A stretch of DNA of 64,000 nucleotides from Gloeobacter morelensis MG652769 (lineage in GTDB: Bacteria; Cyanobacteriota; Cyanobacteriia; Gloeobacterales; Gloeobacteraceae), in assembly GCF_021018745.1 (NCBI RefSeq), contig NZ_CP063845.1, positions 744,001 to 808,000 on the forward strand, in the 5' to 3' direction. Shown here one piece after another: positions 1 to 64,000 of the stretch; position 1 is the stretch's first letter, and the number at the start of each line of letters is the position of its first letter. Both the position numbers and the translations under genes were made by a program. The notes under the pieces are model-generated. The model saw only the letters and a list, made by a program, of their open reading frames with translations. It did no database searches and had not been told where the DNA came from.

Positions 1-2
1 CG

Positions 3-800
3 GGCGGCCGGGTGCTCGACTATTATCTGCAGTTAGTAGCTGCGATCAAAGCGCATTTTCCCCGTATTCACCTGCACGCCTTTTCGCCGCAGGAGTCGTT
101 TTTTATCGCCCGCGAGGACCAGCTGTCCATCGAGACGGTGCTTGGCGAACTGCGCGCCGCTGGGGTCGATTCGATGCCCGGCACGGCGGCGGAGGTGCTC
201 CACGAGCCGGTGCGCCGCCGCCTCTGCCCCGAAAAGCTCAGTACCCTCGCCTGGGTGCGCACGGTCGAAGCCGCCCACCGCACCGGTTTACCGATGACCA
301 GCACGATGCTGTCAGGTCACATCGAGACGGCTATGCATCGGGCTATTCACCTCGGCGTGCTGCGCACCATCCAGAAGCGCACCGGTGGGTTCACCGAATT
401 TGTGCTCCTGCCCTACGTCGGACTTGCCGCTCCGCGCGCCCTGCGCGCCCGCGTCGGGCGCGATCAGCCGGAACTGGCGGACGCGCTGCTCACCCAGGCG
501 GTGGCGCGTCTATTTTTTGGGCGCTCACTGGTCAATCACCAACCCAGTTGGGTAAAGCTCGGCCTGGAGGGGGCGGGCGAAGCCTTGCGCTGGGGGTGCA
601 ACGACATCGGCGGCACCCTGATGGAGGAGCACATCACCGCGATGGCCGGAGCCCAGGGCGGCACCTGTCAGACGCCCGAGGCTCTGCGCGCCGCCGTCTT
701 TCAGGCCGGACGCACCGCGTACCAGCGGGACACGCTCTACCGGGAAGTGGCCGCAGAAAGTATCCAGCCGGCTGCATCGGCCAAGTCCGCCGCCAGATAA
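3..800 (+). CDS. cofH: FO synthase subunit 2 (CofH), 3' part
   Basis: The reading frame is open from the window edge, so the N-terminal half with the radical-SAM CxxxCxxC cluster lies outside. What remains is the C-terminal barrel half of CofH, the radical-SAM enzyme that with CofG makes 7,8-didemethyl-8-hydroxy-5-deazariboflavin (FO) from tyrosine and a pyrimidine precursor. Recognisable family blocks are [15 protein letters not shown] and [13 protein letters not shown]. In cyanobacteria FO serves as the light-harvesting chromophore of photolyase, and a photolyase gene lies 5 kb downstream. The 3' end overlaps the convergent gmhB gene by 64 bases. The family call is strong; the true start is not visible. 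Confidence 0.88.
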
Positions 801-1327
801 TCCGGCTCGACGGCGTACTGATAGCTGCCCGAATGCACTTGCTTCCCGAAGCCTGTCTGCACCAGAATGCCCCGGCAACCGGCATTGCGGGCTAGATCGA
901 TATCGGTAGCTTTATCGCCGACCATGAAACTGGCCGAAAGATCCAGACCGAACCGCCAGGCCGCCGCCACGAGCATGCCCGTATTTGGCTTGCGCCAGGT
1001 GGACCAGTGGCTGTACCCCGCGTGGGTGCCACCCTCGGTTGGGCTGAGGGTCGGCGCGTAGAGCATCCGATCGAGATCGGCCCCTGCCTCCGCCGCAAGC
1101 AACGTTGCAAGCCGCTGGTGCAGGGCATCGACGTGGCTTTGGGGATAGTACCCGCGCGCCGGTCCCGACTGATTGGAGGCCAGCACCGTGAACCAACCCG
1201 CGTCATTGAGCCTGCGCACCGCCTTTGCCGCGCCGGGGATCAACTCCAGATCGCAGAGCCGGTGCAGATAGCCCCGCTCCTGGTTAAGCACACCGTCGCG
1301 ATCGAGAAAAACCGCCCGCCTAAGCAC
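737..1327 (-). CDS. gmhB: GmhB-like HAD-family heptose bisphosphate phosphatase
   Basis: 196-aa HAD phosphatase of the histidinol-phosphate/heptose-bisphosphate group. It probably removes the 7-phosphate from D-glycero-D-manno-heptose 1,7-bisphosphate on the way to ADP/GDP-heptose for lipopolysaccharide. Motif I is FLDRDGVLN near the N-terminus, motif II is SNQSG, the lysine is in WRKPNTGML and motif IV is [11 protein letters not shown]. The zinc-binding Cys/His loop usual in GmhB is absent: the matching region ([11 protein letters not shown] to WSTWRKP) has no cysteine. I chose the GTG at 1327, which overlaps the hydrolase stop by 8 bases; a TTG at 1357 is in frame but adds unconserved residues. 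The 3' end overlaps cofH. Confidence 0.75.
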
Positions 1328-2165
1328 CCGGCCATCTCTCCCGCAGCCAACCGGCAATCTCGCCCGTCACCTCGGCACTGCGCCGCTCGTGCAACAGATC
1401 GTGCAGTTGATCGTCGTACCAGTGGATGGTTCGATCGCCCGGGAGGCGGTCGTAAAAAGTCTGTGCCCCCCGCGCATCGACGATGCGATCAAAAGGCGTC
1501 GCAAGAATGAGCGCTGGGATAGCCAACTGAGGAGCCAGGCGCAAGCATTGTGCCCCCGCTTTATGCAATTCCACCACCAGACGGGGCCGGGTGGTACCGT
1601 CGATCAGCGGATCGGCGGCAATCCGCTGTTGCTCCAGGGGGCAGTTGGTCACCGCGGTCGGATTGTAGCCCGATGCGACAATGCTCTGCGCGAAAAGCCA
1701 GCTTCCCAGGTACGCAAAAACCTTTGCAAGGCCCCGCAGGCGATTGTCGATGACAAAAGCCGGTGAGACGCAGATGAGTCCCTGGACACGGTCGGGCCAC
1801 CGCAGCGCTGCCAGCACTCCCGTCACCGCCCCCATACTGTATCCGAGTACAACCACGGGTCGGCCGGGGCACTCCCGTCCAAGGGCTTCCAGAGCCGTTC
1901 CGGTATCGGCCAAAAACTCATCATAGGACTCGATCTGGGAGCGCGGTCCGTCGGAAAGGCCCTGGCCGCGCGGGTCCAATCCCCAGGTCCGCCAGCCACA
2001 GCCGGCCAGTTCGGCGGCCAGTTTGCCGTAGCGACCGCCGTGTTCCCCCTTGCCAGGCACCACCAGCAACGCCCCAAAAGGCTCGGGCACATCCCAGCGG
2101 GTGATGTGCAGGCGCAGGCCATCGGCAGATTTCAGGTACTCGCTGGCAACAGTTGAACCGGTCAT
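1320..2165 (-). CDS. alpha/beta hydrolase (monoacylglycerol-lipase-like, serine aminopeptidase S33 family)
   Basis: 281-aa cytoplasmic alpha/beta hydrolase. The nucleophile elbow is GYSMG, the oxyanion/HG-type strand is VVPGKGEHGGRYG, and the acid and histidine come late (TPFDRIVD, then DDQLHDLLHE). The layout matches lysophospholipase/monoacylglycerol lipases that hydrolyse acyl esters; the real substrate cannot be told. ATG at 2165 was preferred to an in-frame GTG at 2186 because conserved sequence begins after it. It is followed at an 8-base overlap by gmhB and is therefore probably co-transcribed. The divergent neighbour is psbA, with about 170 AT-rich bases between. Confidence 0.8.
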   Translation of the reverse strand: MTGSTVASEYLKSADGLRLHITRWDVPEPFGALLVVPGKGEHGGRYGKLAAELAGCGWRTWGLDPRGQGLSDGPRSQIESYDEFLADTGTALEALGRECPGRPVVVLGYSMGAVTGVLAALRWPDRVQGLICVSPAFVIDNRLRGLAKVFAYLGSWLFAQSIVASGYNPTAVTNCPLEQQRIAADPLIDGTTRPRLVVELHKAGAQCLRLAPQLAIPALILATPFDRIVDARGAQTFYDRLPGDRTIHWYDDQLHDLLHERRSAEVTGEIAGWLRERWPGA

Positions 2166-2257
2166 CGACTGCACTTCGGGATACACGTATTATCCCACCG
2201 CCGAAGACCGACATTATAGATAAGTAACGCTGATTTAAAGTATAAGCAAAAGCAAAT

Positions 2258-2286
2258 TTGAGTGAACAATTAGAATCTCGTAAACT
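2258..2286 (+). promoter_or_regulatory. candidate sigma70-type promoter of psbA
   Basis: TTGAGT at 2258-2263, a 17-base spacer, then TAAACT at 2281-2286 in an AT-rich stretch upstream of psbA. Predicted start is near 2293, leaving a leader of about 45 bases, as is common for cyanobacterial psbA. No strong Shine-Dalgarno is seen before the ATG. This is pattern matching only. Confidence 0.45.
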
Positions 2287-2337
2287 AATGTATCTTATTA
2301 AGATGACAAGCCTTTGCATTATGGATTTATCCGAACA

Positions 2338-3420
2338 ATGACTGCAACACTCGAGCGTCGTTCTTCACAGGGTCTGTGGGACCGCTTCGCCGATTGGGTG
2401 ACCTCCACCAACAACCGCTTCTACGTCGGTTGGTTCGGCGTGCTGATGATCCCCACCCTGCTTTCGGCCACCATTTGCTTCATCGTCGCCTTTGTCGCCG
2501 CCCCGCCGGTGGACATGGACGGCATCCGCGAACCGATTTCAGGCTCGCTGCTGTACGGCAACAACATCATCACCGGCGCGGTGATTCCTTCTTCCAACGC
2601 CATCGGTCTGCATTTTTACCCGATTTGGGAAGCGGCTTCGATGGACGAGTGGCTCTACAACGGTGGTCCTTACCAGCTGGTGGTTTTTCACTTTCTCATT
2701 GGGGTGTTTTGCTACCTGGGCCGCGAGTGGGAACTGAGCTACCGTTTGGGCCTGCGTCCTTGGATTTGCATTGCCTACAGTGCTCCTGTGGCGGCGGCGA
2801 CGGCGGTATTTTTGGTTTACCCGATTGGGCAGGGCAGCTTCAGTGACGGTATGCCGCTGGGCATTTCGGGCACGTTCAACTTCATGTTTGTGTTTCAGGC
2901 GGAGCACAACATTCTGAATCATCCGTTCCACATGCTGGGAGTGGCGGGTGTGTTCGGCGGTTCGCTGTTCAGTGCGATGCACGGTTCTTTGGTGACGTCG
3001 AGCCTGATACGTGAGACGTCGATGGAAGAGTCTCAGAACTACGGCTACAAGTTTGGTCAGGAGGAGGAGACGTACAACATCATAGCGGCGCATGGATATT
3101 TTGGCCGCTTGATCTTCCAGTACGCGAGCTTCAACAACAGCCGCAGTTTGCACTTTTTCTTGGCTGCGTGGCCGGTGATTGGGATTTGGTTCACGGCGCT
3201 GGGTGTTTCGGTGATGGCGTTCAACCTGAACGGCTTCAACTTCAACAGCAGCATTGTGGATTCTCAGGGTCGGGCGATTTACACGTGGGCGGACATCGTC
3301 AACCGGGCGAATCTGGGCATGGAAGTGATGCACGAGCGCAACGCTCACAACTTCCCCTTGGATTTGGCGGGTAGCGAATCGGCTCCGGTGGCGGTGGGCA
3401 ACGCCGACCTCAACGGCTAA
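2338..3420 (+). CDS. psbA: photosystem II reaction centre protein D1
   Basis: 360-aa D1, one of the two core subunits that bind the photosystem II electron-transfer chain; in a thylakoid-less cell it would sit in the plasma membrane. Counting from the MTATLER methionine, all key residues fall at canonical numbers: Tyr161, Asp170, Glu189, His190, His198, His215, Ser264, Phe255, His272, His332, Glu333, His337, Asp342 and Ala344. Residue 130 is Glu, the form linked to high-light D1 isoforms rather than Gln. A 16-residue tail after Ala344 would be removed by CtpA. An ATG at 2314 is in frame but lacks homology. Codon choice shifts sharply midway (see findings). The gene is monocistronic, with a promoter and a strong terminator. 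Confidence 0.99.
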
Positions 3421-3444
3421 TTGCCGGTCCAATTCGAATACGCG

Positions 3445-3470
3445 AAGAGGCCCCAACGGGGCCTCTTTTT
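3445..3470 (+). terminator. intrinsic terminator of psbA
   Basis: A perfect 10-bp stem (AAGAGGCCCC / GGGGCCTCTT) with a 3-base loop runs straight into a T tract 25 bases after the psbA stop codon. Confidence 0.92.
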
Positions 3471-3508
3471 CGTGCCAGAATCGGCCAGGACGCAGTGGGA
3501 TAGTACAG

Positions 3509-4000
3509 ATGATGCGAATCTTGGGGAAGTATGTATTGGTGGCGGCATGGCTGGCAGCCGGAAGCGCTGCTGCACTCGCAGATACGTACATGGACAAATT
3601 GGCCAAAGTTCAGGTGACACTCCCGGACAATTTCAGCAAAACCCAGAATGGCCAGACCCTGACGGTAAGTGCCCCGGATGAAACCGTTTCGATGGTGATC
3701 GACTCGCTGGCCGAGACAGATCTCGAAGCCGCGGGCAAAGCCATCGACAGACGTGCGGCTGAAAAAGTCAACGAACTGAAATTCAAGGGCAGTCCCCGCA
3801 AAGTCAAGATCAATGGCCTGCAGGGAGTGACGCTTACCGGGTCGGGCACCGTCAAGGCCAAAGCTGTGCGGGTGAACACGATGGCGCTGATCACGCCAGC
3901 CAACCGCGTATTCTTCGTGATCACGACGGTGAACGACGACGCTACCAAAGCGGCGGCGCCGGTGATCCAGCAAATCCTCTCCAGCATCAAGGCGGTCTAG
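3509..4000 (+). CDS. exported hypothetical protein
   Basis: 163-aa protein that I do not recognise. It starts with a clear Sec signal peptide: a basic start, a hydrophobic core (VLVAAWLAAGSAA) and a likely cleavage after ALA before DTYMDK. The mature part of about 138 residues is a small alpha/beta protein with VSMVIDSLAET and RVFFVITTVND as regular beta strands, ending in a helix (APVIQQILSSIKAV). The general look recalls PsbP/MOG1-like folds, but that is only an impression. It sits just behind the psbA terminator on the same strand. Its end overlaps the convergent kinase gene by 4 bases. Either of two adjacent ATGs may start it. Confidence 0.7.
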   Translation: MMRILGKYVLVAAWLAAGSAAALADTYMDKLAKVQVTLPDNFSKTQNGQTLTVSAPDETVSMVIDSLAETDLEAAGKAIDRRAAEKVNELKFKGSPRKVKINGLQGVTLTGSGTVKAKAVRVNTMALITPANRVFFVITTVNDDATKAAAPVIQQILSSIKAV

Positions 4001-5385
4001 TTGACCCCGGCCCAGCGCTCCAGGAACCGGCGATAGACAGGTTCGTAGGCAGCAGCCAGGGCTGTGTCCGGCAGGACCTGCCCGCCCAGGTGCACCATTC
4101 GGGCGGCAGCCTGGGTGACACTCACCCCCCAGGCACCGGCGGCGGCCAGGATTGCCGCTCCGAGAGCGGGCTGCACCTGGGCGGGCAGGTGCAGTTCCCG
4201 CCCCAGGACAGCAGCGCGAATGCGAAGCCAGACTTCGCTGCGGGTGCCGCCCCCCACGCACAACAAAGCGCCCTGCACCGGCATACCCAGAGCGATCAGA
4301 CGTTCAAGCCCCAGGCGCTCGACAAAGGCCACCCCTTCGAGTAGCCCGGCGTAGAAGCGTGGGTCGTCGGTCGAAATATCCGGTAACCCCCCGGCAAAAT
4401 CGGCACCCGAGCGCGGAAAACGCTCGCCCGGTGTGGCCAGAGGATAGGCGGTCTGGCCGGTGGGGAGATTGAGAGCTGCCGCACGCGAGTTCAGCGCTTT
4501 CCATTGTTCCCGGGGGTAGAACTTTTCTAGAATCGCCCCACCGCAGGCGGAGGCGGCCCCGGGCAGCCACAGGCGGCCATCGGGATGGAGGTGGCTGTAG
4601 ACGGCACCGTCTGCGGTAGCGACTTTCGCTGCGCTGACCCCCTTGAAAATAAGTGTACTCCCGAGGCTGAGGCAGACTTGACCGGCGGCGAGGGCGCCGC
4701 CGGCAATCTGTCCGGCCACGCCGTCGGTGCAACCGGCCACCAGCTTCACGCCGCCTCCCAGACCCCATTCGGCGGCAAGGGTGCCCACCACCGTGCCGGG
4801 CCGCACGACCGCGGGCAGCTGTGCGGCCGGGATGCCAGCCGCCAGCGCCAGGCTCCACTTTCCTGCCGCGGGATCGTAGCCGCTTTTGAGCGCGCAGGTG
4901 TGGTCCGTCCAACCCGCTTTGGCCCCGAGAACCGTCAGCAAATAATCGCTTGGATGGGTGAGCCGACAATCCGTGCTCCCCTGCAATTGCCACCACAGCC
5001 AGCGGCTGAGACCCCAGCCGGCCGGGATGCCGAAGCGCGCCCCAAGCTCTGATCCCCGTCGGTCGCTATAGAGCCAGGCGGCGGCGAGGGGGCGGCCTTG
5101 GCAATCCGTAGGCAGGACTGTTCCGGAGGTGCTCGTGGCGCTGACGGCCAGTACCCGCCCGGGTAATTCCCTGATCAACGGCCTCCACAGCTTTTCGAGT
5201 GAGGCAAGCCATTGGGCGGGATCCTGTTCGCTCGCGGCCACCGGCCAGGTTTGCGAAGCTGTGGCGACGGTAAGCCCACTGCTGTCGACGACAATCAGCC
5301 GCAAACCCGAGGTACCCAGGTCGATCCCGACGAACAACTCAGGTGCTGTAGCATGGAAGTATGCCGATGACCCGAGAACTACCAT
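3997..5385 (-). CDS. FGGY-family pentulose kinase (D-ribulose/xylulose kinase-like)
   Basis: 462-aa FGGY carbohydrate kinase that would phosphorylate a free pentulose with ATP. The N-terminal phosphate loop is VGIDLGTSGLRL; the C-terminal domain carries GCTDGVAGQIAGG, SLGSTLIFKG and LCVGGGTRSEVW. Length and sequence fit the short cyanobacterial/plant group typified by Synechococcus SePSK and Arabidopsis XK-1, characterised as D-ribulose kinases. Its ATG at 5385 lies on the same CATG as the divergent DUF1825 start codon. A TTG at 5337 would begin right before the conserved FVGIDLG strand and may be the true start. It has no sugar-transport neighbours. Confidence 0.82.
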   Translation of the reverse strand: MVVLGSSAYFHATAPELFVGIDLGTSGLRLIVVDSSGLTVATASQTWPVAASEQDPAQWLASLEKLWRPLIRELPGRVLAVSATSTSGTVLPTDCQGRPLAAAWLYSDRRGSELGARFGIPAGWGLSRWLWWQLQGSTDCRLTHPSDYLLTVLGAKAGWTDHTCALKSGYDPAAGKWSLALAAGIPAAQLPAVVRPGTVVGTLAAEWGLGGGVKLVAGCTDGVAGQIAGGALAAGQVCLSLGSTLIFKGVSAAKVATADGAVYSHLHPDGRLWLPGAASACGGAILEKFYPREQWKALNSRAAALNLPTGQTAYPLATPGERFPRSGADFAGGLPDISTDDPRFYAGLLEGVAFVERLGLERLIALGMPVQGALLCVGGGTRSEVWLRIRAAVLGRELHLPAQVQPALGAAILAAAGAWGVSVTQAAARMVHLGGQVLPDTALAAAYEPVYRRFLERWAGVN

Positions 5386-5701
5386 GGGATTTTTCGATTC
5401 TGAGATCGTCCAACAAGAGGCTCGAGAATTCTACCAGGAGTATCAGGAGCTGATGCAGGTCGGCAGCAACTACGGCAAGTTCGACCGGGAAGGCAAGAAG
5501 ATATTTATCGAAAAAATGGAAGAATTGCTCGACCGCCAGCGCATTATGCTCAAGCGCATGGAGTTGTCCGATGACTTCATGGCGCAGATGGCGATGAAGC
5601 AGATGTCCGATCAGCTCAACACCTTCGGTATGACGCCCCAACAGATGTTCCAGCAGATGGAATCGACCCTCGAACAGATGAAAGCCCAGATCAAGGAATG
5701 A
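5384..5701 (+). CDS. DUF1825 family protein
   Basis: 105-aa soluble, almost wholly helical, charged protein beginning MGFFDSEIVQQEA and containing GSNYGKFDREGKK and FGMTPQQMFQQM, the hallmarks of the cyanobacterial DUF1825 family. Function unknown. The ORF is open 250 bases further upstream, but only because it shadows the kinase gene; family members begin at this methionine. The stop is one base before the zur start, so it is likely translated from the same mRNA as zur and perhaps the photolyase gene. Confidence 0.88.
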   Translation: MGFFDSEIVQQEAREFYQEYQELMQVGSNYGKFDREGKKIFIEKMEELLDRQRIMLKRMELSDDFMAQMAMKQMSDQLNTFGMTPQQMFQQMESTLEQMKAQIKE

Positions 5702-5702
5702 C

Positions 5703-6104
5703 ATGCCCGCGAGAAAGCTGACCAAAGGACAGCAGGCGGTGCTCGAAGCCCTTGCCAGTTCAAAGCGCCCCCTCTCTGCTCAAGATATTTACCTGCAGTT
5801 GCGCGGGACCGAGCAGGAGGTGGGTCTTGCCACGGTTTATCGCTCGCTCGAAGCGTTGCTTGCAGGCGACCGTATTCAGATTATCGACGTGCGCGACAAC
5901 CAGGCCCATTATTTGATGGGGCGTGCCAACCATAGCCAGCACCATCTCATTTGTCTGAGCTGCAAGCGGGTGGTCCCCCTCGATCACTGCCCGGTCAGTG
6001 CTCTTGAACAACACCTTTCCCAGGATCACGCGTTTCAGATTGCCTACCATGTGCTCGATTTTTACGGCACCTGCGGCGATTGCCGTCAGGCCGTGGGAGC
6101 CTGA
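5703..6104 (+). CDS. zur: Fur-family repressor, Zur (FurB)-like
   Basis: 133-aa metalloregulator. The N-terminal winged helix contains LSAQDIYLQLR and GLATVYRSLEALL; the dimerisation domain carries HHLICLSCKRVVPLDHCPV and a C-terminal CGDC that would complete the structural Cys4 zinc site with the earlier CxxC. HHLxCLxC, the conserved HCPV and the YHVLDFYGTC ending resemble cyanobacterial FurB/Zur more than FurA or PerR, so a zinc-responsive role is inferred. It sits one base after DUF1825 and 8 bases before the photolyase ATG, in a probable three-gene operon. No Zur-box-like palindrome was spotted nearby. Confidence 0.75.
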   Translation: MPARKLTKGQQAVLEALASSKRPLSAQDIYLQLRGTEQEVGLATVYRSLEALLAGDRIQIIDVRDNQAHYLMGRANHSQHHLICLSCKRVVPLDHCPVSALEQHLSQDHAFQIAYHVLDFYGTCGDCRQAVGA

Positions 6105-6112
6105 AGCCCACC

Positions 6113-7567
6113 ATGTCTTCTACTGTTGCGATTGTCTGGCACCGGCGGGATCTTAGAGTGCAGGACAACCCTGCCCTCTGGCAGGCAAGCCGCACCGGCG
6201 GGCAGGTGCTCGCCGTTTTCATCGTCGATCCGGCCATTGTCGAGCGCGATGACACCGCCCCGGCGCGGGTTTATTTTTTGCGCGAATCGGTGCTGGAATT
6301 GCAAAAGGCCTACCGCACCATCGGCGGCCGTCTGGCGGTGCGCGTGGGCGAGCCGGTGCAACAGCTGGTGGCCCTGGCCCAAGCCGTCGGAGCTGGGGCG
6401 GTATATTTTAACGACGACATCGAGCCCTACGCCCGCGAGCGGGACACGCGGGCGGCAGAAGCGCTCCAGGCCGCCGGAATCCAGGCCCACGCCTGTGCCG
6501 AGATTTTGTTGCACCCGGCCGGGGAGGTGCTCACCGCCGCGGCCGGCAAGCCCTACACGGTCTACACGCCCTTCTGGCGGCAGTGGTCCGCCAAAGCGAA
6601 GCCCAAACCCTTCCCGACACCTGAACGCCTCGAAGCGCCCATGGTTGAGGAGCGGTCTTTTCCAGAGTTGGCGCAACTGGGCAGACCCTTCGCAGGCGCG
6701 CTGCTGGTCAGACCGGGCGAGCAATCGGGGCTTGAGCAACTCGAAGCTTTTGCCCGCGAAGGGCTCTACCGCTACGGCGAAAGGCGGGATCTGCCCGGTT
6801 GCGACGGCACTTCCCGCTTAAGTGCACACCTCAAATTCGGGACCGTGGGCATCCGGGCGGTCTGGGCGCGCACGGTGGACGCCTGGAAGCAGGCCGAGCA
6901 CGATCGCGACCGGGCGGGACTGGCGGTCTGGCAGCAGGAACTGGGCTGGCGTGAATTTTACAAGTACGAACTGTTCCACTTCCCAGAACTGGCCAGTCGC
7001 CCCTTCCGGCGCGAGTTCGAGCATTTTCAGTGGGATGAGGACCAGGAGCGCTTCGAGCGCTGGTGCCAAGGAGAAACAGGTTATCCGATCGTCGATGCGG
7101 CGATGCGCCAGCTCAACACCGTCAGTTGGATGCACAACCGCTTGCGGATGATTGTGGCCAGTTTTCTGACCAAGGATTTACTGCTGCCCTACGGCTGGGG
7201 CGAGCGCTACTTCATGCAAAAACTGGTGGACGGCGATCTGTCGGCCAACAACGGCGGCTGGCAGTGGGCGGCCTCGGTGGGTACCGATCCCAAGCCCCTG
7301 CGCATCTTCAATCCAAGCACCCAGGCGGGCCGCTACGATCCCAAAGCCGCCTTTATCCGCCGCTGGCTGCCGGAACTGGAAAGTGTGGACACGGCGCTGT
7401 TGGTCACTTCCGAGCGCCTGCCGCCCCTGCTGCGCGCCCAACACCGCTACGCTCAGCCCATCGTCGAGCACAAGTGCCAGCAACAACTTTTCAAGGAGCG
7501 CTACCGCGCCGCGCGCGCCCAGCAAGCGGATCCTGGGGAGGGGGACAGTGCTGCGGACAGCGAGTGA
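6113..7567 (+). CDS. phrA: class I deoxyribodipyrimidine photolyase
   Basis: 484-aa photolyase that uses light to split cyclobutane pyrimidine dimers. The N-terminal alpha/beta antenna domain begins VAIVWHRRDLRVQDNPAL. The C-terminal FAD domain has GTSRLSAHLKFG, WREFYKYELFHFPEL, DAAMRQLNTVSWMHNRLRM and NNGGWQWAASVGTD with the DPKPLRIFNP end block. The ATG at 6113 is used; an upstream in-frame codon lies inside zur. Antenna type is inferred: cyanobacterial relatives bind 8-HDF (FO), and cofH, needed to make it, is in this window. It may be co-transcribed with DUF1825 and zur. Confidence 0.93.
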   Translation: MSSTVAIVWHRRDLRVQDNPALWQASRTGGQVLAVFIVDPAIVERDDTAPARVYFLRESVLELQKAYRTIGGRLAVRVGEPVQQLVALAQAVGAGAVYFNDDIEPYARERDTRAAEALQAAGIQAHACAEILLHPAGEVLTAAAGKPYTVYTPFWRQWSAKAKPKPFPTPERLEAPMVEERSFPELAQLGRPFAGALLVRPGEQSGLEQLEAFAREGLYRYGERRDLPGCDGTSRLSAHLKFGTVGIRAVWARTVDAWKQAEHDRDRAGLAVWQQELGWREFYKYELFHFPELASRPFRREFEHFQWDEDQERFERWCQGETGYPIVDAAMRQLNTVSWMHNRLRMIVASFLTKDLLLPYGWGERYFMQKLVDGDLSANNGGWQWAASVGTDPKPLRIFNPSTQAGRYDPKAAFIRRWLPELESVDTALLVTSERLPPLLRAQHRYAQPIVEHKCQQQLFKERYRAARAQQADPGEGDSAADSE

Positions 7568-7661
7568 CAACTCACAAAAGTTGGCGAATCTGCTACAACT
7601 GAAGCTAGTAGCAAGGAATATGTGCCATGGCGACCGTGTCGCCTGAGCAGCACCAGCTTTT

Positions 7662-9095
7662 ATGGCGGAACCCCCTTTATTGTTGATGGCCGCGACGGCG
7701 GGCGAGTTGTTGCTGTCGTGGCCTGAAATGCTCTTGCGGCTGGCTGCGGTCGTTCTGCTTGTTCTGCTGAACGGGTTTTTCGTGGCCACCGAATTTTCGC
7801 TAGTCTCGGTGCGCCGCACCCGCATCGAACAGCTGGTCGAGGAGGGCGACCGCGGTGCGCTCTCGGTGCAGCGCTCCCAAAAAGACCTCGATCGCTATTT
7901 ATCGGCCACCCAACTCGGGATCACGATCGCCTCGCTGGCCCTGGGCTGGATCGGCGAAGGCACGATCGCCTCGCTTATCGAGCCCATCTTGAGTGGCTTC
8001 TCGATTGCGGCCGGTTCGGCCCTGGCCCACACGATCAGCACGGTGGTCGCTTTTTTGTTGATCACCTATATGCACATCGTGCTGGGGGAACTGGCTCCCA
8101 AGTCGGTGGCCATTCTCTACCCGGAGCGCACGGCACTGCTCTTCGCCTGGCCCAACGAGATATTTTTTAAACTCTTTGCGCCGTTTTTGAGCTTTCTCAA
8201 CTGGTCGTCGTGGCTGGTGCTGCGCGCCTTCGGGGTGAAGGCCAACGTCAACACCCACACCAACCCGATTGGCCCCGAGGAGTTGCAGTTGCTGATTTCC
8301 TCCTCGAGCGCGTCGGGCCTCGATAAAGGCGAGCAGGAACTGCTCGAAAACGTTTTCGAATTTGGAGACGCGGTGGCCGTCGATGTGATGGTGCCGCGCA
8401 CCTCCATCGACGCGCTGCCTTTCACCGCCACCATCCAGGAGGTGCTCTTCGAGGTCTCCCGCACCGGTCACTCGCGCTACCCGCTCTACGAAGACTCCCT
8501 CGACACGATCAAGGGTCAGGTCTCGATCAAGGACGTGATCACCCCCCTGGCCAAAGGCGAAGTGCAGCCCACGGACACCGTGGGCGCTCTAGCCCGGCCG
8601 ATACTGTTTGTGCCCGAAAATAAGCGCATCAGCGAACTGCTCACCCAGATGCAGCGCGAGCGCCAGGCGATGGTGATCGTGGTCGACGAATTCGGGGGGA
8701 CCGCCGGACTGCTTACGATGGAGAACCTGCTCGAAGAACTGGTGGGCAACATCACCGACGAAAGCGAGCAGGCGACTCCCGACATCGTCAAACTCGACGA
8801 GCGTACCGCGATCATCCAGGCGCAGATCAACCTGGAGGAACTGAACGATTTTCTGGACCTCCAACTGCCCATCTCCGACGAGTACAAGACCCTGGGCGGT
8901 TTTGTTATGTACCAGCTGCACAAAGTCCCCGAAGCGGGTGAGCAGTTCTTGTACAACGAACTCGAATTTACGGTTTTGGAGATGGAGGGACCGCGCCTGG
9001 AGCGGGTACGCCTGGTGTGGCGCACCCGCGAAGAAGTCGAGGCGGCGGAGCGCTTGACGGCGCGCGAAGCGCAGGCAAACGAAATCGGCAGATAA
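7662..9095 (+). CDS. HlyC/CorC (CNNM) family membrane protein with CBS pair
   Basis: 477-aa integral membrane protein of the CNNM/CorC class, implicated in magnesium or other divalent cation efflux. Residues about 1-200 form the DUF21 domain (LLNGFFVATEFSLVSVRRTRI, SATQLGITIASLALGWIGE, HIVLGELAPKSVAI). A CBS pair follows at about 215-345 (VMVPRTSID, MVIVVDEFGGTAGLLT), then the CorC_HlyC C-terminal domain. This order and length are normal for the family. The upstream gap of 95 bases probably holds its promoter. The transported ion is not certain. Confidence 0.88.
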   Translation: MAEPPLLLMAATAGELLLSWPEMLLRLAAVVLLVLLNGFFVATEFSLVSVRRTRIEQLVEEGDRGALSVQRSQKDLDRYLSATQLGITIASLALGWIGEGTIASLIEPILSGFSIAAGSALAHTISTVVAFLLITYMHIVLGELAPKSVAILYPERTALLFAWPNEIFFKLFAPFLSFLNWSSWLVLRAFGVKANVNTHTNPIGPEELQLLISSSSASGLDKGEQELLENVFEFGDAVAVDVMVPRTSIDALPFTATIQEVLFEVSRTGHSRYPLYEDSLDTIKGQVSIKDVITPLAKGEVQPTDTVGALARPILFVPENKRISELLTQMQRERQAMVIVVDEFGGTAGLLTMENLLEELVGNITDESEQATPDIVKLDERTAIIQAQINLEELNDFLDLQLPISDEYKTLGGFVMYQLHKVPEAGEQFLYNELEFTVLEMEGPRLERVRLVWRTREEVEAAERLTAREAQANEIGR

Positions 9096-9111
9096 GCTGC
9101 ATATCTATTTC

Positions 9112-9163
9112 TTTTGCTGCAGCAAAAATTTACCTGGGTCATCTCCATTCGCCCAGTGGGCGA
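9112..9163 (+). promoter_or_regulatory. two palindromes in the leader of the hpf/lrtA gene
   Basis: TTTTGCTGCAGCAAAA at 9112-9127 is a perfect 16-base palindrome. TCGCCC-AGT-GGGCGA at 9149-9163 is a perfect 6-bp hairpin. Both lie between the CorC stop and the hpf start. The first could be a terminator stem; both could shape the long leader reported for cyanobacterial lrtA transcripts. Confidence 0.4.
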
Positions 9164-9268
9164 GGGTGGCGGATGCTAACGTAAATGGAACATCTCAACG
9201 TCCCGGAAACCGCGGCTCAGGAGAAAGTCGGCCGCTTTCGGGGCCTCGTGTCACCACAGGAGGCGTTT

Positions 9269-9832
9269 ATGCAATTTGCCATCCACGGAAAGAATATCGA
9301 AGTCACCGAACCGATTCGTGACTACGTCAGCTCCAAACTGGATAAAGTGTTCGCCCACTTTGATCAGTTGACGATGGGTGTTGATGTCTATCTTTCTGTG
9401 GCACGCAATCCGCGCATTTCCCGCAGCCATTCGGCGGAGGTGACCGTCCAGGCCAACGGTACGATCATCCGTGCCGAGGAAGAAACCGAAAATTTGTACG
9501 CCAGCATCGACCTGGTTGCCGACAAGTTGCACCGGCAAATGCGCAAGTACAAAGAACGAATGCAAAAAAAGCCAAAGCCCAAGACCGGTCTGGCGGTGGC
9601 TAACCAGGCGCCGATTAGTCTTCCCAATGGCGATGAGAAGGCGACGGCGCTACCCAAAGAGGTCGTGCGCACCAAGTACTTCGCCATGCCGCCGATGAGC
9701 CCCGAGGAGGCCCTCGATCATCTGGCCTTGGTGGATCACGATTTTTTTGTCTTCCGCAACGCCGAGAGCGGTGAAATCAACGTGCTCTACGCGCGCAACC
9801 ACGGCGGCTACGGCCTGATTGTGCCCAGGTAG
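9269..9832 (+). CDS. hpf: long-type ribosome hibernation promoting factor (LrtA)
   Basis: 187-aa long HPF that dimerises 70S ribosomes into inactive 100S particles in dark or stressed cells; in cyanobacteria the gene is called lrtA, light-repressed transcript. The N-terminal S30AE domain begins FAIHGKNIEVTEPIRDYV. A lysine-rich linker (KERMQKKPKPKTG) leads to the C-terminal dimerisation domain (TKYFAMPPMSPEEALDHL, HDFFVFRNAESGEINVLY). AGGAGG at 9258-9263 fixes the ATG at 9269. An in-frame ATG at 9185 would add 28 residues without homology, so that part is treated as leader. Confidence 0.93.
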   Translation: MQFAIHGKNIEVTEPIRDYVSSKLDKVFAHFDQLTMGVDVYLSVARNPRISRSHSAEVTVQANGTIIRAEEETENLYASIDLVADKLHRQMRKYKERMQKKPKPKTGLAVANQAPISLPNGDEKATALPKEVVRTKYFAMPPMSPEEALDHLALVDHDFFVFRNAESGEINVLYARNHGGYGLIVPR

Positions 9833-9847
9833 ATTCCCCCGCAGCTG

Positions 9848-9870
9848 CTCCCCTCAAGGCTTGAGGGGAG
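9848..9870. terminator. hairpin between convergent hpf and rsfS
   Basis: CTCCCCTCA-AGGCT-TGAGGGGAG, a perfect 9-bp stem between two convergent genes, overlapping the last rsfS codons. No T tract follows on either strand, so its role as a terminator is uncertain. Confidence 0.4.
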
Positions 9871-10231
9871 CCGGGGGGAGCGCCACATCGACGCGCGGGG
9901 CGTGGCCCCAGAAAGCTTCGAGCTGATAAAATTCGCGCTCGGAGCGCAGCAGGATGTGCACGATCACATCGCCGTAGTCGGCGAGCACCCAGCTGCCTTC
10001 CCCAAGCCCTTCGATGCGCACGGGCTTGCGAGCGAACTCGGTTTTGATTTTTTCTTCGACGGCGTTGCCGATGGCGCGCACTTGGGCGCGGGAGTTGCCG
10101 GTGGCAATCACAAAATAATCTGCAAGGATGGTTACCTGGCCTACTTCCAGAACGACGATATCTTCGCCTTTTCTATCGTCGGCAGCCTGGACGGCAGCTA
10201 AAGCCAGCGGCAGGGCGCTTTGATCGCTCAA
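9854..10231 (-). CDS. rsfS: ribosome silencing factor RsfS (Iojap/RsfA)
   Basis: 125-aa RsfS, which binds ribosomal protein L14 and blocks joining of the subunits when nutrients are short. Family marks are LEVGQVTILADYFVIATGNS, RAIGNAVEEKIK, RIEGLGEGSWVLADYGDVIVHI and the REFYQLEAFWG end. The best start is a TTG at 10231 that overlaps the yqeK stop as TTGA; longer in-frame extensions are only yqeK antisense frames. The yqeK-rsfS pairing is common across bacteria. It faces hpf, so two ribosome-idling factors lie side by side. Confidence 0.9.
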   Translation of the reverse strand: MSDQSALPLALAAVQAADDRKGEDIVVLEVGQVTILADYFVIATGNSRAQVRAIGNAVEEKIKTEFARKPVRIEGLGEGSWVLADYGDVIVHILLRSEREFYQLEAFWGHAPRVDVALPPAPLKP

Positions 10232-10863
10232 CGTGACGAGTACTCCTGTAAGGTGGACAGCGCCCAGTTGCGGGTCAGCAGCGTGCGCGGATGAACGGCC
10301 CGACGGCTTTCGATCAGTTCCAGGATAGTCTGCTCCGCCCCCAGCAGGACCGCTTCCATCAGGTCGGCTTGGGCGGCCTGGCGCACCCGCGCCACATCCT
10401 CGCCCTTGCGGGTCGGTTCGATCCAATCGGCCACGTACAGAATCTGGCTGAGCAGATCCATCTCGGCGTCGCCCAGGGTATGGTTGGCGATCGCCGCGAG
10501 CACCTGGGGATCTGCTTCGCCGAAGATTTCGCGGGCGAGCCCGGCGCTGACGTCGGCGTGCAGCAGGTGGGGGGTGCGCCGCTGGATCGCATCGACGGCG
10601 ATGCCGAGGCGGTCGGCTTCGAGCAAGAGCTTCTCGGGCGGAAAATATTTGGCCAGATCGTGCAGCAGCCCGGCCCGGCCGGCCCGTTCAGGCGAAGCGC
10701 CGTAGCGTTTGGCCAGTTCGACGGCGGTCGCTTCGACCCCGAGGATATGTTCGATGCGCCTGGGCGGCACATGCTGGGCCAGCCATTCGAGCACCGACAC
10801 CCGCCAGCTCACTTCTAAGGCCGGAGTTTGCATCGCGCCGCTCTCGACTAAAACACACTCCAT
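10228..10863 (-). CDS. yqeK: HD-domain symmetrical Ap4A hydrolase, YqeK family
   Basis: 211-aa HD-superfamily metal hydrolase. Ligands are visible as RIEHILGVE (first His), GLLHDLAK (HD), LLHADVSAG (His) and ILYVADWIEPTRKGED (late Asp). YqeK proteins cut diadenosine tetraphosphate symmetrically to two ADP; the activity here is inferred from the family. It is first in an operon with rsfS (4-base overlap). Starts at 10863 and 10833 are both possible. The divergent neighbour is the MTHFR-like gene. Confidence 0.88.
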   Translation of the reverse strand: MECVLVESGAMQTPALEVSWRVSVLEWLAQHVPPRRIEHILGVEATAVELAKRYGASPERAGRAGLLHDLAKYFPPEKLLLEADRLGIAVDAIQRRTPHLLHADVSAGLAREIFGEADPQVLAAIANHTLGDAEMDLLSQILYVADWIEPTRKGEDVARVRQAAQADLMEAVLLGAEQTILELIESRRAVHPRTLLTRNWALSTLQEYSSR

Positions 10864-10990
10864 TTTACCAGCCCGGCCGATGGGTCAAAAGAATCGTCGG
10901 CTGCTGCAGGGGCCCGGTCGGCCCGGGATGGCTCGGCGCACTGCCCGAATGTGGCTACCATGCATAGATACCCAGAACAACCCTCGACCC

Positions 10991-11884
10991 ATGGTGAAGT
11001 CAGCCCGCCTCGAGACGGCCGCCGAGCGCAAGGAATTTTTGATCACCGCCGAGGTGATGCCTCCCAAAGGGCCGGATATCGCAGCCTTTCTTGAAAAAGC
11101 CACCCTGCTCAAAAACCGGGTACACGCCGTCAATGTCACCGATTCCAACCGGGCGGTGATGCGCATGAGCCCGCTTGCCGCCTCAGCGTTGCTGGTGGAG
11201 CGGGGGATCGAGCCTATCTGCCAGTTGGCCTGCCGCGACCGCAACCGCATCGCTTTGCAGGGCGATCTGCTCGGGGCGGAGGCACTGGGTATCCACAATA
11301 TCCTGGCGCTCACCGGCGACCCGGTCGGCTGCGGCGATCACCCCCAGGCGCGGGCGGTCTGCGACCTCGAATCGGTGCGGCTGCTCAGGGTAATCGGTGG
11401 GCTCAACCGGGGTTTCGACAGCGCCGGCAACGCCCTGAGCAGTCCCACGCGCCTGTTTGCCGGGGCGGCCATCGATCCGCAGTGCGCAAGCGAAGCGGGG
11501 CTGCGCTCCCGCTTCCGGCGCAAGGTGGAGGCAGGGGCGCGCTTTTTTCAAAGCCAGCTGATCACCGACTTTGAACGTCTGGCCTGGTTCATGGATGCGA
11601 TCGCCCACGAAAGCGCCCGGCCGGTGCTCGCCGGGATATTCTTGCTCAAATCCGCCAAGAATGCCGAATTTATCAACCGCAACCTGCCTGGGGTCACCAT
11701 CCCGCAGGGGATTATCCGGCGGCTCGCCGGGGCTTGCGATCCCCTCAAAGAAGGCACGGTGATTGCCGCCGAGCAGCTGGCCAAGGCCCGGCAGATCTGC
11801 GACGGCGCCCATCTGATGGCCATCCGCAAGGAGGAGCTGATTCCCGAAATTCTCGATCTGGCCGGTGTCGCGCCTGTGCAGTAG
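10991..11884 (+). CDS. methylenetetrahydrofolate reductase-like protein
   Basis: 297-aa TIM-barrel flavoprotein of the MTHFR family, which reduces 5,10-methylenetetrahydrofolate to 5-methyl-THF for methionine synthesis. Seen: the N-terminal strand ITAEVMPPKGPD, the folate/flavin region ICQLACRDRNRIALQGDLLGAEALG, the NILALTGDPV motif, and FFQSQLITDFERL. It is closer to the short MTHFR-like proteins found in anaerobes and cyanobacteria than to E. coli MetF, so the reductant may differ from NADH. The ATG at 10991 was chosen because the frame upstream is only the complement of yqeK. Confidence 0.82.
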   Translation: MVKSARLETAAERKEFLITAEVMPPKGPDIAAFLEKATLLKNRVHAVNVTDSNRAVMRMSPLAASALLVERGIEPICQLACRDRNRIALQGDLLGAEALGIHNILALTGDPVGCGDHPQARAVCDLESVRLLRVIGGLNRGFDSAGNALSSPTRLFAGAAIDPQCASEAGLRSRFRRKVEAGARFFQSQLITDFERLAWFMDAIAHESARPVLAGIFLLKSAKNAEFINRNLPGVTIPQGIIRRLAGACDPLKEGTVIAAEQLAKARQICDGAHLMAIRKEELIPEILDLAGVAPVQ

Positions 11885-11949
11885 ACAATTTGCCGCCGGG
11901 TGGGGCGTCCGGGCGTGGTAGGATGACCCCAACTTTTGACGGGGTGTTC

Positions 11950-13092
11950 ATGGCAGGTCTCCTGCGGCGGCTGGGTGCGGCGGCGATCCTGGGGATCGCG
12001 CTGGCGGCGTCGCCGAGTGTCGATGCCTCCCCGACCATTCAGAATCTCCAGGTGCGCCAGCAGCAGTTGCAGGAGAAGTTGCAGTCGACCCGCAAGCAGG
12101 CTGTGCAGTTGCGCCTCAAAGAAAAAGCGGCCCGCAGCCAGCTTGGCGCCATCCGCCAGAACCTGACGCTCACCACCAACAAGCTGCAGGACTCGCGCTA
12201 TCGCCTGTCGGTGGCCCAGCAGCGGTTGGTGGCCCTCAAGCGCGATCTGGGCCGCCTGCAGACCGAATTTTTATCGCTGCAGCGCGCTGCCTCCGAGCGG
12301 CTGCGCTTTTTGCAGAAGCAGCGCCCCGAGCAGTGGTGGGCGCTGCTTTTGGGCAGCCGCGATCTCAACACCCTGATGGATCGGCGCCAACAGCTAGGCA
12401 AAGTTTTCGAGCGCGATCAGCAGCTGCTCGAGGCCCTCGATACCCGGCGCGAGCAGGTCACCCGCAAGCGCAGCGCCGTCGAGAACCAGAAAAACGACAT
12501 CGCTCTGATTGCCCAGCAATTGGCCAGCCGTCGCTCGCAGTTTGCCCAGCAAGCCTCGATCCAATCGGAACTGGTCCAGCGCCTGAGCACCCAGCGCGCC
12601 GCCTACGAAGCGGCCCAGCGGCGGCTGGCTGCCGATTCAAAGCGCGTCTCGGCGATGATCCGCACGATTATCGCGAGCGAGCGCCGCTACAACAGCGTCC
12701 AGGGCAGCGGCCGGATGATCCTGCCCACCGAGGGCCGCCTGAGCAGCCAGTTCGGCATGCGCCACCACCCCATCTTCAAAGTGCGCAAGATGCACACGGG
12801 CATCGATGTCGCGGCCCGCTCGGGCACTCCTATCCGGGCTGCCGACGACGGCACGGTACTCTACGCCGGCTGGTACGGCGGCTACGGCCGCTGTGTGATC
12901 GTCAGCCACGGCGGCACCCTCTCGACGCTCTACGCCCATGCGAGCCGTCTATTTGTCACCGTCGGCCAGACGGTCAAAAAAGGCGACCCGCTCGCCGCGG
13001 TCGGCTCCACCGGCTTTTCGACCGGACCGCATCTGCACTTTGAAGTGCGAGTCAACGGTTCACCCGTCAATCCCCTCGATTACCTGCGCTGA
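11950..13092 (+). CDS. exported murein hydrolase/activator, coiled coil plus M23 (LytM) domain
   Basis: 380-aa EnvC/NlpD-like protein. A signal peptide (MAGLLRRLGAAAILGIAL, cleavage near VDA) is followed by about 210 residues of heptad coiled coil rich in Gln, Arg and Leu, then a C-terminal LytM domain. The domain retains all zinc ligands: a His before MHTGID, Asp in HTGID, and HLHFE, with YAHAS between. An intact site suggests active peptidoglycan endopeptidase rather than a pure amidase activator. An in-frame ATG at 11923 would extend the N-region. The stop overlaps the next ATG (TGATG). Confidence 0.87.
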   Translation: MAGLLRRLGAAAILGIALAASPSVDASPTIQNLQVRQQQLQEKLQSTRKQAVQLRLKEKAARSQLGAIRQNLTLTTNKLQDSRYRLSVAQQRLVALKRDLGRLQTEFLSLQRAASERLRFLQKQRPEQWWALLLGSRDLNTLMDRRQQLGKVFERDQQLLEALDTRREQVTRKRSAVENQKNDIALIAQQLASRRSQFAQQASIQSELVQRLSTQRAAYEAAQRRLAADSKRVSAMIRTIIASERRYNSVQGSGRMILPTEGRLSSQFGMRHHPIFKVRKMHTGIDVAARSGTPIRAADDGTVLYAGWYGGYGRCVIVSHGGTLSTLYAHASRLFVTVGQTVKKGDPLAAVGSTGFSTGPHLHFEVRVNGSPVNPLDYLR

Positions 13093-14081
13093 TGAGCACC
13101 TTCGACGTTTTTGCCCTGTGCAATCCGCTTTATGACCTGCAGGTGCAGGTCTCCGACGCCCTGCTTGTGGGCTTCGGCTTTCCCAAAGGCGGGGTCTGCC
13201 TGATCGACCGCGAGCAGTACGACGAGCTGATCCCCAAGCTGGCGGGTCTGCCTATCCACGCCACTCCGGGCGGTTCGGCCGCCAACACGGTGATCGGCAT
13301 CCAGCAGCTGGGGGGGACCACCTGCTACACCGGTAAAGTCGGCGCCGACAGCTACGGCGCCGCCTACCGCAACGGCATGATTTCTCGGGGGGTGCAGGCC
13401 AACCTGGGGGTCGGCTCCCAACCCACCGGGCTGAGTGTGATCTTGATCACCCCCGACGCCCAGCGCACGATGTTCACTTATTTGGGCGCCTGCCGCGAAC
13501 TGGGGCTGTTTGACATCGACCCCGATGCGATTGCCCAGAGCCGCTATCTTTATGTCACGGGCTACTGCTGGGATACCCAAAATCAAAAAGACGCGGTGCT
13601 CTTTGCCATGGAGCAGGCCCGCGCCGCCGGGGTGCCCATTGCTTTGAGTCTTTCCGACCCGTTCGTGGTGCGCCGCCACAAAGAAGAACTGCGGCGCGTG
13701 GTCAATGACCATGTCGATGTGCTCTTCGGCAACCAGGAGGAGGCGGAGGTCTTCACCGAGACCAGTTCCCCGGAAGCGGCGGTCGATGTTCTGCGTTCTT
13801 ACTGCAACACGGCGGTGGTGACCATGAGTGCCGCCGGTTCCTATATCGCCCACGGCAGCCATATGTACCGCATCGAACCGTTTGCAGTGGCGGCCGTCGA
13901 CGCGACGGGCGCGGGCGACATGTACGCGGCGGGGTTGCTCTACGGCCTCACCCACGATCTGTCGATCTCCGCCACCGGCCGGTTGGCTTCGTATCTGGCG
14001 GCCAGGGTGGTGGCCCAACTCGGTCCGCGCCTCGATGCCATCGATCCCCAGGTGGTCGAAGAATTGCTCGCCGAAGCCTGA
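13092..14081 (+). CDS. PfkB-family carbohydrate/adenosine kinase
   Basis: 329-aa ribokinase-fold kinase. The N-terminal half has PGGSAANTVIGIQQLGG and GKVGADSYG, the substrate and lid motifs of the PfkB family. The C-terminal half ends in VDATGAGDMYAAGLLYGL, the second PfkB signature with the catalytic Asp. The closest look is to adenosine/inosine kinase-like proteins conserved in cyanobacteria and plants, but the substrate is not proven. It is translationally coupled to the M23 gene through a one-base overlap, although the two functions have no evident link. Confidence 0.85.
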   Translation: MSTFDVFALCNPLYDLQVQVSDALLVGFGFPKGGVCLIDREQYDELIPKLAGLPIHATPGGSAANTVIGIQQLGGTTCYTGKVGADSYGAAYRNGMISRGVQANLGVGSQPTGLSVILITPDAQRTMFTYLGACRELGLFDIDPDAIAQSRYLYVTGYCWDTQNQKDAVLFAMEQARAAGVPIALSLSDPFVVRRHKEELRRVVNDHVDVLFGNQEEAEVFTETSSPEAAVDVLRSYCNTAVVTMSAAGSYIAHGSHMYRIEPFAVAAVDATGAGDMYAAGLLYGLTHDLSISATGRLASYLAARVVAQLGPRLDAIDPQVVEELLAEA

Positions 14082-14084
14082 AAA

Positions 14085-14120
14085 CCCATAACATATGGGG
14101 CAGCCCTGGAGGGCTGCCCC
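14085..14120. terminator. overlapping hairpins between convergent PfkB and rpmF genes
   Basis: CCCATA-ACA-TATGGG (14085-14099) overlaps GGGGCAGCCC-TGGA-GGGCTGCCCC (14097-14120); the two share GGG, so only one can form fully. Read on the minus strand, the smaller stem is followed by TTTT, which suits termination of rpmF. Confidence 0.5.
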
Positions 14121-14157
14121 GAGCGGAGGATCGATTGTCGGAGGTCGTCGTCGTCGA

Positions 14158-14343
14158 CTACTCTTCAGCTTGCTCTTCTTCCTCTGCTTCGAGTTGTGGG
14201 TAGTAGAAACCCGTATTGTTGCCCGAGAGGATCGACTTGCCGAGGGCGAGGGCTTTTTCAGCCTGCACACGCGCTTTGCGCTTCCAGGTGGCGCGGCGCT
14301 GATCTCGCTTGGCATTGGAGGTCTTTTTCTTTGGCTGAGCCAT
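14158..14343 (-). CDS. rpmF: 50S ribosomal protein L32
   Basis: 61-aa basic protein with the L32 N-terminus (AQPKKKTSNAKRDQRRA) and an acidic tail rich in Glu, typical of the short cyanobacterial/plastid L32 that lacks the zinc Cys pairs. The ATG at 14343 has a weak ribosome-binding site; the 36-base gap from the upstream small gene contains an inverted repeat that could control it. Confidence 0.93.
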   Translation of the reverse strand: MAQPKKKTSNAKRDQRRATWKRKARVQAEKALALGKSILSGNNTGFYYPQLEAEEEEQAEE

Positions 14344-14359
14344 AGCTAATAAATTCCGA

Positions 14360-14394
14360 GGTGCGCTAAAAAAGCTTTCCTATGATAGCGCACC
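14360..14394 (-). promoter_or_regulatory. inverted repeat ahead of rpmF
   Basis: GGTGCGCT at 14360-14367 and AGCGCACC at 14387-14394 form a perfect 8-bp stem around a 19-base AT-rich loop, covering the stop codon of the upstream gene. On the minus strand the loop contains TTTTTT. It could be an attenuator, an operator or an L32 binding structure. Confidence 0.45.
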
Positions 14395-14604
14395 GCTGAT
14401 CGCCCGTAAACTCACCAAACACCACTGCCCCCGACCAGGAGCATAAACGACCACTCCCCGGCGGTTGAGGTTGTGCATCGCCCGGAACACCACCCAGGGC
14501 GGTTGGCCCAACTCGTAGGTCAGTTGTACAATCGAACGCGGTTGGCGGCCCAGTTCGGACAGGATCCGCTCCTGAAGTTCCGACTCCACCATGACGCTAG
14601 TCAT
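14380..14604 (-). CDS. small winged-helix-like protein
   Basis: 74-aa protein whose sequence reads as one winged helix-turn-helix: ELQERILSELGRQPRS (helix 1), IVQLTYELGQPPWVVFRAMHNL (helices 2-3) and RRGVVVYAPGRGQWCLV (wing). AGGAGG at 14614-14619 on this strand supports the ATG at 14604 over one 30 bases upstream. It precedes rpmF on the same strand. I know no named family; a DNA- or RNA-binding role is inferred from the fold-like pattern only. Confidence 0.65.
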   Translation of the reverse strand: MTSVMVESELQERILSELGRQPRSIVQLTYELGQPPWVVFRAMHNLNRRGVVVYAPGRGQWCLVSLRAISGALS

Positions 14605-14798
14605 ATATATCGGCCTCCTAATTGCCTTTTGCAAAAGAACTTGAAACTGCGTACTGATCGGGTCTCTCCCTTATACCCGGCCTAACGAATCGGGGATCAC
14701 GCATCTGTGCGAATTTTTGTTGCATAAACTTTTGGGGATAGCTGTCCCGCACTTATCGAAACCAGAGATATGCTGAGCTAAAGGGTAATGCGAATCCA

Positions 14799-15335
14799 AT
14801 GAACAAGCCAATCGCTTCAAAATCTTCTTTTGCAGTCACAGCAGCGCTTTTGGCCGCTGGCTCATCGCTTTTGGCAGCGGGGATCACTTTTGCTGCGATC
14901 GACGACGATACTTACGAGGGCAGTGTTTTCTCACTCTACGGGAACAACGGTGCCCTTGTGCCGCCGCGCATCACGCTGGCCGAATCGATCCGCCGCCGTC
15001 AGCCGGCCCTGGTAATTCTCTATATCAACGACTCCCGCGATTGCAAAAAGCAGGCCTTCGACATCACCCAACTGCAGTCCCGCTTTGGCTCGCTGGTCAA
15101 TTTTATCGCTGTAAACGTCGACACCTTCCCACAGGACCAGCCGGACCTTCAAACCTACTTCCAGGGCGAGGTGCCCAAGCTGCTGCTCTTCGACCCGCGC
15201 GGCAAGCTCCTGTACGAGTCCACCGGCTACACCCCAGCCCGCACCGTCGAACCTTACTTCCGCAAACTCGTCACCAACCTCCCCGCCCGCTCAGCCCCCG
15301 CTCCTTTGGCACCGGCGATGCCGGCCCCGCCATAA
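14799..15335 (+). CDS. membrane-anchored/exported thioredoxin-fold protein
   Basis: 178-aa conserved cyanobacterial-type protein with an N-terminal hydrophobic segment (AVTAALLAAGSSLLAAGITFA), which is either a signal peptide or an anchor. The body is a thioredoxin fold: ALVILYINDSRDCKKQA, VNFIAVNVDTFP, VPKLLLFDPRGKLLYES with a cis-Pro before KLL. In place of CxxC there is SRDC, one cysteine only, so disulfide exchange in the usual way is unlikely. Proteins of this type have been linked to photosystem I accumulation; I recall this loosely and do not treat it as established here. A Pro/Ala-rich tail closes it. Confidence 0.68.
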   Translation: MNKPIASKSSFAVTAALLAAGSSLLAAGITFAAIDDDTYEGSVFSLYGNNGALVPPRITLAESIRRRQPALVILYINDSRDCKKQAFDITQLQSRFGSLVNFIAVNVDTFPQDQPDLQTYFQGEVPKLLLFDPRGKLLYESTGYTPARTVEPYFRKLVTNLPARSAPAPLAPAMPAPP

Positions 15336-15443
15336 ATACCTGTGTTTTTTGTTTTTGTGGGATGTTGAAGGCGTCGTTTGACTTCTGGGAGTAGGGTTGC
15401 TCTATGCCTGGAGCGGTTTTTGGTTGGCTGGACAAGGGATAGT

Positions 15444-15585
15444 TTTCATCTTGGCACCTGGCAGTTGGCTATGCACGACAGCGGGTGAGCGAGAGGCGGA
15501 ACCCCCTTCGGGTTCCCCTCTCGCGCTCTCCAACCTCCCCGCGTCGGGGGCGTGCCACCCCCCGACACCCCCTGGACTTAGCGGC
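15444..15585 (+). repeat. left copy of a ~145 bp inverted repeat
   Basis: This segment is the reverse complement of 18816-18962; positions 15473-15551 match 18848-18926 exactly over 79 bases and the flanks match with a few substitutions and single-base gaps. Inside is an imperfect hairpin at 15491-15522 (GAGAGGCGGAACCC / GGGTTCCCCTCTC). The rest of the 426-base gap 15336-15761 shows no gene or other recognisable element. Confidence 0.92.
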
Positions 15586-15761
15586 GCGGTAGGCGGGTGA
15601 CTCGGCCGGCGGGCTTGGCTCATGTTTTTAGTGCGTGCACGCTTTGCTTGGCGATTGCGGTAGGGTAGCTGGCGATCGGGCCGCTGAGGTGGTTGAGGGT
15701 AAGGTCGGGCAAAACTTGGTGGACTGGAAGTCAAACCAGTTGTCCATAGACCGACCTTAGG

Positions 15762-16907
15762 TCAGCCCAGCTTGCGCTTGCGAACCTGCCACGCCAGTAA
15801 GCCGAACGCGCTAAACATCGGAACCATAAACCCAGGCAGTGGCTCTGGTATTTCTTGGAAGAGGATGTCATCCGGGATACCTAAGCCACCGCTGCCTGTG
15901 GGTACAAATATTCCTTCAAACGCGCCAGTAGAACCGTTAAATTCAAAAATGCTATCTGTGTCAGTACTGGCCACATACAAGTTGCCATCAGGACCAAAAT
16001 CCAGACCAGTGGCACCACTCAGTCCATTCCCAGAAGCAAAAGTTCCAAGAAAAACACCGGTTACGCCATCATATTGATCTACTCGGCTGGACTGAAAATC
16101 ACCTGTGGTAATGAATAAATTTCCGTTTGGCCCAAAGACGAAATCAGCTGGGCTATCTAGGTTTGAAGTAAAGACGCCGAGGTAATTACCTAGGCTATCG
16201 AACCTTTGTATGGCTAAAGCTGCTTGGTCTATGACAAACAGATCTCCATTAAAAAATGTAATTTCACTTGGCCTCATTCCAGACAAAAAAGCAAAGTCTC
16301 TAATAAAAGAGCCGTTTAATGCACTAAACTCAAGAATCTTGCTGCTACTGGCATCTGCAACAAACAAGTTTCCAGTGCCAGAACCAAAGGAAATGCCACT
16401 TGGACTTGTTAAACCTCCACTGCCAAAAGGAATGAATTCCCTAAGAAAGTTGCCAGTGACGAGTTCGTATTCAAACACACCAGCGCCACCATTCTGGGTG
16501 ATAAATAGATTATTCGATGGGCCTCCAAAAGTCATTGAAGAGGGAAAAAAGAAGGAGTTGCCTTCGACGTAAGCCTCTATAAATGCACCTGTAGCACCGT
16601 TAAAACGGAGAACATCGTTTCCGCCAGCTCCAGACAGAACAAAAAAGTCTTCAATTGCAGTAGCGGAGCTAAAAAGTTTACTTTGGTCCCATTGTTGAAG
16701 GTTGGAACTAACTTCATCCAGTTCGATGTACCTAGCATAGTCTTCTTGATTTTTTAGAAGGCTAAGTTTCAAACTGGAAGCCATAAGCTCCGTATCGGTT
16801 TTCTCTAAATCAGCTAGGTCAAATCCAAAGGCAGAGGGGGAGAAAGGTGCGAACAATGACACAAAGCAACCAAGTAATGTGCCAAGCTTCGTACTTGCAA
16901 TTTTCAT
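15762..16907 (-). CDS. secreted beta-propeller protein with C-terminal sorting-type tail
   Basis: 381-aa exported protein. After a signal peptide (LGTLLGCFVSLFAPF) and a helical region, residues about 90-345 are repeats of the NHL/Vgb type with periodic blades such as GNLFVADASSSKILEF, GNLFITTGDFQSSRVDQY and GNLYVASTDTDSIFEF, giving about six blades. The C-terminus reads IPEPLPG, a hydrophobic stretch, then VRKRK, the arrangement of PEP-CTERM sorting signals. ATG at 16907 has AGGAAGGA just upstream and was preferred to 16928. Base composition is clearly more AT-rich than the surroundings. It is the last gene of a minor-pilin cluster; a cell-surface adhesin role is inferred. Confidence 0.75.
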   Translation of the reverse strand: MKIASTKLGTLLGCFVSLFAPFSPSAFGFDLADLEKTDTELMASSLKLSLLKNQEDYARYIELDEVSSNLQQWDQSKLFSSATAIEDFFVLSGAGGNDVLRFNGATGAFIEAYVEGNSFFFPSSMTFGGPSNNLFITQNGGAGVFEYELVTGNFLREFIPFGSGGLTSPSGISFGSGTGNLFVADASSSKILEFSALNGSFIRDFAFLSGMRPSEITFFNGDLFVIDQAALAIQRFDSLGNYLGVFTSNLDSPADFVFGPNGNLFITTGDFQSSRVDQYDGVTGVFLGTFASGNGLSGATGLDFGPDGNLYVASTDTDSIFEFNGSTGAFEGIFVPTGSGGLGIPDDILFQEIPEPLPGFMVPMFSAFGLLAWQVRKRKLG

Positions 16908-16977
16908 TTTGTCCTTCCTCAGTGGCATGCTCAGATAATCTCATATGTAATGTACAGCATTTGAGCAAAAAATGGAA

Positions 16978-17592
16978 TCATAATTCTACGAAACCAGCAT
17001 CTATAGAGTGCCATTCTCCGTTAAGCTGAAACCAAAACCGTATGGACCTATTACCAAGGCTTATCAGTTGAGCTTCAGAAACCCCATTCCAAGTAAAACG
17101 TTCAATCTGAATCCTTGGTTCATTTCCACCTAGACATTCCACTAGTGCTCCCTCGCCACGATATTGATGCGAAAAGGAAAGCTCTTTTAGTTCACGGTTG
17201 AATTCTATTCTTGTAATTCTGTCTTGTAAGCAGATTCCACTTTTGTTCATCAACGAAAATACGTGTGGAAACAGCTGATATGCGGCGGCCTTGTCGATAA
17301 TCCAAAGCCATCTAGCTGAATTGGTTGATTCAAAATTGAAACTGCCATTTATAGGGCCATTATTTTCAAAAGTTGCTGGATTATATTTCTTGAAATGCAT
17401 TCCATCAAGAGCTGGCGAAAGAGTCATTTTGATGTGATTTAACGATTCAGTTGAATACCTAGCCTCAGCAGTGCTGATGGATTCACCGACAAACATTAAA
17501 TAAAGGCTTAAACAGGTTGCTGAAGTCAATCCAAGCAACGGTATGCTGACAATGATCTCAGTAAAGCCTACTCCCCGTGTATTGCGCTTCAT
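16978..17592 (-). CDS. type IV pilin-like (pseudopilin) protein
   Basis: 204-aa protein with a prepilin peptidase site at the N-terminus: short basic leader MKRNTRGVG, then FTEIIVSIPLLGLTSATCLSL, where the Phe after Gly and the Glu at +5 of the mature hydrophobic helix are the class III signal hallmark. The soluble part (about 170 residues) is beta-rich and unfamiliar. It starts 2 bases after the stop of the preceding gene, so the group is one operon. Codon use is AT-rich compared with the window. Minor pilin or type II secretion pseudopilin are both possible. Confidence 0.72.
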   Translation of the reverse strand: MKRNTRGVGFTEIIVSIPLLGLTSATCLSLYLMFVGESISTAEARYSTESLNHIKMTLSPALDGMHFKKYNPATFENNGPINGSFNFESTNSARWLWIIDKAAAYQLFPHVFSLMNKSGICLQDRITRIEFNRELKELSFSHQYRGEGALVECLGGNEPRIQIERFTWNGVSEAQLISLGNRSIRFWFQLNGEWHSIDAGFVEL

Positions 17593-17594
17593 GA

Positions 17595-18014
17595 TTAAAC
17601 TCTAGTCCTTAATGTAGTTACTGTCCTGCTCCGAGTTGCAATTCTAGTAAATGGGTCATAAGCTCCAGTCACCACAGCATTATTGTTGGTGGATTGGTTT
17701 CCTGACGTCTGCTCTTGGGGGCGTGCTGTTGTCCAATAGCGAATGATTGAGTATTCGTCTCTAACCTCAGGCTTGCTGAGAACAAACACACTAAGCCCTG
17801 ATGGTGAAAACTCCTGTTGCAATTGCTCACCTCCGATATTGTCTGCTGCTGCAACCATAGCTGTTCGTAAGGCACTTTTAAGTACAGATTTCTCAATGAT
17901 CTGATCCGCAAAAGCTCTGGCATCGTTGTAATGATTTTGACTATTGATACTGGTGGCAGTCATCATCGGAATGACCAGTATCAGCAACAACAGGCAGATA
18001 ATTACGGAGGGCAT
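17595..18014 (-). CDS. single-pass exported protein in minor-pilin operon
   Basis: 139-aa protein with one N-terminal hydrophobic segment (VIICLLLLILVIPMMTA) and a polar extracytoplasmic part. It lacks the Gly-Phe-x-x-x-Glu prepilin site of its neighbours. The start codon ATG at 18014 overlaps the end of the upstream pilin-like gene by 13 bases and has GGAG in front. Position between two pilin-like genes suggests a PilX/GspK-like partner, but I cannot assign a family. AT-rich composition. Confidence 0.6.
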   Translation of the reverse strand: MPSVIICLLLLILVIPMMTATSINSQNHYNDARAFADQIIEKSVLKSALRTAMVAAADNIGGEQLQQEFSPSGLSVFVLSKPEVRDEYSIIRYWTTARPQEQTSGNQSTNNNAVVTGAYDPFTRIATRSRTVTTLRTRV

Positions 18015-18565
18015 TGGCGCGAATCTCCAATGATGTACATCAGATGTGAACCGCTCTCTTTAGGGCCTGTTAATAGATAGCTGAAAAGTACTGGCGAGTC
18101 GCTGAGTTTGCGGTCGTAGGGTTCGTTCATCAGGATGCCGCCCGTCTGGCCGCTGCCTTCGTAAATGGATAGCGCGGGTGTCTCGACAGCAGCCTGCGCA
18201 AATAGCGCCTGAATTTCTTCAGGTGAGCGATTGTTCACAGCCACTAGGCCAGCGGGCTTCACGCACCCTTGAAATTCAACGCTGACAAACTCTTTGGTGC
18301 TCTCAGGCGTGAGCGGATAGCTCCCGGCGAGGCTGGTGGCCTGGAAGGCCGGATTGTCCCAGTTGTTGGCTGTTTGCTCGCTGGCTAGCTGGTCGAAATA
18401 GTCGATAAACTCGGCAAAACGCATGACGGTCTGTCCTTTCAGTACGCTTTCGCGCGTGGCCACCGTGACTGCCGTTAACCCGCCGATGCCCGCCAGGATT
18501 GCCGTCGCCACCAGGATGCCGATCAAAGATTCTCCGCGCGTTGTGCGTACAGGTAGTGTGCCCAC
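18002..18565 (-). CDS. PilV-like minor pilin
   Basis: 187-aa protein with prepilin leader VRTTRG and mature helix ESLIGILVATAILAGIGGLTAV, the form seen in PilV/PilI-type minor pilins (Glu directly after Gly). The soluble domain has two cysteines (FQGCVKP and the C-terminal RQCPP) that could pair. Unlike the next two genes its GC content is near the window average. The GTG start at 18565 is weakly supported. It is first in the four-gene minus-strand cluster that ends with the beta-propeller gene. Confidence 0.7.
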   Translation of the reverse strand: MGTLPVRTTRGESLIGILVATAILAGIGGLTAVTVATRESVLKGQTVMRFAEFIDYFDQLASEQTANNWDNPAFQATSLAGSYPLTPESTKEFVSVEFQGCVKPAGLVAVNNRSPEEIQALFAQAAVETPALSIYEGSGQTGGILMNEPYDRKLSDSPVLFSYLLTGPKESGSHLMYIIGDSRQCPP

Positions 18566-18815
18566 TGTGCCCAGGAGCCGGGAACAACCCGATTAAATTC
18601 CATTCTTGGGAAATTTGCAAGCGGCAGTGCCAGGTTTCGGGTCTCAGGGAAAACTATTGCCCATCTGTCCCGTGTACCCTTTGTTTACACCGCCTAACTC
18701 TCCGAGATATTCGCAGCCCAGCGGCGAGCAAGCCTTCGTGGCGCAGTCGACACGCATCGTGCAGGCTCTACGAAGAATAAACCCAGCCCACCCGCCAATT
18801 CTCGTGCTTCTCCGT

Positions 18816-18962
18816 GCCGCTAAGTCCGGGGGTGTCGGGGGCTGGCAGCCCCCGACGCGGGGAGGTTGGAGAGCGCGAGAGGGGAACCCGAAGGGGGTTC
18901 CGCCTCTCGCTCACCCGCTGTCGTGCCAAGCCAACTGCCAGGTCTCAGGCCCCAGGATGAAG
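18816..18962 (-). repeat. right copy of the ~145 bp inverted repeat
   Basis: Reverse-complement partner of 15444-15585, with 79 identical bases at 18848-18926. It contains the same internal hairpin. The 479-base gap 18566-19044 in which it lies holds no convincing gene; the remaining sequence shows nothing recognisable. Confidence 0.92.
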
Positions 18963-19044
18963 GCAAACGTCCATAAAGTTGCAGGTGGCCTACAGTGTAC
19001 GCGGAACCTCAACCGCTTTAAGCTGAGAAAAACCCGACCGACCC

Positions 19045-19887
19045 ATGCCTTATCTAGAAATCGACGGCACCAGGCACTTTTACACCCTGAGCGGCCAACC
19101 CAAGCCGGAGCGGGTGCCGCTGGTGCTGGTGCACGGCTGGTGCGGTTCGTCGCGCTACTGGGAACCTGTCGCTGAGACCTGGGCAGAGAGGACCGTGTGT
19201 CTGCGCTACGATCTGCGCGGGTTCGGGCAATCTCCCTTGACCCCCGAGTCGAGCCAGGATTTTTCACTGGAAGCTTATAGCCGCGAACTGCTGGCCCTCA
19301 TCGACCGGCTCGGGTTCGAGCGCATCGACCTCAACGCCCACTCGATGGGAGCCTCGATCGGCCTGGCCTTTGCCAATTTGTTCCCTGAGCGCGTGCGCAA
19401 GCTGGTGCTCACCTGCACCGGCGTCTTTCAGTACGAAGCTCTGCTGTTCGAGACGTTTTATCTGGCAAGCAACGTGGTGATCGCCGTGCGGCCTGCCTGG
19501 ATGGTGAATTTTGCCGTCGCCCGCAAAGCCTTTCAGCGGCGGTTCGTCTACAAGTTGCTCGAAGATCGCTGGGCACGGCTGTTTATCGAAGACTACGTCG
19601 TCGCTCACCAGGCAGCCGCACGGGGGACGCTCTACAGTTCGATTGGCAAACACGCCACCTATGAAATGCCCGACGCTTTTCGCAAACTCGCGGCGCCGAC
19701 TTTGCTGATTAGCGGTGAGTACGACCAGATTATTCCCGCAGCAGGAGCAAGGCGGGCAGTAGAAATCAATCCCGATCTGACGCTGAAAATCATTCCCCAG
19801 ACGGGACATTTTCCGATGCTCGAAGCGCCCAGTGCCTACCTGGAGTCGATGAACAGCTTCCTGGAATCCCCCGGATCCGGGGCTTAA
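19045..19887 (+). CDS. alpha/beta hydrolase
   Basis: 280-aa hydrolase with strand-turn LVLVHGWCGSSRYW (oxyanion HG), YDLRGFGQS, the nucleophile elbow NAHSMGASIG, the acid in ISGEYDQIIP and catalytic His in PQTGHFPMLEAP. The canonical triad is complete. Spacing fits small-molecule esterases, epoxide hydrolases or haloperoxidase-like enzymes; the substrate cannot be assigned. It begins shortly after the right repeat copy and runs towards the Rrf2 gene with a 59-base gap. Confidence 0.83.
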   Translation: MPYLEIDGTRHFYTLSGQPKPERVPLVLVHGWCGSSRYWEPVAETWAERTVCLRYDLRGFGQSPLTPESSQDFSLEAYSRELLALIDRLGFERIDLNAHSMGASIGLAFANLFPERVRKLVLTCTGVFQYEALLFETFYLASNVVIAVRPAWMVNFAVARKAFQRRFVYKLLEDRWARLFIEDYVVAHQAAARGTLYSSIGKHATYEMPDAFRKLAAPTLLISGEYDQIIPAAGARRAVEINPDLTLKIIPQTGHFPMLEAPSAYLESMNSFLESPGSGA

Positions 19888-19946
19888 TCCCCACTAACTT
19901 GGTGGAGATTTAGTATCATAGGAGAGTCGTCGCGCGAGGTGCGGCC

Positions 19947-20369
19947 GTGGAACTTTCCGCCAAAAGTGAATACGCTCTGCTTGCCATGCTGCAGCTGGCC
20001 CTCGGCCACGGCAAGGGCGAACCGATGCAGATTAAAGAAATTGCCCAGTGCCAGTCGATACCCGACCGCTATCTGGAGCAGTTGCTGGCAGACCTGCGCC
20101 GCCATGGGCTGGTCAAATCCCAACGCGGAGCGCGGGGGGGGTATCTGCTCGCGCGCGAACCGTTTGCCATCCACCTGCTGGAAATTGTCCAGTGCATCGA
20201 AGGGCAGGACGAAAACGAGACGGCCCCCAGTACCCTCGAAGCGAGCATCGTCCGCGAGGCGTGGGACGAATCGCGCCGGGCGGCCGAGCAAGTGCTCAAA
20301 GGCCATACGCTCCAAAAGCTCTGCGAACTGCACGACCGCCGCCAGAGCACCGTCATGTACTATATCTAA
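19947..20369 (+). CDS. Rrf2-family transcriptional regulator without Fe-S cysteines
   Basis: 140-aa winged-helix regulator: ELSAKSEYALLAMLQLALG, MQIKEIAQCQSIPDRYLEQLLADLR, VKSQRGARGGYLLAR. The three cysteines that bind an Fe-S cluster in IscR/NsrR, normally around residues 92-106, are not present; only Cys in AQCQ, VQCIEG and LCELH occur. In this respect it resembles CymR, the cysteine-metabolism regulator that binds CysK. It lies 15 bases before cysK on the same strand, so control of cysteine synthesis is a reasonable inference. Start is GTG at 19947 with GAGGTG upstream. Confidence 0.85.
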   Translation: MELSAKSEYALLAMLQLALGHGKGEPMQIKEIAQCQSIPDRYLEQLLADLRRHGLVKSQRGARGGYLLAREPFAIHLLEIVQCIEGQDENETAPSTLEASIVREAWDESRRAAEQVLKGHTLQKLCELHDRRQSTVMYYI

Positions 20370-20384
20370 GCGAACCTGCCACCC

Positions 20385-21347
20385 ATGCATATCGCTCACG
20401 ACATCACCGAACTGATCGGCCGCACTCCGCTGGTGCAGCTCAACCGTATTCCGACCGCCGAGGGTGCCCTTGCCCGCATCGTGGTCAAACTCGAAAGTTT
20501 CAACCCGGCCGCCTCCGTCAAAGACCGCATCGGCGTCTCGATGATCAACGAAGCTGAAAAGTCGGGCTTTATCCTGCCTGGCAAAACGACCCTGGTCGAA
20601 CCCACCTCCGGCAACACCGGCATCGCCCTGGCCATGGTGGCGGCGGCGCGCGGCTATCGGCTCATCCTCACGATGCCCGAGACGATGAGCAGCGAGCGGC
20701 GGGCGCTCCTGCGGGCCTACGGCGCCCAACTCGAATTGACCCCCGGTTCAGAAGGGATGCGCGGGGCCATCCGCCGCGCCGAGGAGATTACCCGCGAAGT
20801 GCCCGACGCGTTTATACTTCAGCAGTTTCGCAACCCCGCCAATCCCAAGATCCACCGCGAGACGACCGCCGAAGAACTCTGGCGCGACACCGACGGGCAG
20901 ATGGATATTTTTGTCTCCGGGGTGGGTACCGGCGGCACTGTGACCGGGGTGGGCGAAGTCTGGAAGGTGCGCAAGCCCGGCGTGCGGATCGTGGCAGTCG
21001 AACCGGCGGCCAGCCCGGTGCTCTCCGGCGGCAAACCCGGATCGCACCTGATCCAGGGCATCGGTGCGGGCTTTGTGCCCGATGTTTTGCGCCGCGATGT
21101 GATCGACGAAGTGATCACCGTGCCTGATGAAAAAGCGATTGAGTACAGCCGCAGGCTTGCCAGAGAAGAAGGGCTTCTCTCAGGTATCTCCACCGGGGCC
21201 GCTCTGTGGGCGGCCCTGCAACTGGCCAAGCGGCCCGAGAATACGGGCAAGCTGATCGTATTTATCCAACCCAGCTTCGGCGAGCGCTACTTGAGTACGG
21301 CCCTTTTCCAGAACGAAGGGCAGCCGCCCACCGCGGTGGCCCGCTGA
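20385..21347 (+). CDS. cysK: cysteine synthase A (O-acetylserine sulfhydrylase)
   Basis: 320-aa PLP enzyme that makes cysteine from O-acetylserine and sulfide. The PLP lysine is in [11 protein letters not shown], the substrate loop is PTSGNTGIA, the phosphate loop is [12 protein letters not shown], and [12 protein letters not shown] closes the active site. Length is standard. It follows the Rrf2 regulator closely and is probably in the same transcript. The C-terminus is about the length of CysK rather than the longer CBS or CysM types. Confidence 0.93.
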
Positions 21348-21625
21348 GGGCGGACCATATTCGAACTGCGCAGAGCACAGCTGCTTGCCAGTAGTCGCGT
21401 CACACCTGCGATGTTCAAGCACTCTTGTGAACACCGGGTACATCAGAACGGGCGCAGCGCGTGAACCTTTGACCGTGTATCCCGGTGCTTGTGTTGCAAA
21501 TACGGTAGCCAATCCCTACTGAGAGGAATGGGGTGTTTGTTGGCGCAAGGCCCCCTGTCTGCTCCCGCAAGCTTCCCGTCGGCTGCGCTTTGTGCCCCTT
21601 GAAGAGGTTTTGCCAGGAGGAAACG

Positions 21626-22204
21626 ATGCCCAACAATAATAATGACAAAGATAACGGCAACGGCAACGGCAACGACGATACCACCGGGAATCTGTCCCAT
21701 GAGGAAAACGGCCACGAGCCGGATCCCAAACCCGCCGGGGGGACACCGACGGACGACGAGTTGGGAGGCGAGACCGAGAATCCCCAAAATTTCAGCGAAG
21801 AGCCCTTGCCCGACCAGGGCGCGTGGGGCTTCGAGATGCCGGATTGGCTAGATCCGAGCGACGGCGATATTTTTGGGATGGACAACAGCGCCGCTGCGCT
21901 GGTTGGCGGTACTTTGGCCGCCGGGGCGCTGGCCCTATCCGGCGCCGGTGCTCTGGCGGCTGGCGGTGCCCTGGCCACCGGTGTGGTGATGGGTCTGGGG
22001 GACGAAATGCTGTTTGACCAGCAAGGCGAGTCCGTCGAGGCTTCGACCGACGGCGTCGAGGCAATAGCAACCGAGGTCGGCATTGGCGAAGACCCCGAGG
22101 GCACCTTTGTACCCGAGGACGGTCTCCAGGAGGATCTCGACTTCTACGCCGAAGGCCCTCAATTCTACGCTGAGGAGGATGCGCAGTACGGCGAGAACGC
22201 CTGA
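21626..22204 (+). CDS. acidic protein with central Gly/Ala-rich hydrophobic segment, unknown function
   Basis: 192-aa protein that I do not recognise. The first 90 residues are Asn/Asp/Gly/Pro-rich and unstructured in look. A 37-residue hydrophobic Gly-Ala stretch follows (ALVGGTLAAGALALSGAGAL and onwards to GVVMGLG), then a strongly acidic tail with repeated FYAE/QFYAEED. AGGAGG at 21615-21620, 5 bases before the ATG, makes translation likely. The middle could span a membrane as a helical hairpin with glycine-zipper packing. The upstream 278-base gap contains an imperfect hairpin (CACCGGG near 21432 with CCCGGTG near 21481). It stands alone, ending 29 bases before the convergent protease gene. 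Confidence 0.6.
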   Translation: MPNNNNDKDNGNGNGNDDTTGNLSHEENGHEPDPKPAGGTPTDDELGGETENPQNFSEEPLPDQGAWGFEMPDWLDPSDGDIFGMDNSAAALVGGTLAAGALALSGAGALAAGGALATGVVMGLGDEMLFDQQGESVEASTDGVEAIATEVGIGEDPEGTFVPEDGLQEDLDFYAEGPQFYAEEDAQYGENA

Positions 22205-22233
22205 GGCCTGCTGCCGCCCGTCGCCACCGCCCG

Positions 22234-24642
22234 CTAGCTGCGGGTAATATCTGCCGGAGCGGCATAGATTTTTTTGAGCGTCTCGATATCGCGCGGCGAT
22301 GGTTCGCTCAGCCCGCTCACCCTGGCAAACATGATGTCATCGATGTTGTCGCTGTGCCCCCACAGCCCGATGGCGTGCCCAAATTCGTGTACCGCCACCA
22401 TCTCCAGCCATTTGAGGCGCTCCTGCGGCTGGAACATGTTTGCTGGGCGCAAATTCAACTCGATCGTCGGGGCCGGCAAGCGATTTTCAAAGGCGCGGGG
22501 ATTGAAGTTGAACGGTCGACGATCGGCAAAGCCCGCAATATCGCCTTTGTTACTGGCGGTGAAGACGACGACGATGTCCGCATCGGTGGGCCGCTCGACT
22601 TTCTCAAATTGAACAAGGCCATCGCTGGCAGTTTGCCATTTAAGCGCCGCGTTCCAGGTCAGTTCGGCAAAAGCCGGGTCCGGAGCCGCTCCAAGGTAGA
22701 CCTTGATGGGCATCCGTGACATACGGACCACCACGGCTTTGCGGGTGCGATTGGTACTGCTGCCAATTGAAATCCACGCATCGTAATCATACCGGCACGC
22801 TTCAAAATAGTCCCCGGCGGCAGGCTTGCCCGGTTCTTTGGCCACCAGAACGGTAGCCCCGGCGGGGTAATCGAGCAAGTTGAGGCCGTACAGTTCGGCG
22901 CGCTGACGCAGGTACGCTATCTGTTCACTACTCAATGCGCCGCCACTGTCGGCGATGAGCGCCGCGTATGCGCTTCCCAACAGCGCCACGCCGCTGGACA
23001 CCGATGTGCGCAGGCGCAGGGCCGGCTCCAGATAGCGGATGGCGGCGGGAGCGTCGTCGAGAAGCAGCATTTGCCTCGCCTGCTGTTCATAGACCCAACC
23101 GAGCACTTCGCGTCCTTCGCGCGAGGGAAATAAAGACAGCGACAGCAGCAGCCCTGCACCGGCCTCCTCCCAGCGTTGGGCGGTGGCGGCGGACACAGCC
23201 TGGTTGTAAGCTGCCAGGGCGCGTTTCTCGTCGCGGGCCGTCGCAAGGGGCACCGGCGGCAGGGCCGTTTCGAGGGGCAGGGGCGTCGCTTTTGCTGCAG
23301 GTTTCGACAGCGCCACAGGCTTCGACAGTCGCACCCCGACCACCTGATCTTGAAAGAGCGTCGAAGCAAACGCGCTGACAAAACCAGAGGAGCGCTCGAT
23401 GAGCAATTCGCGGGTGGGCAGCACGTCCGATTCGCCTTCAGTCGCCGTTTCGGCAATCGATTCGAGCACCAGCCGATGACCAAAGGGCGGGGCTGTGACC
23501 AGTTTGCCGCGCACGGCCGCACCGGCGCGGATCAAGGTCAGGCCGTTACCGTCGAGGATGTCGTAGAGGATGGCACCGCTCACCGGACGGGTCGTGCCCT
23601 GCTGGACTCCGACGTCTTCTTTTTGATCGAGCCGCACGGCCAGATAGGTGCCCGCGGGCACCCGCACGGGGGTATCGCGCCAGGCGGGCTGAGCCACTTC
23701 GACCGCGAGTTGCTCACCGCCTGCAACCGCCCGCCAGGAGCGCTCCGGGTCGGGGGCTTCAACCTGAACACTGGCGCTGCGCACCCCAGCGGTCGCCATT
23801 TGGCGCAAAAAGGCGGCGGTTCGCTCCCGCAGCAAGGCCTGCTCCGCTAACGGACCGACGGCTAGGGACAGCCCATCGGTCGCAGGTTTTACCGACAATA
23901 CATTACCCCAACCGAAGTACCGCTCCGCCAGAGCGGAGGGAGCCACCTCCAGCGGCTGAAGTCTGGCAACCCTGGGGGGCGGCTCGCCAAGTTCGGTCGC
24001 GGGCATAGCAGCCAGGTTCCCCGACAACGGTAACGGTACCTCCAATTCCTCACCCTCGCGCCGAATCTTGAGCTTGACGACATCGCCGCCCTGGCGATTG
24101 GCCAGCAGGGGAACGATATCGCGCAGGCGGGCGACAGCCTTGCCGTCGATGGCCACAAGCAGGTCGCCGTGCCGCAAAGCGGCATTGCGCGCCTGCTCGG
24201 TGCTGGCGCCCATCAAGACGACGCGCTGCGGACGGTCGCCCGAGGCAGGCAATTCGCGCATAGTCAAGCCCAGAAATGCCCGGCGCAACTCAGCGCTCGA
24301 TCGCACCACCCGGCCGCCCTGCAGGTGCAGGCGCACCTCGACGGCAGGGGCAGCCGCCTCAACGGGCAGCGCCGGGAAGGGCGCCACTTTACTCAGGCTC
24401 TCGTAGAGACGCCCGGTCAATCCGGGTTGCGATGGGTCCGGCTCTTCGACGCTGATCCCGCCCAACCAACCGGCACGACTGACCCGCACCCGCACCACCA
24501 GATTCTGCTGAGCACCGGGGCTCCATTTGTCTTTCAGCTGGGACTCAAACTTGGCAAGCCACCCGTCCAGGTTCGACTCGGCTAGAACCGGCGCACAGCA
24601 GCTCAACCCACCCACCAGTACAAGCAATAAAAGACGATACAT
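22234..24642 (-). CDS. exported TonB_C-like / PDZ / matrixin-type metalloprotease
   Basis: 802-aa exported protein with an unusual domain set. Signal peptide MYRLLLLVLVGGLSCCAPVLA may be a lipoprotein signal. Residues about 25-110 resemble a TonB C-terminal domain (KWSPGAQQNLVVRVRV). Residues about 145-205 are a PDZ domain (GASTEQARNAALRHGDLLVAIDGKAVARL). After a long beta region and TPR-like helices, the C-terminus has HEFGHAIGLWGHSDNIDDIM, the HExxHxxGxxGH zinc site plus Met-turn of M10 matrixins. An ATG at 24663 is an alternative start. Function is likely proteolysis in the periplasm or outside the cell; the target is unknown. Confidence 0.8.
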   Translation of the reverse strand: MYRLLLLVLVGGLSCCAPVLAESNLDGWLAKFESQLKDKWSPGAQQNLVVRVRVSRAGWLGGISVEEPDPSQPGLTGRLYESLSKVAPFPALPVEAAAPAVEVRLHLQGGRVVRSSAELRRAFLGLTMRELPASGDRPQRVVLMGASTEQARNAALRHGDLLVAIDGKAVARLRDIVPLLANRQGGDVVKLKIRREGEELEVPLPLSGNLAAMPATELGEPPPRVARLQPLEVAPSALAERYFGWGNVLSVKPATDGLSLAVGPLAEQALLRERTAAFLRQMATAGVRSASVQVEAPDPERSWRAVAGGEQLAVEVAQPAWRDTPVRVPAGTYLAVRLDQKEDVGVQQGTTRPVSGAILYDILDGNGLTLIRAGAAVRGKLVTAPPFGHRLVLESIAETATEGESDVLPTRELLIERSSGFVSAFASTLFQDQVVGVRLSKPVALSKPAAKATPLPLETALPPVPLATARDEKRALAAYNQAVSAATAQRWEEAGAGLLLSLSLFPSREGREVLGWVYEQQARQMLLLDDAPAAIRYLEPALRLRTSVSSGVALLGSAYAALIADSGGALSSEQIAYLRQRAELYGLNLLDYPAGATVLVAKEPGKPAAGDYFEACRYDYDAWISIGSSTNRTRKAVVVRMSRMPIKVYLGAAPDPAFAELTWNAALKWQTASDGLVQFEKVERPTDADIVVVFTASNKGDIAGFADRRPFNFNPRAFENRLPAPTIELNLRPANMFQPQERLKWLEMVAVHEFGHAIGLWGHSDNIDDIMFARVSGLSEPSPRDIETLKKIYAAPADITRS

Positions 24643-24722
24643 CGTGATTGCATAACCTTTCATTTATTACTATGGAGCAGTGCCGCCGGTTTATGCACGT
24701 CAAGATTCGTCGGTCGTTCAGG

Positions 24723-24751
24723 TTGCCGCCGCCGCCAAGGCGCTGTTATAT
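24723..24751 (+). promoter_or_regulatory. candidate promoter of small transcription unit
   Basis: TTGCCG at 24723-24728, a 17-base spacer, and TTATAT at 24746-24751. It points to the 24-codon ORF at 24801 and diverges from the protease gene. Predicted start near 24758. Confidence 0.5.
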
Positions 24752-24800
24752 TGATGGCGAACATTCACATTCACCAAATAGGGAAAGGGAGGTGGTGCCG

Positions 24801-24875
24801 ATGAGTATACCTGGTACTAGCTTGAATCTTCGGACCGCGAACGGTCGGCTGTGCGCCGGAGCTGTGGCTCTCTAA
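24801..24875 (+). CDS. possible 24-aa peptide in an isolated transcript
   Basis: ATG at 24801 preceded by GGGAGGTGG with correct spacing; it encodes a 24-residue peptide (MSIPGTSLNLRTANG, then RLCAGAVAL) ended by TAA. A promoter-like sequence lies 50 bases upstream and a strong terminator 50 bases downstream, so the whole unit is about 205 nt. It could be a small protein, a leader, or a small RNA whose ORF is incidental. I know no homologue. The complete signal set is the reason to list it. Confidence 0.45.
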   Translation: MSIPGTSLNLRTANGRLCAGAVAL

Positions 24876-24924
24876 GAGTTTCCTTTCGGCAGTCTTGACT
24901 GCGGAATATCCAGATTCGCCGGGA

Positions 24925-24963
24925 CGCCCCCTTAGCAACTGCTGAGGGGGCGACTGGTTTTTT
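24925..24963 (+). terminator. intrinsic terminator downstream of the 24-aa ORF
   Basis: 12-bp stem CGCCCCCTTAGC / GCTGAGGGGGCG (one T-G wobble), 4-base loop, then six T residues at 24958-24963. The only upstream plus-strand unit is the 24-codon ORF. It also lies just past the end of the convergent plsX gene. Confidence 0.88.
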
Positions 24964-24969
24964 AACCGG

Positions 24970-25965
24970 TCACATCGGTAAAATCAATTGCTGCTGGATG
25001 CGCTCGAGCACCCGGTTATCCAGGGCCTCTTTGGCCAGGCGGATGGCGCTCAAGATGCCCTGGGCCTTCGAGGAGCCATGGGCAATGATGCAGACACCGT
25101 TGACCCCGAGAAGCAGCCCGCCGCCGTAGGCCGCGTAGTCCATGCGCTGCTTGACCTGGCCCAGGTTGTTGCGCATCAGGGCGATGCCGATTTTGCCGGG
25201 GATGCCCCGCGGCAACTCTTCGCGCAGGATCTGCAGGGCCACCAGCCCGACACCCTCGGCAAATTTGAGCAGCACGTTGCCCATGAAGCCGTCACAGACG
25301 ACGACATCGAAGCGACCGGTCATCACGTCGCGCCCTTCGCAGTTACCTGCAAACGGCACGTGGGGGTTGTTGACGAGCATCTCGTAGGCGTCGGCGACCA
25401 GTTCGTTACCCTTGCCGCGCTCCTCGCCGATGTTGAGCAGGCCGACTTTGGGCTCGGCCACCCCGAGCACGTAGCGGCTGTAGAGTGCTCCCATCAGGGC
25501 GAACTGCTCCAAAAAGCGCGGCCTGCTGTCGGTGTTGGCCCCAACATCGAGCAGCAGCACCCGCTTGCCCAGTTTGAGCGTCGGCAGCATCGCACCGATG
25601 GCGGGCCGCTCGATGCCCGGAAGCCTGCCGATGCGAAAGAGGGCCGCCGCCATCGCCGCCCCGGTATTGCCGGCGGCCACCGCCGCTTCCGCCCGGCCCT
25701 GTTTGACCAGATCCATCGTCACCATGATCGAGGAGTTCGGTTTGCGGCGGACGATCGTGGGCTCCTCACCCATGCCGACTTGCTCTGGTGCATCGACAAT
25801 TTCGACCGATTGGGCGGCATTGTGCCTGCGCAGTTCAGGCAAGATGGCCTCGGCGCTACCGACCAGCACAATATCGACACCCAACTGTGCCCGGGCCAAA
25901 AGGGCACCCTGCACGATTTCCTGCGGGGCGTAATCGCCGCCCATGGCATCAATTGCGATGCGCAC
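24970..25965 (-). CDS. plsX: phosphate acyltransferase PlsX
   Basis: 331-aa PlsX, which converts acyl-ACP and phosphate to acyl-phosphate, the first acyl donor for phosphatidic acid in bacteria. Signature sequences are RIAIDAMGGDYAP at the N-terminus, MTMDLVKQGRAEAAVAAGNTGA, LLDVGANTD, GLLNIGEERGKGNE and CDGFMGNVLLKFAEG. GTG at 25965 starts right before the conserved strand; longer starts up to 26052 are in frame. FabH, often next to plsX, is not here. Its promoter should lie in the 224-base divergent gap 25966-26189. Confidence 0.93.
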   Translation of the reverse strand: MRIAIDAMGGDYAPQEIVQGALLARAQLGVDIVLVGSAEAILPELRRHNAAQSVEIVDAPEQVGMGEEPTIVRRKPNSSIMVTMDLVKQGRAEAAVAAGNTGAAMAAALFRIGRLPGIERPAIGAMLPTLKLGKRVLLLDVGANTDSRPRFLEQFALMGALYSRYVLGVAEPKVGLLNIGEERGKGNELVADAYEMLVNNPHVPFAGNCEGRDVMTGRFDVVVCDGFMGNVLLKFAEGVGLVALQILREELPRGIPGKIGIALMRNNLGQVKQRMDYAAYGGGLLLGVNGVCIIAHGSSKAQGILSAIRLAKEALDNRVLERIQQQLILPM

Positions 25966-26189
25966 GGTCTTTTCCCATCCGTTCACTCCCGCTACCCGAC
26001 GAGGGTATTCAGCACCGTTGTCTCTGTAAACCACTGTATCGGACGGCGGCAAGTCTTACTGCTGCCGACTTCGAAAAGTTCGCGATCACTTGTCATTTTC
26101 CGGTGGCCACTGGATATACTAAGCAGTATGGCAAGCTCAGACCGCTGGCACTGCGGGCGGTGATCCTCCTGAGGCATGAGGCACAATGA

Positions 26190-27789
<1,600 letters not shown>

Positions 27790-28060
27790 ATCAAACTCAT
27801 AATGTCTATAAGCCATAGTTATCTAAAAAAGAAAGATCTTCAGAGCTTAAAAACTCAGTAAAATAGAGCGGGATAAGTGCAACCCTGCCGGGAAGTAGTT
27901 AGACACTGCTTCCCTCTCTAATTCACAATTCAATCGCCTGCCTGCTGCAGATGTTCATCTTGCCCGCAAGCAGGTATTGTGATGCGGCTGTACCATCCCT
28001 TCCGGGTGATGCTCCTGTTTGGCTAGACTGGAGGCGGTTCTACCGCAGGGAGACTCCACG

Positions 28061-28267
28061 ATGGCAGGACAGGGAAGTGCAGGCAACGTGATCGCAGCGG
28101 CGCTCAGTTTCTTCGTACCGGGCCTGGGGCAGCTCACCCAGGGACGCCTGCTCACAGCCGCTTTGCATCTGCTCTTCAGCGGCATTCTTTGGGTGGTGAG
28201 CTTCGGCACCCTCGGCTGGATCGTCCATATCTGGTCGGCCTACAGCGCTGCGGTCTGGCGTACCTAG
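28061..28267 (+). CDS. small two-helix membrane protein
   Basis: 68-aa protein with two hydrophobic helices (VIAAALSFFVPGLGQL and LLTAALHLLFSGILWVVSF) plus a third short one; the PGLGQLTQG turn is typical of TM2-like small membrane proteins. GGGAG lies 9 bases before the ATG. Its last bases overlap the convergent tetR gene. The preceding 271-base gap has only a weak hairpin (GGGAAGTAG near 27890 with CTGCTTCCC). Confidence 0.7.
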   Translation: MAGQGSAGNVIAAALSFFVPGLGQLTQGRLLTAALHLLFSGILWVVSFGTLGWIVHIWSAYSAAVWRT

Positions 28268-28902
28268 GATTTTGGACTGTCGTAGGGCCGCAAGTAAGCC
28301 ACGAGAATATGCTTAGTCTGTTCGAGCATCTGGAAATGATATTTTTCGTCCCCTAGGACCCCGGCGGTGAGTAGCGTGCAGCCGGTGCGCACGCACACAT
28401 CGGCGAGCAGTTCGCAGCGCTCGGGCTGCAGGGCCGGATTGCGCATCGAAAGCAGCGCCGCAAGCACTTTGACCAGTTCGCGATCGAGGCTCTCGTCCTC
28501 GGCTTTGCACAGATGGGGGGTGAGCTGGTGCTGCAGCATCACCGCCCGAAAGCCCGACTGCGACTGAAAATCGCCGTAGGCGTCGATGACATCGCCAACC
28601 ATGCGCTCCAGCGCTACCGCGGCCATCGCCGGGGTGAGCACCTGCGCGCCTAGCGCGTGCAACTGCAAGCAGTAGCGCGCGTCGAGGGCACGGAAGATGG
28701 CCTGCTTGTCCGGAAAAAACTGGTAGAGCGAACCGATCGAAGTCTTGGCGCGCGCGGCAATTGCATTGGTCGTCGCCGCCTCATAACCCACCTCGGCAAA
28801 AATCTCGGCCGCCGCGTCGAGAATGCTGTCGACGCGCTGCCGGCCGCGCTCCTGCTGGGGCGCGCGGCGCATCGAAACGGCTTTGGCTGGCGTGCTGGTC
28901 AT
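28264..28902 (-). CDS. TetR-family transcriptional regulator
   Basis: 212-aa TetR repressor. N-terminal HTH: RVDSILDAAAEIFAEVGYEAATTNAIAARAKTS is the three-helix TetR signature in order, followed by IGSLYQFFPDKQAIFRAL. The C-terminal ligand domain is helical with three Cys (LLADVCVRTGCTLL, HLCKAE). A 45 bp sequence directly upstream (28915-28959) recurs at 30198-30243 ahead of the next operon and contains a palindrome, so autoregulation and control of that operon are likely. The ligand is unknown. Confidence 0.88.
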   Translation of the reverse strand: MTSTPAKAVSMRRAPQQERGRQRVDSILDAAAEIFAEVGYEAATTNAIAARAKTSIGSLYQFFPDKQAIFRALDARYCLQLHALGAQVLTPAMAAVALERMVGDVIDAYGDFQSQSGFRAVMLQHQLTPHLCKAEDESLDRELVKVLAALLSMRNPALQPERCELLADVCVRTGCTLLTAGVLGDEKYHFQMLEQTKHILVAYLRPYDSPKS

Positions 28903-28914
28903 GCCATCAGGTTA

Positions 28915-28959
28915 ACAAGCTTGACAGATACGAGCAATAAGTCATATTCTCTGCGTCAG
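28915..28959. repeat. direct repeat / candidate TetR operator, copy 1
   Basis: Matches 30198-30243 nearly base for base. Within it, TGAC-N2-AT-N7-AT-N2-GTCA at 28922-28944 is an interrupted palindrome of the size of TetR operators. The plus strand also reads TTGACA-18-TATTCT, a promoter-like pair; the minus strand reads TTGCTC-17-TAACCT towards tetR. Confidence 0.7.
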
Positions 28960-29033
28960 ACCAGGCTTGAAGCTTTAAACCTGCAGCTTTCTCCCACATG
29001 TACTGGCCCTGGCGCGTGGATTCACTGAAGAGG

Positions 29034-29306
29034 CTATGGAGCCAGGCGGGTGAGCAGCTTCATGGCCAAGCGGCCTAGAAGAATCAACACCGGCGCGCCA
29101 ATGAGAACAATAGACGTACCAACAGGGTCAATACTGAAACCGTAAAGTAAAGCCAGGAAGCCGACAATCAGATGAATGACGGTGACAGGTTTACGCCATT
29201 TGCGACCATCGTTACGATTGACGAGGCAGTCGTCGAGACCGGCTATTGAAGCAGCCAAGAGAGCCTTTGTAAGCAGTTCCGGAGAAATAAGCTCTGGCAC
29301 AGCCAT
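29034..29306 (-). CDS. small membrane protein
   Basis: 90-aa protein: a 40-residue soluble N-terminal part (AVPELISPELLTKALLAAS, then a basic NRNDGRKWRKP) and two transmembrane helices (VIHLIVGFLALLYGF and IVLIGAPVLILLGRLAM). GAGGAG stands 5 bases before the ATG at 29306. It starts 10 bases after the glycine-zipper gene and is surely co-transcribed with it. No family recognised; such a small polytopic partner could be an immunity or anchor protein, but nothing proves this. Confidence 0.65.
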   Translation of the reverse strand: MAVPELISPELLTKALLAASIAGLDDCLVNRNDGRKWRKPVTVIHLIVGFLALLYGFSIDPVGTSIVLIGAPVLILLGRLAMKLLTRLAP

Positions 29307-29316
29307 GGTCGCTCCT

Positions 29317-30090
29317 CTAATCTTTGTTCGGTGGTGGAGGCGACATGGGTCCGAATTCTTCGTAGGGAGAGGTACCAGGCTGCACCCCGTTCGGTTTCGT
29401 CCAGGCTGGCGGAGTGCCGTGCTCTGCGCAGTAATCTCGGGCTTCTTCTTCGCGTTCAGCTTTGAGGCGTTGCTCCTCGGCCAGCATCCCGCCGATGGTT
29501 GCTCCACCAAGGCCGCCCATCCATTTCCCAGCTTGGGCACCTACCGGTCCTGCGAAGGCACCGCCGACCACTGTACCCAGAGCCTGACCAATAGTCCCGC
29601 CTACTGTCGCTCCCACTCCATCAATGACCAGCTGTTCAAGAATTTCTTGGTCTTCTTCATCCCGTTTATCTTTGGCGGAATGCGGTTCGGCCTGTTCTTG
29701 CCAATACAGATCCCGGCATTCTTGCTCGCTGGGATAGTCGTAGTACACAGCCGGTGGGTCGTATGAGGGACCGGAATCTCCCGGCACATGGTAGCCGCCT
29801 CGCCGGGGATCCCACCGCTCCTCCTCATTGCGGCCATCGGCAATCAGATCTGTGTCTGTCCAGCCAGGCCTGGCTTCGGTGTGTTCTTGAAGGAGATCAG
29901 GCCAAACTTCAAAGCTCTCGCAGGTTGCCTCGGAGACAATATTTGCCTGCCAATCTGGCTCCTGCTCATGGGTCCCGGCCAGAGCCGATGACTTGTTCGT
30001 CAACCACGGATCCATTGCGTACAGAGCCCCGCCTGCGAGGATGTCGAGCGGTTCATCTTCCAACCACGGCTCCATAAACAAAATTGTCAT
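29317..30090 (-). CDS. glycine-zipper protein, unknown function
   Basis: About 257 aa, not recognised. The N-terminal half is acidic, with a duplicated MEPWLEDEP / MDPWLTNK segment and many Trp, Tyr and Pro. Residues about 165-215 form a glycine zipper (GATVGGTIGQALGTVVGGAF, then AGPVGAQAGKWMGGLGGATIG), a pattern used for membrane insertion or oligomer packing. No signal peptide is evident. ATG at 30090 or slightly up- or downstream may be used. The small membrane-protein gene follows by 10 bases. The 45 bp repeat at 30198-30243 lies about 110 bases upstream. Confidence 0.6.
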   Translation of the reverse strand: MTILFMEPWLEDEPLDILAGGALYAMDPWLTNKSSALAGTHEQEPDWQANIVSEATCESFEVWPDLLQEHTEARPGWTDTDLIADGRNEEERWDPRRGGYHVPGDSGPSYDPPAVYYDYPSEQECRDLYWQEQAEPHSAKDKRDEEDQEILEQLVIDGVGATVGGTIGQALGTVVGGAFAGPVGAQAGKWMGGLGGATIGGMLAEEQRLKAEREEEARDYCAEHGTPPAWTKPNGVQPGTSPYEEFGPMSPPPPNKD

Positions 30091-30184
30091 TGTGTATAGA
30101 TAGCAGCATAGCATGCAGCCAAAAACCGGGAGAAATGTCCCTCAAAGAAAGCATCCGCGACAGAGATAGAGGGCGACTGATTCT

Positions 30185-30499
30185 TCAAGATACAACCACA
30201 AGCTTGACAGATACGAGCAATAGCTCATATTCTAATGCGTCAGGCCGAGGTTTGAGGGCTGCAAGACCGAAACGCGTCTCCACGGTACTTTGTAGCAATT
30301 TCAGCGTAGCGGTAGTAGGTAGAGGCTGCGATTGGTTTGTTAATCGTCCGTAGGGATCTGCAGCGCTTTGGGCAATGTTGTCCAGTTGTTCAAGACAATG
30401 TTCAAGATCAATTATGAGTTCCGGGATTTCGCCGTAGCGCTGGAGCAGGTTGAATTCGAGAGCTTTAGCAGAGTCAACAATAGCAATCAACCGCTGCAA
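30185..30499 (-). CDS. doubtful helical ORF
   Basis: 104-aa ORF with a TTG start and codons consistent with a soluble helical protein (LIAIVDSAKALEFNLLQRY, LIIDLEHCLEQLDNIAQSA). It follows the 100-aa gene on the same strand at 48 bases. The C-terminal 18 codons lie in the repeated element at 30198-30243, and the copy near 28915 would encode a similar EYDLLLVSVKLV peptide. It may be real, or a gene remnant carried with the repeat. Confidence 0.3.
   Translation of the reverse strand: MQRLIAIVDSAKALEFNLLQRYGEIPELIIDLEHCLEQLDNIAQSAADPYGRLTNQSQPLPTTATLKLLQSTVETRFGLAALKPRPDALEYELLLVSVKLVVVS
30198..30243. repeat. direct repeat / candidate TetR operator, copy 2
   Basis: Second copy of the 28915-28959 sequence. 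The TTGACA and TATTCT hexamers and 18-base spacing are kept; one half of the palindrome changes from GTCA to CTCA. It lies upstream of the glycine-zipper/membrane-protein operon. Confidence 0.7.
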
Positions 30500-30547
30500 C
30501 AGGCCAAAGATCTCGTCTTCTTCCGGTTATCTCGCCATCAGCTCCGT

Positions 30548-30850
30548 TCACTGCTCCCGTTTGAGCTTGGCTTCTATGCGGCCGATCTCCAGCAGATCCC
30601 GGGGAGTGAGGTGGCTGGTGCGCAGTTCATCCCCCACCATCTCCAGGACCAATCGTCCCTGGAACCAGACTTTGAGGTGCTCCTGCCATTTCTCGACGCG
30701 GTAGGGCTTTCCTGCATAGATGCGGCGAGCCTCGGCATTCGGCTGCAATGCCTCTTTATCCAGCAGCCGTTCGATAATCTCCACAAAGCCTCGCGTTTTT
30801 AAGCCGCACAGCCGGCGCCCGGCATCGGGCCTATCGGTAGATTCTTCCAT
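30548..30850 (-). CDS. hypothetical protein
   Basis: 100-aa charged soluble protein, unassigned: RGFVEIIERLLDKEALQPNA, a Lys/Trp-rich middle (YRVEKWQEHLKVWFQGRLVLEMV) and a helical end (LTPRDLLEIGRIEAKLKRE). Codon use fits the window. It lies 37 bases downstream of the DMT transporter gene on the same strand. I see no known domain. Confidence 0.5.
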   Translation of the reverse strand: MEESTDRPDAGRRLCGLKTRGFVEIIERLLDKEALQPNAEARRIYAGKPYRVEKWQEHLKVWFQGRLVLEMVGDELRTSHLTPRDLLEIGRIEAKLKREQ

Positions 30851-30887
30851 CGCTTCTGGGTAACTCTTTTTCTATTGTGGCGGTCTT

Positions 30888-31826
30888 TCACCGCTGTCCG
30901 ATCACCAATGCGACACCACCTAGGGAGACGAGCACTCCCAAGACGGCCCGGTAACCGATTTTCTCCCCCATCCAGGCGGCAAAAGGCAGGACGAACAGCG
31001 GGCTGGTGGCGCAAAGCGTCTGGGCGATCCCTGCGGCTGTATATTTCAGGGCCGTCTGCTGCAGCCAGATGCCCAAGAAAGTGGCGGCGAACGCGGCAAA
31101 ACCGATCGCTGCGAGCAATTTTCCGAGCGACCACCCGTCTTCGGCAGGCGGTTGCACAAACCAGCCACCCAGAGGTTGCCGTTTCAAGCCCACCCAGACC
31201 AGCACGACGGCAAGCCCCCCACCCAGGCGCAACAGCGTGCTCCAGGCCGGGGTGATCTCTGTTTGCACCAGTGCCTGGCGGGTCAGAACCGCCCCGGCCG
31301 CCTGGCCTAAAGCCCCCAACAAACCGCAGATGACCCCCCAGCGTTGGAAAACAACTGCACTGGGTTCGCTAAGCGGCAATCGGATGCCCGTGCGTTCGCC
31401 AATCACCCAGGCCACCCCGAGCACAGTAAGCACCACGCCGCCCCAGGCCCAAAAGCCCAGTGCTTCTCCTAGAAAAACCAGCGCCAAGAGCGCCGCGAAA
31501 GGCGGATCGAGGGTGCGCAAAATGAGCGCCCGTCTTGCTCCCAATTGCTTCAGAGCTTCGAGAAAGAACGTATCGGCAAGACCAATGCCCACCACTCCAC
31601 TCGCCAGCAGCAAACCCACCGCCTCGGGCCGATCGCCTGCGAGCCCCACCCCCCCCAACCACAGGGTCGGAACCAACAACACCATGGCGATGGCGATCTT
31701 GATCAAGTTCAGCTCCAAGGGCACGATGCGCCTGCCCACCAGGCTCCAGATCACCGAACCCACCGCCCACAAGAAGGCGGCGGCCAGAGCCGCCAGTTCC
31801 CCCCGCAACGCCAGTGCCCCGTCCAC
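30888..31826 (-). CDS. EamA-type DMT superfamily transporter
   Basis: 312-aa membrane protein with about ten hydrophobic helices in two EamA repeats (helices begin LAALAAAFLWAVGSVIWSL and GVICGLLGALGQAAGAVL; the LGEALGFWAWGGVVL and MGEKIGYRAVLGVLV ends of each repeat match the family). Such carriers export metabolites such as amino acids; substrate unknown. It starts with GTG at 31826 and is divergent from a LysR gene 110 bases away, which suggests control by that regulator. Confidence 0.87.
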   Translation of the reverse strand: MDGALALRGELAALAAAFLWAVGSVIWSLVGRRIVPLELNLIKIAIAMVLLVPTLWLGGVGLAGDRPEAVGLLLASGVVGIGLADTFFLEALKQLGARRALILRTLDPPFAALLALVFLGEALGFWAWGGVVLTVLGVAWVIGERTGIRLPLSEPSAVVFQRWGVICGLLGALGQAAGAVLTRQALVQTEITPAWSTLLRLGGGLAVVLVWVGLKRQPLGGWFVQPPAEDGWSLGKLLAAIGFAAFAATFLGIWLQQTALKYTAAGIAQTLCATSPLFVLPFAAWMGEKIGYRAVLGVLVSLGGVALVIGQR

Positions 31827-31936
31827 GCCCGCCCCCGTTTTGCAACGATATTCTCAATCTAGAGAGCCGGTTTTGATACGTCCAATACCTGTTAAGAGGC
31901 TAATTTATATCTGCAACATATCAATTTCTAACTCCT

Positions 31937-32842
31937 ATGGAACTCCGACATCTGAAATATTTCCTGGCAGTCGCAGAGGAACTGCATTTCAGCCGAGCCG
32001 CCGAGAAGCTGCACATGGCCCAACCGCCCTTGAGTCAGCAAATCCGGGTGCTAGAAGCGGAACTGGGGGTGCAGTTGTTCGAGCGCACCCGCCGCAAGGT
32101 GCAGTTGACCGAGGCTGGGCGGGTGTTCTTTGAGGAGGGACAAAGGGCGATGGCCCACCTGGAGCAGGCGGTGAGATCAACGCAACGAGCGGCCCGCGGC
32201 GAGAGCGGTCGGCTTGCGGTCGGCTTCAACAGTTCTGCAGCCTACAGCGTGCTGCCCGCGATTTTGCGCGCCTACCGGCAACGCTTCGCAGAAGTCGAGC
32301 TGGTGTTGCGCGAGTTGACCACCGACCGGCAACTATCGGAGCTGCGCGACGGGCGGATTGACGTTGGTTTTCTCTATCTGCCCGTCGAAGATCCTGCCCT
32401 GCGCTGCGAACCGCTGTTGAGCGAACCGCTGGTGGTTGCTGTGGGCGAATTTCATCCGTTGGCGGGTGAGCGGAGCCTGGGGCTGGAAGCTGTGGCGGAT
32501 GAGCCGCTGATTATCAACCCGCGCGCGGACGGTCGCCGCTTTTACGATCTGGTGACGGGGATTTTTGAGCAGGCGGGGTTCAAGCCGCGCATCGCCCAGG
32601 AGGCGGTGCTCACCCAGACGATCGTGAGCCTGGTGGCGGGTGGTGTCGGCATTGCCCTGCTGCCCGCCTCCGCGCGCCAGTTTCAGCGAGCGGGGGTCGT
32701 CTACAGACCGCTTAGTGAGCAGACCCCCCCTCTGGAGGTGGCCGTCGCCTGGCGGGCGGAGCCCCCGGCAGTGGTGCGCGAGTTCGTGCGGGTGGCCCGG
32801 GAGATCGTCACTGCTGCTCTCGCCGCCGGACAGTCTGTCTGA
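31937..32842 (+). CDS. LysR-family transcriptional regulator
   Basis: 301-aa LTTR. N-terminal winged HTH: ELRHLKYFLAVAEELHFSRA, AQPPLSQQIRVLEAELGVQLFERT. The effector domain begins GRLAVGFNSSAAYSVLP and belongs to the BenM/CatM-like PBP2 group by its GLLYLPV-like loop (DVGFLYLPVED). The AT-rich 110-base divergent region with the EamA gene is the expected binding site. The effector is unknown. Confidence 0.92.
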   Translation: MELRHLKYFLAVAEELHFSRAAEKLHMAQPPLSQQIRVLEAELGVQLFERTRRKVQLTEAGRVFFEEGQRAMAHLEQAVRSTQRAARGESGRLAVGFNSSAAYSVLPAILRAYRQRFAEVELVLRELTTDRQLSELRDGRIDVGFLYLPVEDPALRCEPLLSEPLVVAVGEFHPLAGERSLGLEAVADEPLIINPRADGRRFYDLVTGIFEQAGFKPRIAQEAVLTQTIVSLVAGGVGIALLPASARQFQRAGVVYRPLSEQTPPLEVAVAWRAEPPAVVREFVRVAREIVTAALAAGQSV

Positions 32843-33179
32843 CGGCAGGACGTTTTTCTGGGGAGGGTTTGGCCTACGGCGCGCAATGGGAGGAGTAAGG
32901 GAGGCGGCAATCGGAATGTACATAGGAGTGCTGCATAAGCGAACCAGGGCAACACTGGTTGAAAGTTCTGACAGAGCGCCTGGACAACCAGATCAACTTG
33001 ATGGCTGAATTGCGGGTCGGGTAGACGGTGGCGGCAACGCGGTGGAACCCGACCATTCGCGAGTTTTACCAGAGCAGGGACGCGGTAGGGACAGGAGCTC
33101 GGATCATTTCCCAAGCCCCTGTGTCCGCAGTGGGTGGGGCTAGCAGGTGGTCTATCGAGGCCCCAGCGAGGTGTTCTCC
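32843..33179. other. 337-base gap without a gene
   Basis: Lies between convergent lysR and the DGPF gene. Short ORFs here have no ribosome-binding site or family likeness. I see no clear terminator or repeat; it may be decayed coding sequence. Confidence 0.5.
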
Positions 33180-33611
33180 TCAGGCGTAGCCGCGTTTTTC
33201 GACCTCGCTGCGGAGCCGCTCCTCCTGTTCCCGCAGTTCGGGCGTGAAGGCTTCCCCGAAGTCGCCGGCCTCGAAGAGCGGGCGAATCTCGATTTCAGAT
33301 TCGCCTTCCATCGGGCAGGGACAGCGTTTGACCCAGTCGATGGCCTCCTCCATCGACTGCACCTGCCAGATCCAAAAACCAGCAATCAGTTCCTTGGTCT
33401 CCGTAAAAGGTCCGTCGATGACACTGCGACTGGTACCGGAGAAGCGCACGCGCGCCCCCCTGGAACTGGGATGCAACCCCTCGCCGGCGAGCATAATTCC
33501 CGCCTTGACCAGGGCTTCGTTGTACTTCCCCATCTCGCTCAGCAGTTGCTCGCTGGGCATCACACCGGCCTCGGACTCCTGGGTGGCTTTGATGAAAACC
33601 ATGACTTTCAT
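33180..33611 (-). CDS. YCII-related (DGPF domain) protein
   Basis: 143-aa ferredoxin-like-fold protein of the YciI/DGPF family. It begins MKVMVFIKAT and contains the name-giving motif as IDGPFTETKELIAGFW, followed by MEEAIDWVKRCP. Proteins of this group typically sit beside ECF42 sigma factors, and here such a gene lies 135 bases upstream on the same strand. GGGAG before the ATG supports the start. Molecular role is unknown. Confidence 0.88.
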   Translation of the reverse strand: MKVMVFIKATQESEAGVMPSEQLLSEMGKYNEALVKAGIMLAGEGLHPSSRGARVRFSGTSRSVIDGPFTETKELIAGFWIWQVQSMEEAIDWVKRCPCPMEGESEIEIRPLFEAGDFGEAFTPELREQEERLRSEVEKRGYA

Positions 33612-33746
33612 TGCTCAATCTCCCTGGATGTGCAGTTTGTGAACTGGGCTGCCGGTCGCAGAAGACCGCCTCTCAACCCTTGCTCTGCTACCTAGTCGAA
33701 CTGGAAGTTGCCCAATCGACACTTCGGGCAGATTTTTTCCGTTCGT

Positions 33747-35018
33747 TCAGCCCATCTCCCGTAGGCGTCTTTCGAGGAAACGCCGCTCAGCTTCCTGTTT
33801 CACCAGGGCGAGGGCGCGCCGGTAGGACGTCTTTGCCTCGGCGGTCCTGCCCAGCCGCCGACACAGGTCGGCCCGTGCCGCATGGGCGAGGTAGTAGTGC
33901 GCCAGCTCTCCCCGGGATAAGAGGGCGTCGATCAGCTCCAACCCCGCCAGGGGGCCGTCGCGCATCGCCACCGCCACCGCCCGATTCAAGTCGATGACTG
34001 GCGACGGTTCCACCTGGGCGAGCAGGTCGTAGAGGGCGACGACCCGGGCCCAGTCGGTTGCCTCGACACTCGGTGCTGTGGCATGCACCGCCGCGATGGC
34101 CGCCTGGAGCGTGTACCGACCGAACCGGCCCGACGCCAAAGCCTGCTGCACCAGCGCCCTGCCCTCGGCGATCTGCGGCTGGTTCCAGAGGGTACGGTCT
34201 TGATCCTCAAGCAGGACCACATCGCCCGTCGACGCAGTGCGGGCGGCGCGCCGCGATTCTTGCAACAGCAGCAGGCCGAGGAGCCCCGCCACCTCGGCCT
34301 GCGGCAGAAGTTCCAGGAGCACTCGCCCCAGACGAATGGCTTCTGCCATAAGATCCGCCCGCGTCAGGGCGGCACCGGCGGCGGCCAGGTACCCCTCGTT
34401 GAACACCAAGTAGATCACCTGGAGCACCCTGTCCAAGCGTTCAGGCAGGTCGGCTGCAGACGGCACCTGGTACGGAATGGACGCCTCGCGCAGCCGCGCT
34501 TTGGCGCGCACGAGCCGCTGGGCCAGGGCGGCGGGAGCAACGAGAAAGGCACTTGCGACAGCTGCGGTCGTCAGCCCGCACACTTCCCGCAGGGTCATCG
34601 CCACCTGCGCTTCCCTGGATAGGACAGGATGACAGCAGGTAAAAATCAGGCGCAATCGGTCGTCCTCGACATCCTCGTCTCCATCGGGCGCAGTGCCGTG
34701 GGCGTCTAGTTGCCGGGCGAGTCGGACAACCGAGGCGTCGAAGCGGGTGCGCCGCCGAAGGGCATCGATCCCCCTGAAGCGGCCCACCGACACCAGCCAC
34801 GTTCGCGGGTTGGCAGGTAGGCCGTCCCGTGGCCATTGCTCGATGGCGGCGGTGAAAGCTTCGTGCATGGCCTCCTCGGCCAGCTCAAAGTCCCCCAGCA
34901 GGCGGATCAGGCTTGCGAAGATGCGACGCGATTCAAAGCGGTAGATATCGTCTATCCGCCCGCGTATCTGATCGGCAGGGTTCTCCAGCATCCATCGCAC
35001 CGCCCGTTCTCTAACCAT
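33747..35018 (-). CDS. ECF42-type RNA polymerase sigma factor with TPR-like C-terminal extension
   Basis: 423-aa sigma factor. Region 2 is in FASLIRLLGDFELAEEAMHEAF; region 4 is in VAMTLREVCGLTTAAVASAFLV with LAQRLVRAKARLRE. A ~200-residue C-terminal extension of paired helices (YLVFNEGYLAAAG, DWARVVALYDLLAQVEPSPV, DLNRAVAVAMRDGPLAGLELI) marks the ECF42 group, whose extension replaces an anti-sigma factor in control. ATG at 35018 avoids overlap with the upstream gene. Next to a DGPF gene, as is usual for ECF42. The autogenous promoter was not identified. Confidence 0.88.
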   Translation of the reverse strand: MVRERAVRWMLENPADQIRGRIDDIYRFESRRIFASLIRLLGDFELAEEAMHEAFTAAIEQWPRDGLPANPRTWLVSVGRFRGIDALRRRTRFDASVVRLARQLDAHGTAPDGDEDVEDDRLRLIFTCCHPVLSREAQVAMTLREVCGLTTAAVASAFLVAPAALAQRLVRAKARLREASIPYQVPSAADLPERLDRVLQVIYLVFNEGYLAAAGAALTRADLMAEAIRLGRVLLELLPQAEVAGLLGLLLLQESRRAARTASTGDVVLLEDQDRTLWNQPQIAEGRALVQQALASGRFGRYTLQAAIAAVHATAPSVEATDWARVVALYDLLAQVEPSPVIDLNRAVAVAMRDGPLAGLELIDALLSRGELAHYYLAHAARADLCRRLGRTAEAKTSYRRALALVKQEAERRFLERRLREMG

Positions 35019-35070
35019 TGTGAGGAAGAAGCACAGAAAGCGCAGGCACCCCCGAAAATGGATGGCCTCG

Positions 35071-35754
35071 TCAGTCGGGGGTACTCTCGAGGGCCGGGGG
35101 CGTCGAGCGCGGCGAGCGCAGTTTTTCGTAGACGGCAAAGCTGCCGTCCGCCTCCCGCAGATAAACCTGTTCGGGCTCTATCTCACGGCTGCCCAGAAAA
35201 ATGGTGTTGCGCTTGAAGATGTAGCCGGAACTGACCAGACCGCTAGCCTCGGTGCGGCGTTCGCCGGTGCGGACATAGCCGAATTGGCCGTAGCTGATCC
35301 ACTCGGGGGCGCTGTTAAATTCGCGGTGGACGGCGAGGGCCTGCTTGTCCTGAAGCACCTGGCGCAGTGAGGCGGCCCACTCCTGGGCAAGGGCGCGGGC
35401 GGAGGTGTTGTGCTTGGCGGTATCGGCGGCGGTAATCGTCACCAGCAGCGCGTCTCCCAGCAGCACCTGCCAGTTGCCGCCGAGAGCTTTGGCCGCCACG
35501 GCCGGGTCGCTGCGGCGGGCCAGCACCGCGTTGAGGCGGGCCTGCACCAGGGCGGTGCGCGCCGCGAGCGCCTCAGCGTCGGAAGCCCCCAGCGTAAAGA
35601 TGCCCCGCGTGTCGAGCACCACCTGTCCGGGAAAGCGGACAGGCTCCGGGACATCGAGTTGAGCAGCGGCCGGAAAGGCACCAAAAAGCAGCGCCACGCC
35701 CACAAGCCAACCGCACGCCCATCGTTTTGAAGATTGCAAAGAACGCTCGCCCAT
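35071..35754 (-). CDS. exported protein resembling N-terminal domain of cyanobacterial MscS channels
   Basis: 227-aa protein with a signal peptide (WACGWLVGVALLFGAFPAAAQ). The mature part begins VRFPGQVVLDTRGIFTLGAS and has a region (AARTALVQARLNAVLARR) followed by NWQVLLGDALLVTITAADT, a pattern I associate with the periplasmic domain preceding MscS-type channels in cyanobacteria. No channel domain is present, so this is a stand-alone form. Function unknown. Confidence 0.62.
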   Translation of the reverse strand: MGERSLQSSKRWACGWLVGVALLFGAFPAAAQLDVPEPVRFPGQVVLDTRGIFTLGASDAEALAARTALVQARLNAVLARRSDPAVAAKALGGNWQVLLGDALLVTITAADTAKHNTSARALAQEWAASLRQVLQDKQALAVHREFNSAPEWISYGQFGYVRTGERRTEASGLVSSGYIFKRNTIFLGSREIEPEQVYLREADGSFAVYEKLRSPRSTPPALESTPD

Positions 35755-35821
35755 CGTCGGTCAAAAATAGCCTCTTCCCATCAAAGGACATCTGTCCGAC
35801 CCAGGCAACCGCGCGCCCGGA

Positions 35822-36958
35822 TCAATCGAGCCGATCGAGCGCCTCAAGCAGGGCGGCGATCTCGCCGGTTGTGTTGAAGTAGTGCACCGAGGCGCGCAGA
35901 CACAGCGGCTGGGGAATGGCCCGCACGAAGATTCCACGCGCTTCGAGCCACTGCACCCGGCTTCTGAGATCAGCGAAGGTGAGCGCCCTTTTTGGGCGCC
36001 AGCACACCAGTCCCGCCTCCGGCGGTTGCTCGGCCAACCGTTCCACCTTCGGGTCGGCTTTGAGCCCTTCCCACAGCTGCCCGGCCAGATCCCGGATGGC
36101 CCGGGCGCGCAGGTCGGCGGATCCCGCCTGGGCGTGCAGCGCAAGGGACTGCTCAAGCGCCGCGAGCAACTCGACTGGGATCGTCGCCACCTCGAAGGCG
36201 CGGCCGTCCGGATACCAGGTTGGATCCGGCCAATAGCGCTCGGCACTGCGCCAGCCGACGTAGGTCGGTTGCAAACGAGGACGCACCTGCTCGCTGATGT
36301 AGAGAAACCCCGTGCCCGCCGGACCCATCCACCATTTGTGGCAGGTGGAGGCGTACAAGTCGACCTGGGAGTAATCGAGGGGCAGCACGCCCGCTGCCTG
36401 GGCACCGTCCCAGAGCACCAGCACCCCCCGCTCGCGGCAAAGCCGGGTAATCTGGGCCACCGGCAGCACCCGGCCGCTGTTCCAGAGCACGTGCGAAAGC
36501 AGCACCAGCCGCGTATTCGGTTGGAGGGCCGCCTCCACCGCCGCGAGCGGATCCGCCGCCGGCGAGAGCGCCACGCTCTGCCGCTGCAGCCCGAAGCGCT
36601 CGGCCACCCGGCAGGCGGGGGCGAGTGCTCCCGGGTGCTCACAGTCGGAGACCAGCAGACCGTCGCCGGGGCGCCAGTCCAGGCCCCACAGGGCGATATT
36701 GAGGCTGTGGCTGGTGCTTTCGGCCCAACTGAGGGTGCTGCCTGCCACCCCCAGTTGGGCCGCCAGTGTTTCGCGGGTGCGCTGCACCTGCTCTGCCGCC
36801 AACCGCTCGGCCTGCTGCGAAAATGGCCCGCACCGCCGCCAGTGGCGGTAGCACCAGATCAGGCGTTCCAGGCTCGATTCGGGCAACAAACCCTGCCCGC
36901 CGTGGTTGAAATAGACGCGGCCGTCGAGATCCAGTTGAGCGCGCAACGCTTGAAGCAT
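35822..36958 (-). CDS. class V aminotransferase-like PLP enzyme
   Basis: 378-aa enzyme of the cysteine desulfurase/isopenicillin-N-epimerase fold. It begins at VYFNHGGQGLLPESS; SWAESTSHSLNIALWGL binds phosphate, LWDGAQAAGVLPLDYSQVD holds the pyridine-nitrogen Asp, and the PLP lysine is in ASTCHKWWMGPAGTG. The start at ATG 36958, with GAGGTGGG upstream, is preferred to longer frames. No mobile Cys loop typical for SufS is apparent, so lyase or epimerase activity is as likely as desulfuration. Confidence 0.82.
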   Translation of the reverse strand: MLQALRAQLDLDGRVYFNHGGQGLLPESSLERLIWCYRHWRRCGPFSQQAERLAAEQVQRTRETLAAQLGVAGSTLSWAESTSHSLNIALWGLDWRPGDGLLVSDCEHPGALAPACRVAERFGLQRQSVALSPAADPLAAVEAALQPNTRLVLLSHVLWNSGRVLPVAQITRLCRERGVLVLWDGAQAAGVLPLDYSQVDLYASTCHKWWMGPAGTGFLYISEQVRPRLQPTYVGWRSAERYWPDPTWYPDGRAFEVATIPVELLAALEQSLALHAQAGSADLRARAIRDLAGQLWEGLKADPKVERLAEQPPEAGLVCWRPKRALTFADLRSRVQWLEARGIFVRAIPQPLCLRASVHYFNTTGEIAALLEALDRLD

Positions 36959-37037
36959 GGCAAACCCACCTCTGCTCTGGCTGGCAGGATAGCGCATCCG
37001 GCCCGGCAGTCGCCGCCGGGCCGCAAACGCTCTGCGC

Positions 37038-39212
37038 TCAATTGCCCGAATCACTGGTGGGACGCACCGGCGGCGGCACGACGTACTGGTTGTGGGCATT
37101 CATAAATTCCACCAGCTCGGTATAGTAATCGCCCCGGGGCCGGGGCAGCCGGTCGCCCTGCACGTTCGCTTCGATGTCCATGTCGCGGCTGCCCGTGTCG
37201 GAGACGTACCAGCCGTAATCGCGCAGCGCCCGCAGGATCTTCTTGGTGAGGGTATCGAGCTTCTTGCCGTTGGCGAGGACGAAATTGTCGATATCGGCGT
37301 TGGTCAGATCCGGATCCAACCGCACCAGCGCCCCGTAGGGCAGATACCCCTGGTTGAGGCCCTTGGCCTTGTCCGACTGGTAGCCGCCGTCCATGCCCCG
37401 GCCCGGATAGACCAAGGCCGCCATGATCCAGTCGGTCGGACCCATCAAGGCGTGGCCGATATCGGCATTGTCCAATAGTTCGCTGTCGTGCATCGTGCCG
37501 CCCACCCCGGTGATCTTCGCGGCGTTGTAGCCCCCCGCCTTGTCCCCGAGGTGCGGCAGCTGGTTGATGGGCTCGCCGTAGCGGCTGACCGTATCGCCGT
37601 CGTAGCTGCCGCAACCGGGGCGGTAGTGGTAGTACTCGGTCTCCCAGAAGCTGCCGTCCGATTCTTTAAAGACGTGGTGGACCACCGAGTCGTTGGAGTT
37701 GTCGGGGGTGACCGGGCCGTTGTTGGTGTTGCCCCCCGAGCGCACCGCCGGGTTGATCGCATCTTTGAGCCGGACGGTGCCGTCCCCGCGCGGACCGCCG
37801 CTGTAGGGATTGTAGTAGACGTCGGGGCAATCGCCGGTGGAACCGTCGCCGTCGCCCACCATCGCCTGGCGCACCGGGTCGGCGGGCTCGCCGTACATAT
37901 GGCCGGTGCCGTTGGAGTCGTCGCTGTCGGTGGTGCCGAAGTTGATCTTCCGCCAGGGCTTGCCGTCTTTGAAGCGGGCTCTATCGATAAGCAGATGGGG
38001 CCATTCGGCCTTGCCGGGGACTTGCTTGTAGAAGTACGAATCGATCGACAGTGGCTTCAGGTACGGCGGCAACCCGTCACCCTGCATCTTGCTCGACCAG
38101 GTGGAGGGCTTCCAGGCGTCTATCTGGTCCTTGGTTTTTCTGAGGTCGTGACCGCTTCTGCGGTAGAAATCGACCACCGCCTCGCGCAGGGCCAACTGGT
38201 CGCCCTCGGACTTGAACCAGGCGCTCTTCGGGTTTTCGTCGGCCTCCCAGCCGCCGCTCGTACTGGGTTTACCGATGTAGCCCACGATGTCGTCGGTGCT
38301 CACACCGTCCAGGTTGTCGGCGTCGGGGGTGTCGTAATCGCTCGACCACGACAGGCTACTGCCGGTGCTGCCCCCGCCGCTCGCTGAAACCGTAAACCCG
38401 ATCGCCGCAGAGTCGTAGGTCATCCCGTCGACGGAGGCTCTGGCGAACAGACTGTGGCTGCTGCCGCTGGTAAGGCTGGAAACCGAGTAGCCGTTGACGG
38501 TGTTACCGGAGTTACCCCCCAACCAGTAGGGCGCATTGTTTTCTGTCCATACCAACCGGTCATCGATGTAAAAATCGACTTTTTTTGTTTTTTTGGAACT
38601 GGAGATTGTTGCTTCAACGAAAAGCTTACTGGTCTCAGCAATGCTCTGCCCATCGCTAAGTCCGCTGAGATTGACGGTAACGGCGGAACTGGCGGCCCCA
38701 ACGCTAAAGCTCACCGTAGAAGAAGTGTATGCGCTACCGCTCACTATTGCTTTTGCCTGCAAGGTGTGGCTGCCGTTGGCAAGTCCATTGAGACTCCAGC
38801 CGTTGGGTTTCCCAGAATTGTCCCCCCCCAGAAAATAGGGCGAAACATATTCGGTACCGACGATCTTGCCGTCCAACAAAAACTGGACCTCCGACGGCTT
38901 CGAACCGGAGACTTTTGCCTCGACATAGATCACACTATCCGGTGGTAACACCTGTCCGTTGCCGATGCCGCTCAAGGTGATCGCTGTAGCCTGGGCAATC
39001 TTCCAGGTGTCGGCGCTCGTGTTTGAGCCATTTTCTCTAAGCAGGCGATCGCTTGCAAATCCCGAGGCGGCTGGAATGGGCAGAGCACTTTGGTTGGTTT
39101 CCGCCTGGACGGCGCCGAGGTTTACGAAAAAAACACCTGCGCTAAACAGCAGTGCAAATTGGACGTGTTTCAGCCTGCACGGGGCTGTTGTAAGCCGTGC
39201 TTGTTCAGACAT
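37038..39212 (-). CDS. exported protein with two Ig-like repeats and an unknown C-terminal domain
   Basis: 724-aa secreted protein. Signal peptide HVQFALLFSAGVFFVNLGAVQA. Residues about 75-170 and 175-265 are two homologous Big-type immunoglobulin-like domains, each with VEAxxS, VxFxxD and a shared PYxLGG-x-NG-x-S segment. After a Ser/Gly linker comes a ~430-residue region rich in Asp, Tyr, Trp, Gly. Its end (LPYGALVRLDPDL, RALRDYGWYVSDTG) resembles secreted proteins of actinobacteria whose function I do not know. GGAGGAA supports ATG at 39212. A carbohydrate-related surface role is a guess. Confidence 0.72.
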   Translation of the reverse strand: MSEQARLTTAPCRLKHVQFALLFSAGVFFVNLGAVQAETNQSALPIPAASGFASDRLLRENGSNTSADTWKIAQATAITLSGIGNGQVLPPDSVIYVEAKVSGSKPSEVQFLLDGKIVGTEYVSPYFLGGDNSGKPNGWSLNGLANGSHTLQAKAIVSGSAYTSSTVSFSVGAASSAVTVNLSGLSDGQSIAETSKLFVEATISSSKKTKKVDFYIDDRLVWTENNAPYWLGGNSGNTVNGYSVSSLTSGSSHSLFARASVDGMTYDSAAIGFTVSASGGGSTGSSLSWSSDYDTPDADNLDGVSTDDIVGYIGKPSTSGGWEADENPKSAWFKSEGDQLALREAVVDFYRRSGHDLRKTKDQIDAWKPSTWSSKMQGDGLPPYLKPLSIDSYFYKQVPGKAEWPHLLIDRARFKDGKPWRKINFGTTDSDDSNGTGHMYGEPADPVRQAMVGDGDGSTGDCPDVYYNPYSGGPRGDGTVRLKDAINPAVRSGGNTNNGPVTPDNSNDSVVHHVFKESDGSFWETEYYHYRPGCGSYDGDTVSRYGEPINQLPHLGDKAGGYNAAKITGVGGTMHDSELLDNADIGHALMGPTDWIMAALVYPGRGMDGGYQSDKAKGLNQGYLPYGALVRLDPDLTNADIDNFVLANGKKLDTLTKKILRALRDYGWYVSDTGSRDMDIEANVQGDRLPRPRGDYYTELVEFMNAHNQYVVPPPVRPTSDSGN

Positions 39213-40066
39213 ATTTCCTCCATTATCGGGCGAACGATAGCCGCTAGCTGCCGAGATTAACTGTCGGCAAGCAAGCACAAAAAGAGACCTTTAGGTCCAC
39301 CAATGAATGCTCGATCAAGCGCAACGTACTCGATTGGTCACAATCGAGAGCCAGACTCAATATCTCAATTGAGAAGCGTAGCGTTAGGCCAGATCAATAA
39401 CTTCTTAGTCTGCACTAGCTTTCGGAAGGGCTGACGTCGCAACGGACCTTCGATGACGTCGAATGCATAGCTAGCGTTACGACATGGTTACATGGTTTGC
39501 AGCAAAGCATAGGTTTCAAGATAATCACAATTATTCTCCTGCGTCGAGTGGAATTCCCCTGCTTCTGCGGCCAAGGATTCTTCGTTGTGCCACGAGGATC
39601 CTGTGCTTCAAGTAATCGGCTCGGCGTTTCTCTAGGGACTACACGTAGGCGGCGCAAAGGGAAAATAGAGCCGGTACACCAGTGCACACAGCTACCAGAA
39701 CAAAAAACAGAAACAGTTCCGCCAGCCTAACCCTGATCCATTGCTAAACACGCTTCGTGCTGTCAACTGAACGAACGAGGGAAGGCTCGGGCTGAGCATA
39801 ACGCTCAAAAGATAGCATCTTCTTCCACCAAATTAGTGAAGTGGCGAATATGGGGCGAAAGTTACGAATCGCTGAAGTCGTGCTTTTCTGTTCTGAAATG
39901 CTTGATTAGACTATCCAATCGATTCGAGACCACGTTGATGTGTTGCAAGGCACATTCGCTTGAAATGCTCTCGGGACACTATTTTTAGTGATTTAGTTAT
40001 TAATTTTTCCTTTTTGTTATGCAACACCCCTGTACAATATCTCCGGCGACGCTGGTGTGGAGGCCG
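39213..40066. other. 854-base AT-richer intergenic region
   Basis: No ORF with coding character. It has short palindromes such as GACCT-TT-AGGTC near 39287 and, near 40010-40035, a possible promoter (TACAAT as -10). Composition is closer to AT-rich than the surroundings. It ends at a transposase remnant, so it may be insertion-scarred. Confidence 0.5.
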
Positions 40067-40522
40067 ATGCCGGGGCTGTCTGGTTTTGAGATTGTCGAGA
40101 GTGTGCACGAACTTTCTCGCCTGTTGCGCGAGTGTGTTTCGACAAGGGGCAAAGAGCGCCTGCAGGTGCTGTATCTGTGCAAAGCGGGTTTGATGGACTG
40201 CGAGCGCGACCTTGCCGCCTTTGTCGGCCGCAATCCTTCGACGGTCTATCGCTGGCTGCAGTGCTACAGGCGGGGAGGGCTTCGTCGGCTGTTGTCCCCC
40301 AAGAGCGGCGGCGGTCGGACTGCCGGCATCCGCGGCAGGGTCCTGGACAAACTGGTCGCCCACCTGGAGGCGGCCCAGGGCTTTAACAGCTACAAACAGG
40401 TACAGGTCTGGCTCAGAAACGAGTGCGGTCTGGAGGTGTCCTACAAGGTCGTCCATGCCACGCTGCGCTACCGCCTGGGGTTGAGGCCGTCGCCAGGACC
40501 CCCAGGCACAGGCAATGCGTGA
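40067..40522 (+). pseudogene. IS630-type transposase N-terminal (HTH) fragment
   Basis: 151 aa corresponding to the DNA-binding half of IS630-family transposases: RERLQVLYLCKAGLMD-like start, DLAAFVGRNPSTVYRWLQCYRRGGLRRLL as HTH, and a winged second domain ending YKVVHATLRYRLGLRP. The DDE catalytic half is absent; the frame stops and arsR follows on the other strand at 12 bases. GGAGG stands before the ATG, so it may still be expressed. No terminal inverted repeats were found. Remnant is likelier than a two-ORF element. Confidence 0.72.
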
Positions 40523-40533
40523 ATACCCCGGAT

Positions 40534-40878
40534 TTAGCGGACTGCGGAGCGCAACCGCGCAGCGCGCTCCGCAGCCTGCGCCTCCAGGCGCGCGGCCAGG
40601 GTGTCGCAGACCTGTGCGCACAGACCAAAAATCAAAGGATCGACGATCGTGTAGATGGCGCTTGTCCCCTGCGCCCGGCGGCTGACCATACCGGCGTCCA
40701 ACAGAATCTGCAGGTGCTTGGAGACATTGGCCTGGGTGCCGGCCATCGCCTCGACCACCTGACCGACACTCATCGGTCCGCCGCGCAGCGCCGCCAGAAT
40801 TTTTAGCCGCGTAGGTTCAGCAAGCACCCGAAAATAACCCGCCACCTCCGCGATCGCCCCAGCGCTCAACGGTTCCAT
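40534..40878 (-). CDS. ArsR-family transcriptional regulator
   Basis: 114-aa winged-helix repressor: GYFRVLAEPTRLKILAALRGG, MSVGQVVEAMAGTQANVSKHLQILLDAGMVSRR, GTSAIYTIVD. The classical ELCVCDL metal box is replaced by MSVGQVVEA, so metal binding through alpha-3 is unlikely; Cys occur only in the last helix (FGLCAQVCDTL). Start at ATG 40878 rather than 41028 by family length. No obvious target gene adjoins it except across the 473-base gap. Confidence 0.88.
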   Translation of the reverse strand: MEPLSAGAIAEVAGYFRVLAEPTRLKILAALRGGPMSVGQVVEAMAGTQANVSKHLQILLDAGMVSRRAQGTSAIYTIVDPLIFGLCAQVCDTLAARLEAQAAERAARLRSAVR

Positions 40879-41351
40879 CCAGCCCCCAGTCACAATCGGG
40901 TGCACCAGCGGCTCGATTGTAGCACTGTAATATTTTAAAACTGAGTAACGATGCTTTGTGGCTGCGCGCTCAATAATTGCATGGGCCGGATGTCTTCGGG
41001 CGCAAGCACAGCTCAGCGTACCAATCAATACTGCATCACCGTGATTCGAGGATTGGCACCCCAGGCCCTAAGCTGGAAAATTGTCTGAACGCCACCAATC
41101 AGCCCCGCACCGCGCCACAAACTTATCTATGGTTTCGCCGGGGAACTTTCAATAGATTATTGTTGCTAAAATTTTAGGAATAGCATTTAAATAATTGCAG
41201 GTTAATTGCTGCTTCGAAAGGTTTTTGTGTGTTCTTGCAATTTATTTGTACGTGTAATTTTAATTTTGCTTGTAGCCTTGATGCCTTCTTAATCTCCGTA
41301 TAACCAGATGTAGGATAAACCCTGAAATCGGTAGGTTGTGAGGAGTAATCC
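40879..41351. other. 473-base AT-rich upstream region of the porin gene
   Basis: No gene seen. The half nearest the porin is strongly AT-rich and probably holds its promoter and a long leader; TTGCTT with TAATCT 18 bases later (about 41268-41297) is one weak candidate. The other half must carry the arsR promoter. Confidence 0.45.
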
Positions 41352-43055
41352 ATGGTTCGATGGAAGCTATTTGCCGTCGGCGCATGCGGTGCTGCGTCGA
41401 TGATGTTCTCCAGTGGTGCCGCCTTTGCCCAGACCGGCGATCTCGAGCAGATCGACCGCTACACCCGCGAGATTTTTGGCCCGGGTCTGGCCCAGGTCAA
41501 TTCGGTTTCGGAGTTAAGCGATGTCGATCCCAATTCCTGGGCATTCCAGGCGCTCAAGAGCGTCGTCGAGCGTTACGGCTGTCTGGAGGGCTATCCCGAC
41601 AGAACCTATCTGGGCAATCGGCCGCTGTCGCGCTACGAATTTGCCGCCGGCCTCAACGCCTGTCTTGACAAAGTCAACGAGTTGATCGCCGCATCGAGCG
41701 GCGACAAGGTGACCAAAGAAGACCTGGCGAATCTGCAGCGGCTGCAGGAGGAATTTCGCAACGAACTGGCGGCTTTGCGCGGCCGGGTCGATGCTCTGGA
41801 GGCCAAGACCCGCGACATCGAGAGCAAACTGTTTTCAGCCAACGCCAAACTGGACGGTTCGGTGGTCATGGCGGTCACCGGCGGCGGTGGGGGCGGCAGC
41901 AACACGGTCCTGACGCCGAGTGCCGCCACGGGACCCTTCGGCGATTCGGCCTTTTCCCAGTTTCTCGGACCGCTAAGGGCGATCCCGGCCGCATCGGCCA
42001 ACGTCAGCTTCGTCGCCCGCACCACGCTCAATCTGCGTGCCTCGATCACCGGCAAAGACGAACTGCTGATTCGCCTGCGCGGCGTCACCGGCCAGGATCT
42101 CGGAGCGGTTTTCCCCAACCAGGCGAGCAACTTCGGTACGCTCTTCTACGCCCTCGGTCCGGGCAATTTCGCCTACGACGCTTCCACACCCAACGGCCGC
42201 GTCGACGGTGCCGCGCCGGTCTCCATCGACAAGGTCCGCTATCTCTACAACTTCTCAGAAGGGTTTCGCGCCTTTATCGGCCCGCGCGTCGACATTTACG
42301 AATTTATCGACACCAACTCCTTCTCCAACGAAGAGACCGACTTTTCGAGCGGCTTCACCATCAACAACCCGATGGTGACCTTCTATTTTACCGGCCCGGG
42401 TGGCGGCTTCGATTGGGACATCACCGGCAACCTCGCCTGGCGCGCCATCTACTTCGCCACCACCGGCGGTTCGGCGATCGCCGGCCCCTTCGGCAGCACG
42501 GGCCTGTTTGGCGGCACCAACGTGATTGCCACCGAATTCGAGTTCAGTCCGAGCAAGACTGCCTTTATCAAGCTGCAGTACGTGCGCCTCACCGAGCTGG
42601 GAACACTCTTTGCCACCGGCCTGGGGGAGTTGGCCAACGGCTCCAACAGCGACATTCTGGGGGTGAGCGCCGAGTGGGCAATTGTGCCGCAGGTCGTGCT
42701 GTTCGGCCGCTTCGGACAGCTCTGGTCCAATTTGAACGGCAGGCCCGCCGAGAGCACCTTTAACACCGTCACCGGCACCACCTACCAGGTGGGTCTCGGT
42801 TTTCCGAACCTGCTGGCGGCGGGGAACGCGGCGGGGGCCATCTTTGGTCAGCCCATCCGCTTTACCGGCGGCCAGTACAACGGCCTCGACTTTGCCACCG
42901 CCGGGATCGAGAACGTTATCGAGGTCTACTACCGCCTGCAGTTGAGCGACCGCTTCAGCATCACCCCCGACCTCCAGTTCGTCATCCAGCCCGCCAACAC
43001 CCGCGACAGCAACGGCCTCACCATCGGCACGCTGCGCGCCACCTTCCAGTTCTAA
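41352..43055 (+). CDS. SLH-domain OprB-type outer membrane porin
   Basis: 567-aa outer membrane protein of the cyanobacterial iron-uptake/general porin class. Signal peptide ends AFA before QTGDLE. An SLH domain (about 52-110) reads VDPNSWAFQALKSVVERYGCLEGYPD with LSRYEFAAGLNACLD; this binds peptidoglycan-linked polymer. A coiled coil (about 115-160, LQRLQEEFRNELAALRGRVDALEAK) leads to a ~390-residue beta barrel ending in Phe (RATFQF), the BAM signal. AGGAG before the ATG. Probably a major envelope protein. Confidence 0.92.
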   Translation: MVRWKLFAVGACGAASMMFSSGAAFAQTGDLEQIDRYTREIFGPGLAQVNSVSELSDVDPNSWAFQALKSVVERYGCLEGYPDRTYLGNRPLSRYEFAAGLNACLDKVNELIAASSGDKVTKEDLANLQRLQEEFRNELAALRGRVDALEAKTRDIESKLFSANAKLDGSVVMAVTGGGGGGSNTVLTPSAATGPFGDSAFSQFLGPLRAIPAASANVSFVARTTLNLRASITGKDELLIRLRGVTGQDLGAVFPNQASNFGTLFYALGPGNFAYDASTPNGRVDGAAPVSIDKVRYLYNFSEGFRAFIGPRVDIYEFIDTNSFSNEETDFSSGFTINNPMVTFYFTGPGGGFDWDITGNLAWRAIYFATTGGSAIAGPFGSTGLFGGTNVIATEFEFSPSKTAFIKLQYVRLTELGTLFATGLGELANGSNSDILGVSAEWAIVPQVVLFGRFGQLWSNLNGRPAESTFNTVTGTTYQVGLGFPNLLAAGNAAGAIFGQPIRFTGGQYNGLDFATAGIENVIEVYYRLQLSDRFSITPDLQFVIQPANTRDSNGLTIGTLRATFQF

Positions 43056-43070
43056 TCCGCCCGTGCGGCC

Positions 43071-43550
43071 CTAGCAGCCGAGGGTCCGGCGCGTCTGGCG
43101 CTTGGTGAGGGCGTTGGTCCCGGTGGCCCGGCCGCACAGGTAGGTTTTTTGCTGGTTGTTGATGATCGTCCCGGTAAAGTCGGCGCCGTCGACGGAGACG
43201 TCCTTGAGCCTGGCGGCAGTCATATACGCACCGGCCAGCACCGCCTGATCGAGCTTCGCCCCGCGCAAGTCGGCATTCGACAACTCGGCGTCATCCAGGC
43301 GCGCTTTGTTGAAATTGGCGCCCCGCAGGCTCGCCGCAAACAGACTGGCTCCGCGCAGGTCACTGCTGCTGAAGTCGACTCCCCGCAGGTTGGCTTTATA
43401 GAACTTGGCCTGCTTGAGGTTCTGTTTGGCAAAGGAGCGTCCCTCCAGGTACGCCCCGTTGTAGTTGTTCTGGATGTCCGCCTGGGCAAACACCAGGCCC
43501 GGCAGAACGATCCCCACCGCCACCCCCACCAAAGCGCCGCTTCGCCACAT
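43071..43550 (-). CDS. exported pentapeptide-repeat protein
   Basis: 159-aa protein with signal peptide (MWRSGALVGVAVGIVLPGLVFA) and about 16 pentapeptide repeats of A(D/N)LxX form: KANLRGVDFSSSDLRGASLF, ANFNKARLDDAELSNADLRG. These build a right-handed quadrilateral beta helix. Two Cys near the C-terminus (YLCGRA, TLGC) could form a disulfide. An ATG at 43565 is also in frame. It converges with the porin gene. Role unknown; export to the periplasm is the main clue. Confidence 0.82.
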   Translation of the reverse strand: MWRSGALVGVAVGIVLPGLVFAQADIQNNYNGAYLEGRSFAKQNLKQAKFYKANLRGVDFSSSDLRGASLFAASLRGANFNKARLDDAELSNADLRGAKLDQAVLAGAYMTAARLKDVSVDGADFTGTIINNQQKTYLCGRATGTNALTKRQTRRTLGC

Positions 43551-43643
43551 CGATTGTTCTTCCAAACTGCACCGTCCATCCTATCGCCGGGACCGGCAGG
43601 CGAGCGGGCGGCGGCCGATGTTTTCCAGCCGAAGGACCACCTA

Positions 43644-43689
43644 TCAGGTGCCAGGTATCGCAGGGAACTTACTGACACCTGACACCTCA
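43644..43689. repeat. imperfect inverted repeat
   Basis: TCAGGTGCCAGGT at 43644-43656 and ACCTGACACCTCA at 43677-43689 pair over 11 of 13 positions around a 20-base loop. It sits between the pentapeptide gene start and the nrtA-like gene end; terminator or operator are both possible. Confidence 0.5.
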
Positions 43690-43731
43690 CATCCCATGAC
43701 GAGACCGACAGTGCCGATAGGCCAGCCGTCC

Positions 43732-45021
43732 TCAAGCGCGCGCGGCGATCTCAAAGCTGTCGAGGTAGGCAACCGGGTTGGACGGGTCGAACCGCCGCCT
43801 GTCGATGAAGGTGTTCTCAGATTTATAGTCCTGGGCAGGAGCCTTGAGCCCCAGTTCCGCCGCCGCCTGCCGGTAAATATCGACCCGGTAGACCCGGTCG
43901 AGCAATGTATTCGCCCCGGCCGGGATCGCCGGGATCTGCCCCCAGCGCGCCATCTGGGTCAAGATCCACAGGCCGTGGGACTTCCAGGGGAAGGTGGCTT
44001 GATCGTTTCCGACCAAGTAGTCTGCATCCCGTTTGAAGAACACGACAAAATCCGGTACATCCTTCAGGCTGGCCGTTGCCCTGCCTTCGCCGTCGAAGCC
44101 GCCGAAGTCCAGACGACCGCTCAGGGCGGGTTCGAGCAAAAAAGGCTGCGCTGCCAGGTAGGTGCGTGGCGACAGGGTGCGCAACACCTCCTGGCGATGG
44201 GCCGGCTCGTCGCAGTAGCGGCAGGCTTCGATGAGCGCTTTGACGAGCGCGAGGTGGGTGTTGGGGTGCCTCCTGGCCCAAGGCTCCATGACGGCGAGCA
44301 CCTTCTCCGGGTGACCGCCCCACACGTCGCGATCGGCAATGACCGTAAACCCGGCGCCCTCGGCGTGGGCGCGGCTGTTCCACGGTTCGGTGACGCAGAA
44401 AAAATCGATATTGCCCGCTTCGAGATTGGCAATCAACTGGGCCGGGGTCAGGGTGATCAGGCGCACATCGCGGTACGGGTGGATATCGTGGTGGGCCAAC
44501 CAGTAGCAGAGGTTGTAGTTGTACATCGAGGAGGCGGAGACCATCGCCCCGGTGAGGGTGCGGCCCGCCTTGCCGGTAGCGATGATTTTTTTGAGATCCG
44601 CGCCGCTGCGCACCCCGGCCTGCCAGAGGCGCTTGGAAAAGGTGATAGCGTTGCCGTTGAGATCGAGGGACATAGCGGTTATCAGCGGAGCAGCCGCCTT
44701 GCCTTCGGCGCCCAACTGCACCGCCAGCGGCGTGCCCGCCAGGGCGTGGGAGGCATCGAGGCGCCCTGTGATCAGTCCCTCGCGCACGCTCGCCCAGCTC
44801 TCCTCTTTGGACAACTCGACATCGAGACCGTGGCGCTCAAAAAAGCCCCGCTCGCGGGCGATGACCAGTGGTGCGCAGTCAATAAGTGCGATAAAACCGA
44901 CTTTGAGCTTTGGTTTTTCTGGTGCGCCCTTCGCTAAGGCTTTCGGTAGCCAGAGGGTCGGTCCAAGGGTGGCTGCCGCCCCGGCGATCAATGTTCGTCT
45001 ATGCATAGTTCCAGTCATCAT
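43732..45021 (-). CDS. NrtA/CmpA/SsuA-like ABC transporter substrate-binding protein
   Basis: 429-aa periplasmic binding protein. The N-terminus has a twin-arginine-like signal (HRRTLIAGAAATLGPTLWL, cleavage near ALA). The mature part matches the NrtA/CmpA group: VGFIALIDCAPLVIARERGFFERHGLDVEL, LITGRLDASHALAGTPLA, NGNAITFSKRLW, NIDFFCVTEPWN. Nitrate/nitrite or bicarbonate are the likely ligands. No permease or ATPase gene is near, so the transporter is an orphan or its partners lie elsewhere. It starts directly after the stop of a small upstream ORF. Confidence 0.85.
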   Translation of the reverse strand: MMTGTMHRRTLIAGAAATLGPTLWLPKALAKGAPEKPKLKVGFIALIDCAPLVIARERGFFERHGLDVELSKEESWASVREGLITGRLDASHALAGTPLAVQLGAEGKAAAPLITAMSLDLNGNAITFSKRLWQAGVRSGADLKKIIATGKAGRTLTGAMVSASSMYNYNLCYWLAHHDIHPYRDVRLITLTPAQLIANLEAGNIDFFCVTEPWNSRAHAEGAGFTVIADRDVWGGHPEKVLAVMEPWARRHPNTHLALVKALIEACRYCDEPAHRQEVLRTLSPRTYLAAQPFLLEPALSGRLDFGGFDGEGRATASLKDVPDFVVFFKRDADYLVGNDQATFPWKSHGLWILTQMARWGQIPAIPAGANTLLDRVYRVDIYRQAAAELGLKAPAQDYKSENTFIDRRRFDPSNPVAYLDSFEIAARA

Positions 45022-45207
45022 TTAGCGGATGCTTCTTTGGGCGGATAGTTCGGCAGCCCAGCGATGGGCCTCGGCGTAGCCGAGTCGAAAGTCATAAAAG
45101 ATCGCGAAGGCCAGGCGTTGGATCGGTGGGAGGGGTCTGTGAAGGCGGCTATTCCAGCCTAAGCTGTAAAGCCTGTAGTTCAGCGAATGCAGGGGATTTA
45201 CGTTCAT
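45022..45207 (-). CDS. possible 61-aa ORF coupled to the NrtA-like gene
   Basis: Encodes a basic 61-residue peptide (NVNPLHSLNYRLYSLGWNSR, then LHRPLPPIQRLAFAIFYDFRLGY). Its TAA is immediately followed by the nrtA ATG, the arrangement of translational coupling. Ribosome-binding site is weak and no homologue is known to me. An upstream ATG at 45237 is in frame. Confidence 0.4.
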   Translation of the reverse strand: MNVNPLHSLNYRLYSLGWNSRLHRPLPPIQRLAFAIFYDFRLGYAEAHRWAAELSAQRSIR

Positions 45208-45415
45208 CTTGGCTAAGATACCTCGCCGATATTGCATTGTTTTAGCTCTGTACAGTCCTAGCTTTATTCATCGGCGAATATGCACCGGCAAACCAGATCT
45301 TTGACAATCAGCACTTGACAAAATAGTTCATGCATGCAAATCCATCCCATCCGATCCAGGATAGTTCCTGAAATTGAATGGGATGAACGATTCGATTTAG
45401 CTAAAAAACGGACGT

Positions 45416-45982
45416 TTAGGGAAGCGGTGCTTCGGGAAGGGCGTTCTTCGAGGACATTGCCGCCAGACCGGCTTCGCCGTCGCCGTCGAAGGGAGTGACA
45501 AAGCCGGTGCTGCCGTCGGTGAAGCACTCATCGTCATCTTCAGGATTGGCAAACCAGAAGACGACGTGGTTCAGCTCCTTGCGGGAAACGGCTCCGGAGG
45601 CGTCCGGCACCAGGGAGAAAGCCTCCTCGATGATCGTCGAGGTGCTCACCGAACCTGCGCCTGACTTGTCGGTGGTAAAGTCGGCGATGTACTGTGCCTG
45701 GCCAAAGGGCGGCTCGGCCAACTCCGTCAAAAACAAAGCGAAGGGGGTGTTTGCCTTCAAGCCTGCAACTTTGATCTTCAGCGAATCGACACCGCGCTTT
45801 TCTTCGCTTGCAACGAAGGTAACGGTGGCGGAGGCATCAGGAAAGCAGGTTGTAAACGGATCGAAAGTTTCCAGTGTGAAGCGCTTCACTTGCGGGTATT
45901 CAGAGGCACTTACCGAGGCCGTGCAAAGGCTCAGGAGCACACCGACAGCGGTCAGCGAAGCTGCCAGCAACTGTTTTTTCAT
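45416..45982 (-). CDS. exported hypothetical protein
   Basis: 188-aa protein with a standard Sec signal peptide (KKQLLAASLTAVGVLLSLC, cleavage SVSA before SEYP). The mature domain is beta-rich with a few conserved-looking elements: SATVTFVASEEKRGVDSLKIKVAGL, FALFLTELAEPPFGQAQYIADFTT and NHVVFWFANPEDDDECF, with two cysteines that may pair. No family recognised. It is monocistronic. Confidence 0.72.
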   Translation of the reverse strand: MKKQLLAASLTAVGVLLSLCTASVSASEYPQVKRFTLETFDPFTTCFPDASATVTFVASEEKRGVDSLKIKVAGLKANTPFALFLTELAEPPFGQAQYIADFTTDKSGAGSVSTSTIIEEAFSLVPDASGAVSRKELNHVVFWFANPEDDDECFTDGSTGFVTPFDGDGEAGLAAMSSKNALPEAPLP

Positions 45983-46130
45983 GAATGGTACCTTGTAATC
46001 ACGGATTCACAGTAATTACTCCGCCCATCCCCAGGCGGATCGCCCGCGGGTATCAAGAAACGAGTTACTATCCTCCGAGTGTCGCCCATGCGACTGCAAT
46101 CGGTGGGGTAGCCAGCGCATTCTGATCGAC

Positions 46131-47456
46131 ATGAGCGCCCCTGTGCAGATTCCCGCCCCGGCCCAATCGCGCGATTGGCCCTACCTCGTCGGTGTGGGGG
46201 GCTACGCGATCCTTGACACCGTCCTGCAGACGTGGCTGATCTTTCTGTTTACCGCCCAGACGGCTCCGGGCGGGCCGCTGGTTGCTCCGGCCGTCTTTGG
46301 GCTGGCGCTTTTGGCGGCGCGGGTCTGCGAGGCGGCGGCCAACCCCCTGGCCGGATTCGGGGCCGACCGCAGCGGCAGGCCGTGGCTGTTTTTGCTGGCG
46401 GGGACTTTGGTCTTCGGCGCGGCGGGATTGGCGCTATTCTGGGCGCCGGGTCCGGGCCTCGGACCGCTCAACGCCGCGCTGCTCTTTGCGCTGTTGCCCC
46501 TCGCCCTGGTGGCACAGTCGAGCTACATCGTGCCGTACCTCGGACTGTTGCCGCAGCTGGCCCGCGACGACGAGCGCCGCGTGCGCGTGAGCAACGGCCA
46601 GGCGCTTGTGCTGCTGGCCGGTGTGTTCGTGGGTCAGGTGCTCTCCGGCCCCGCACTCAAGTGGTTGGACAACCGGCTTGCGCTGATGGCGACGCTGTTT
46701 ATCGCCCTGGCCATGGCCCTGATGCTGGTGCCGTTGCTGTCGGTCCGCTCGCTGCAGATGGAGCGCTCCCGTTTGGTGCTTGCCCAGATGGGGCAGGTGC
46801 TGGTGCGCAACCCCGGCTTTCGGATCTTGGTGGTGGCCCAGGCGCTCTTCTGGCTCGGGTTCAACACGGTGCGCCTGGCGGCCGTCTTTTTTGTAACGGT
46901 GCTGCTGGGACAGGAAGCGGCCCGCTTGTCGCTGTTTTTGGGGGCGATTTTTCTGGTGACGGTGCCGTCGCTTTTGGCGTTGCGCTTTGTGGTGCCGCGG
47001 CTGGGTAAGCGCAGGAGCATGATCCTCGCCACCGGCAGCTTCGCGGTACTCCTGCCGCTACTGGCCACGGTCGGCCGCTCAGTCGGGCCTTTGAGCGCCG
47101 AGCAGTGGGCCTTGGCGCTCTTCGCCTCGCTGGGTTTTCCGCTTGCCATCCTCTCGGTGGTGCAAAACCCGATGGTGGCCGAGCAGGTCGAGCAGGACGC
47201 GCGATCTAGCGGGCAAGCCAAAGGAGCCTTGTTTTTCGGCCTGCAGGGACTGGCCATCAAGCTCAGCTACGGCCTGGCCGCGGCACTGCTAGGCGTGTTG
47301 CAGTCGCAGTTCGGCTACAGCCCAAGCCAACCGCTGGGCATTCAGCTGGTGGGACCGATCGCCGGGGTGCTCGCCCTGGGGGCCGCCATCGCCTACGGGT
47401 TCTATCCGAGGGACCTTGAGCAACCGGCCACTCAGCCGGCGGAGACCAGAAAGTAG
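46131..47456 (+). CDS. MFS/GPH-type sugar:cation symporter-like transporter
   Basis: 441-aa protein with about twelve hydrophobic helices. The loop between helices 2 and 3 reads EAAANPLAGFGADRSGRPWLFL, the glycoside-pentoside-hexuronide (MelB) version of the MFS A-motif with NP and GxxxDR. No other sugar gene adjoins it; cyanobacterial members may carry other compounds. The end overlaps the convergent hydroxylase gene by 25 bases. Confidence 0.82.
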   Translation: MSAPVQIPAPAQSRDWPYLVGVGGYAILDTVLQTWLIFLFTAQTAPGGPLVAPAVFGLALLAARVCEAAANPLAGFGADRSGRPWLFLLAGTLVFGAAGLALFWAPGPGLGPLNAALLFALLPLALVAQSSYIVPYLGLLPQLARDDERRVRVSNGQALVLLAGVFVGQVLSGPALKWLDNRLALMATLFIALAMALMLVPLLSVRSLQMERSRLVLAQMGQVLVRNPGFRILVVAQALFWLGFNTVRLAAVFFVTVLLGQEAARLSLFLGAIFLVTVPSLLALRFVVPRLGKRRSMILATGSFAVLLPLLATVGRSVGPLSAEQWALALFASLGFPLAILSVVQNPMVAEQVEQDARSSGQAKGALFFGLQGLAIKLSYGLAAALLGVLQSQFGYSPSQPLGIQLVGPIAGVLALGAAIAYGFYPRDLEQPATQPAETRK

Positions 47457-47941
47457 CGGTAGCGCGCCCGCCAGCGCCGCAGTTGCTTGAGCATGCAGCG
47501 CGCCGGGGCGTCGAAGACCGTGAAGATGTCGCCGTAGCCGATGGTGCTGTTGTGGTGGTGACGCCAGTGCTGCTCGGGCGTGGTGATCAAAAGCCACCGG
47601 CACAGCCAGGCGATCGGGCCGGGCGTGCGCCAGCCCAGAGCCGTCGTGTGCCGCCACCAGACGTGGAACTGGCCGAAGATCATCCCCAGCAGGACGCCCT
47701 GCCAGGAGTAAGACCACAGCAGCACAGAAAGGGCAATGTAGGGCAAGGCCCCCAGCAGGCCGTCGGCGACCACGCTCGGTCGGCCGGACAGCACGGCGTA
47801 GTGGCGGAAGTTTTTGCGGGGGGCGTGGTGCACGCTGACGTGCAATTTACCGAAGACGTGCTCAGGAACGTGGTAGCAAAAGGTGGAAACAAAATCGCCG
47901 ACAAACAGCAGCAGCCAGGCCACCGCGATCGCTTGGAGCAT
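47432..47941 (-). CDS. sterol desaturase/fatty acid hydroxylase family membrane diiron enzyme
   Basis: 169-aa integral membrane protein with the His clusters of the family: HVPEH, HVSVHH, HVWWRH and HWRHHH. These ligate two irons used with oxygen to hydroxylate lipids or carotenoids. GAGGAGG before ATG 47941 sets the start. It is shorter than CrtR-type carotene hydroxylase but keeps all histidines; the substrate is unknown. Confidence 0.82.
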   Translation of the reverse strand: MLQAIAVAWLLLFVGDFVSTFCYHVPEHVFGKLHVSVHHAPRKNFRHYAVLSGRPSVVADGLLGALPYIALSVLLWSYSWQGVLLGMIFGQFHVWWRHTTALGWRTPGPIAWLCRWLLITTPEQHWRHHHNSTIGYGDIFTVFDAPARCMLKQLRRWRARYRYFLVSAG

Positions 47942-48095
47942 TCGTCCTCCTCGCACACTGTAGACAGCGTATAGGCAACAGGTAAGGAGCAGTTGAAGGC
48001 CCGGTTAAGGGCAGATTGAGAAATATTGCAACCAAGTATATCAGCTTAGCCTGCCTTGGAGGCTAAGCCCTCAGAAAGAATTCCGCTTGTCTTTG

Positions 48096-48950
48096 CTAGG
48101 CCGAATGCGATTGCGGATGGCTCTTTTTTGGGTTGAACAGCCGCAGCACCTCGGAGGCAAAACCGGCGAGGGCGGGCATCAGTTGCGGTCGCAAAAGCCG
48201 CGGGTCGAAGACAGCCATGCGGACATTTTGCTGGGCGATGCACGCCCCGATAAAAGACTCGGGGGTCAAGTCGATGGCGAGCGACGAGGCGCCGTGGGCG
48301 GTGAAGCCGGGCGAATTGGGCCGTCCGCTGGCAAGGCCGCCTACCAACCGGGCGAGGGCGTAGCCGTAGTACCAGAGTGCCCGCGCCGAGCGCAGCGGTT
48401 CGGCTCCTTCGCCCTTGTGGATCTGGTGGTAGGCGGCCCAGTTGACAAAGTAAAGGTTATGGCGGGCTTCTTCGTCGATGAGCCGATCAAAAATCGCGAA
48501 GAGGCTCTCTGGAAAAAGGCGGGCCTCGTAGGCCAGCTTGTACATGCCGAAGGCGAAAAACGAATCGAGGCATTCCTCGTATCCCAGGGCCATAAAGGCG
48601 TCTTCGAGATTGGCGCTCAGCGGTGCCACCGGGCGGTGGCGCACCTCAAGACCGTAGAAGCGCATCATCCCTTCGAGCAATTGGGCGTGGCGGGTCTCCT
48701 CGAGCCCCTGCACGGCGATCGCTTCGTGGACGAGCGGGTCGCTGACGGTCTGGGCGTAGGCGCTCACAATCCGGCCGGCCTGCACCTCGCGATCCAGCGC
48801 TTCTTCCCAGAACGGAATGGACCGCAACAACTGCAGCGCCTCGCCTTCGAGGGGCGGCCAGGCGATTGCGAGCGGATCGTACTCGCGGTGGCTCTCGACG
48901 ATGCTCCGGCAAAAAAGTTCTTTGTGGGTCTGGGATCCAAGTTCCATCAT
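48096..48950 (-). CDS. ferritin-like diiron protein
   Basis: 284-aa helical protein with two EExRH-type half-sites: HEAIAVQGLEETRHAQLLEG and IDEEARHNLYFVNW, with earlier glutamates (WEEALDREVQAG). This four-helix diiron pattern is shared by AurF/ferritin-like oxygenases and rubrerythrin-like proteins. GGAGG precedes tandem ATGs at 48950 and 48947. It lies 154 bases upstream of the membrane hydroxylase on the same strand, so both non-heme iron enzymes may act together; that is inference. Confidence 0.75.
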   Translation of the reverse strand: MMELGSQTHKELFCRSIVESHREYDPLAIAWPPLEGEALQLLRSIPFWEEALDREVQAGRIVSAYAQTVSDPLVHEAIAVQGLEETRHAQLLEGMMRFYGLEVRHRPVAPLSANLEDAFMALGYEECLDSFFAFGMYKLAYEARLFPESLFAIFDRLIDEEARHNLYFVNWAAYHQIHKGEGAEPLRSARALWYYGYALARLVGGLASGRPNSPGFTAHGASSLAIDLTPESFIGACIAQQNVRMAVFDPRLLRPQLMPALAGFASEVLRLFNPKKSHPQSHSA

Positions 48951-49133
48951 GAACCTCCGCTGGTACGACAGGGGCAGACTCAGCGCCACCGCCCGATTTA
49001 GAAAAGAACCATTCTGCTGGCAACGCTGTCAACTGGTCCCCCGCTGAATCTTTTGTTGCTCGATGCGGTGGTCCTGGGCAGTGGGTGTCTGTGCGGGCGA
49101 TACTGGCGGGTGGATGCGTTGCGGATAGAATCG

Positions 49134-49661
49134 ATGCCTTTGTCATTCAAGGTTTTCACCGCCTTGTGCCTGTCGGCCGTCCTGGCCGCACCCGCTGGGG
49201 CTGAGCTGACCTCGCGCAATCCTTACACCCGCCTTGTCGAGGTACTGCGCACCGGCAACTGGCGGGAGGCCGAGCAGGAGACGCGGCTGTTGCTGCTGCG
49301 CTCGGTGGGCCGCGAGGAGGTGGGCTGGCTGGATGTGCCCGCGATCCAGAAGCTTTCCTGCAACGATGTGCGGGCTGTCGACCGCGTGTGGGCGGCAGCG
49401 AGTGCCGGGCGCCTCGGCTTCAGCGCCCAGAAGCGCCTCTGGCAAGAAATTTCCGGCGAGGCCGGTCCGCCCGCCGCAGCCACCTTCAACGCCAACTACG
49501 ACCGCTTTGCGGAGCGGGTGGGCTGGCGTTCCGGGGGCGCATGGGTCCAGGACGCCAATTTGATTTTTACGACCGCCGCCCCGGCGGGCCACCTCTCGGC
49601 TATCGGCCGTGACGGATGCTTTATGACGTTCCTCACGATGCTGTCGCGCTGCGGTTTGTAA
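49134..49661 (+). CDS. exported GUN4-domain protein
   Basis: 175-aa protein: Sec signal peptide (LSFKVFTALCLSAVLAAPAGA) followed by a complete GUN4 core. Family residues are visible: LVEVLRTGNWREAEQETRLLLL, FSAQKRLWQEI, and FAERVGWRSGGAW. GUN4 binds protoporphyrin IX and Mg-protoporphyrin and activates Mg-chelatase, normally in the cytoplasm or stroma. Export here is therefore odd. It ends one base before dsbD. A longer frame from 49053 would hide the signal peptide. Confidence 0.85.
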   Translation: MPLSFKVFTALCLSAVLAAPAGAELTSRNPYTRLVEVLRTGNWREAEQETRLLLLRSVGREEVGWLDVPAIQKLSCNDVRAVDRVWAAASAGRLGFSAQKRLWQEISGEAGPPAAATFNANYDRFAERVGWRSGGAWVQDANLIFTTAAPAGHLSAIGRDGCFMTFLTMLSRCGL

Positions 49662-49662
49662 T

Positions 49663-51789
49663 ATGCGTTGGTTGACTTTTGTGATCTTTTGGTTGGCGGT
49701 CGGGTTCACAGTCCTTACCGCGCCGGTAGCCGCTATTCCGGTGCGCTCCGCCCACACCGAGGCTGAACTCATCTCGGAGGTGAGCTCGGTTCAGCCGGGC
49801 CGGCCTTTTTGGGTGGCGCTGCGCCTGAAGATGGATCCCGAGTGGCACACCTACTGGCTCAATCCGGGCGATTCGGGCACAGCGACCACGTTGCAATGGC
49901 AACAGCCTGCCGGGGTGCAGGCAAGCCCCATCCGCTGGCCCTATCCCCAGCGCATCTCCGCCCCGCCTCTGGCAAGTTACGGCTACGAGGGCACGGTCTA
50001 TCTGCTGAGCGAAATCCAGGCGCCCGCGGATCTCAAGCCCGGCCAGAAACTGGCGCTGCGCGCCAAAGCCGAGTGGCTGGAGTGCAAAGTAGAGTGCCTG
50101 CCGGGTGCGGGCACCGTCGCCCTCGAATTGCCGGTTCAGGCCGAGGCTGCCGTACCCTCAGCCCACGCCGATGCGATCGCTTCTGCCCGCGGCCGTCTGC
50201 CGGTGACCGTTGCCGACTGGAAGCTGCGCGCGGCGGTGCAGCAGGGGCAACTCATCCTCCGCGCCACCCGGCCCGAGTGGTTCGCAGGTGAAATCGGTCC
50301 GGTGATCTTCTTCCCGGAGCAAGACCTGCTCATCGAACCGGCCGCTCCCCAGGTGCTCGAAGCGCGCCCCGACGGCTTTTTACTCAAGCTCAAGCGCTCC
50401 GCCGTCGGGGCGGCGATCCCCGAGCGCATTGCGGGCGTGCTGGTGGCTCCGGCCGGTTGGCGCGGCGCCGGGTCGGAGCAGGCTCTGAGCGCCCGGGTCG
50501 CCCTCGAACCGGCCGCCGCCGTGCTGAGCGCCGGGGCGCCGGATCTGGCCGGGCTGCTGGTGGCGGTGGCTTTCGCTTTTTTGGGCGGGATCATCTTGAA
50601 CCTGATGCCCTGCGTGCTGCCGGTGCTCTCGATCAAGGTGCTGGGCTTCGTGCAGGAGGCGCGCACGGGCCACTCCTGGCGCTACGGCCTTGCCTTCACC
50701 GCCGGGGTGCTCGCCTCCTTCTGGCTTTTGGCCGGTGGGTTGCTGCTGTTGCGCGCCGGGGGCGAACAACTGGGATGGGGCTTCCAGCTGCAGTCGCCGC
50801 CTTTTCTGGTGATCCTCTGCGCGGTGCTCTTCTTGTTCGGATTGAATCTTTTTGGCATCTTCGAGGTGGGCACGGCGCTGACCCGCCTGGGGGGAGCCGG
50901 CCCGACCGGCGGCCTGGGCGGCTCGTTTTTTAGTGGTGTCCTCGCCACCACCGTCGCCACCCCCTGCACCGCCCCGTTTATGGGTTCGGCCCTCGGTTAT
51001 GCCCTTACCCAACCCACCTGGGCGGCATTGCTGGTCTTTACCGCCCTGGGCCTCGGCATGGCGAGCCCCTATTTGCTGCTTTCGCTCTCGCCTGCGCTTT
51101 TGCGCTTCGTGCCCAAGCCCGGCGCCTGGATGGAGACTTTCAAGCAGGCGATGGGCTTTTTGCTGATGGGCACCGTCGTCTGGCTGGGCTGGGTCCTGGG
51201 TCTGCAGGCCGGGGTGGGTGCTCTGGCGGCGCTGCTGGCCGCCCTGGTGGTGCTCGGAGCTGCCGCCTGGGCGCTCGGCAAATGGGGACACATGGCGGCT
51301 CCTGCCCCCACCCGCCTGACCGCCCGGGTGCTCGCCGCCCTCGGGATCGTGGGCGCGCTGGGCATGGCTCTGGTCGGAGTCGAGCAGCAGTCCGCCGCTT
51401 CCTCCGGGCCGACCCAGGCGACGGCAACTCCCTCCGAGGGCATCCGTTGGGAAGCGTTCTCCCCGCAGCGGCTGGCCGCCCTGCGCGCCGCCGGCACGCC
51501 GGTATTCATCGATTTCACCGCCGCCTGGTGCCTGAGCTGCCAGGTCAACGAGCGCGTCGCCTTCAGTTCTCCCCAGGTGCGCGAAGCCTTTGCCAGAGGC
51601 GGCTTTGTGATGATCAAAGCCGACTGGACCAAGCGCGATGCCACCATCGCCCAGGCGCTGGCACAATTTGGCCGCAGCGGTGTCCCGCTCTATGTGCTCT
51701 ATGGACCGACCGCCGGTGCCCCGCCGCGGATTTTGCCCGAAGTGCTCACTCCGGATATCATCGTGAAGGCACTTCAAGAATTGTCATAA
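49663..51789 (+). CDS. dsbD: DsbD-type thiol:disulfide interchange protein
   Basis: 708-aa protein with all three DsbD parts. After a signal peptide, the N-terminal domain (about 25-270) has Cys in WLECKVECLPG. A membrane core of eight helices has LMPCVLPVLSIKV and TTVATPCTAPFMG, the CcdA-like cysteines. The C-terminal thioredoxin domain has FTAAWCLSCQVNER. It carries electrons from cytoplasmic thioredoxin to periplasmic partners. In tight operon with exported GUN4 and a redoxin, it may reduce the latter or feed cytochrome c maturation. Confidence 0.93.
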   Translation: MRWLTFVIFWLAVGFTVLTAPVAAIPVRSAHTEAELISEVSSVQPGRPFWVALRLKMDPEWHTYWLNPGDSGTATTLQWQQPAGVQASPIRWPYPQRISAPPLASYGYEGTVYLLSEIQAPADLKPGQKLALRAKAEWLECKVECLPGAGTVALELPVQAEAAVPSAHADAIASARGRLPVTVADWKLRAAVQQGQLILRATRPEWFAGEIGPVIFFPEQDLLIEPAAPQVLEARPDGFLLKLKRSAVGAAIPERIAGVLVAPAGWRGAGSEQALSARVALEPAAAVLSAGAPDLAGLLVAVAFAFLGGIILNLMPCVLPVLSIKVLGFVQEARTGHSWRYGLAFTAGVLASFWLLAGGLLLLRAGGEQLGWGFQLQSPPFLVILCAVLFLFGLNLFGIFEVGTALTRLGGAGPTGGLGGSFFSGVLATTVATPCTAPFMGSALGYALTQPTWAALLVFTALGLGMASPYLLLSLSPALLRFVPKPGAWMETFKQAMGFLLMGTVVWLGWVLGLQAGVGALAALLAALVVLGAAAWALGKWGHMAAPAPTRLTARVLAALGIVGALGMALVGVEQQSAASSGPTQATATPSEGIRWEAFSPQRLAALRAAGTPVFIDFTAAWCLSCQVNERVAFSSPQVREAFARGGFVMIKADWTKRDATIAQALAQFGRSGVPLYVLYGPTAGAPPRILPEVLTPDIIVKALQELS

Positions 51790-51818
51790 ATCCCGAACTT
51801 CTTACCAGGAGACTGCGA

Positions 51819-52430
51819 ATGAAGAGGAAAGCGTTTGTGATGGCCGCCTTGAGCCTGGCACTGGTCGCTGCGAACGTCTCGACGGTGCAGGCCGACGCCC
51901 TGGTCGGTCAGTCGGCCCCCAGCTTCACCGCCACCGACACCAACGGCAAGAGCCATGCGCTCGCCGATTTCAAGGGCAAATACGTGGTCCTGGAGTGGAC
52001 CAATTACGACTGCCCCTTCGTCGTCAAGCAGTACAGCACCCAGGCGATGCAGGAGATGCAGAAGATGGCCGCGGGCAAAGGCGTGGTCTGGCTGTCGGTG
52101 AATTCTTCCGCCGCCGGCAAGCAGGGCAACTATCCTGCTGAGAAGTGGAACACCCTGGCCAAAGAAAAAGGTGCCGCCCCCAAGGCGATTTTGCTGGACG
52201 GCGATGGCAAGATTGGCCAGCTGTACGGGGCCAAGACCACCCCGCACATGTACATCATCAATCCCGAAGGCAAGCTCATCTACAACGGCGCTATCGACGA
52301 CAAGCCGACCACCGACGCCGCCACCAAGCCCCAGACCAACTACGTGGCCGCCGCCCTCACCGAAGCGATGGCCGGCAAGCCCGTCACCGTCGCCACCACC
52401 CGCCCCTACGGCTGCTCCGTCAAGTACTAA
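51819..52430 (+). CDS. exported AhpC/TSA-type redoxin
   Basis: 203-aa thioredoxin-fold protein with signal peptide (FVMAALSLALVAANVSTVQA). It begins LVGQSAPSFTATDTNGKSHALADF and has the site WTNYDCPFVVKQY, a single Cys before Pro, plus a C-terminal CSVKY that could be a resolving cysteine. TTPHMYIINPEGKLIYNG carries the cis-Pro. AGGAG precedes the ATG. It ends the GUN4-dsbD operon and is a likely DsbD client; peroxide reduction or thiol transfer are both open. Confidence 0.88.
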   Translation: MKRKAFVMAALSLALVAANVSTVQADALVGQSAPSFTATDTNGKSHALADFKGKYVVLEWTNYDCPFVVKQYSTQAMQEMQKMAAGKGVVWLSVNSSAAGKQGNYPAEKWNTLAKEKGAAPKAILLDGDGKIGQLYGAKTTPHMYIINPEGKLIYNGAIDDKPTTDAATKPQTNYVAAALTEAMAGKPVTVATTRPYGCSVKY

Positions 52431-52451
52431 TAGTTCAAACGCTTCACACAA

Positions 52452-52483
52452 AAAGCCCCCGAACCTCACGGTTCGGGGGCTTT
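52452..52483. terminator. bidirectional intrinsic terminator
   Basis: AAAGCCCCCGAACC-TCAC-GGTTCGGGGGCTTT, a perfect 14-bp stem with A and T flanks between the redoxin gene and convergent nrdJ. Confidence 0.93.
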
Positions 52484-52503
52484 CGCGTCTGCAGCAGGGA
52501 CGC

Positions 52504-55500
52504 TTAACTTTTCACAAAGCACATCGAGTAGGAGTCGGAGCGCACCACCAGCAACCGGCGGCCGTTCTCGCGGATCCACACCTGGTAGTGGAGCACCCCG
52601 CCGCCGCAGCCACCCTTGAACTGGCTGCTGGTCCAGTCGTCGACGGGAGCCGCTTCGCTCAGGTACATCGGGCCGTCGTCGTAGTGAATGCCGATGAGCG
52701 AGGCCGCCTGGGAGACCTCCTCGTCCAACATCGCCGGGCGCGCTGCGCCCGTGGCGAAGGGTCGGGCAGGGACATGGCCGTTACCGTTGCCGTTGGCCGT
52801 CGGTGCCACGGGCTGCGCAGCTGCGGCCGACTCGTTTTGGTCGATGGCGCCGATTTTGACCGGTTCCGATTCGAGGGTGCCCTCGCGGTAGACGGTGATC
52901 CCCTTGAGGCCGTTGCGCTGGGCGAAGCGGTACATCTCTTTGATTTCTTCGACGGTGGTCTCGCGACTGCAGTTGATCGTCTTGCTGATGCTGCTGTCCA
53001 CCCAGTTCTGCCAGCGGCTCTGGGCGAGCACGTGCCACTGCCAGGAGATCTCGCGCGAGATTTTAAAGGCGGCGGCTTCTTCGGGGTGCGCCGCTGCGAA
53101 GGCGGTGCCCTGCAGCGAGCCGGTCTGCAGCACGATCTGGCGATCCGCCTCCTCTAGATCCAGCGCCTCGACGTAGGGACTGGGGATCTGCACCCAGTTT
53201 TGCTGGGATCGGGAGGCGTCTACGTAGACTTGCTTCCAGATGGTCAGCCCAAAGTCGGGCTCGAAGGCCCACGAACAGGAGGCCAGTTGCGCAATCGAAC
53301 CGGTGGGAGCGATAGAAAGCACCGTCGAATTGCGCCGGGGAGTCTGGGTGAGCACTGCGGTGCTCCCCGCCGCCTCGTCGCCACTTAGAACGCGGCCGGT
53401 TTCGTCCATCCAGCGCTCGAAGGGGTTGCTGGAGCGTACATTTTTGATCTCCTCCCAGATGCCGCAGGCACCTTTTTCGGCGGCAAGCGCCTCAGAAGTG
53501 CGGTAGGCGCGATCGGCGATGAAGCGGCCGACTTTGTCGATTTCTTGCAGGTGCGCCTCGGAGTCGTAGGGAATGCGGCGGGCCTTCAGCCAGTCGGCCC
53601 AGCCCATGATCCCAAGTCCCAACTGCCGAAAGACGTTGCGGACGTTGTGCTTCTGGGCTGGGGTGGCAAATTCGGCCACATCGAGCACGTTGTCCAAAAA
53701 GCGCGTCGAGATTTCGACCGTGCGCGCCAGATCTTCCCAATCGAGTTCGACGCCCCGCTCGGTGCGGCGCACGAACTTGGAAATCACGATCGAGCCCAGG
53801 TTACACGCCGAATTGGGGGGTAACCAGATCTCGCCGCAGTTGTGCACCACCAGGCCGTTGGCGTCGAAGCGGGCCGGTCCCGGGACGGTACAGTCGTAGA
53901 CTTCCTCGATTCCGTCGGGGGTGAGCGATTCGACGGTGGCGGCGAACCGTTCGCGGTTGGGCGTGCGGGTGTAGGCATCCACCAGTTCACCCAGGCGGGC
54001 GGCTTTGGCCGGTTGCGCAAAGCCAATCAGTGCGGCAAAAACCTGCAGGTTGTCCTTCGCGATCACCAGTTCGTACTGGTGCTTGCACGGGTAGGGCGCA
54101 CTTTGGCGGCGGCTGTCGGGCAGCATCCGCACCTGGGCTTCGCGGCGCTTGTAAATGTCCGACACGATTCCGAGCCTCAGCAGCATCCGCTGTACCGCTT
54201 CGAGCGTCGGTAGGTCGCTCTGGCTGAGGCGCACGCTGACGCCCTTATGCTGATCGCCCTGCACGCTGCCGTCGGCGTCAAACAGACCCCGCAGGAAGCC
54301 GCGATAGAATTCCAAGCTTCCCTGCTCGACCCGGGGCGTCACCCGCTTGCTGCCGGGGACGATCCCGAAGCCGGCAGCCAGCCGGGCTACACCCGAAGAT
54401 TGAACACTTGCCACGCCCTGGGCGTTGATGGTGCCTGCGAGCTTGCGGCCGACGTTGGCGCGGCTTGTCGCCAGGGCCACGGCGCGACCGAGCATTTGGG
54501 GGGCAGAAGCTTCCCAGAAGCTGAGCTTCGCGCAGAGCGTGCCGTTGTTGTCGCGCATGAAGCAGCCGTCGCCCACCAGCGTCCCCAGAAGCCAGCCTTC
54601 CTCGGCGTCGCCGGGACCGTCCCACGGCTGCAGACCGCGGTGGTCGTGGAGCATTATCCGATCGCCGGGGCACAACTGTTCGGCCGCCACCCACTCGGTG
54701 TAATGCCGGTAGCGCGTCTGGGCAGCGAGCTTGAGCACCCGATGATTGCCCGTAAGCCGCACCTGGTGACCCTCTTTGGTGCGCAGGCGCAGGATAGGCT
54801 TGACGCCGGTGGCAAAAAAACCGGCGCTCGTGGTACTAAACAGCTCTCCATTGACGTAGGTGCTGTGCTGGACACCGATCAGGTCGCGCACCTGGCGGGG
54901 ACCGTCGCCGGTGTGCACCCAGGTGTCGGCCGCCACGCAAGGATTCGTAGTTGTAATGAAATTTTTTATGGGCGAGCGGCGCCTGGCATTGTCGCTGAGA
55001 AGCAAGCCCGGATCGGCGGTATCGTGAGCGTACTGCGCAATCTCGTTCCATAATGGGACGACATTGGGATCGTCCGCGTCGAGTTTGTCGAAAAATTCGT
55101 CGTCGACCAGGACCGAGATGTTGGCGTTGTGCCAGCGCCGATCGCGCTTGCCCTGGGGAGAAAGGTGCGTTTCAGTCCAGGCGGTGGTCAACTCGGATTT
55201 GAGCTGCGCGAGTTGTTCGTTTTTCTGGATATCGGTGAGGCGCCCATCGACAGCGACGGCGGCGGCCCACTCGATCAGTTGCCGGGCCGTCTTGGCATCC
55301 ATCACCGCCTGGGTTTTCGCTTGGATGAACTCGTGAATGTCCGGATGCTTCCAGTGCATCGAGAACATAAAAGCCCCCCTGCGCGCTTTATTGCCAGTGG
55401 TGATCTTGCGGGAGGTCTCCGAAACCATGTCGAGCACCGCGCAAGGACCCAGGGCCTTGCCGTCGGAAAAAAGCGAACCTTTAGGCCGGATGTAGCCCTT

Positions 55501-55887
55501 TTGGCCCTGCGAACCGATGTTGATCCCGACGCCGCCCCTGAATTTGGTGGTCAAGACAGCATCGGTGACCAGTTTGGCAATTTCTTGAATGTTGTCCTCG
55601 GCGGAGAGGACAAAGCAATTGAGCAGACCATAGGTGCCGTGATCGGAGTTGGCCAGGATCGATCCGCCCGGCAACATCTTCATCGGCGCCAGGATCGAGA
55701 AGAACTTCTCCTGCCACTCGCGCTGGAGGGCCGGGGTTTTTTCGGCCCCGGCCACGAAGCGCGCCACCCGGCAGCAGACATCCTCCCAGGTGCGCTCCTC
55801 GCCGATCAGATACTTCTGCAGAACCGCCCTCTGGGACTCCGACAGAGCCATCCCCTGCTCAAGACTTCCCACCCCGTCCATACCCAT
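52504..55887 (-). CDS. nrdJ: adenosylcobalamin-dependent ribonucleotide reductase (monomeric class II) with intein
   Basis: 1127-aa precursor; removal of a 367-aa intein leaves 760 residues, the size of monomeric RTPR from Lactobacillus. It reduces ribonucleotide triphosphates with B12. Seen in the exteins: SILANSDHGTYGLLNCF (redox Cys), KFRGGVGINIG, FMFSMHWKHPDI, and, joined across the intein, TTNP-CGEIWLPPNSACNLGS with the presumed thiyl-radical Cys. ATG at 55887 has AGGAG upstream. The C-terminus CGGGVLHYQ and SYSMCFVKS supply the redox tail. No cobalamin riboswitch was seen in the 306-base region 55888-56193, which otherwise holds nothing clear. Confidence 0.95.
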   Translation of the reverse strand: MGMDGVGSLEQGMALSESQRAVLQKYLIGEERTWEDVCCRVARFVAGAEKTPALQREWQEKFFSILAPMKMLPGGSILANSDHGTYGLLNCFVLSAEDNIQEIAKLVTDAVLTTKFRGGVGINIGSQGQKGYIRPKGSLFSDGKALGPCAVLDMVSETSRKITTGNKARRGAFMFSMHWKHPDIHEFIQAKTQAVMDAKTARQLIEWAAAVAVDGRLTDIQKNEQLAQLKSELTTAWTETHLSPQGKRDRRWHNANISVLVDDEFFDKLDADDPNVVPLWNEIAQYAHDTADPGLLLSDNARRRSPIKNFITTTNPCVAADTWVHTGDGPRQVRDLIGVQHSTYVNGELFSTTSAGFFATGVKPILRLRTKEGHQVRLTGNHRVLKLAAQTRYRHYTEWVAAEQLCPGDRIMLHDHRGLQPWDGPGDAEEGWLLGTLVGDGCFMRDNNGTLCAKLSFWEASAPQMLGRAVALATSRANVGRKLAGTINAQGVASVQSSGVARLAAGFGIVPGSKRVTPRVEQGSLEFYRGFLRGLFDADGSVQGDQHKGVSVRLSQSDLPTLEAVQRMLLRLGIVSDIYKRREAQVRMLPDSRRQSAPYPCKHQYELVIAKDNLQVFAALIGFAQPAKAARLGELVDAYTRTPNRERFAATVESLTPDGIEEVYDCTVPGPARFDANGLVVHNCGEIWLPPNSACNLGSIVISKFVRRTERGVELDWEDLARTVEISTRFLDNVLDVAEFATPAQKHNVRNVFRQLGLGIMGWADWLKARRIPYDSEAHLQEIDKVGRFIADRAYRTSEALAAEKGACGIWEEIKNVRSSNPFERWMDETGRVLSGDEAAGSTAVLTQTPRRNSTVLSIAPTGSIAQLASCSWAFEPDFGLTIWKQVYVDASRSQQNWVQIPSPYVEALDLEEADRQIVLQTGSLQGTAFAAAHPEEAAAFKISREISWQWHVLAQSRWQNWVDSSISKTINCSRETTVEEIKEMYRFAQRNGLKGITVYREGTLESEPVKIGAIDQNESAAAAQPVAPTANGNGNGHVPARPFATGAARPAMLDEEVSQAASLIGIHYDDGPMYLSEAAPVDDWTSSQFKGGCGGGVLHYQVWIRENGRRLLVVRSDSYSMCFVKS
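53839..54939 (-). other. NrdJ intein with LAGLIDADG endonuclease
   Basis: 367 codons from Cys1 (CVAADTWVHTGDG) to the terminal Asn (LVVHN), followed by Cys+1 of the extein. Splicing blocks: A at the N-terminus, B in RLTGNHRVLKL, F in EVYDCTVPG, G in VVHN|C. The two LAGLIDADG helices of a homing endonuclease are WLLGTLVGDG and LRGLFDADG. All nucleophiles and the penultimate His are present, so it should splice. Insertion is exactly before the active-site cysteine of NPCGE. Codon use matches the host, implying a long residence. Confidence 0.95.
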
Positions 55888-56193
55888 GGTGCTCGCTCCT
55901 GCAAATAATCGGATGACCAACTCCGCATCTAGTGGGGCAAGATGCAGTTGGGCAATAACGAACACTTTATTTGGACTCCCTCGGGTCGTCAACTGCCGAC
56001 TCTGGGAACCCGCCTGCAAACACCATGGGTAGATCCGCCCGCTGGCGGCGTTCTTGTACCTGCCGCCGCTTCATCGAATTTATTGATGGCCCACCATCAT
56101 TTTATTGCGCTTGAGAATTTTTGTCCACATCGACGGCGGGACCATGCGGGATGTGAAGCCGGGATTACAATAAAGTAACGAAGGAGAAAAAGC

Positions 56194-56400
56194 GTGCATC
56201 CTGAATTTCCTCACACCCGCATTGCCGGGATCACAGGCGAACTGGTGTGGACGCCGGAGGCACTGGTCAAACTGCGGAAGATTCCTTATTTCGTCCGGTC
56301 CCAGGCCCGTCTTCGCATTGAGGAATTGGCCCGCGCGAGCGAGGTTGACCTCATTACCGTCGAGCTCGTCCAAAAAGCCCGTTTGGAGTTTGGTCAATAA
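56194..56400 (+). CDS. PCP_red domain protein
   Basis: 68-aa protein that is one PCP_red domain, the C-terminal module of the light-independent protochlorophyllide reductase subunit ChlB. Characteristic residues: [23 protein letters not shown] and LIEE-like [14 protein letters not shown]. Stand-alone copies occur in many cyanobacteria and their role is unsettled. The start is GTG at 56194 with AAGGAG upstream. The stop overlaps the next ATG (TAATG). Confidence 0.9.
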
Positions 56401-57038
56401 TGAGTCTTTCCTTCTCACTCGCCGTACAGGAATTGCCGCTCTTTCCGCTGCCGGATGTGGTGCTGTTTCCGGGACGGCCGTTGCCGCTGCACATCTTCGA
56501 GCCGCGCTATCGGATGATGATGAACACGGTGCTCGACACCGACTGCCGCTTCGGGGTACTGCTGTGGGATCAAGAGACCAAGCAGCCGGCACGGGTCGGC
56601 AGCTGCGCCGAAATCACCCAGGTCGACCGCCTGCCCGACGACCGGATGAACATTTTGACCGTGGGGATCAAGCGCTTTCGGGTGCTGGAGTACACCCGCC
56701 AGAAACCCTACCGGGTGGGACTGGTGCAGTGGATCGACGACGAGCCGGTCGAAGGCGATCTCAGCGCCCTGACCCAGGAAGCCAAAAAACTGCTCGCCGA
56801 TGTGGTGCGCCTCTCCAGTAAGCTGATGGAGAAACCGCTCCAGTTGCCGACGCTTCCGGAGGAGCCCCTCGAGCTTTCCTATTGGATTGGGGGCAGCTTC
56901 TACGGTGCTTCCGAGGAACAGCAGGCGCTACTGGAACTGCAAGATACTTCCCGGCGCCTCCAGCGCGAAATCGACATCCTGCAGACCACCCTCAAGCATC
57001 TGGCTGCCAGGACGGTTCTTAAAGACACCTTGAGCTAG
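56400..57038 (+). CDS. LON substrate-binding (N-terminal) domain protein
   Basis: 212-aa protein made only of the Lon N-terminal domain: ELPLFPLPDVVLFPGRPLPLHIFEPRYR, then DRLPDDRMNILTVGIKRFRV, and a helical bundle. The AAA+ and protease domains are absent. Such proteins are widespread in cyanobacteria and plants, possibly as adaptors for degradation. It is coupled to the PCP_red gene by a one-base overlap. Confidence 0.92.
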   Translation: MSLSFSLAVQELPLFPLPDVVLFPGRPLPLHIFEPRYRMMMNTVLDTDCRFGVLLWDQETKQPARVGSCAEITQVDRLPDDRMNILTVGIKRFRVLEYTRQKPYRVGLVQWIDDEPVEGDLSALTQEAKKLLADVVRLSSKLMEKPLQLPTLPEEPLELSYWIGGSFYGASEEQQALLELQDTSRRLQREIDILQTTLKHLAARTVLKDTLS

Positions 57039-57052
57039 CGACGGCGTCCACT

Positions 57053-58147
57053 ATGCACATCGGCGTTCCCAAAGAAATCAAAGATCAGGAATTCAGGGTC
57101 GGCTTGACTCCGGCGGCGGTGCGCGCCCTGAGCGATCAGGGCCACAGCGTCGCTATCGAAGTGCGGGCGGGGGAAGGATCCGGATTTACTGACCGGGACT
57201 ATCTGGAGGCCGGTGCCCGCATCGTGGAGACGGCCACGGAGGTTTACGCCCAGCCGATGATCGTCAAAGTCAAAGAGCCCCTGCCCCCGGAGTACGCCCT
57301 GCTGGGCAAAGGCCAGATTCTTTTTACTTATTTGCATCTGGCGGCGAGCCGCGAGTTGACCGAGGCGCTACTCAACTCAGGAGCCACCTGCATCGCCTAC
57401 GAGACTGTGGCCCTGGCCGACGGGCGCCTGCCGCTACTGACTCCCATGAGTGCGATCGCGGGCCGCCTCGCGGTACAGTTCGGGGCGCGCTTTCTGGAGA
57501 AGCAGCAGGGTGGCCGCGGCGTACTGCTGGGTGGGGTGCCCGGGGTGGCTGCGGGCCATGTGGTGATTTTGGGTGGCGGTATCGTCGGCACCGAAGCGGC
57601 CCGCATCGCCGTCGGCATGGGGGCGCGGGTGACGATTCTCGATGTTAACCTCGACCGGCTCGCTTACCTTGAGGATCTGTTCGGTTCGCGCGTCGAACTG
57701 CTCTTCAGCACCCGCCGGACCATCGAACAGGTGGTACCGGGGGCGGATTTGCTGATTGGAGCGGTGCTGGTGACCGGGCGGCGCGCCCCCAAGCTGGTCA
57801 GCCGCGCGGTGGTGGGCCGCATGAATCCCGGCTCGGTGATCGTCGATGTGGCCGTCGATCAGGGTGGCTGTGTGGAGACGCTCAGACCCACCTCCCACTC
57901 CGAACCGGTCTACCTCGAAGCAGGCGTCGTCCACTACGGCGTGCCCAACATGCCCGGGGCGGTGCCCTGGACGGCCACCCAGGCGCTCAACAACGCCACG
58001 CTCCCCTATGTGATCAAACTGGCGGAACTGGGCTACCCGCAGGCCACCGAACGCGATCCGGCCCTTGCTCTGGGCATCAACATCGCCCACAGCCGTCTCA
58101 TCCACCCGGCGGTACAGCAGGTTTTTCCCGATCTCATCCATGCTTGA
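57053..58147 (+). CDS. ald: alanine dehydrogenase
   Basis: 364-aa NAD-dependent enzyme that interconverts alanine and pyruvate plus ammonia. N-terminal [20 protein letters not shown] contains the catalytic Lys/Arg region; [10 protein letters not shown] and [10 protein letters not shown] (His) follow; the Rossmann motif is [38 protein letters not shown] closes the active site. In cyanobacteria it serves nitrogen assimilation, which matches the pipX gene nearby. It overlaps the methyltransferase gene by 8 bases. Confidence 0.95.
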
Positions 58148-58802
58148 GCGGGTGCTCGAAGCGGAAGTTATGGATTCGCAGGCGGAGGCCGAGGCCTACG
58201 ACGCCATGGACCACGGCGAGGTCAATGCCCGTTTTGTCGCCGATATGCTTGCCCTTGGACCGGCCGACGGCCCCTGGTTGGATCTGGGCACCGGTCCTGC
58301 CCACCTGCCGGTCCTGCTGGCGGGCGAGCGACCGCACATCCGGATCACCGCGGTCGATCTGGCCGCGTCGATGCTTGCTATCGCCCGGCGGCGCGTCGAG
58401 GCCGCCAGGTTGATGGGACGCATCACCCTGGTGCGTGGGGATGCCAAGGCTCCGGCGCTTGGCGCGGCCCGCTTTGCCTGCGTGTTCTCCAACAGTCTGG
58501 TGCACCACCTGCCGCAGCCCGCCCCTTTCTGGCAGGCTTGCGCCCGGTTGCTGGCGCCGGGAGGGGTGCTCTTCGTGCGCGATCTGGCCCGTCCGGGCAG
58601 CCTGCAAAGGCGCGACGCCCTGGTCGAACGGTACGCAGCCGGTTGTGACGATGATCAGCGCCGGTTATTTGCTGAGTCACTCCAGGCGGCATTCACTCCG
58701 CCGGAAGTAGCCTTGCAGGCCCGAGCCGCGGGGCTGGCCGGGGCGCAGGTGGCGATGAGTTCCGACCGGCACTGGACGCTGGTCTATCGACTAGCGGTGT
58801 AA
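58140..58802 (+). CDS. class I SAM-dependent methyltransferase
   Basis: 220-aa Rossmann methyltransferase: motif I is WLDLGTGPAHLPVLL, motif II region ITAVDLAASMLAIARRR, the acidic loop LVRGDAKAPAL, and HLPQPAPFWQACARLLAPGGVLFVRDL as motif III-IV. No substrate-specific domain is present, so the target is unknown. ATG at 58140 overlaps the ald stop. It lies 5 bases ahead of a glycosyltransferase gene, so the two may act on a common metabolite. Confidence 0.85.
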   Translation: MLERVLEAEVMDSQAEAEAYDAMDHGEVNARFVADMLALGPADGPWLDLGTGPAHLPVLLAGERPHIRITAVDLAASMLAIARRRVEAARLMGRITLVRGDAKAPALGAARFACVFSNSLVHHLPQPAPFWQACARLLAPGGVLFVRDLARPGSLQRRDALVERYAAGCDDDQRRLFAESLQAAFTPPEVALQARAAGLAGAQVAMSSDRHWTLVYRLAV

Positions 58803-58807
58803 CGGCG

Positions 58808-59881
58808 GTGGCGCACCTGTGTATCGATCTGGCGTTTCTGCCTACCCGGCCGACGGGCCTTGGTACCTATGCCCTCAATTTGCTGGCGCACCTGCGCTGG
58901 GACGACGTGGTGACGCTGTTTGCCCCACGACCGCTCGAATCTTTTCCCTGCTGCCTTGTGCCCCCGGCCCTCGCTTCCGACGGCGGGCGGTGGGCACACC
59001 TGGCGCGGTTGGCATGGCAGCAAACCCGGCTTCCGGCCCTCTACCGCACCCACAAAGCGGACTTGCTCTTCTCGCCGCTGCCGGAAGCGCCACTGGCGCG
59101 GCACTGCCGCTCGGTGGTGACTGTACACGACCTCATACCGCTGCGCTTTCCGGGGCCGTTTCCTTCCCTGCTTACCCGCTATTTTCAGTACTACGTGCCG
59201 CAGGTACTCTCCAATAGCGAACATATTCTCTGCGACTCGGAGGCCACCGCCTCCGACATCGTGCGTTTTTACGGCATCGCTGCCAAAAAGCTCACCCCAA
59301 TTCCGCTGGCCTACGATGCGACCCACTTCTACCCGCGCGGGCTCGCCCCGGCCAACTACTTTTTGTACCTGGGCCGCCAGGACCGGCACAAAAACCTCGA
59401 TCGGATGCTCCAGGCGCTTGCACAACTCCAGGAGCGCGAGTGCGAATTTTGGATAGCCGGCCCCCGGGACACCCGCCAGTATCCACAGCTTCTCGCCCGT
59501 GTCCGGCAGCTGAATCTGGGCGAGCGGGTGCGCTTTCTCGACTACGTTCCCTATGCCGAGTTGCCCGGGCTCATCGAACGCGCGATTGCTTTACTCTTTC
59601 CCACCTTGTGGGAGGGTTTTGGGCTGCCGGTACTGGAGGCGATGGCCTGCGGCACACCGGTAATTACCTCCAACCTTGCATCGCTCGGTGAGATCGCTGC
59701 CGATGCTGCCCTGCTAGTCGATCCCTACCGCGTCGAGGCGATTGCCTCGGCGATGCACCAGGTACTATGTGATTCTGGTTTGCGAACTCACCTGCGCTTC
59801 CTGGGATTGGCGCGCGCCCGCCGATTCAGCTGGGAGCGCACGGCCCGCCGGACCTGCGAGGTACTGGTACGTCATCTGTGA
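58808..59881 (+). CDS. family 4 glycosyltransferase
   Basis: 357-aa GT-B enzyme. The N-terminal half carries an acceptor loop [11 protein letters not shown] and [12 protein letters not shown]. The C-terminal half has the donor-binding [60 protein letters not shown] with the conserved E(x7)E retaining motif. It adds a sugar to a surface glycan, probably mannose by its resemblance to Wbz-type transferases. Starts with GTG at 58808. It is the last gene of the ald cluster and converges with pipX. Confidence 0.88.
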
Positions 59882-59898
59882 CGCCCGCCGGCCATTGC

Positions 59899-60162
59899 TC
59901 AAAAGTGACGTTGCTGGAACTGCTGCATACGATCGAGTTCGGCGTTCTCGCCCTGAACTCGCAGCACCTTGATACGGCTCTCGACGATGCGTCGCGCTTT
60001 CTCGCGGCCAATGGGCTCGAAGCTCAATACCGGGACGGGGGTGACCACAAAGAACAACTGCTGGGTATACAAAGTCGAGTACAGCGCCGACTCCTCCCCC
60101 GCCGGGCAGATAAGAAACAACAAACCAAACGTGGGATGGGTCAGGTACTGCTCGCTGTTCAT
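59899..60162 (-). CDS. pipX: PII- and NtcA-interacting protein PipX
   Basis: 87-aa protein with the PipX pattern: YLTHPTFGLLFLICPAGEESALYSTLYTQQLFF forms the N-terminal Tudor-like barrel, then FEPIGREKARRIVESRIKVLR and two C-terminal helices. PipX shuttles between NtcA (low nitrogen) and PII (high nitrogen) and thereby couples 2-oxoglutarate signalling to transcription. It is nearly unique to cyanobacteria, so it also identifies the phylum. No NtcA box (GTAN8TAC) was found upstream. Confidence 0.92.
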   Translation of the reverse strand: MNSEQYLTHPTFGLLFLICPAGEESALYSTLYTQQLFFVVTPVPVLSFEPIGREKARRIVESRIKVLRVQGENAELDRMQQFQQRHF

Positions 60163-60267
60163 CCTAGGCCACGGGGGGATCGGTGCTACTTCTTAGTTCG
60201 ACCATGTCCAAGCCGGATATGCTGTGGTTAGGGCTACCTATTGCGGCCGGTTCCTCTGCATCCACCA

Positions 60268-61206
60268 ATGCCCATGCCTGCATTTGAGACCGTTGTCATC
60301 GCCTACCGGGCCGAGCAGGCCCCGAGCCGGATGGTTGCCGAGCGGTGTGCATCCCTTTTAAGCAAAGCTGGTTGCCGGGTGCTCCAGGGCCCCGCCGGTC
60401 CCCAGGACAATCCTTATCCGCCCTTTCTTGAGGCGACGGGCGGGCGCATCGATCTGGCCATCGTCCTGGGGGGCGATGGCTCGATTCTGGCGGCGGCCCG
60501 CTATCTGGCTGCCGTCGATGTGCCGATTCTGGCGGTCAACGTCGGCGGGCATCTGGGCTTTCTCACCCAGCCGCCGGAGGTGCTGGGGGGGCGCTACTGG
60601 GAACGGTTGCTCGCAGGGGAGTGGGAACTAGAAAAGCGCATGATGCTGCAGGCGGCGCTCACCGGGCCGCCGCCGCTGCCGGAACAGCAGCCGTACTTTT
60701 GCCTCAACGAGTTTTGCTTGAAGCCGGCAAGTGAGATGCGTCTTACCAGCATCATTTTGGAACTGGCCGTCGACGGTGAGATTATCGATCAGATCCATGG
60801 GGATGGATTGCTCGTCTCAACGCCGACCGGTTCCACCTCCTACACCGTGGCCGCCAACGGACCGATCATCGCGCCATCGCTGCAGGCGATTACCATCACG
60901 CCCATCTGTCCACTATCGCTTTCGAGCCGACCGGTGGTCCTGCCGGCCACCGGCACCATCGAGGTGAGTCCCCTACGCGACCCTGACCTCAACATCAAAC
61001 TTTGGAGCGACGGCGCTTTTGCCGCCCCTGTGCACCCTTGCCAGACAGTACGCATCGAGGTGGCCCGCCACCCAACGCGCCTGCTCATCCTGGAGGAGGA
61101 TCATTCGTACTTTCGCACCCTGCGCGAGAAGCTCAAATGGGCAGGAACGCGCATCCAGGCTGAGCGCGATCCGGAATGTCTGCTGCCCCCCCAGAATTAC
61201 CCTTGA
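60268..61206 (+). CDS. nadK: NAD kinase
   Basis: 312-aa enzyme that phosphorylates NAD to NADP. The catalytic GGDGS is in LAIVLGGDGSILAAARYL; NVGGHLGFLTQ and DGLLVSTPTGSTSYTVAANGPII follow, giving the second GxTGST site. The ATG at 60268 or 60274 fits better than an upstream TTG. One of the two NAD kinases usually found in cyanobacteria. It ends 3 bases before the convergent PAS gene. Confidence 0.94.
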   Translation: MPMPAFETVVIAYRAEQAPSRMVAERCASLLSKAGCRVLQGPAGPQDNPYPPFLEATGGRIDLAIVLGGDGSILAAARYLAAVDVPILAVNVGGHLGFLTQPPEVLGGRYWERLLAGEWELEKRMMLQAALTGPPPLPEQQPYFCLNEFCLKPASEMRLTSIILELAVDGEIIDQIHGDGLLVSTPTGSTSYTVAANGPIIAPSLQAITITPICPLSLSSRPVVLPATGTIEVSPLRDPDLNIKLWSDGAFAAPVHPCQTVRIEVARHPTRLLILEEDHSYFRTLREKLKWAGTRIQAERDPECLLPPQNYP

Positions 61207-61209
61207 GTC

Positions 61210-61593
61210 TTAGGACTCGCGTTGGCCTGCTAGTTTGTAACTGTGTACGTCTGTGCAGGTGCCGAACCAGCGCAAAACCTGGCCGTCGCCGTCGTGGATG
61301 GGCATCGCCTTCCCAAGGTGCCAGCGGTAAGCGCCGTCGGCAGAACACCTCAGGCGATATTCCACTTCATAAGCTTCACCACTGCGCAGCGACTGCAGCG
61401 AGCGGCGCAACAGCAGGGGCAGATCCTCCGGATGCACAGCGTGCTGCCAGCCGCAGCCCTGCAGTTGCTCCAGGCTCAAACCCGTGTACTCCAGACAATA
61501 CTGATTGCAGCATTCCAGATAACCATCCGGACTCGCCGTCCAGACAATATGGGGAACGCATTCCAGCAAAAAACGAAAGCGCCAGTCGTCCAT
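61210..61593 (-). CDS. single PAS-domain protein
   Basis: 127-aa protein consisting of one PAS fold with PAC motif: FLLECVPHIVWTASPDGYLECCNQ, VHPEDLPLLLRRSLQ, and RWHLGKAMPIHDGDGQVLRWFGTCTDVH. It has no kinase, GGDEF or HTH output domain, so it would act by binding a partner or is a fragment of a histidine kinase. AGGAG stands before the ATG at 61593. Ligand and partner unknown. Confidence 0.8.
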   Translation of the reverse strand: MDDWRFRFLLECVPHIVWTASPDGYLECCNQYCLEYTGLSLEQLQGCGWQHAVHPEDLPLLLRRSLQSLRSGEAYEVEYRLRCSADGAYRWHLGKAMPIHDGDGQVLRWFGTCTDVHSYKLAGQRES

Positions 61594-61800
61594 GGAAATT
61601 CTCCTGATCAACGGATCATCGAAGCGGTTTGCTTGTCACACTTCCCTGCAGATTGGGATTATTTCAAAATCCGCCTGATCAATAGTCAAGTAGCGCTTTC
61701 AACTCCAGGTAGGCGTGCCATTTAGAAGGTGAAAGCCTGCTGTTTATAAGGGGGAGCTTGTGTGAAGAACCACAGTCTTTGTACTGTCGAGAGGGTCACA

Positions 61801-61843
61801 CTGAAGCGACGGGCTCCAGCAGATCCGGAGCCCATCGCTTCAG
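61801..61843. promoter_or_regulatory. long intergenic hairpin
   Basis: CTGAAGCGACGGGCTCC (61801-61817) and GGAGCCCATCGCTTCAG (61827-61843) form a 17-bp stem with one C-A mismatch around a 9-base loop. It lies downstream of the minus-strand sugar operon and upstream of the PAS gene. No T tract follows. Confidence 0.6.
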
Positions 61844-61882
61844 GCCGTCCCACGGGAAACGGCGTCAAATTTTGCACTACTT

Positions 61883-62866
61883 TTAAAGATTGGGCAATCC
61901 GAGGGAGACCTGCATCCCGTCGCCCCAGATCGAGCGCACCAGGTCGCCCTTGAGCTTGTGGCCCCACTGCGCGCTCGTCCACACCACACTGTCCACCACC
62001 ACGCTGTCCGCACGGATCGTACAGCCATCGCTCACGCAGCTGTACCCCAGCACCCGCGCCCCTTTTTCGATCGTGCAGCCTTCGCCTATCAGAGCGTGTT
62101 CGGAGACCACCGCCCCGGCCTCCACCACCGTATTTGCCCCGACCCGTTGCTTCAGTTGCGGGTGGGTCAACAACTCCCAGTGCGTGTACAGATACTGCGA
62201 GAGCGTTCCGACATCCGACCAGTACGCCCCCGTGCCCATCGCATAGACTGGCGCTCCCTTGGCCACCAGCAGCGGAAACAGGTCGTTGCCAAAATCAAAA
62301 AAGGCCGCCGCCGGGATGTAATCGAACACCTCCGGCTCCAGCACATAGATACCCGTATTGGCCCACCGCGAGCGCTCGGCACCTTTGGCGGGTTTTTCTT
62401 GAAAGCTCTCGACCCGGCCGTCGGGGGCGGTGACGACGATGCCGAAGCGGCTCGGGTCACCGACTTCTTTGACGGCCATGGTGGCCACAGCACCGGATTG
62501 CTTGTGAAAGTGCAGCAGGGCAGTGAGGTCCAAATCGGTCATCACGTCGCCGGAGATCACCAAAAAAGCGTCGCCGGCCAAAAAGCGCGCCTGTTTGCGC
62601 ACGCCGCCGGCGGTGCCAAGGAGTTGTTCTTCCCAGGAGTAGTGCAGGGTGACGCCGTGGTGGTGTCCGTCTGCGAAGCGCTCGGCGATCTTCTCGCCGC
62701 GGTAGTGGAGGTTGGCGACGATCTCATCGAAGCCGTGCTTGCGGCATAGTCCCAGGATGTGGGCCATGACCGGTTTGTTGATAACGGGCATGAGCGGTTT
62801 GGGGAGGGCGTCGGTAAAGGGGCGCAGGCGGGTGCCTTTGCCGGCGGCGAGCACAAATGCTTTCAT
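61883..62866 (-). CDS. mannose-1-phosphate guanylyltransferase-type sugar nucleotidyltransferase
   Basis: 327-aa NDP-sugar pyrophosphorylase: KAFVLAAGKGTRLRPFTDALPKPLMPV is the nucleotide-binding signature, GTAGGVRKQARFL and VISGDVMTD (metal Asp) follow, and a left-handed beta-helix (GANTVVEAGAVVSEHALIGEGC) forms the C-terminus. It resembles GDP-mannose or glucose-1-phosphate uridylyl/thymidylyl enzymes; the nucleotide is not certain. ATG at 62866 is preceded by GGAG. Third gene of the operon with rfbA and rfbC. Confidence 0.85.
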   Translation of the reverse strand: MKAFVLAAGKGTRLRPFTDALPKPLMPVINKPVMAHILGLCRKHGFDEIVANLHYRGEKIAERFADGHHHGVTLHYSWEEQLLGTAGGVRKQARFLAGDAFLVISGDVMTDLDLTALLHFHKQSGAVATMAVKEVGDPSRFGIVVTAPDGRVESFQEKPAKGAERSRWANTGIYVLEPEVFDYIPAAAFFDFGNDLFPLLVAKGAPVYAMGTGAYWSDVGTLSQYLYTHWELLTHPQLKQRVGANTVVEAGAVVSEHALIGEGCTIEKGARVLGYSCVSDGCTIRADSVVVDSVVWTSAQWGHKLKGDLVRSIWGDGMQVSLGLPNL

Positions 62867-62935
62867 CGGTTTTCTCCAATTGATTGAGCTGACAGTCAGT
62901 GGCCTTCGGCACTGCGGGAAGCGCACCCCGGGGCC

Positions 62936-63490
62936 TTACGGATAGGTGGGCAAATCGAGCGGATCGATGCGCGACAGCGGTGGGTTACAACGGTCGCGCC
63001 GAGAGAGAATCGGCTCCGCGATACACCAGGCGATGGTGAGGGAGGGATCGTTCCACAGCACCCCCCGCTCATCCTGGGGATAGAAAAAATCATCACATTT
63101 GTACATCAATTCGGCCTCCTCCGACAATACCAGCAGGCCGTGGGCGAACCCGCGCGGGATGAACAGTTGGAGTTTGTTGGTTTCGGACAACAGCACTCCT
63201 GCCGACAGACCAAAACTCGGTGACCCTTTGCGGATATCGGTAGCCACCGCGAAGACTTCACCGTGCAACACCGTGCACAGCCTGGACTGGGGCCGGTGCA
63301 ACTGGTAGTGCAAACCGCGCAAGGTGCCTTTGCCCAGGCGGGAGCGATGGTCCTGCACGAAGGTGCCGGTGATGCCCGCCGCCGCAAACTTTTGTTGCTG
63401 ATAGCTTTCAAAAAAATACCCGCGGCTTTCCTCGTAGACTCTCGGTTCAATCACAACCACGCCGGGCAGGGCGGTGGCAATGAAGTGCAT
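62936..63490 (-). CDS. rfbC: dTDP-4-dehydrorhamnose 3,5-epimerase
   Basis: 184-aa cupin-fold RmlC, third enzyme of dTDP-L-rhamnose synthesis. Marks: VIEPRVYEESRGYFFESYQ, FVQDHRSRLGKGTLRGLHYQ with catalytic His, GEVFAVATDIRKGSPSFG, and FIPRGFAHGLLVLSEEAE. ATG at 63490 comes one base after the rfbA stop, so the two are one operon. Rhamnose for the O-antigen or exopolysaccharide is the product use. rfbB and rfbD are not in view. Confidence 0.93.
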   Translation of the reverse strand: MHFIATALPGVVVIEPRVYEESRGYFFESYQQQKFAAAGITGTFVQDHRSRLGKGTLRGLHYQLHRPQSRLCTVLHGEVFAVATDIRKGSPSFGLSAGVLLSETNKLQLFIPRGFAHGLLVLSEEAELMYKCDDFFYPQDERGVLWNDPSLTIAWCIAEPILSRRDRCNPPLSRIDPLDLPTYP

Positions 63491-63491
63491 C

Positions 63492-64000
63492 TCACCGACT
63501 GCCTCGTTCGACAAGGGTTCTGAGGTACTGTCCGTACTCGGTTTTGCCCAAACGCTCCGCCTGCGCCAGCACCACCTCGGCATCGATATGGCCCATCTGG
63601 TAGGCAATCTCCTCCAGACACGCCACCTTCAAACCCTGGCGCTTCTCGATCGTCTCGATAAAGTTCGACGCCTGCAGCAGCGACTCGTGCGTGCCGGTGT
63701 CCAGCCACGCCATCCCCCGGCCCAGCCGCTCCACCCGCAGCAGCCCCTGCTCCAGGTAGGCGTTGTTGACGTCGGTGATCTCCAGTTCGCCGCGCGCCGA
63801 GGGCTTCACCCCCGCGGCGATCTCGCTTATCTGGGCATCATAAAAGTATAGACCGACTACCGCATAGTTGGACTTGGGCACTTTGGGCTTTTCGTCGATC
63901 GACAGCACCCGGCCTTCTTCGTCGTACTCCACCACCCCGTAGCGCTCGGGGTCCGAGACGCGGTAGGCAAAGATCGTCGAGCCGACCGTGCGTGCGGCGG
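63492..64000 (-). CDS. rfbA: glucose-1-phosphate thymidylyltransferase, 3' part
   Basis: The frame is open to the window edge, so the N-terminus is missing. The visible 169 codons carry [55 protein letters not shown] and [22 protein letters not shown], all RmlA hallmarks. It forms dTDP-glucose from dTTP and glucose-1-phosphate and starts the rhamnose pathway. It precedes rfbC by one base. Confidence 0.93.

Follow-up and report, generated by a model that had tools for sequence, protein, structure and literature searches.

The four minus-strand genes located between a thioredoxin-like gene and a hydrolase gene in the analysed window (the whole 64-kb stretch of DNA, positions 744001–808000 of the main contig of the Gloeobacter morelensis genome, 5.10 Mb in 3 contigs, below G000) probably constitute a minor-pilin operon of the type IV pilus tip that is specific to the family Gloeobacteraceae and whose outer half has been exchanged by recombination. 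This reading is drawn from comparison with the relatives G001 (of the same genus), G002, G003, G004, and G005, the assemblies of G002 and G004 being fragmented drafts. It leaves the view of the gene set given in the initial annotation broadly right, adds to it the modular structure of the operon with an exchanged outer half, and finds no support for the role that had been ascribed there to the bracketing repeats.

The locus is flanked by two conserved plus-strand genes assigned by Pfam scan and synteny, the thioredoxin-like gene trx on the left (14799–15335) and the alpha/beta hydrolase gene abh on the right (19045–19887). Between them, the minus strand encodes a PilV-like prepilin of 187 aa (18002–18565), a single-pass partner of 139 aa that is PilX-like by position (17595–18014) and whose start overlaps the 3′ end of the pilV-like gene, a PilW-like prepilin of 204 aa (16978–17592), and a secreted NHL-type beta-propeller of 388 aa (15762–16928). 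The labels pilV, pilX, and pilW were given by position and appearance and imply no orthology to the Pseudomonas genes. The GC content is 57% for pilV, 44.5% for pilX, 40.5% for pilW, and 44% for the propeller gene, and 61% for the whole window; promoter and terminator scans at the locus remained at chance level.

Both PilW and PilV carry the RG leader and hydrophobic N-terminus typical of prepilins (MKRNTRG/VGFTEIIV... and TTRG/ESLIGILVATAILAG, respectively); Glu, the usual residue at +5 of prepilins, is found there in the four full PilW N-termini of the ortholog alignment and is absent from this position in PilV, and the N-terminus of PilX is hydrophobic and has no prepilin leader. Only four to five sequences were available per protein family. 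No pilin family of Pfam or NCBIfam was matched by the PilV, PilX, and PilW proteins of the window, and the PilV ortholog of G005 scored 19.2 bits against N_methyl (PF07963), just under the cut-off of 21.2. The AlphaFold models of PilW and PilV were poor (mean pLDDT of 48.8 and 51.9), and a Foldseek search with the weak PilW model gave no meaningful matches.

The propeller, which starts with a signal-like N-terminus, matched the Pfam NHL family (E 7e-6, 26.2 bits, cut-off 20) and, among PDB profiles, WD40/NHL propellers (best 3e-16). As regards PilY1 (PF05567), the Pfam scan of this protein gave NHL instead, and the search of all six genomes with PF05567 found no match, the control genomes being silent as well. 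Since its match is to NHL and not to PilY1, the propeller may at best act like PilY1 and is not classified as one. The xPEP-hydrophobic-basic tail at its C-terminus is kept in 5/5 orthologs, and exosortase is encoded in 6/6 genomes; however, no PEP-CTERM HMM of Pfam or NCBIfam matched the protein, so its sorting by exosortase is only a guess. Apart from this missing HMM match, the gene labels proposed earlier (a PilV-like pilin, a single-pass partner, a pseudopilin, and a secreted propeller with a PEP-CTERM-like tail) are retained.

The distribution of these genes is narrow. Among 59 relatives searched for pilW, five genomes proved to carry it, and a separate scan of genome contigs with pilW gave no match; of 388 genomes sampled across the class, 5 contained pilW and 6 contained pilV, all of them belonging to Gloeobacteraceae. 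The propeller likewise has orthologs in five genomes. G000, G001, and G003, all of the genus, have the four genes side by side in one order: in G001 the set occupies the same site as in G000, between the thioredoxin-like and hydrolase genes and with both repeats present, and in G003 it lies at another site, without repeats. In G002, the original site (site A, beside the hydrolase gene and its repeat, in a rearranged neighbourhood) has kept pilV (91%) and pilX (90%) and has lost pilW and the propeller gene; site B carries a shortened pilV-pilX fusion followed by intact pilW and propeller genes, as an insertion of approximately 2.8 kb that G000 and G001 lack. In G004, pilV-pilX and pilW-propeller are located on different contigs, the start of pilW apparently being at the end of a third one. 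G005 has pilV-pilX behind a cluster in which two more prepilin-like genes are found; pilW and the propeller gene were both searched for and are absent, and the flanking trx and abh genes are adjacent, forming an empty site.

So, pilX follows a pilV-like gene in all of G000–G005, pilW and the propeller gene are adjacent in all of G000–G004, and pilV-pilX stands without a neighbouring pilW in G004, in G005, and at site A of G002; the operon therefore consists of two two-gene modules, pilV-pilX and pilW-propeller. The search of other genomes for the four-gene set, which the initial annotation had proposed as a check, thus found it co-conserved: whole in three genomes, with the modules apart in two, and with pilV-pilX alone in the sixth. 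The conserved order in three genomes, the recurrence of the modules, and the prepilin cluster of G005 also support the proposed surface pilus module, as far as sequence allows. The G005 cluster (L090, 80–4789) contains prepilins, two PilMN/PilO-like genes (recognised by eye, with no Pfam support), and a 407-aa secreted protein, followed by pilV-pilX, and may represent the older context of this module. At the trx site of G002 (L062, 396–8564), a polyketide-synthase-like cluster comes after trx and its repeat; it ends in thioesterase-like and phosphopantetheinyl-transferase-like genes and lies elsewhere in G000 and G001; this junction is possibly an error of the draft assembly.

Minor pilins are known to initiate pilus assembly and to stay at the tip, which is completed by PilY1, a protein that is secreted and contains a propeller domain (PMC7541494, PMC13190605), and a full set of pil and com genes has been reported for G. 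violaceus (PMC7690421). By analogy with these minor-pilin/PilY1 tip complexes, the pilV-pilX pair could be the conserved base of a priming complex that takes part in pilus assembly, and the pilW-propeller pair would form its outer end, contacting a ligand or surface, with the propeller as the putative adhesin. The main competing view is that the minor pilins prime a filament for secretion or DNA uptake, i.e., a secretion or competence pseudopilus, the propeller being an unrelated, co-transcribed envelope protein of the PEP-CTERM type. Minor pilins do serve DNA uptake in other cyanobacteria (PMC12288463), the PEP-like tail of the propeller suggests exosortase sorting, and its best NCBIfam matches, far below the cut-off, were secreted proteins of the ScyF/ScyE type. 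At the same time, pilW and the propeller gene accompany each other wherever one of them occurs, and do so at several genomic sites, which argues for a joint function and makes the pseudopilus rather unlikely.

The two modules also differ in their history. Compared with the syntenic region of G001, the window is approximately 96% identical at the nucleotide level on both flanks, whereas in the tract that starts with the stop codon of trx (15336) and reaches the 3′ end of pilX (approximately 17700; both bounds are approximate and taken from the identity profile), which covers pilW, the propeller gene, and the left repeat, the identity drops to approximately 60%; from pilX-pilV onward to the hydrolase gene, it is mostly 78–96%. 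Four-fold synonymous sites were counted at identical residues between G000 and G001 and compared with those of the flanking genes by Fisher tests. Unchanged sites amounted to 547/618 (89%) in the four flanking genes, 70/95 in pilV, and 37/57 in pilX, against only 15/38 (39%, p 8e-12) in pilW and 26/107 (24%, p 8e-42) in the propeller gene. An unchanged fraction near one quarter corresponds to saturation, and the pilW and propeller alleles must therefore have split long before the species did. Pairwise identity of PilW is 48–51% for all combinations of G000, G001, and G002, and the flanking proteins of G000 and G001 are 93–98% identical. The pilW-propeller tract has thus been replaced by an anciently diverged allele.

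Very rapid evolution of pilW and the propeller gene in place under positive selection, with no exchange at all, would account for the low identity of PilW (48% against 93–98% for the flanking proteins), and surface proteins often evolve fast. However, selection on amino acids alone leaves four-fold sites unsaturated, and the divergence begins abruptly at the trx stop and ends just as abruptly at the 3′ end of pilX; the near-saturated sites point to replacement and not to fast mutation, so that this explanation appears highly improbable. Two observations were made in the neighbourhood. The gene at 21533–22204 encodes a charged, low-complexity protein of 223 aa that is 65–66% identical to its G001 and G002 counterparts, the neighbouring genes being 97–99% identical, and appears to be another fast or exchanged gene near the locus. 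Next to it, beside plsX, the gene at 22234–24663 encodes a protein of 809 aa in which an HExxH-like metalloprotease motif is present; no counterpart was found at this place in G001 and G002, and one that is 41% identical adjoins plsX in G003.

Replacement of the outer half of a tip operon can be envisaged as follows. The outer pair, being exposed, would be under pressure to vary, and homologous recombination would exchange it, with homology arms provided by trx on one side and by the conserved pilX/pilV on the other; closely related species would then come to carry anciently diverged pilW-propeller alleles. The intermediate values for pilX and pilV would reflect repeated exchange with varying end points. 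The right repeats of G000, G001, and G002 group together, as do the left repeats of G001 and G002, and the G000 left repeat falls outside the latter group, as expected if the tract had come with its own left repeat; import of both into the G000 lineage fits these groupings, re-insertion being the alternative. More tentatively, and with somewhat less than even confidence, the locus can be regarded as a hitherto undescribed, lineage-restricted tip whose inner pair is fixed and whose outer pair belongs to a pool of ancient alleles swapped as a unit between species; this swapping is perhaps driven by phage or partner recognition.

The repeats that had drawn attention to the locus have turned out to be a separate matter. 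The core arms, 15456–15589 (plus strand) and 18812–18943 (minus strand), are identical in 128 of 134 alignment columns (96%, with 2 gap columns; E 5e-58 within the window) and form the only inverted pair of at least 40 nt in the 64-kb window. The inverted pair was therefore described correctly at the outset, and the long run of identity counted there (79 bases) can be seen in this alignment. The gene calls likewise bear out that the pair encloses exactly four minus-strand genes; the copies, put at approximately 145 bp, are longer, extending with their diverged ends over about 15456–15641 and 18739–18943. The left arm has at least 40 matches in G000 (E <1e-29, the best 40 of 87 candidates scored), and at least 40 copies are present in each of G001 and G002, the numbers across the three genomes being at least 40–48 per genome, as lower bounds; no copies were detected with the left arm in G003, G004, or G005. 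A 22-nt core pattern occurred 44 times in G000 and 45 times in G001, whereas its reversed control was found once and not at all, respectively. Alignment of 56 copies revealed a conserved unit of approximately 210 nt with two GC-rich hairpins and no obvious terminal inverted repeat in the consensus, and Rfam gave no match over the repeat region.

Repeat pairs no more than 6.5 kb apart are mostly inverted (5 inverted to 1 direct in G000 and 7 to 0 in G001; approximately 10 to 1, p ~0.01, when shared loci are counted once by hand) and occur in both head-to-head and tail-to-tail order. The simplest account of this excess would be that recombination removes the segments flanked by direct copies and leaves inverted pairs standing. 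The genes inside the other inverted pairs are unrelated (P450, MscL, histidine kinase and other kinases, ABC transporter, GST), and at several repeat-pair loci, G000, G001, and G002 are collinear and each retain both repeats; the copies must therefore be old and, for the most part, static. Two further ideas were abandoned: that repeat pairs bracket variable gene content elsewhere, as pairwise alignments gave the same content in G000, G001, and G002 (L051/L057/L061 and L050/L060), and that the rearrangement at the trx site of G002 was joined through repeats, as the matching regions of G000 and G001 have no repeat at the joins. Given the dozens of dispersed copies, the unrelated genes in other pairs, and the repeat-free four-gene sets in relatives, the repeats are independent dispersed intergenic elements and not cassette borders. 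Of the two outcomes that the initial annotation had named as speaking against its cassette, the presence of the repeat at many unrelated sites was observed, and a lack of co-conservation of the genes was not.

The suggestion that a composite transposable unit is delimited by the two repeats could draw on the different sites of the cassette in G000/G001, G002 (site B), G003, and G004, on the empty site of G005, and on the insertion of approximately 2.8 kb at G002 site B. However, it is largely refuted already by operon copies without adjoining repeats at other sites (G002 site B and G003, where the repeat family is itself undetected), none of the four genes encodes a transposase, and the grouping of the right-arm copies of three species indicates that they are static; we consider such a unit extremely unlikely. 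Inversion of 15590–18811 by homologous recombination between the arms as a switch of operon expression is likewise extremely unlikely. In its favour, arms of 134 nt with 96% identity would suffice for RecA-dependent inversion, they enclose the whole operon, and close pairs are mostly inverted. Against it, G000 and G001, which alone have the full repeat pair, show the segment in a single orientation, inverted pairs of both orders enclose many unrelated genes, the operons of G003 and G002 site B lack adjoining repeats, and segment loss between direct copies explains the inverted excess equally well.

If the proposed tip operon with an exchanged outer half is real, an early-branching cyanobacterial lineage possesses a two-module pilus tip with an exchangeable recognition half, the parallel evolution of a minor-pilin and propeller arrangement with an unrelated propeller becomes testable, and the operon is a clear example, taken from nature, of an allele being replaced at a surface locus of environmental bacteria. 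The dispersed repeat is, in this respect, ordinary. Like REP families and Nezha-type MITEs (PMC3733652), it is short, hairpin-rich, and present in tens of copies in both orientations; it differs from them in its unit of approximately 210 nt with two strong hairpins, in the lack of clear terminal inverted repeats and of an Rfam match, and in its detection only in three sister species among the six genomes searched. No published description of it was found in the literature searched.

Among known systems, small operons of divergent minor pilins are shared with other cyanobacteria, where sets such as PilA5-6, PilA9-12, the hps-cluster pilins, and PilA3/PilW/RntAB have condition-specific roles according to the part of the source consulted, which does not mention an NHL propeller for them (PMC12288463). 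The Gloeobacter operon appears to differ from these sets in this respect, and its pilW and pilV families were found only in Gloeobacteraceae among the 388 genomes sampled from the class. The fimU-pilV-pilW-pilX-pilY1 operons of Pseudomonas and Myxococcus likewise combine several minor prepilins and a secreted beta-propeller in one cluster, and the tip component of these systems varies between copies and lineages (PMC7541494, PMC13190605). In contrast to them, the Gloeobacter set has three pilin-like genes where those operons have at least four, shows no detectable sequence relation, carries an NHL-type propeller of 388 aa with a PEP-like tail and no PF05567 match, and splits into two separable modules.
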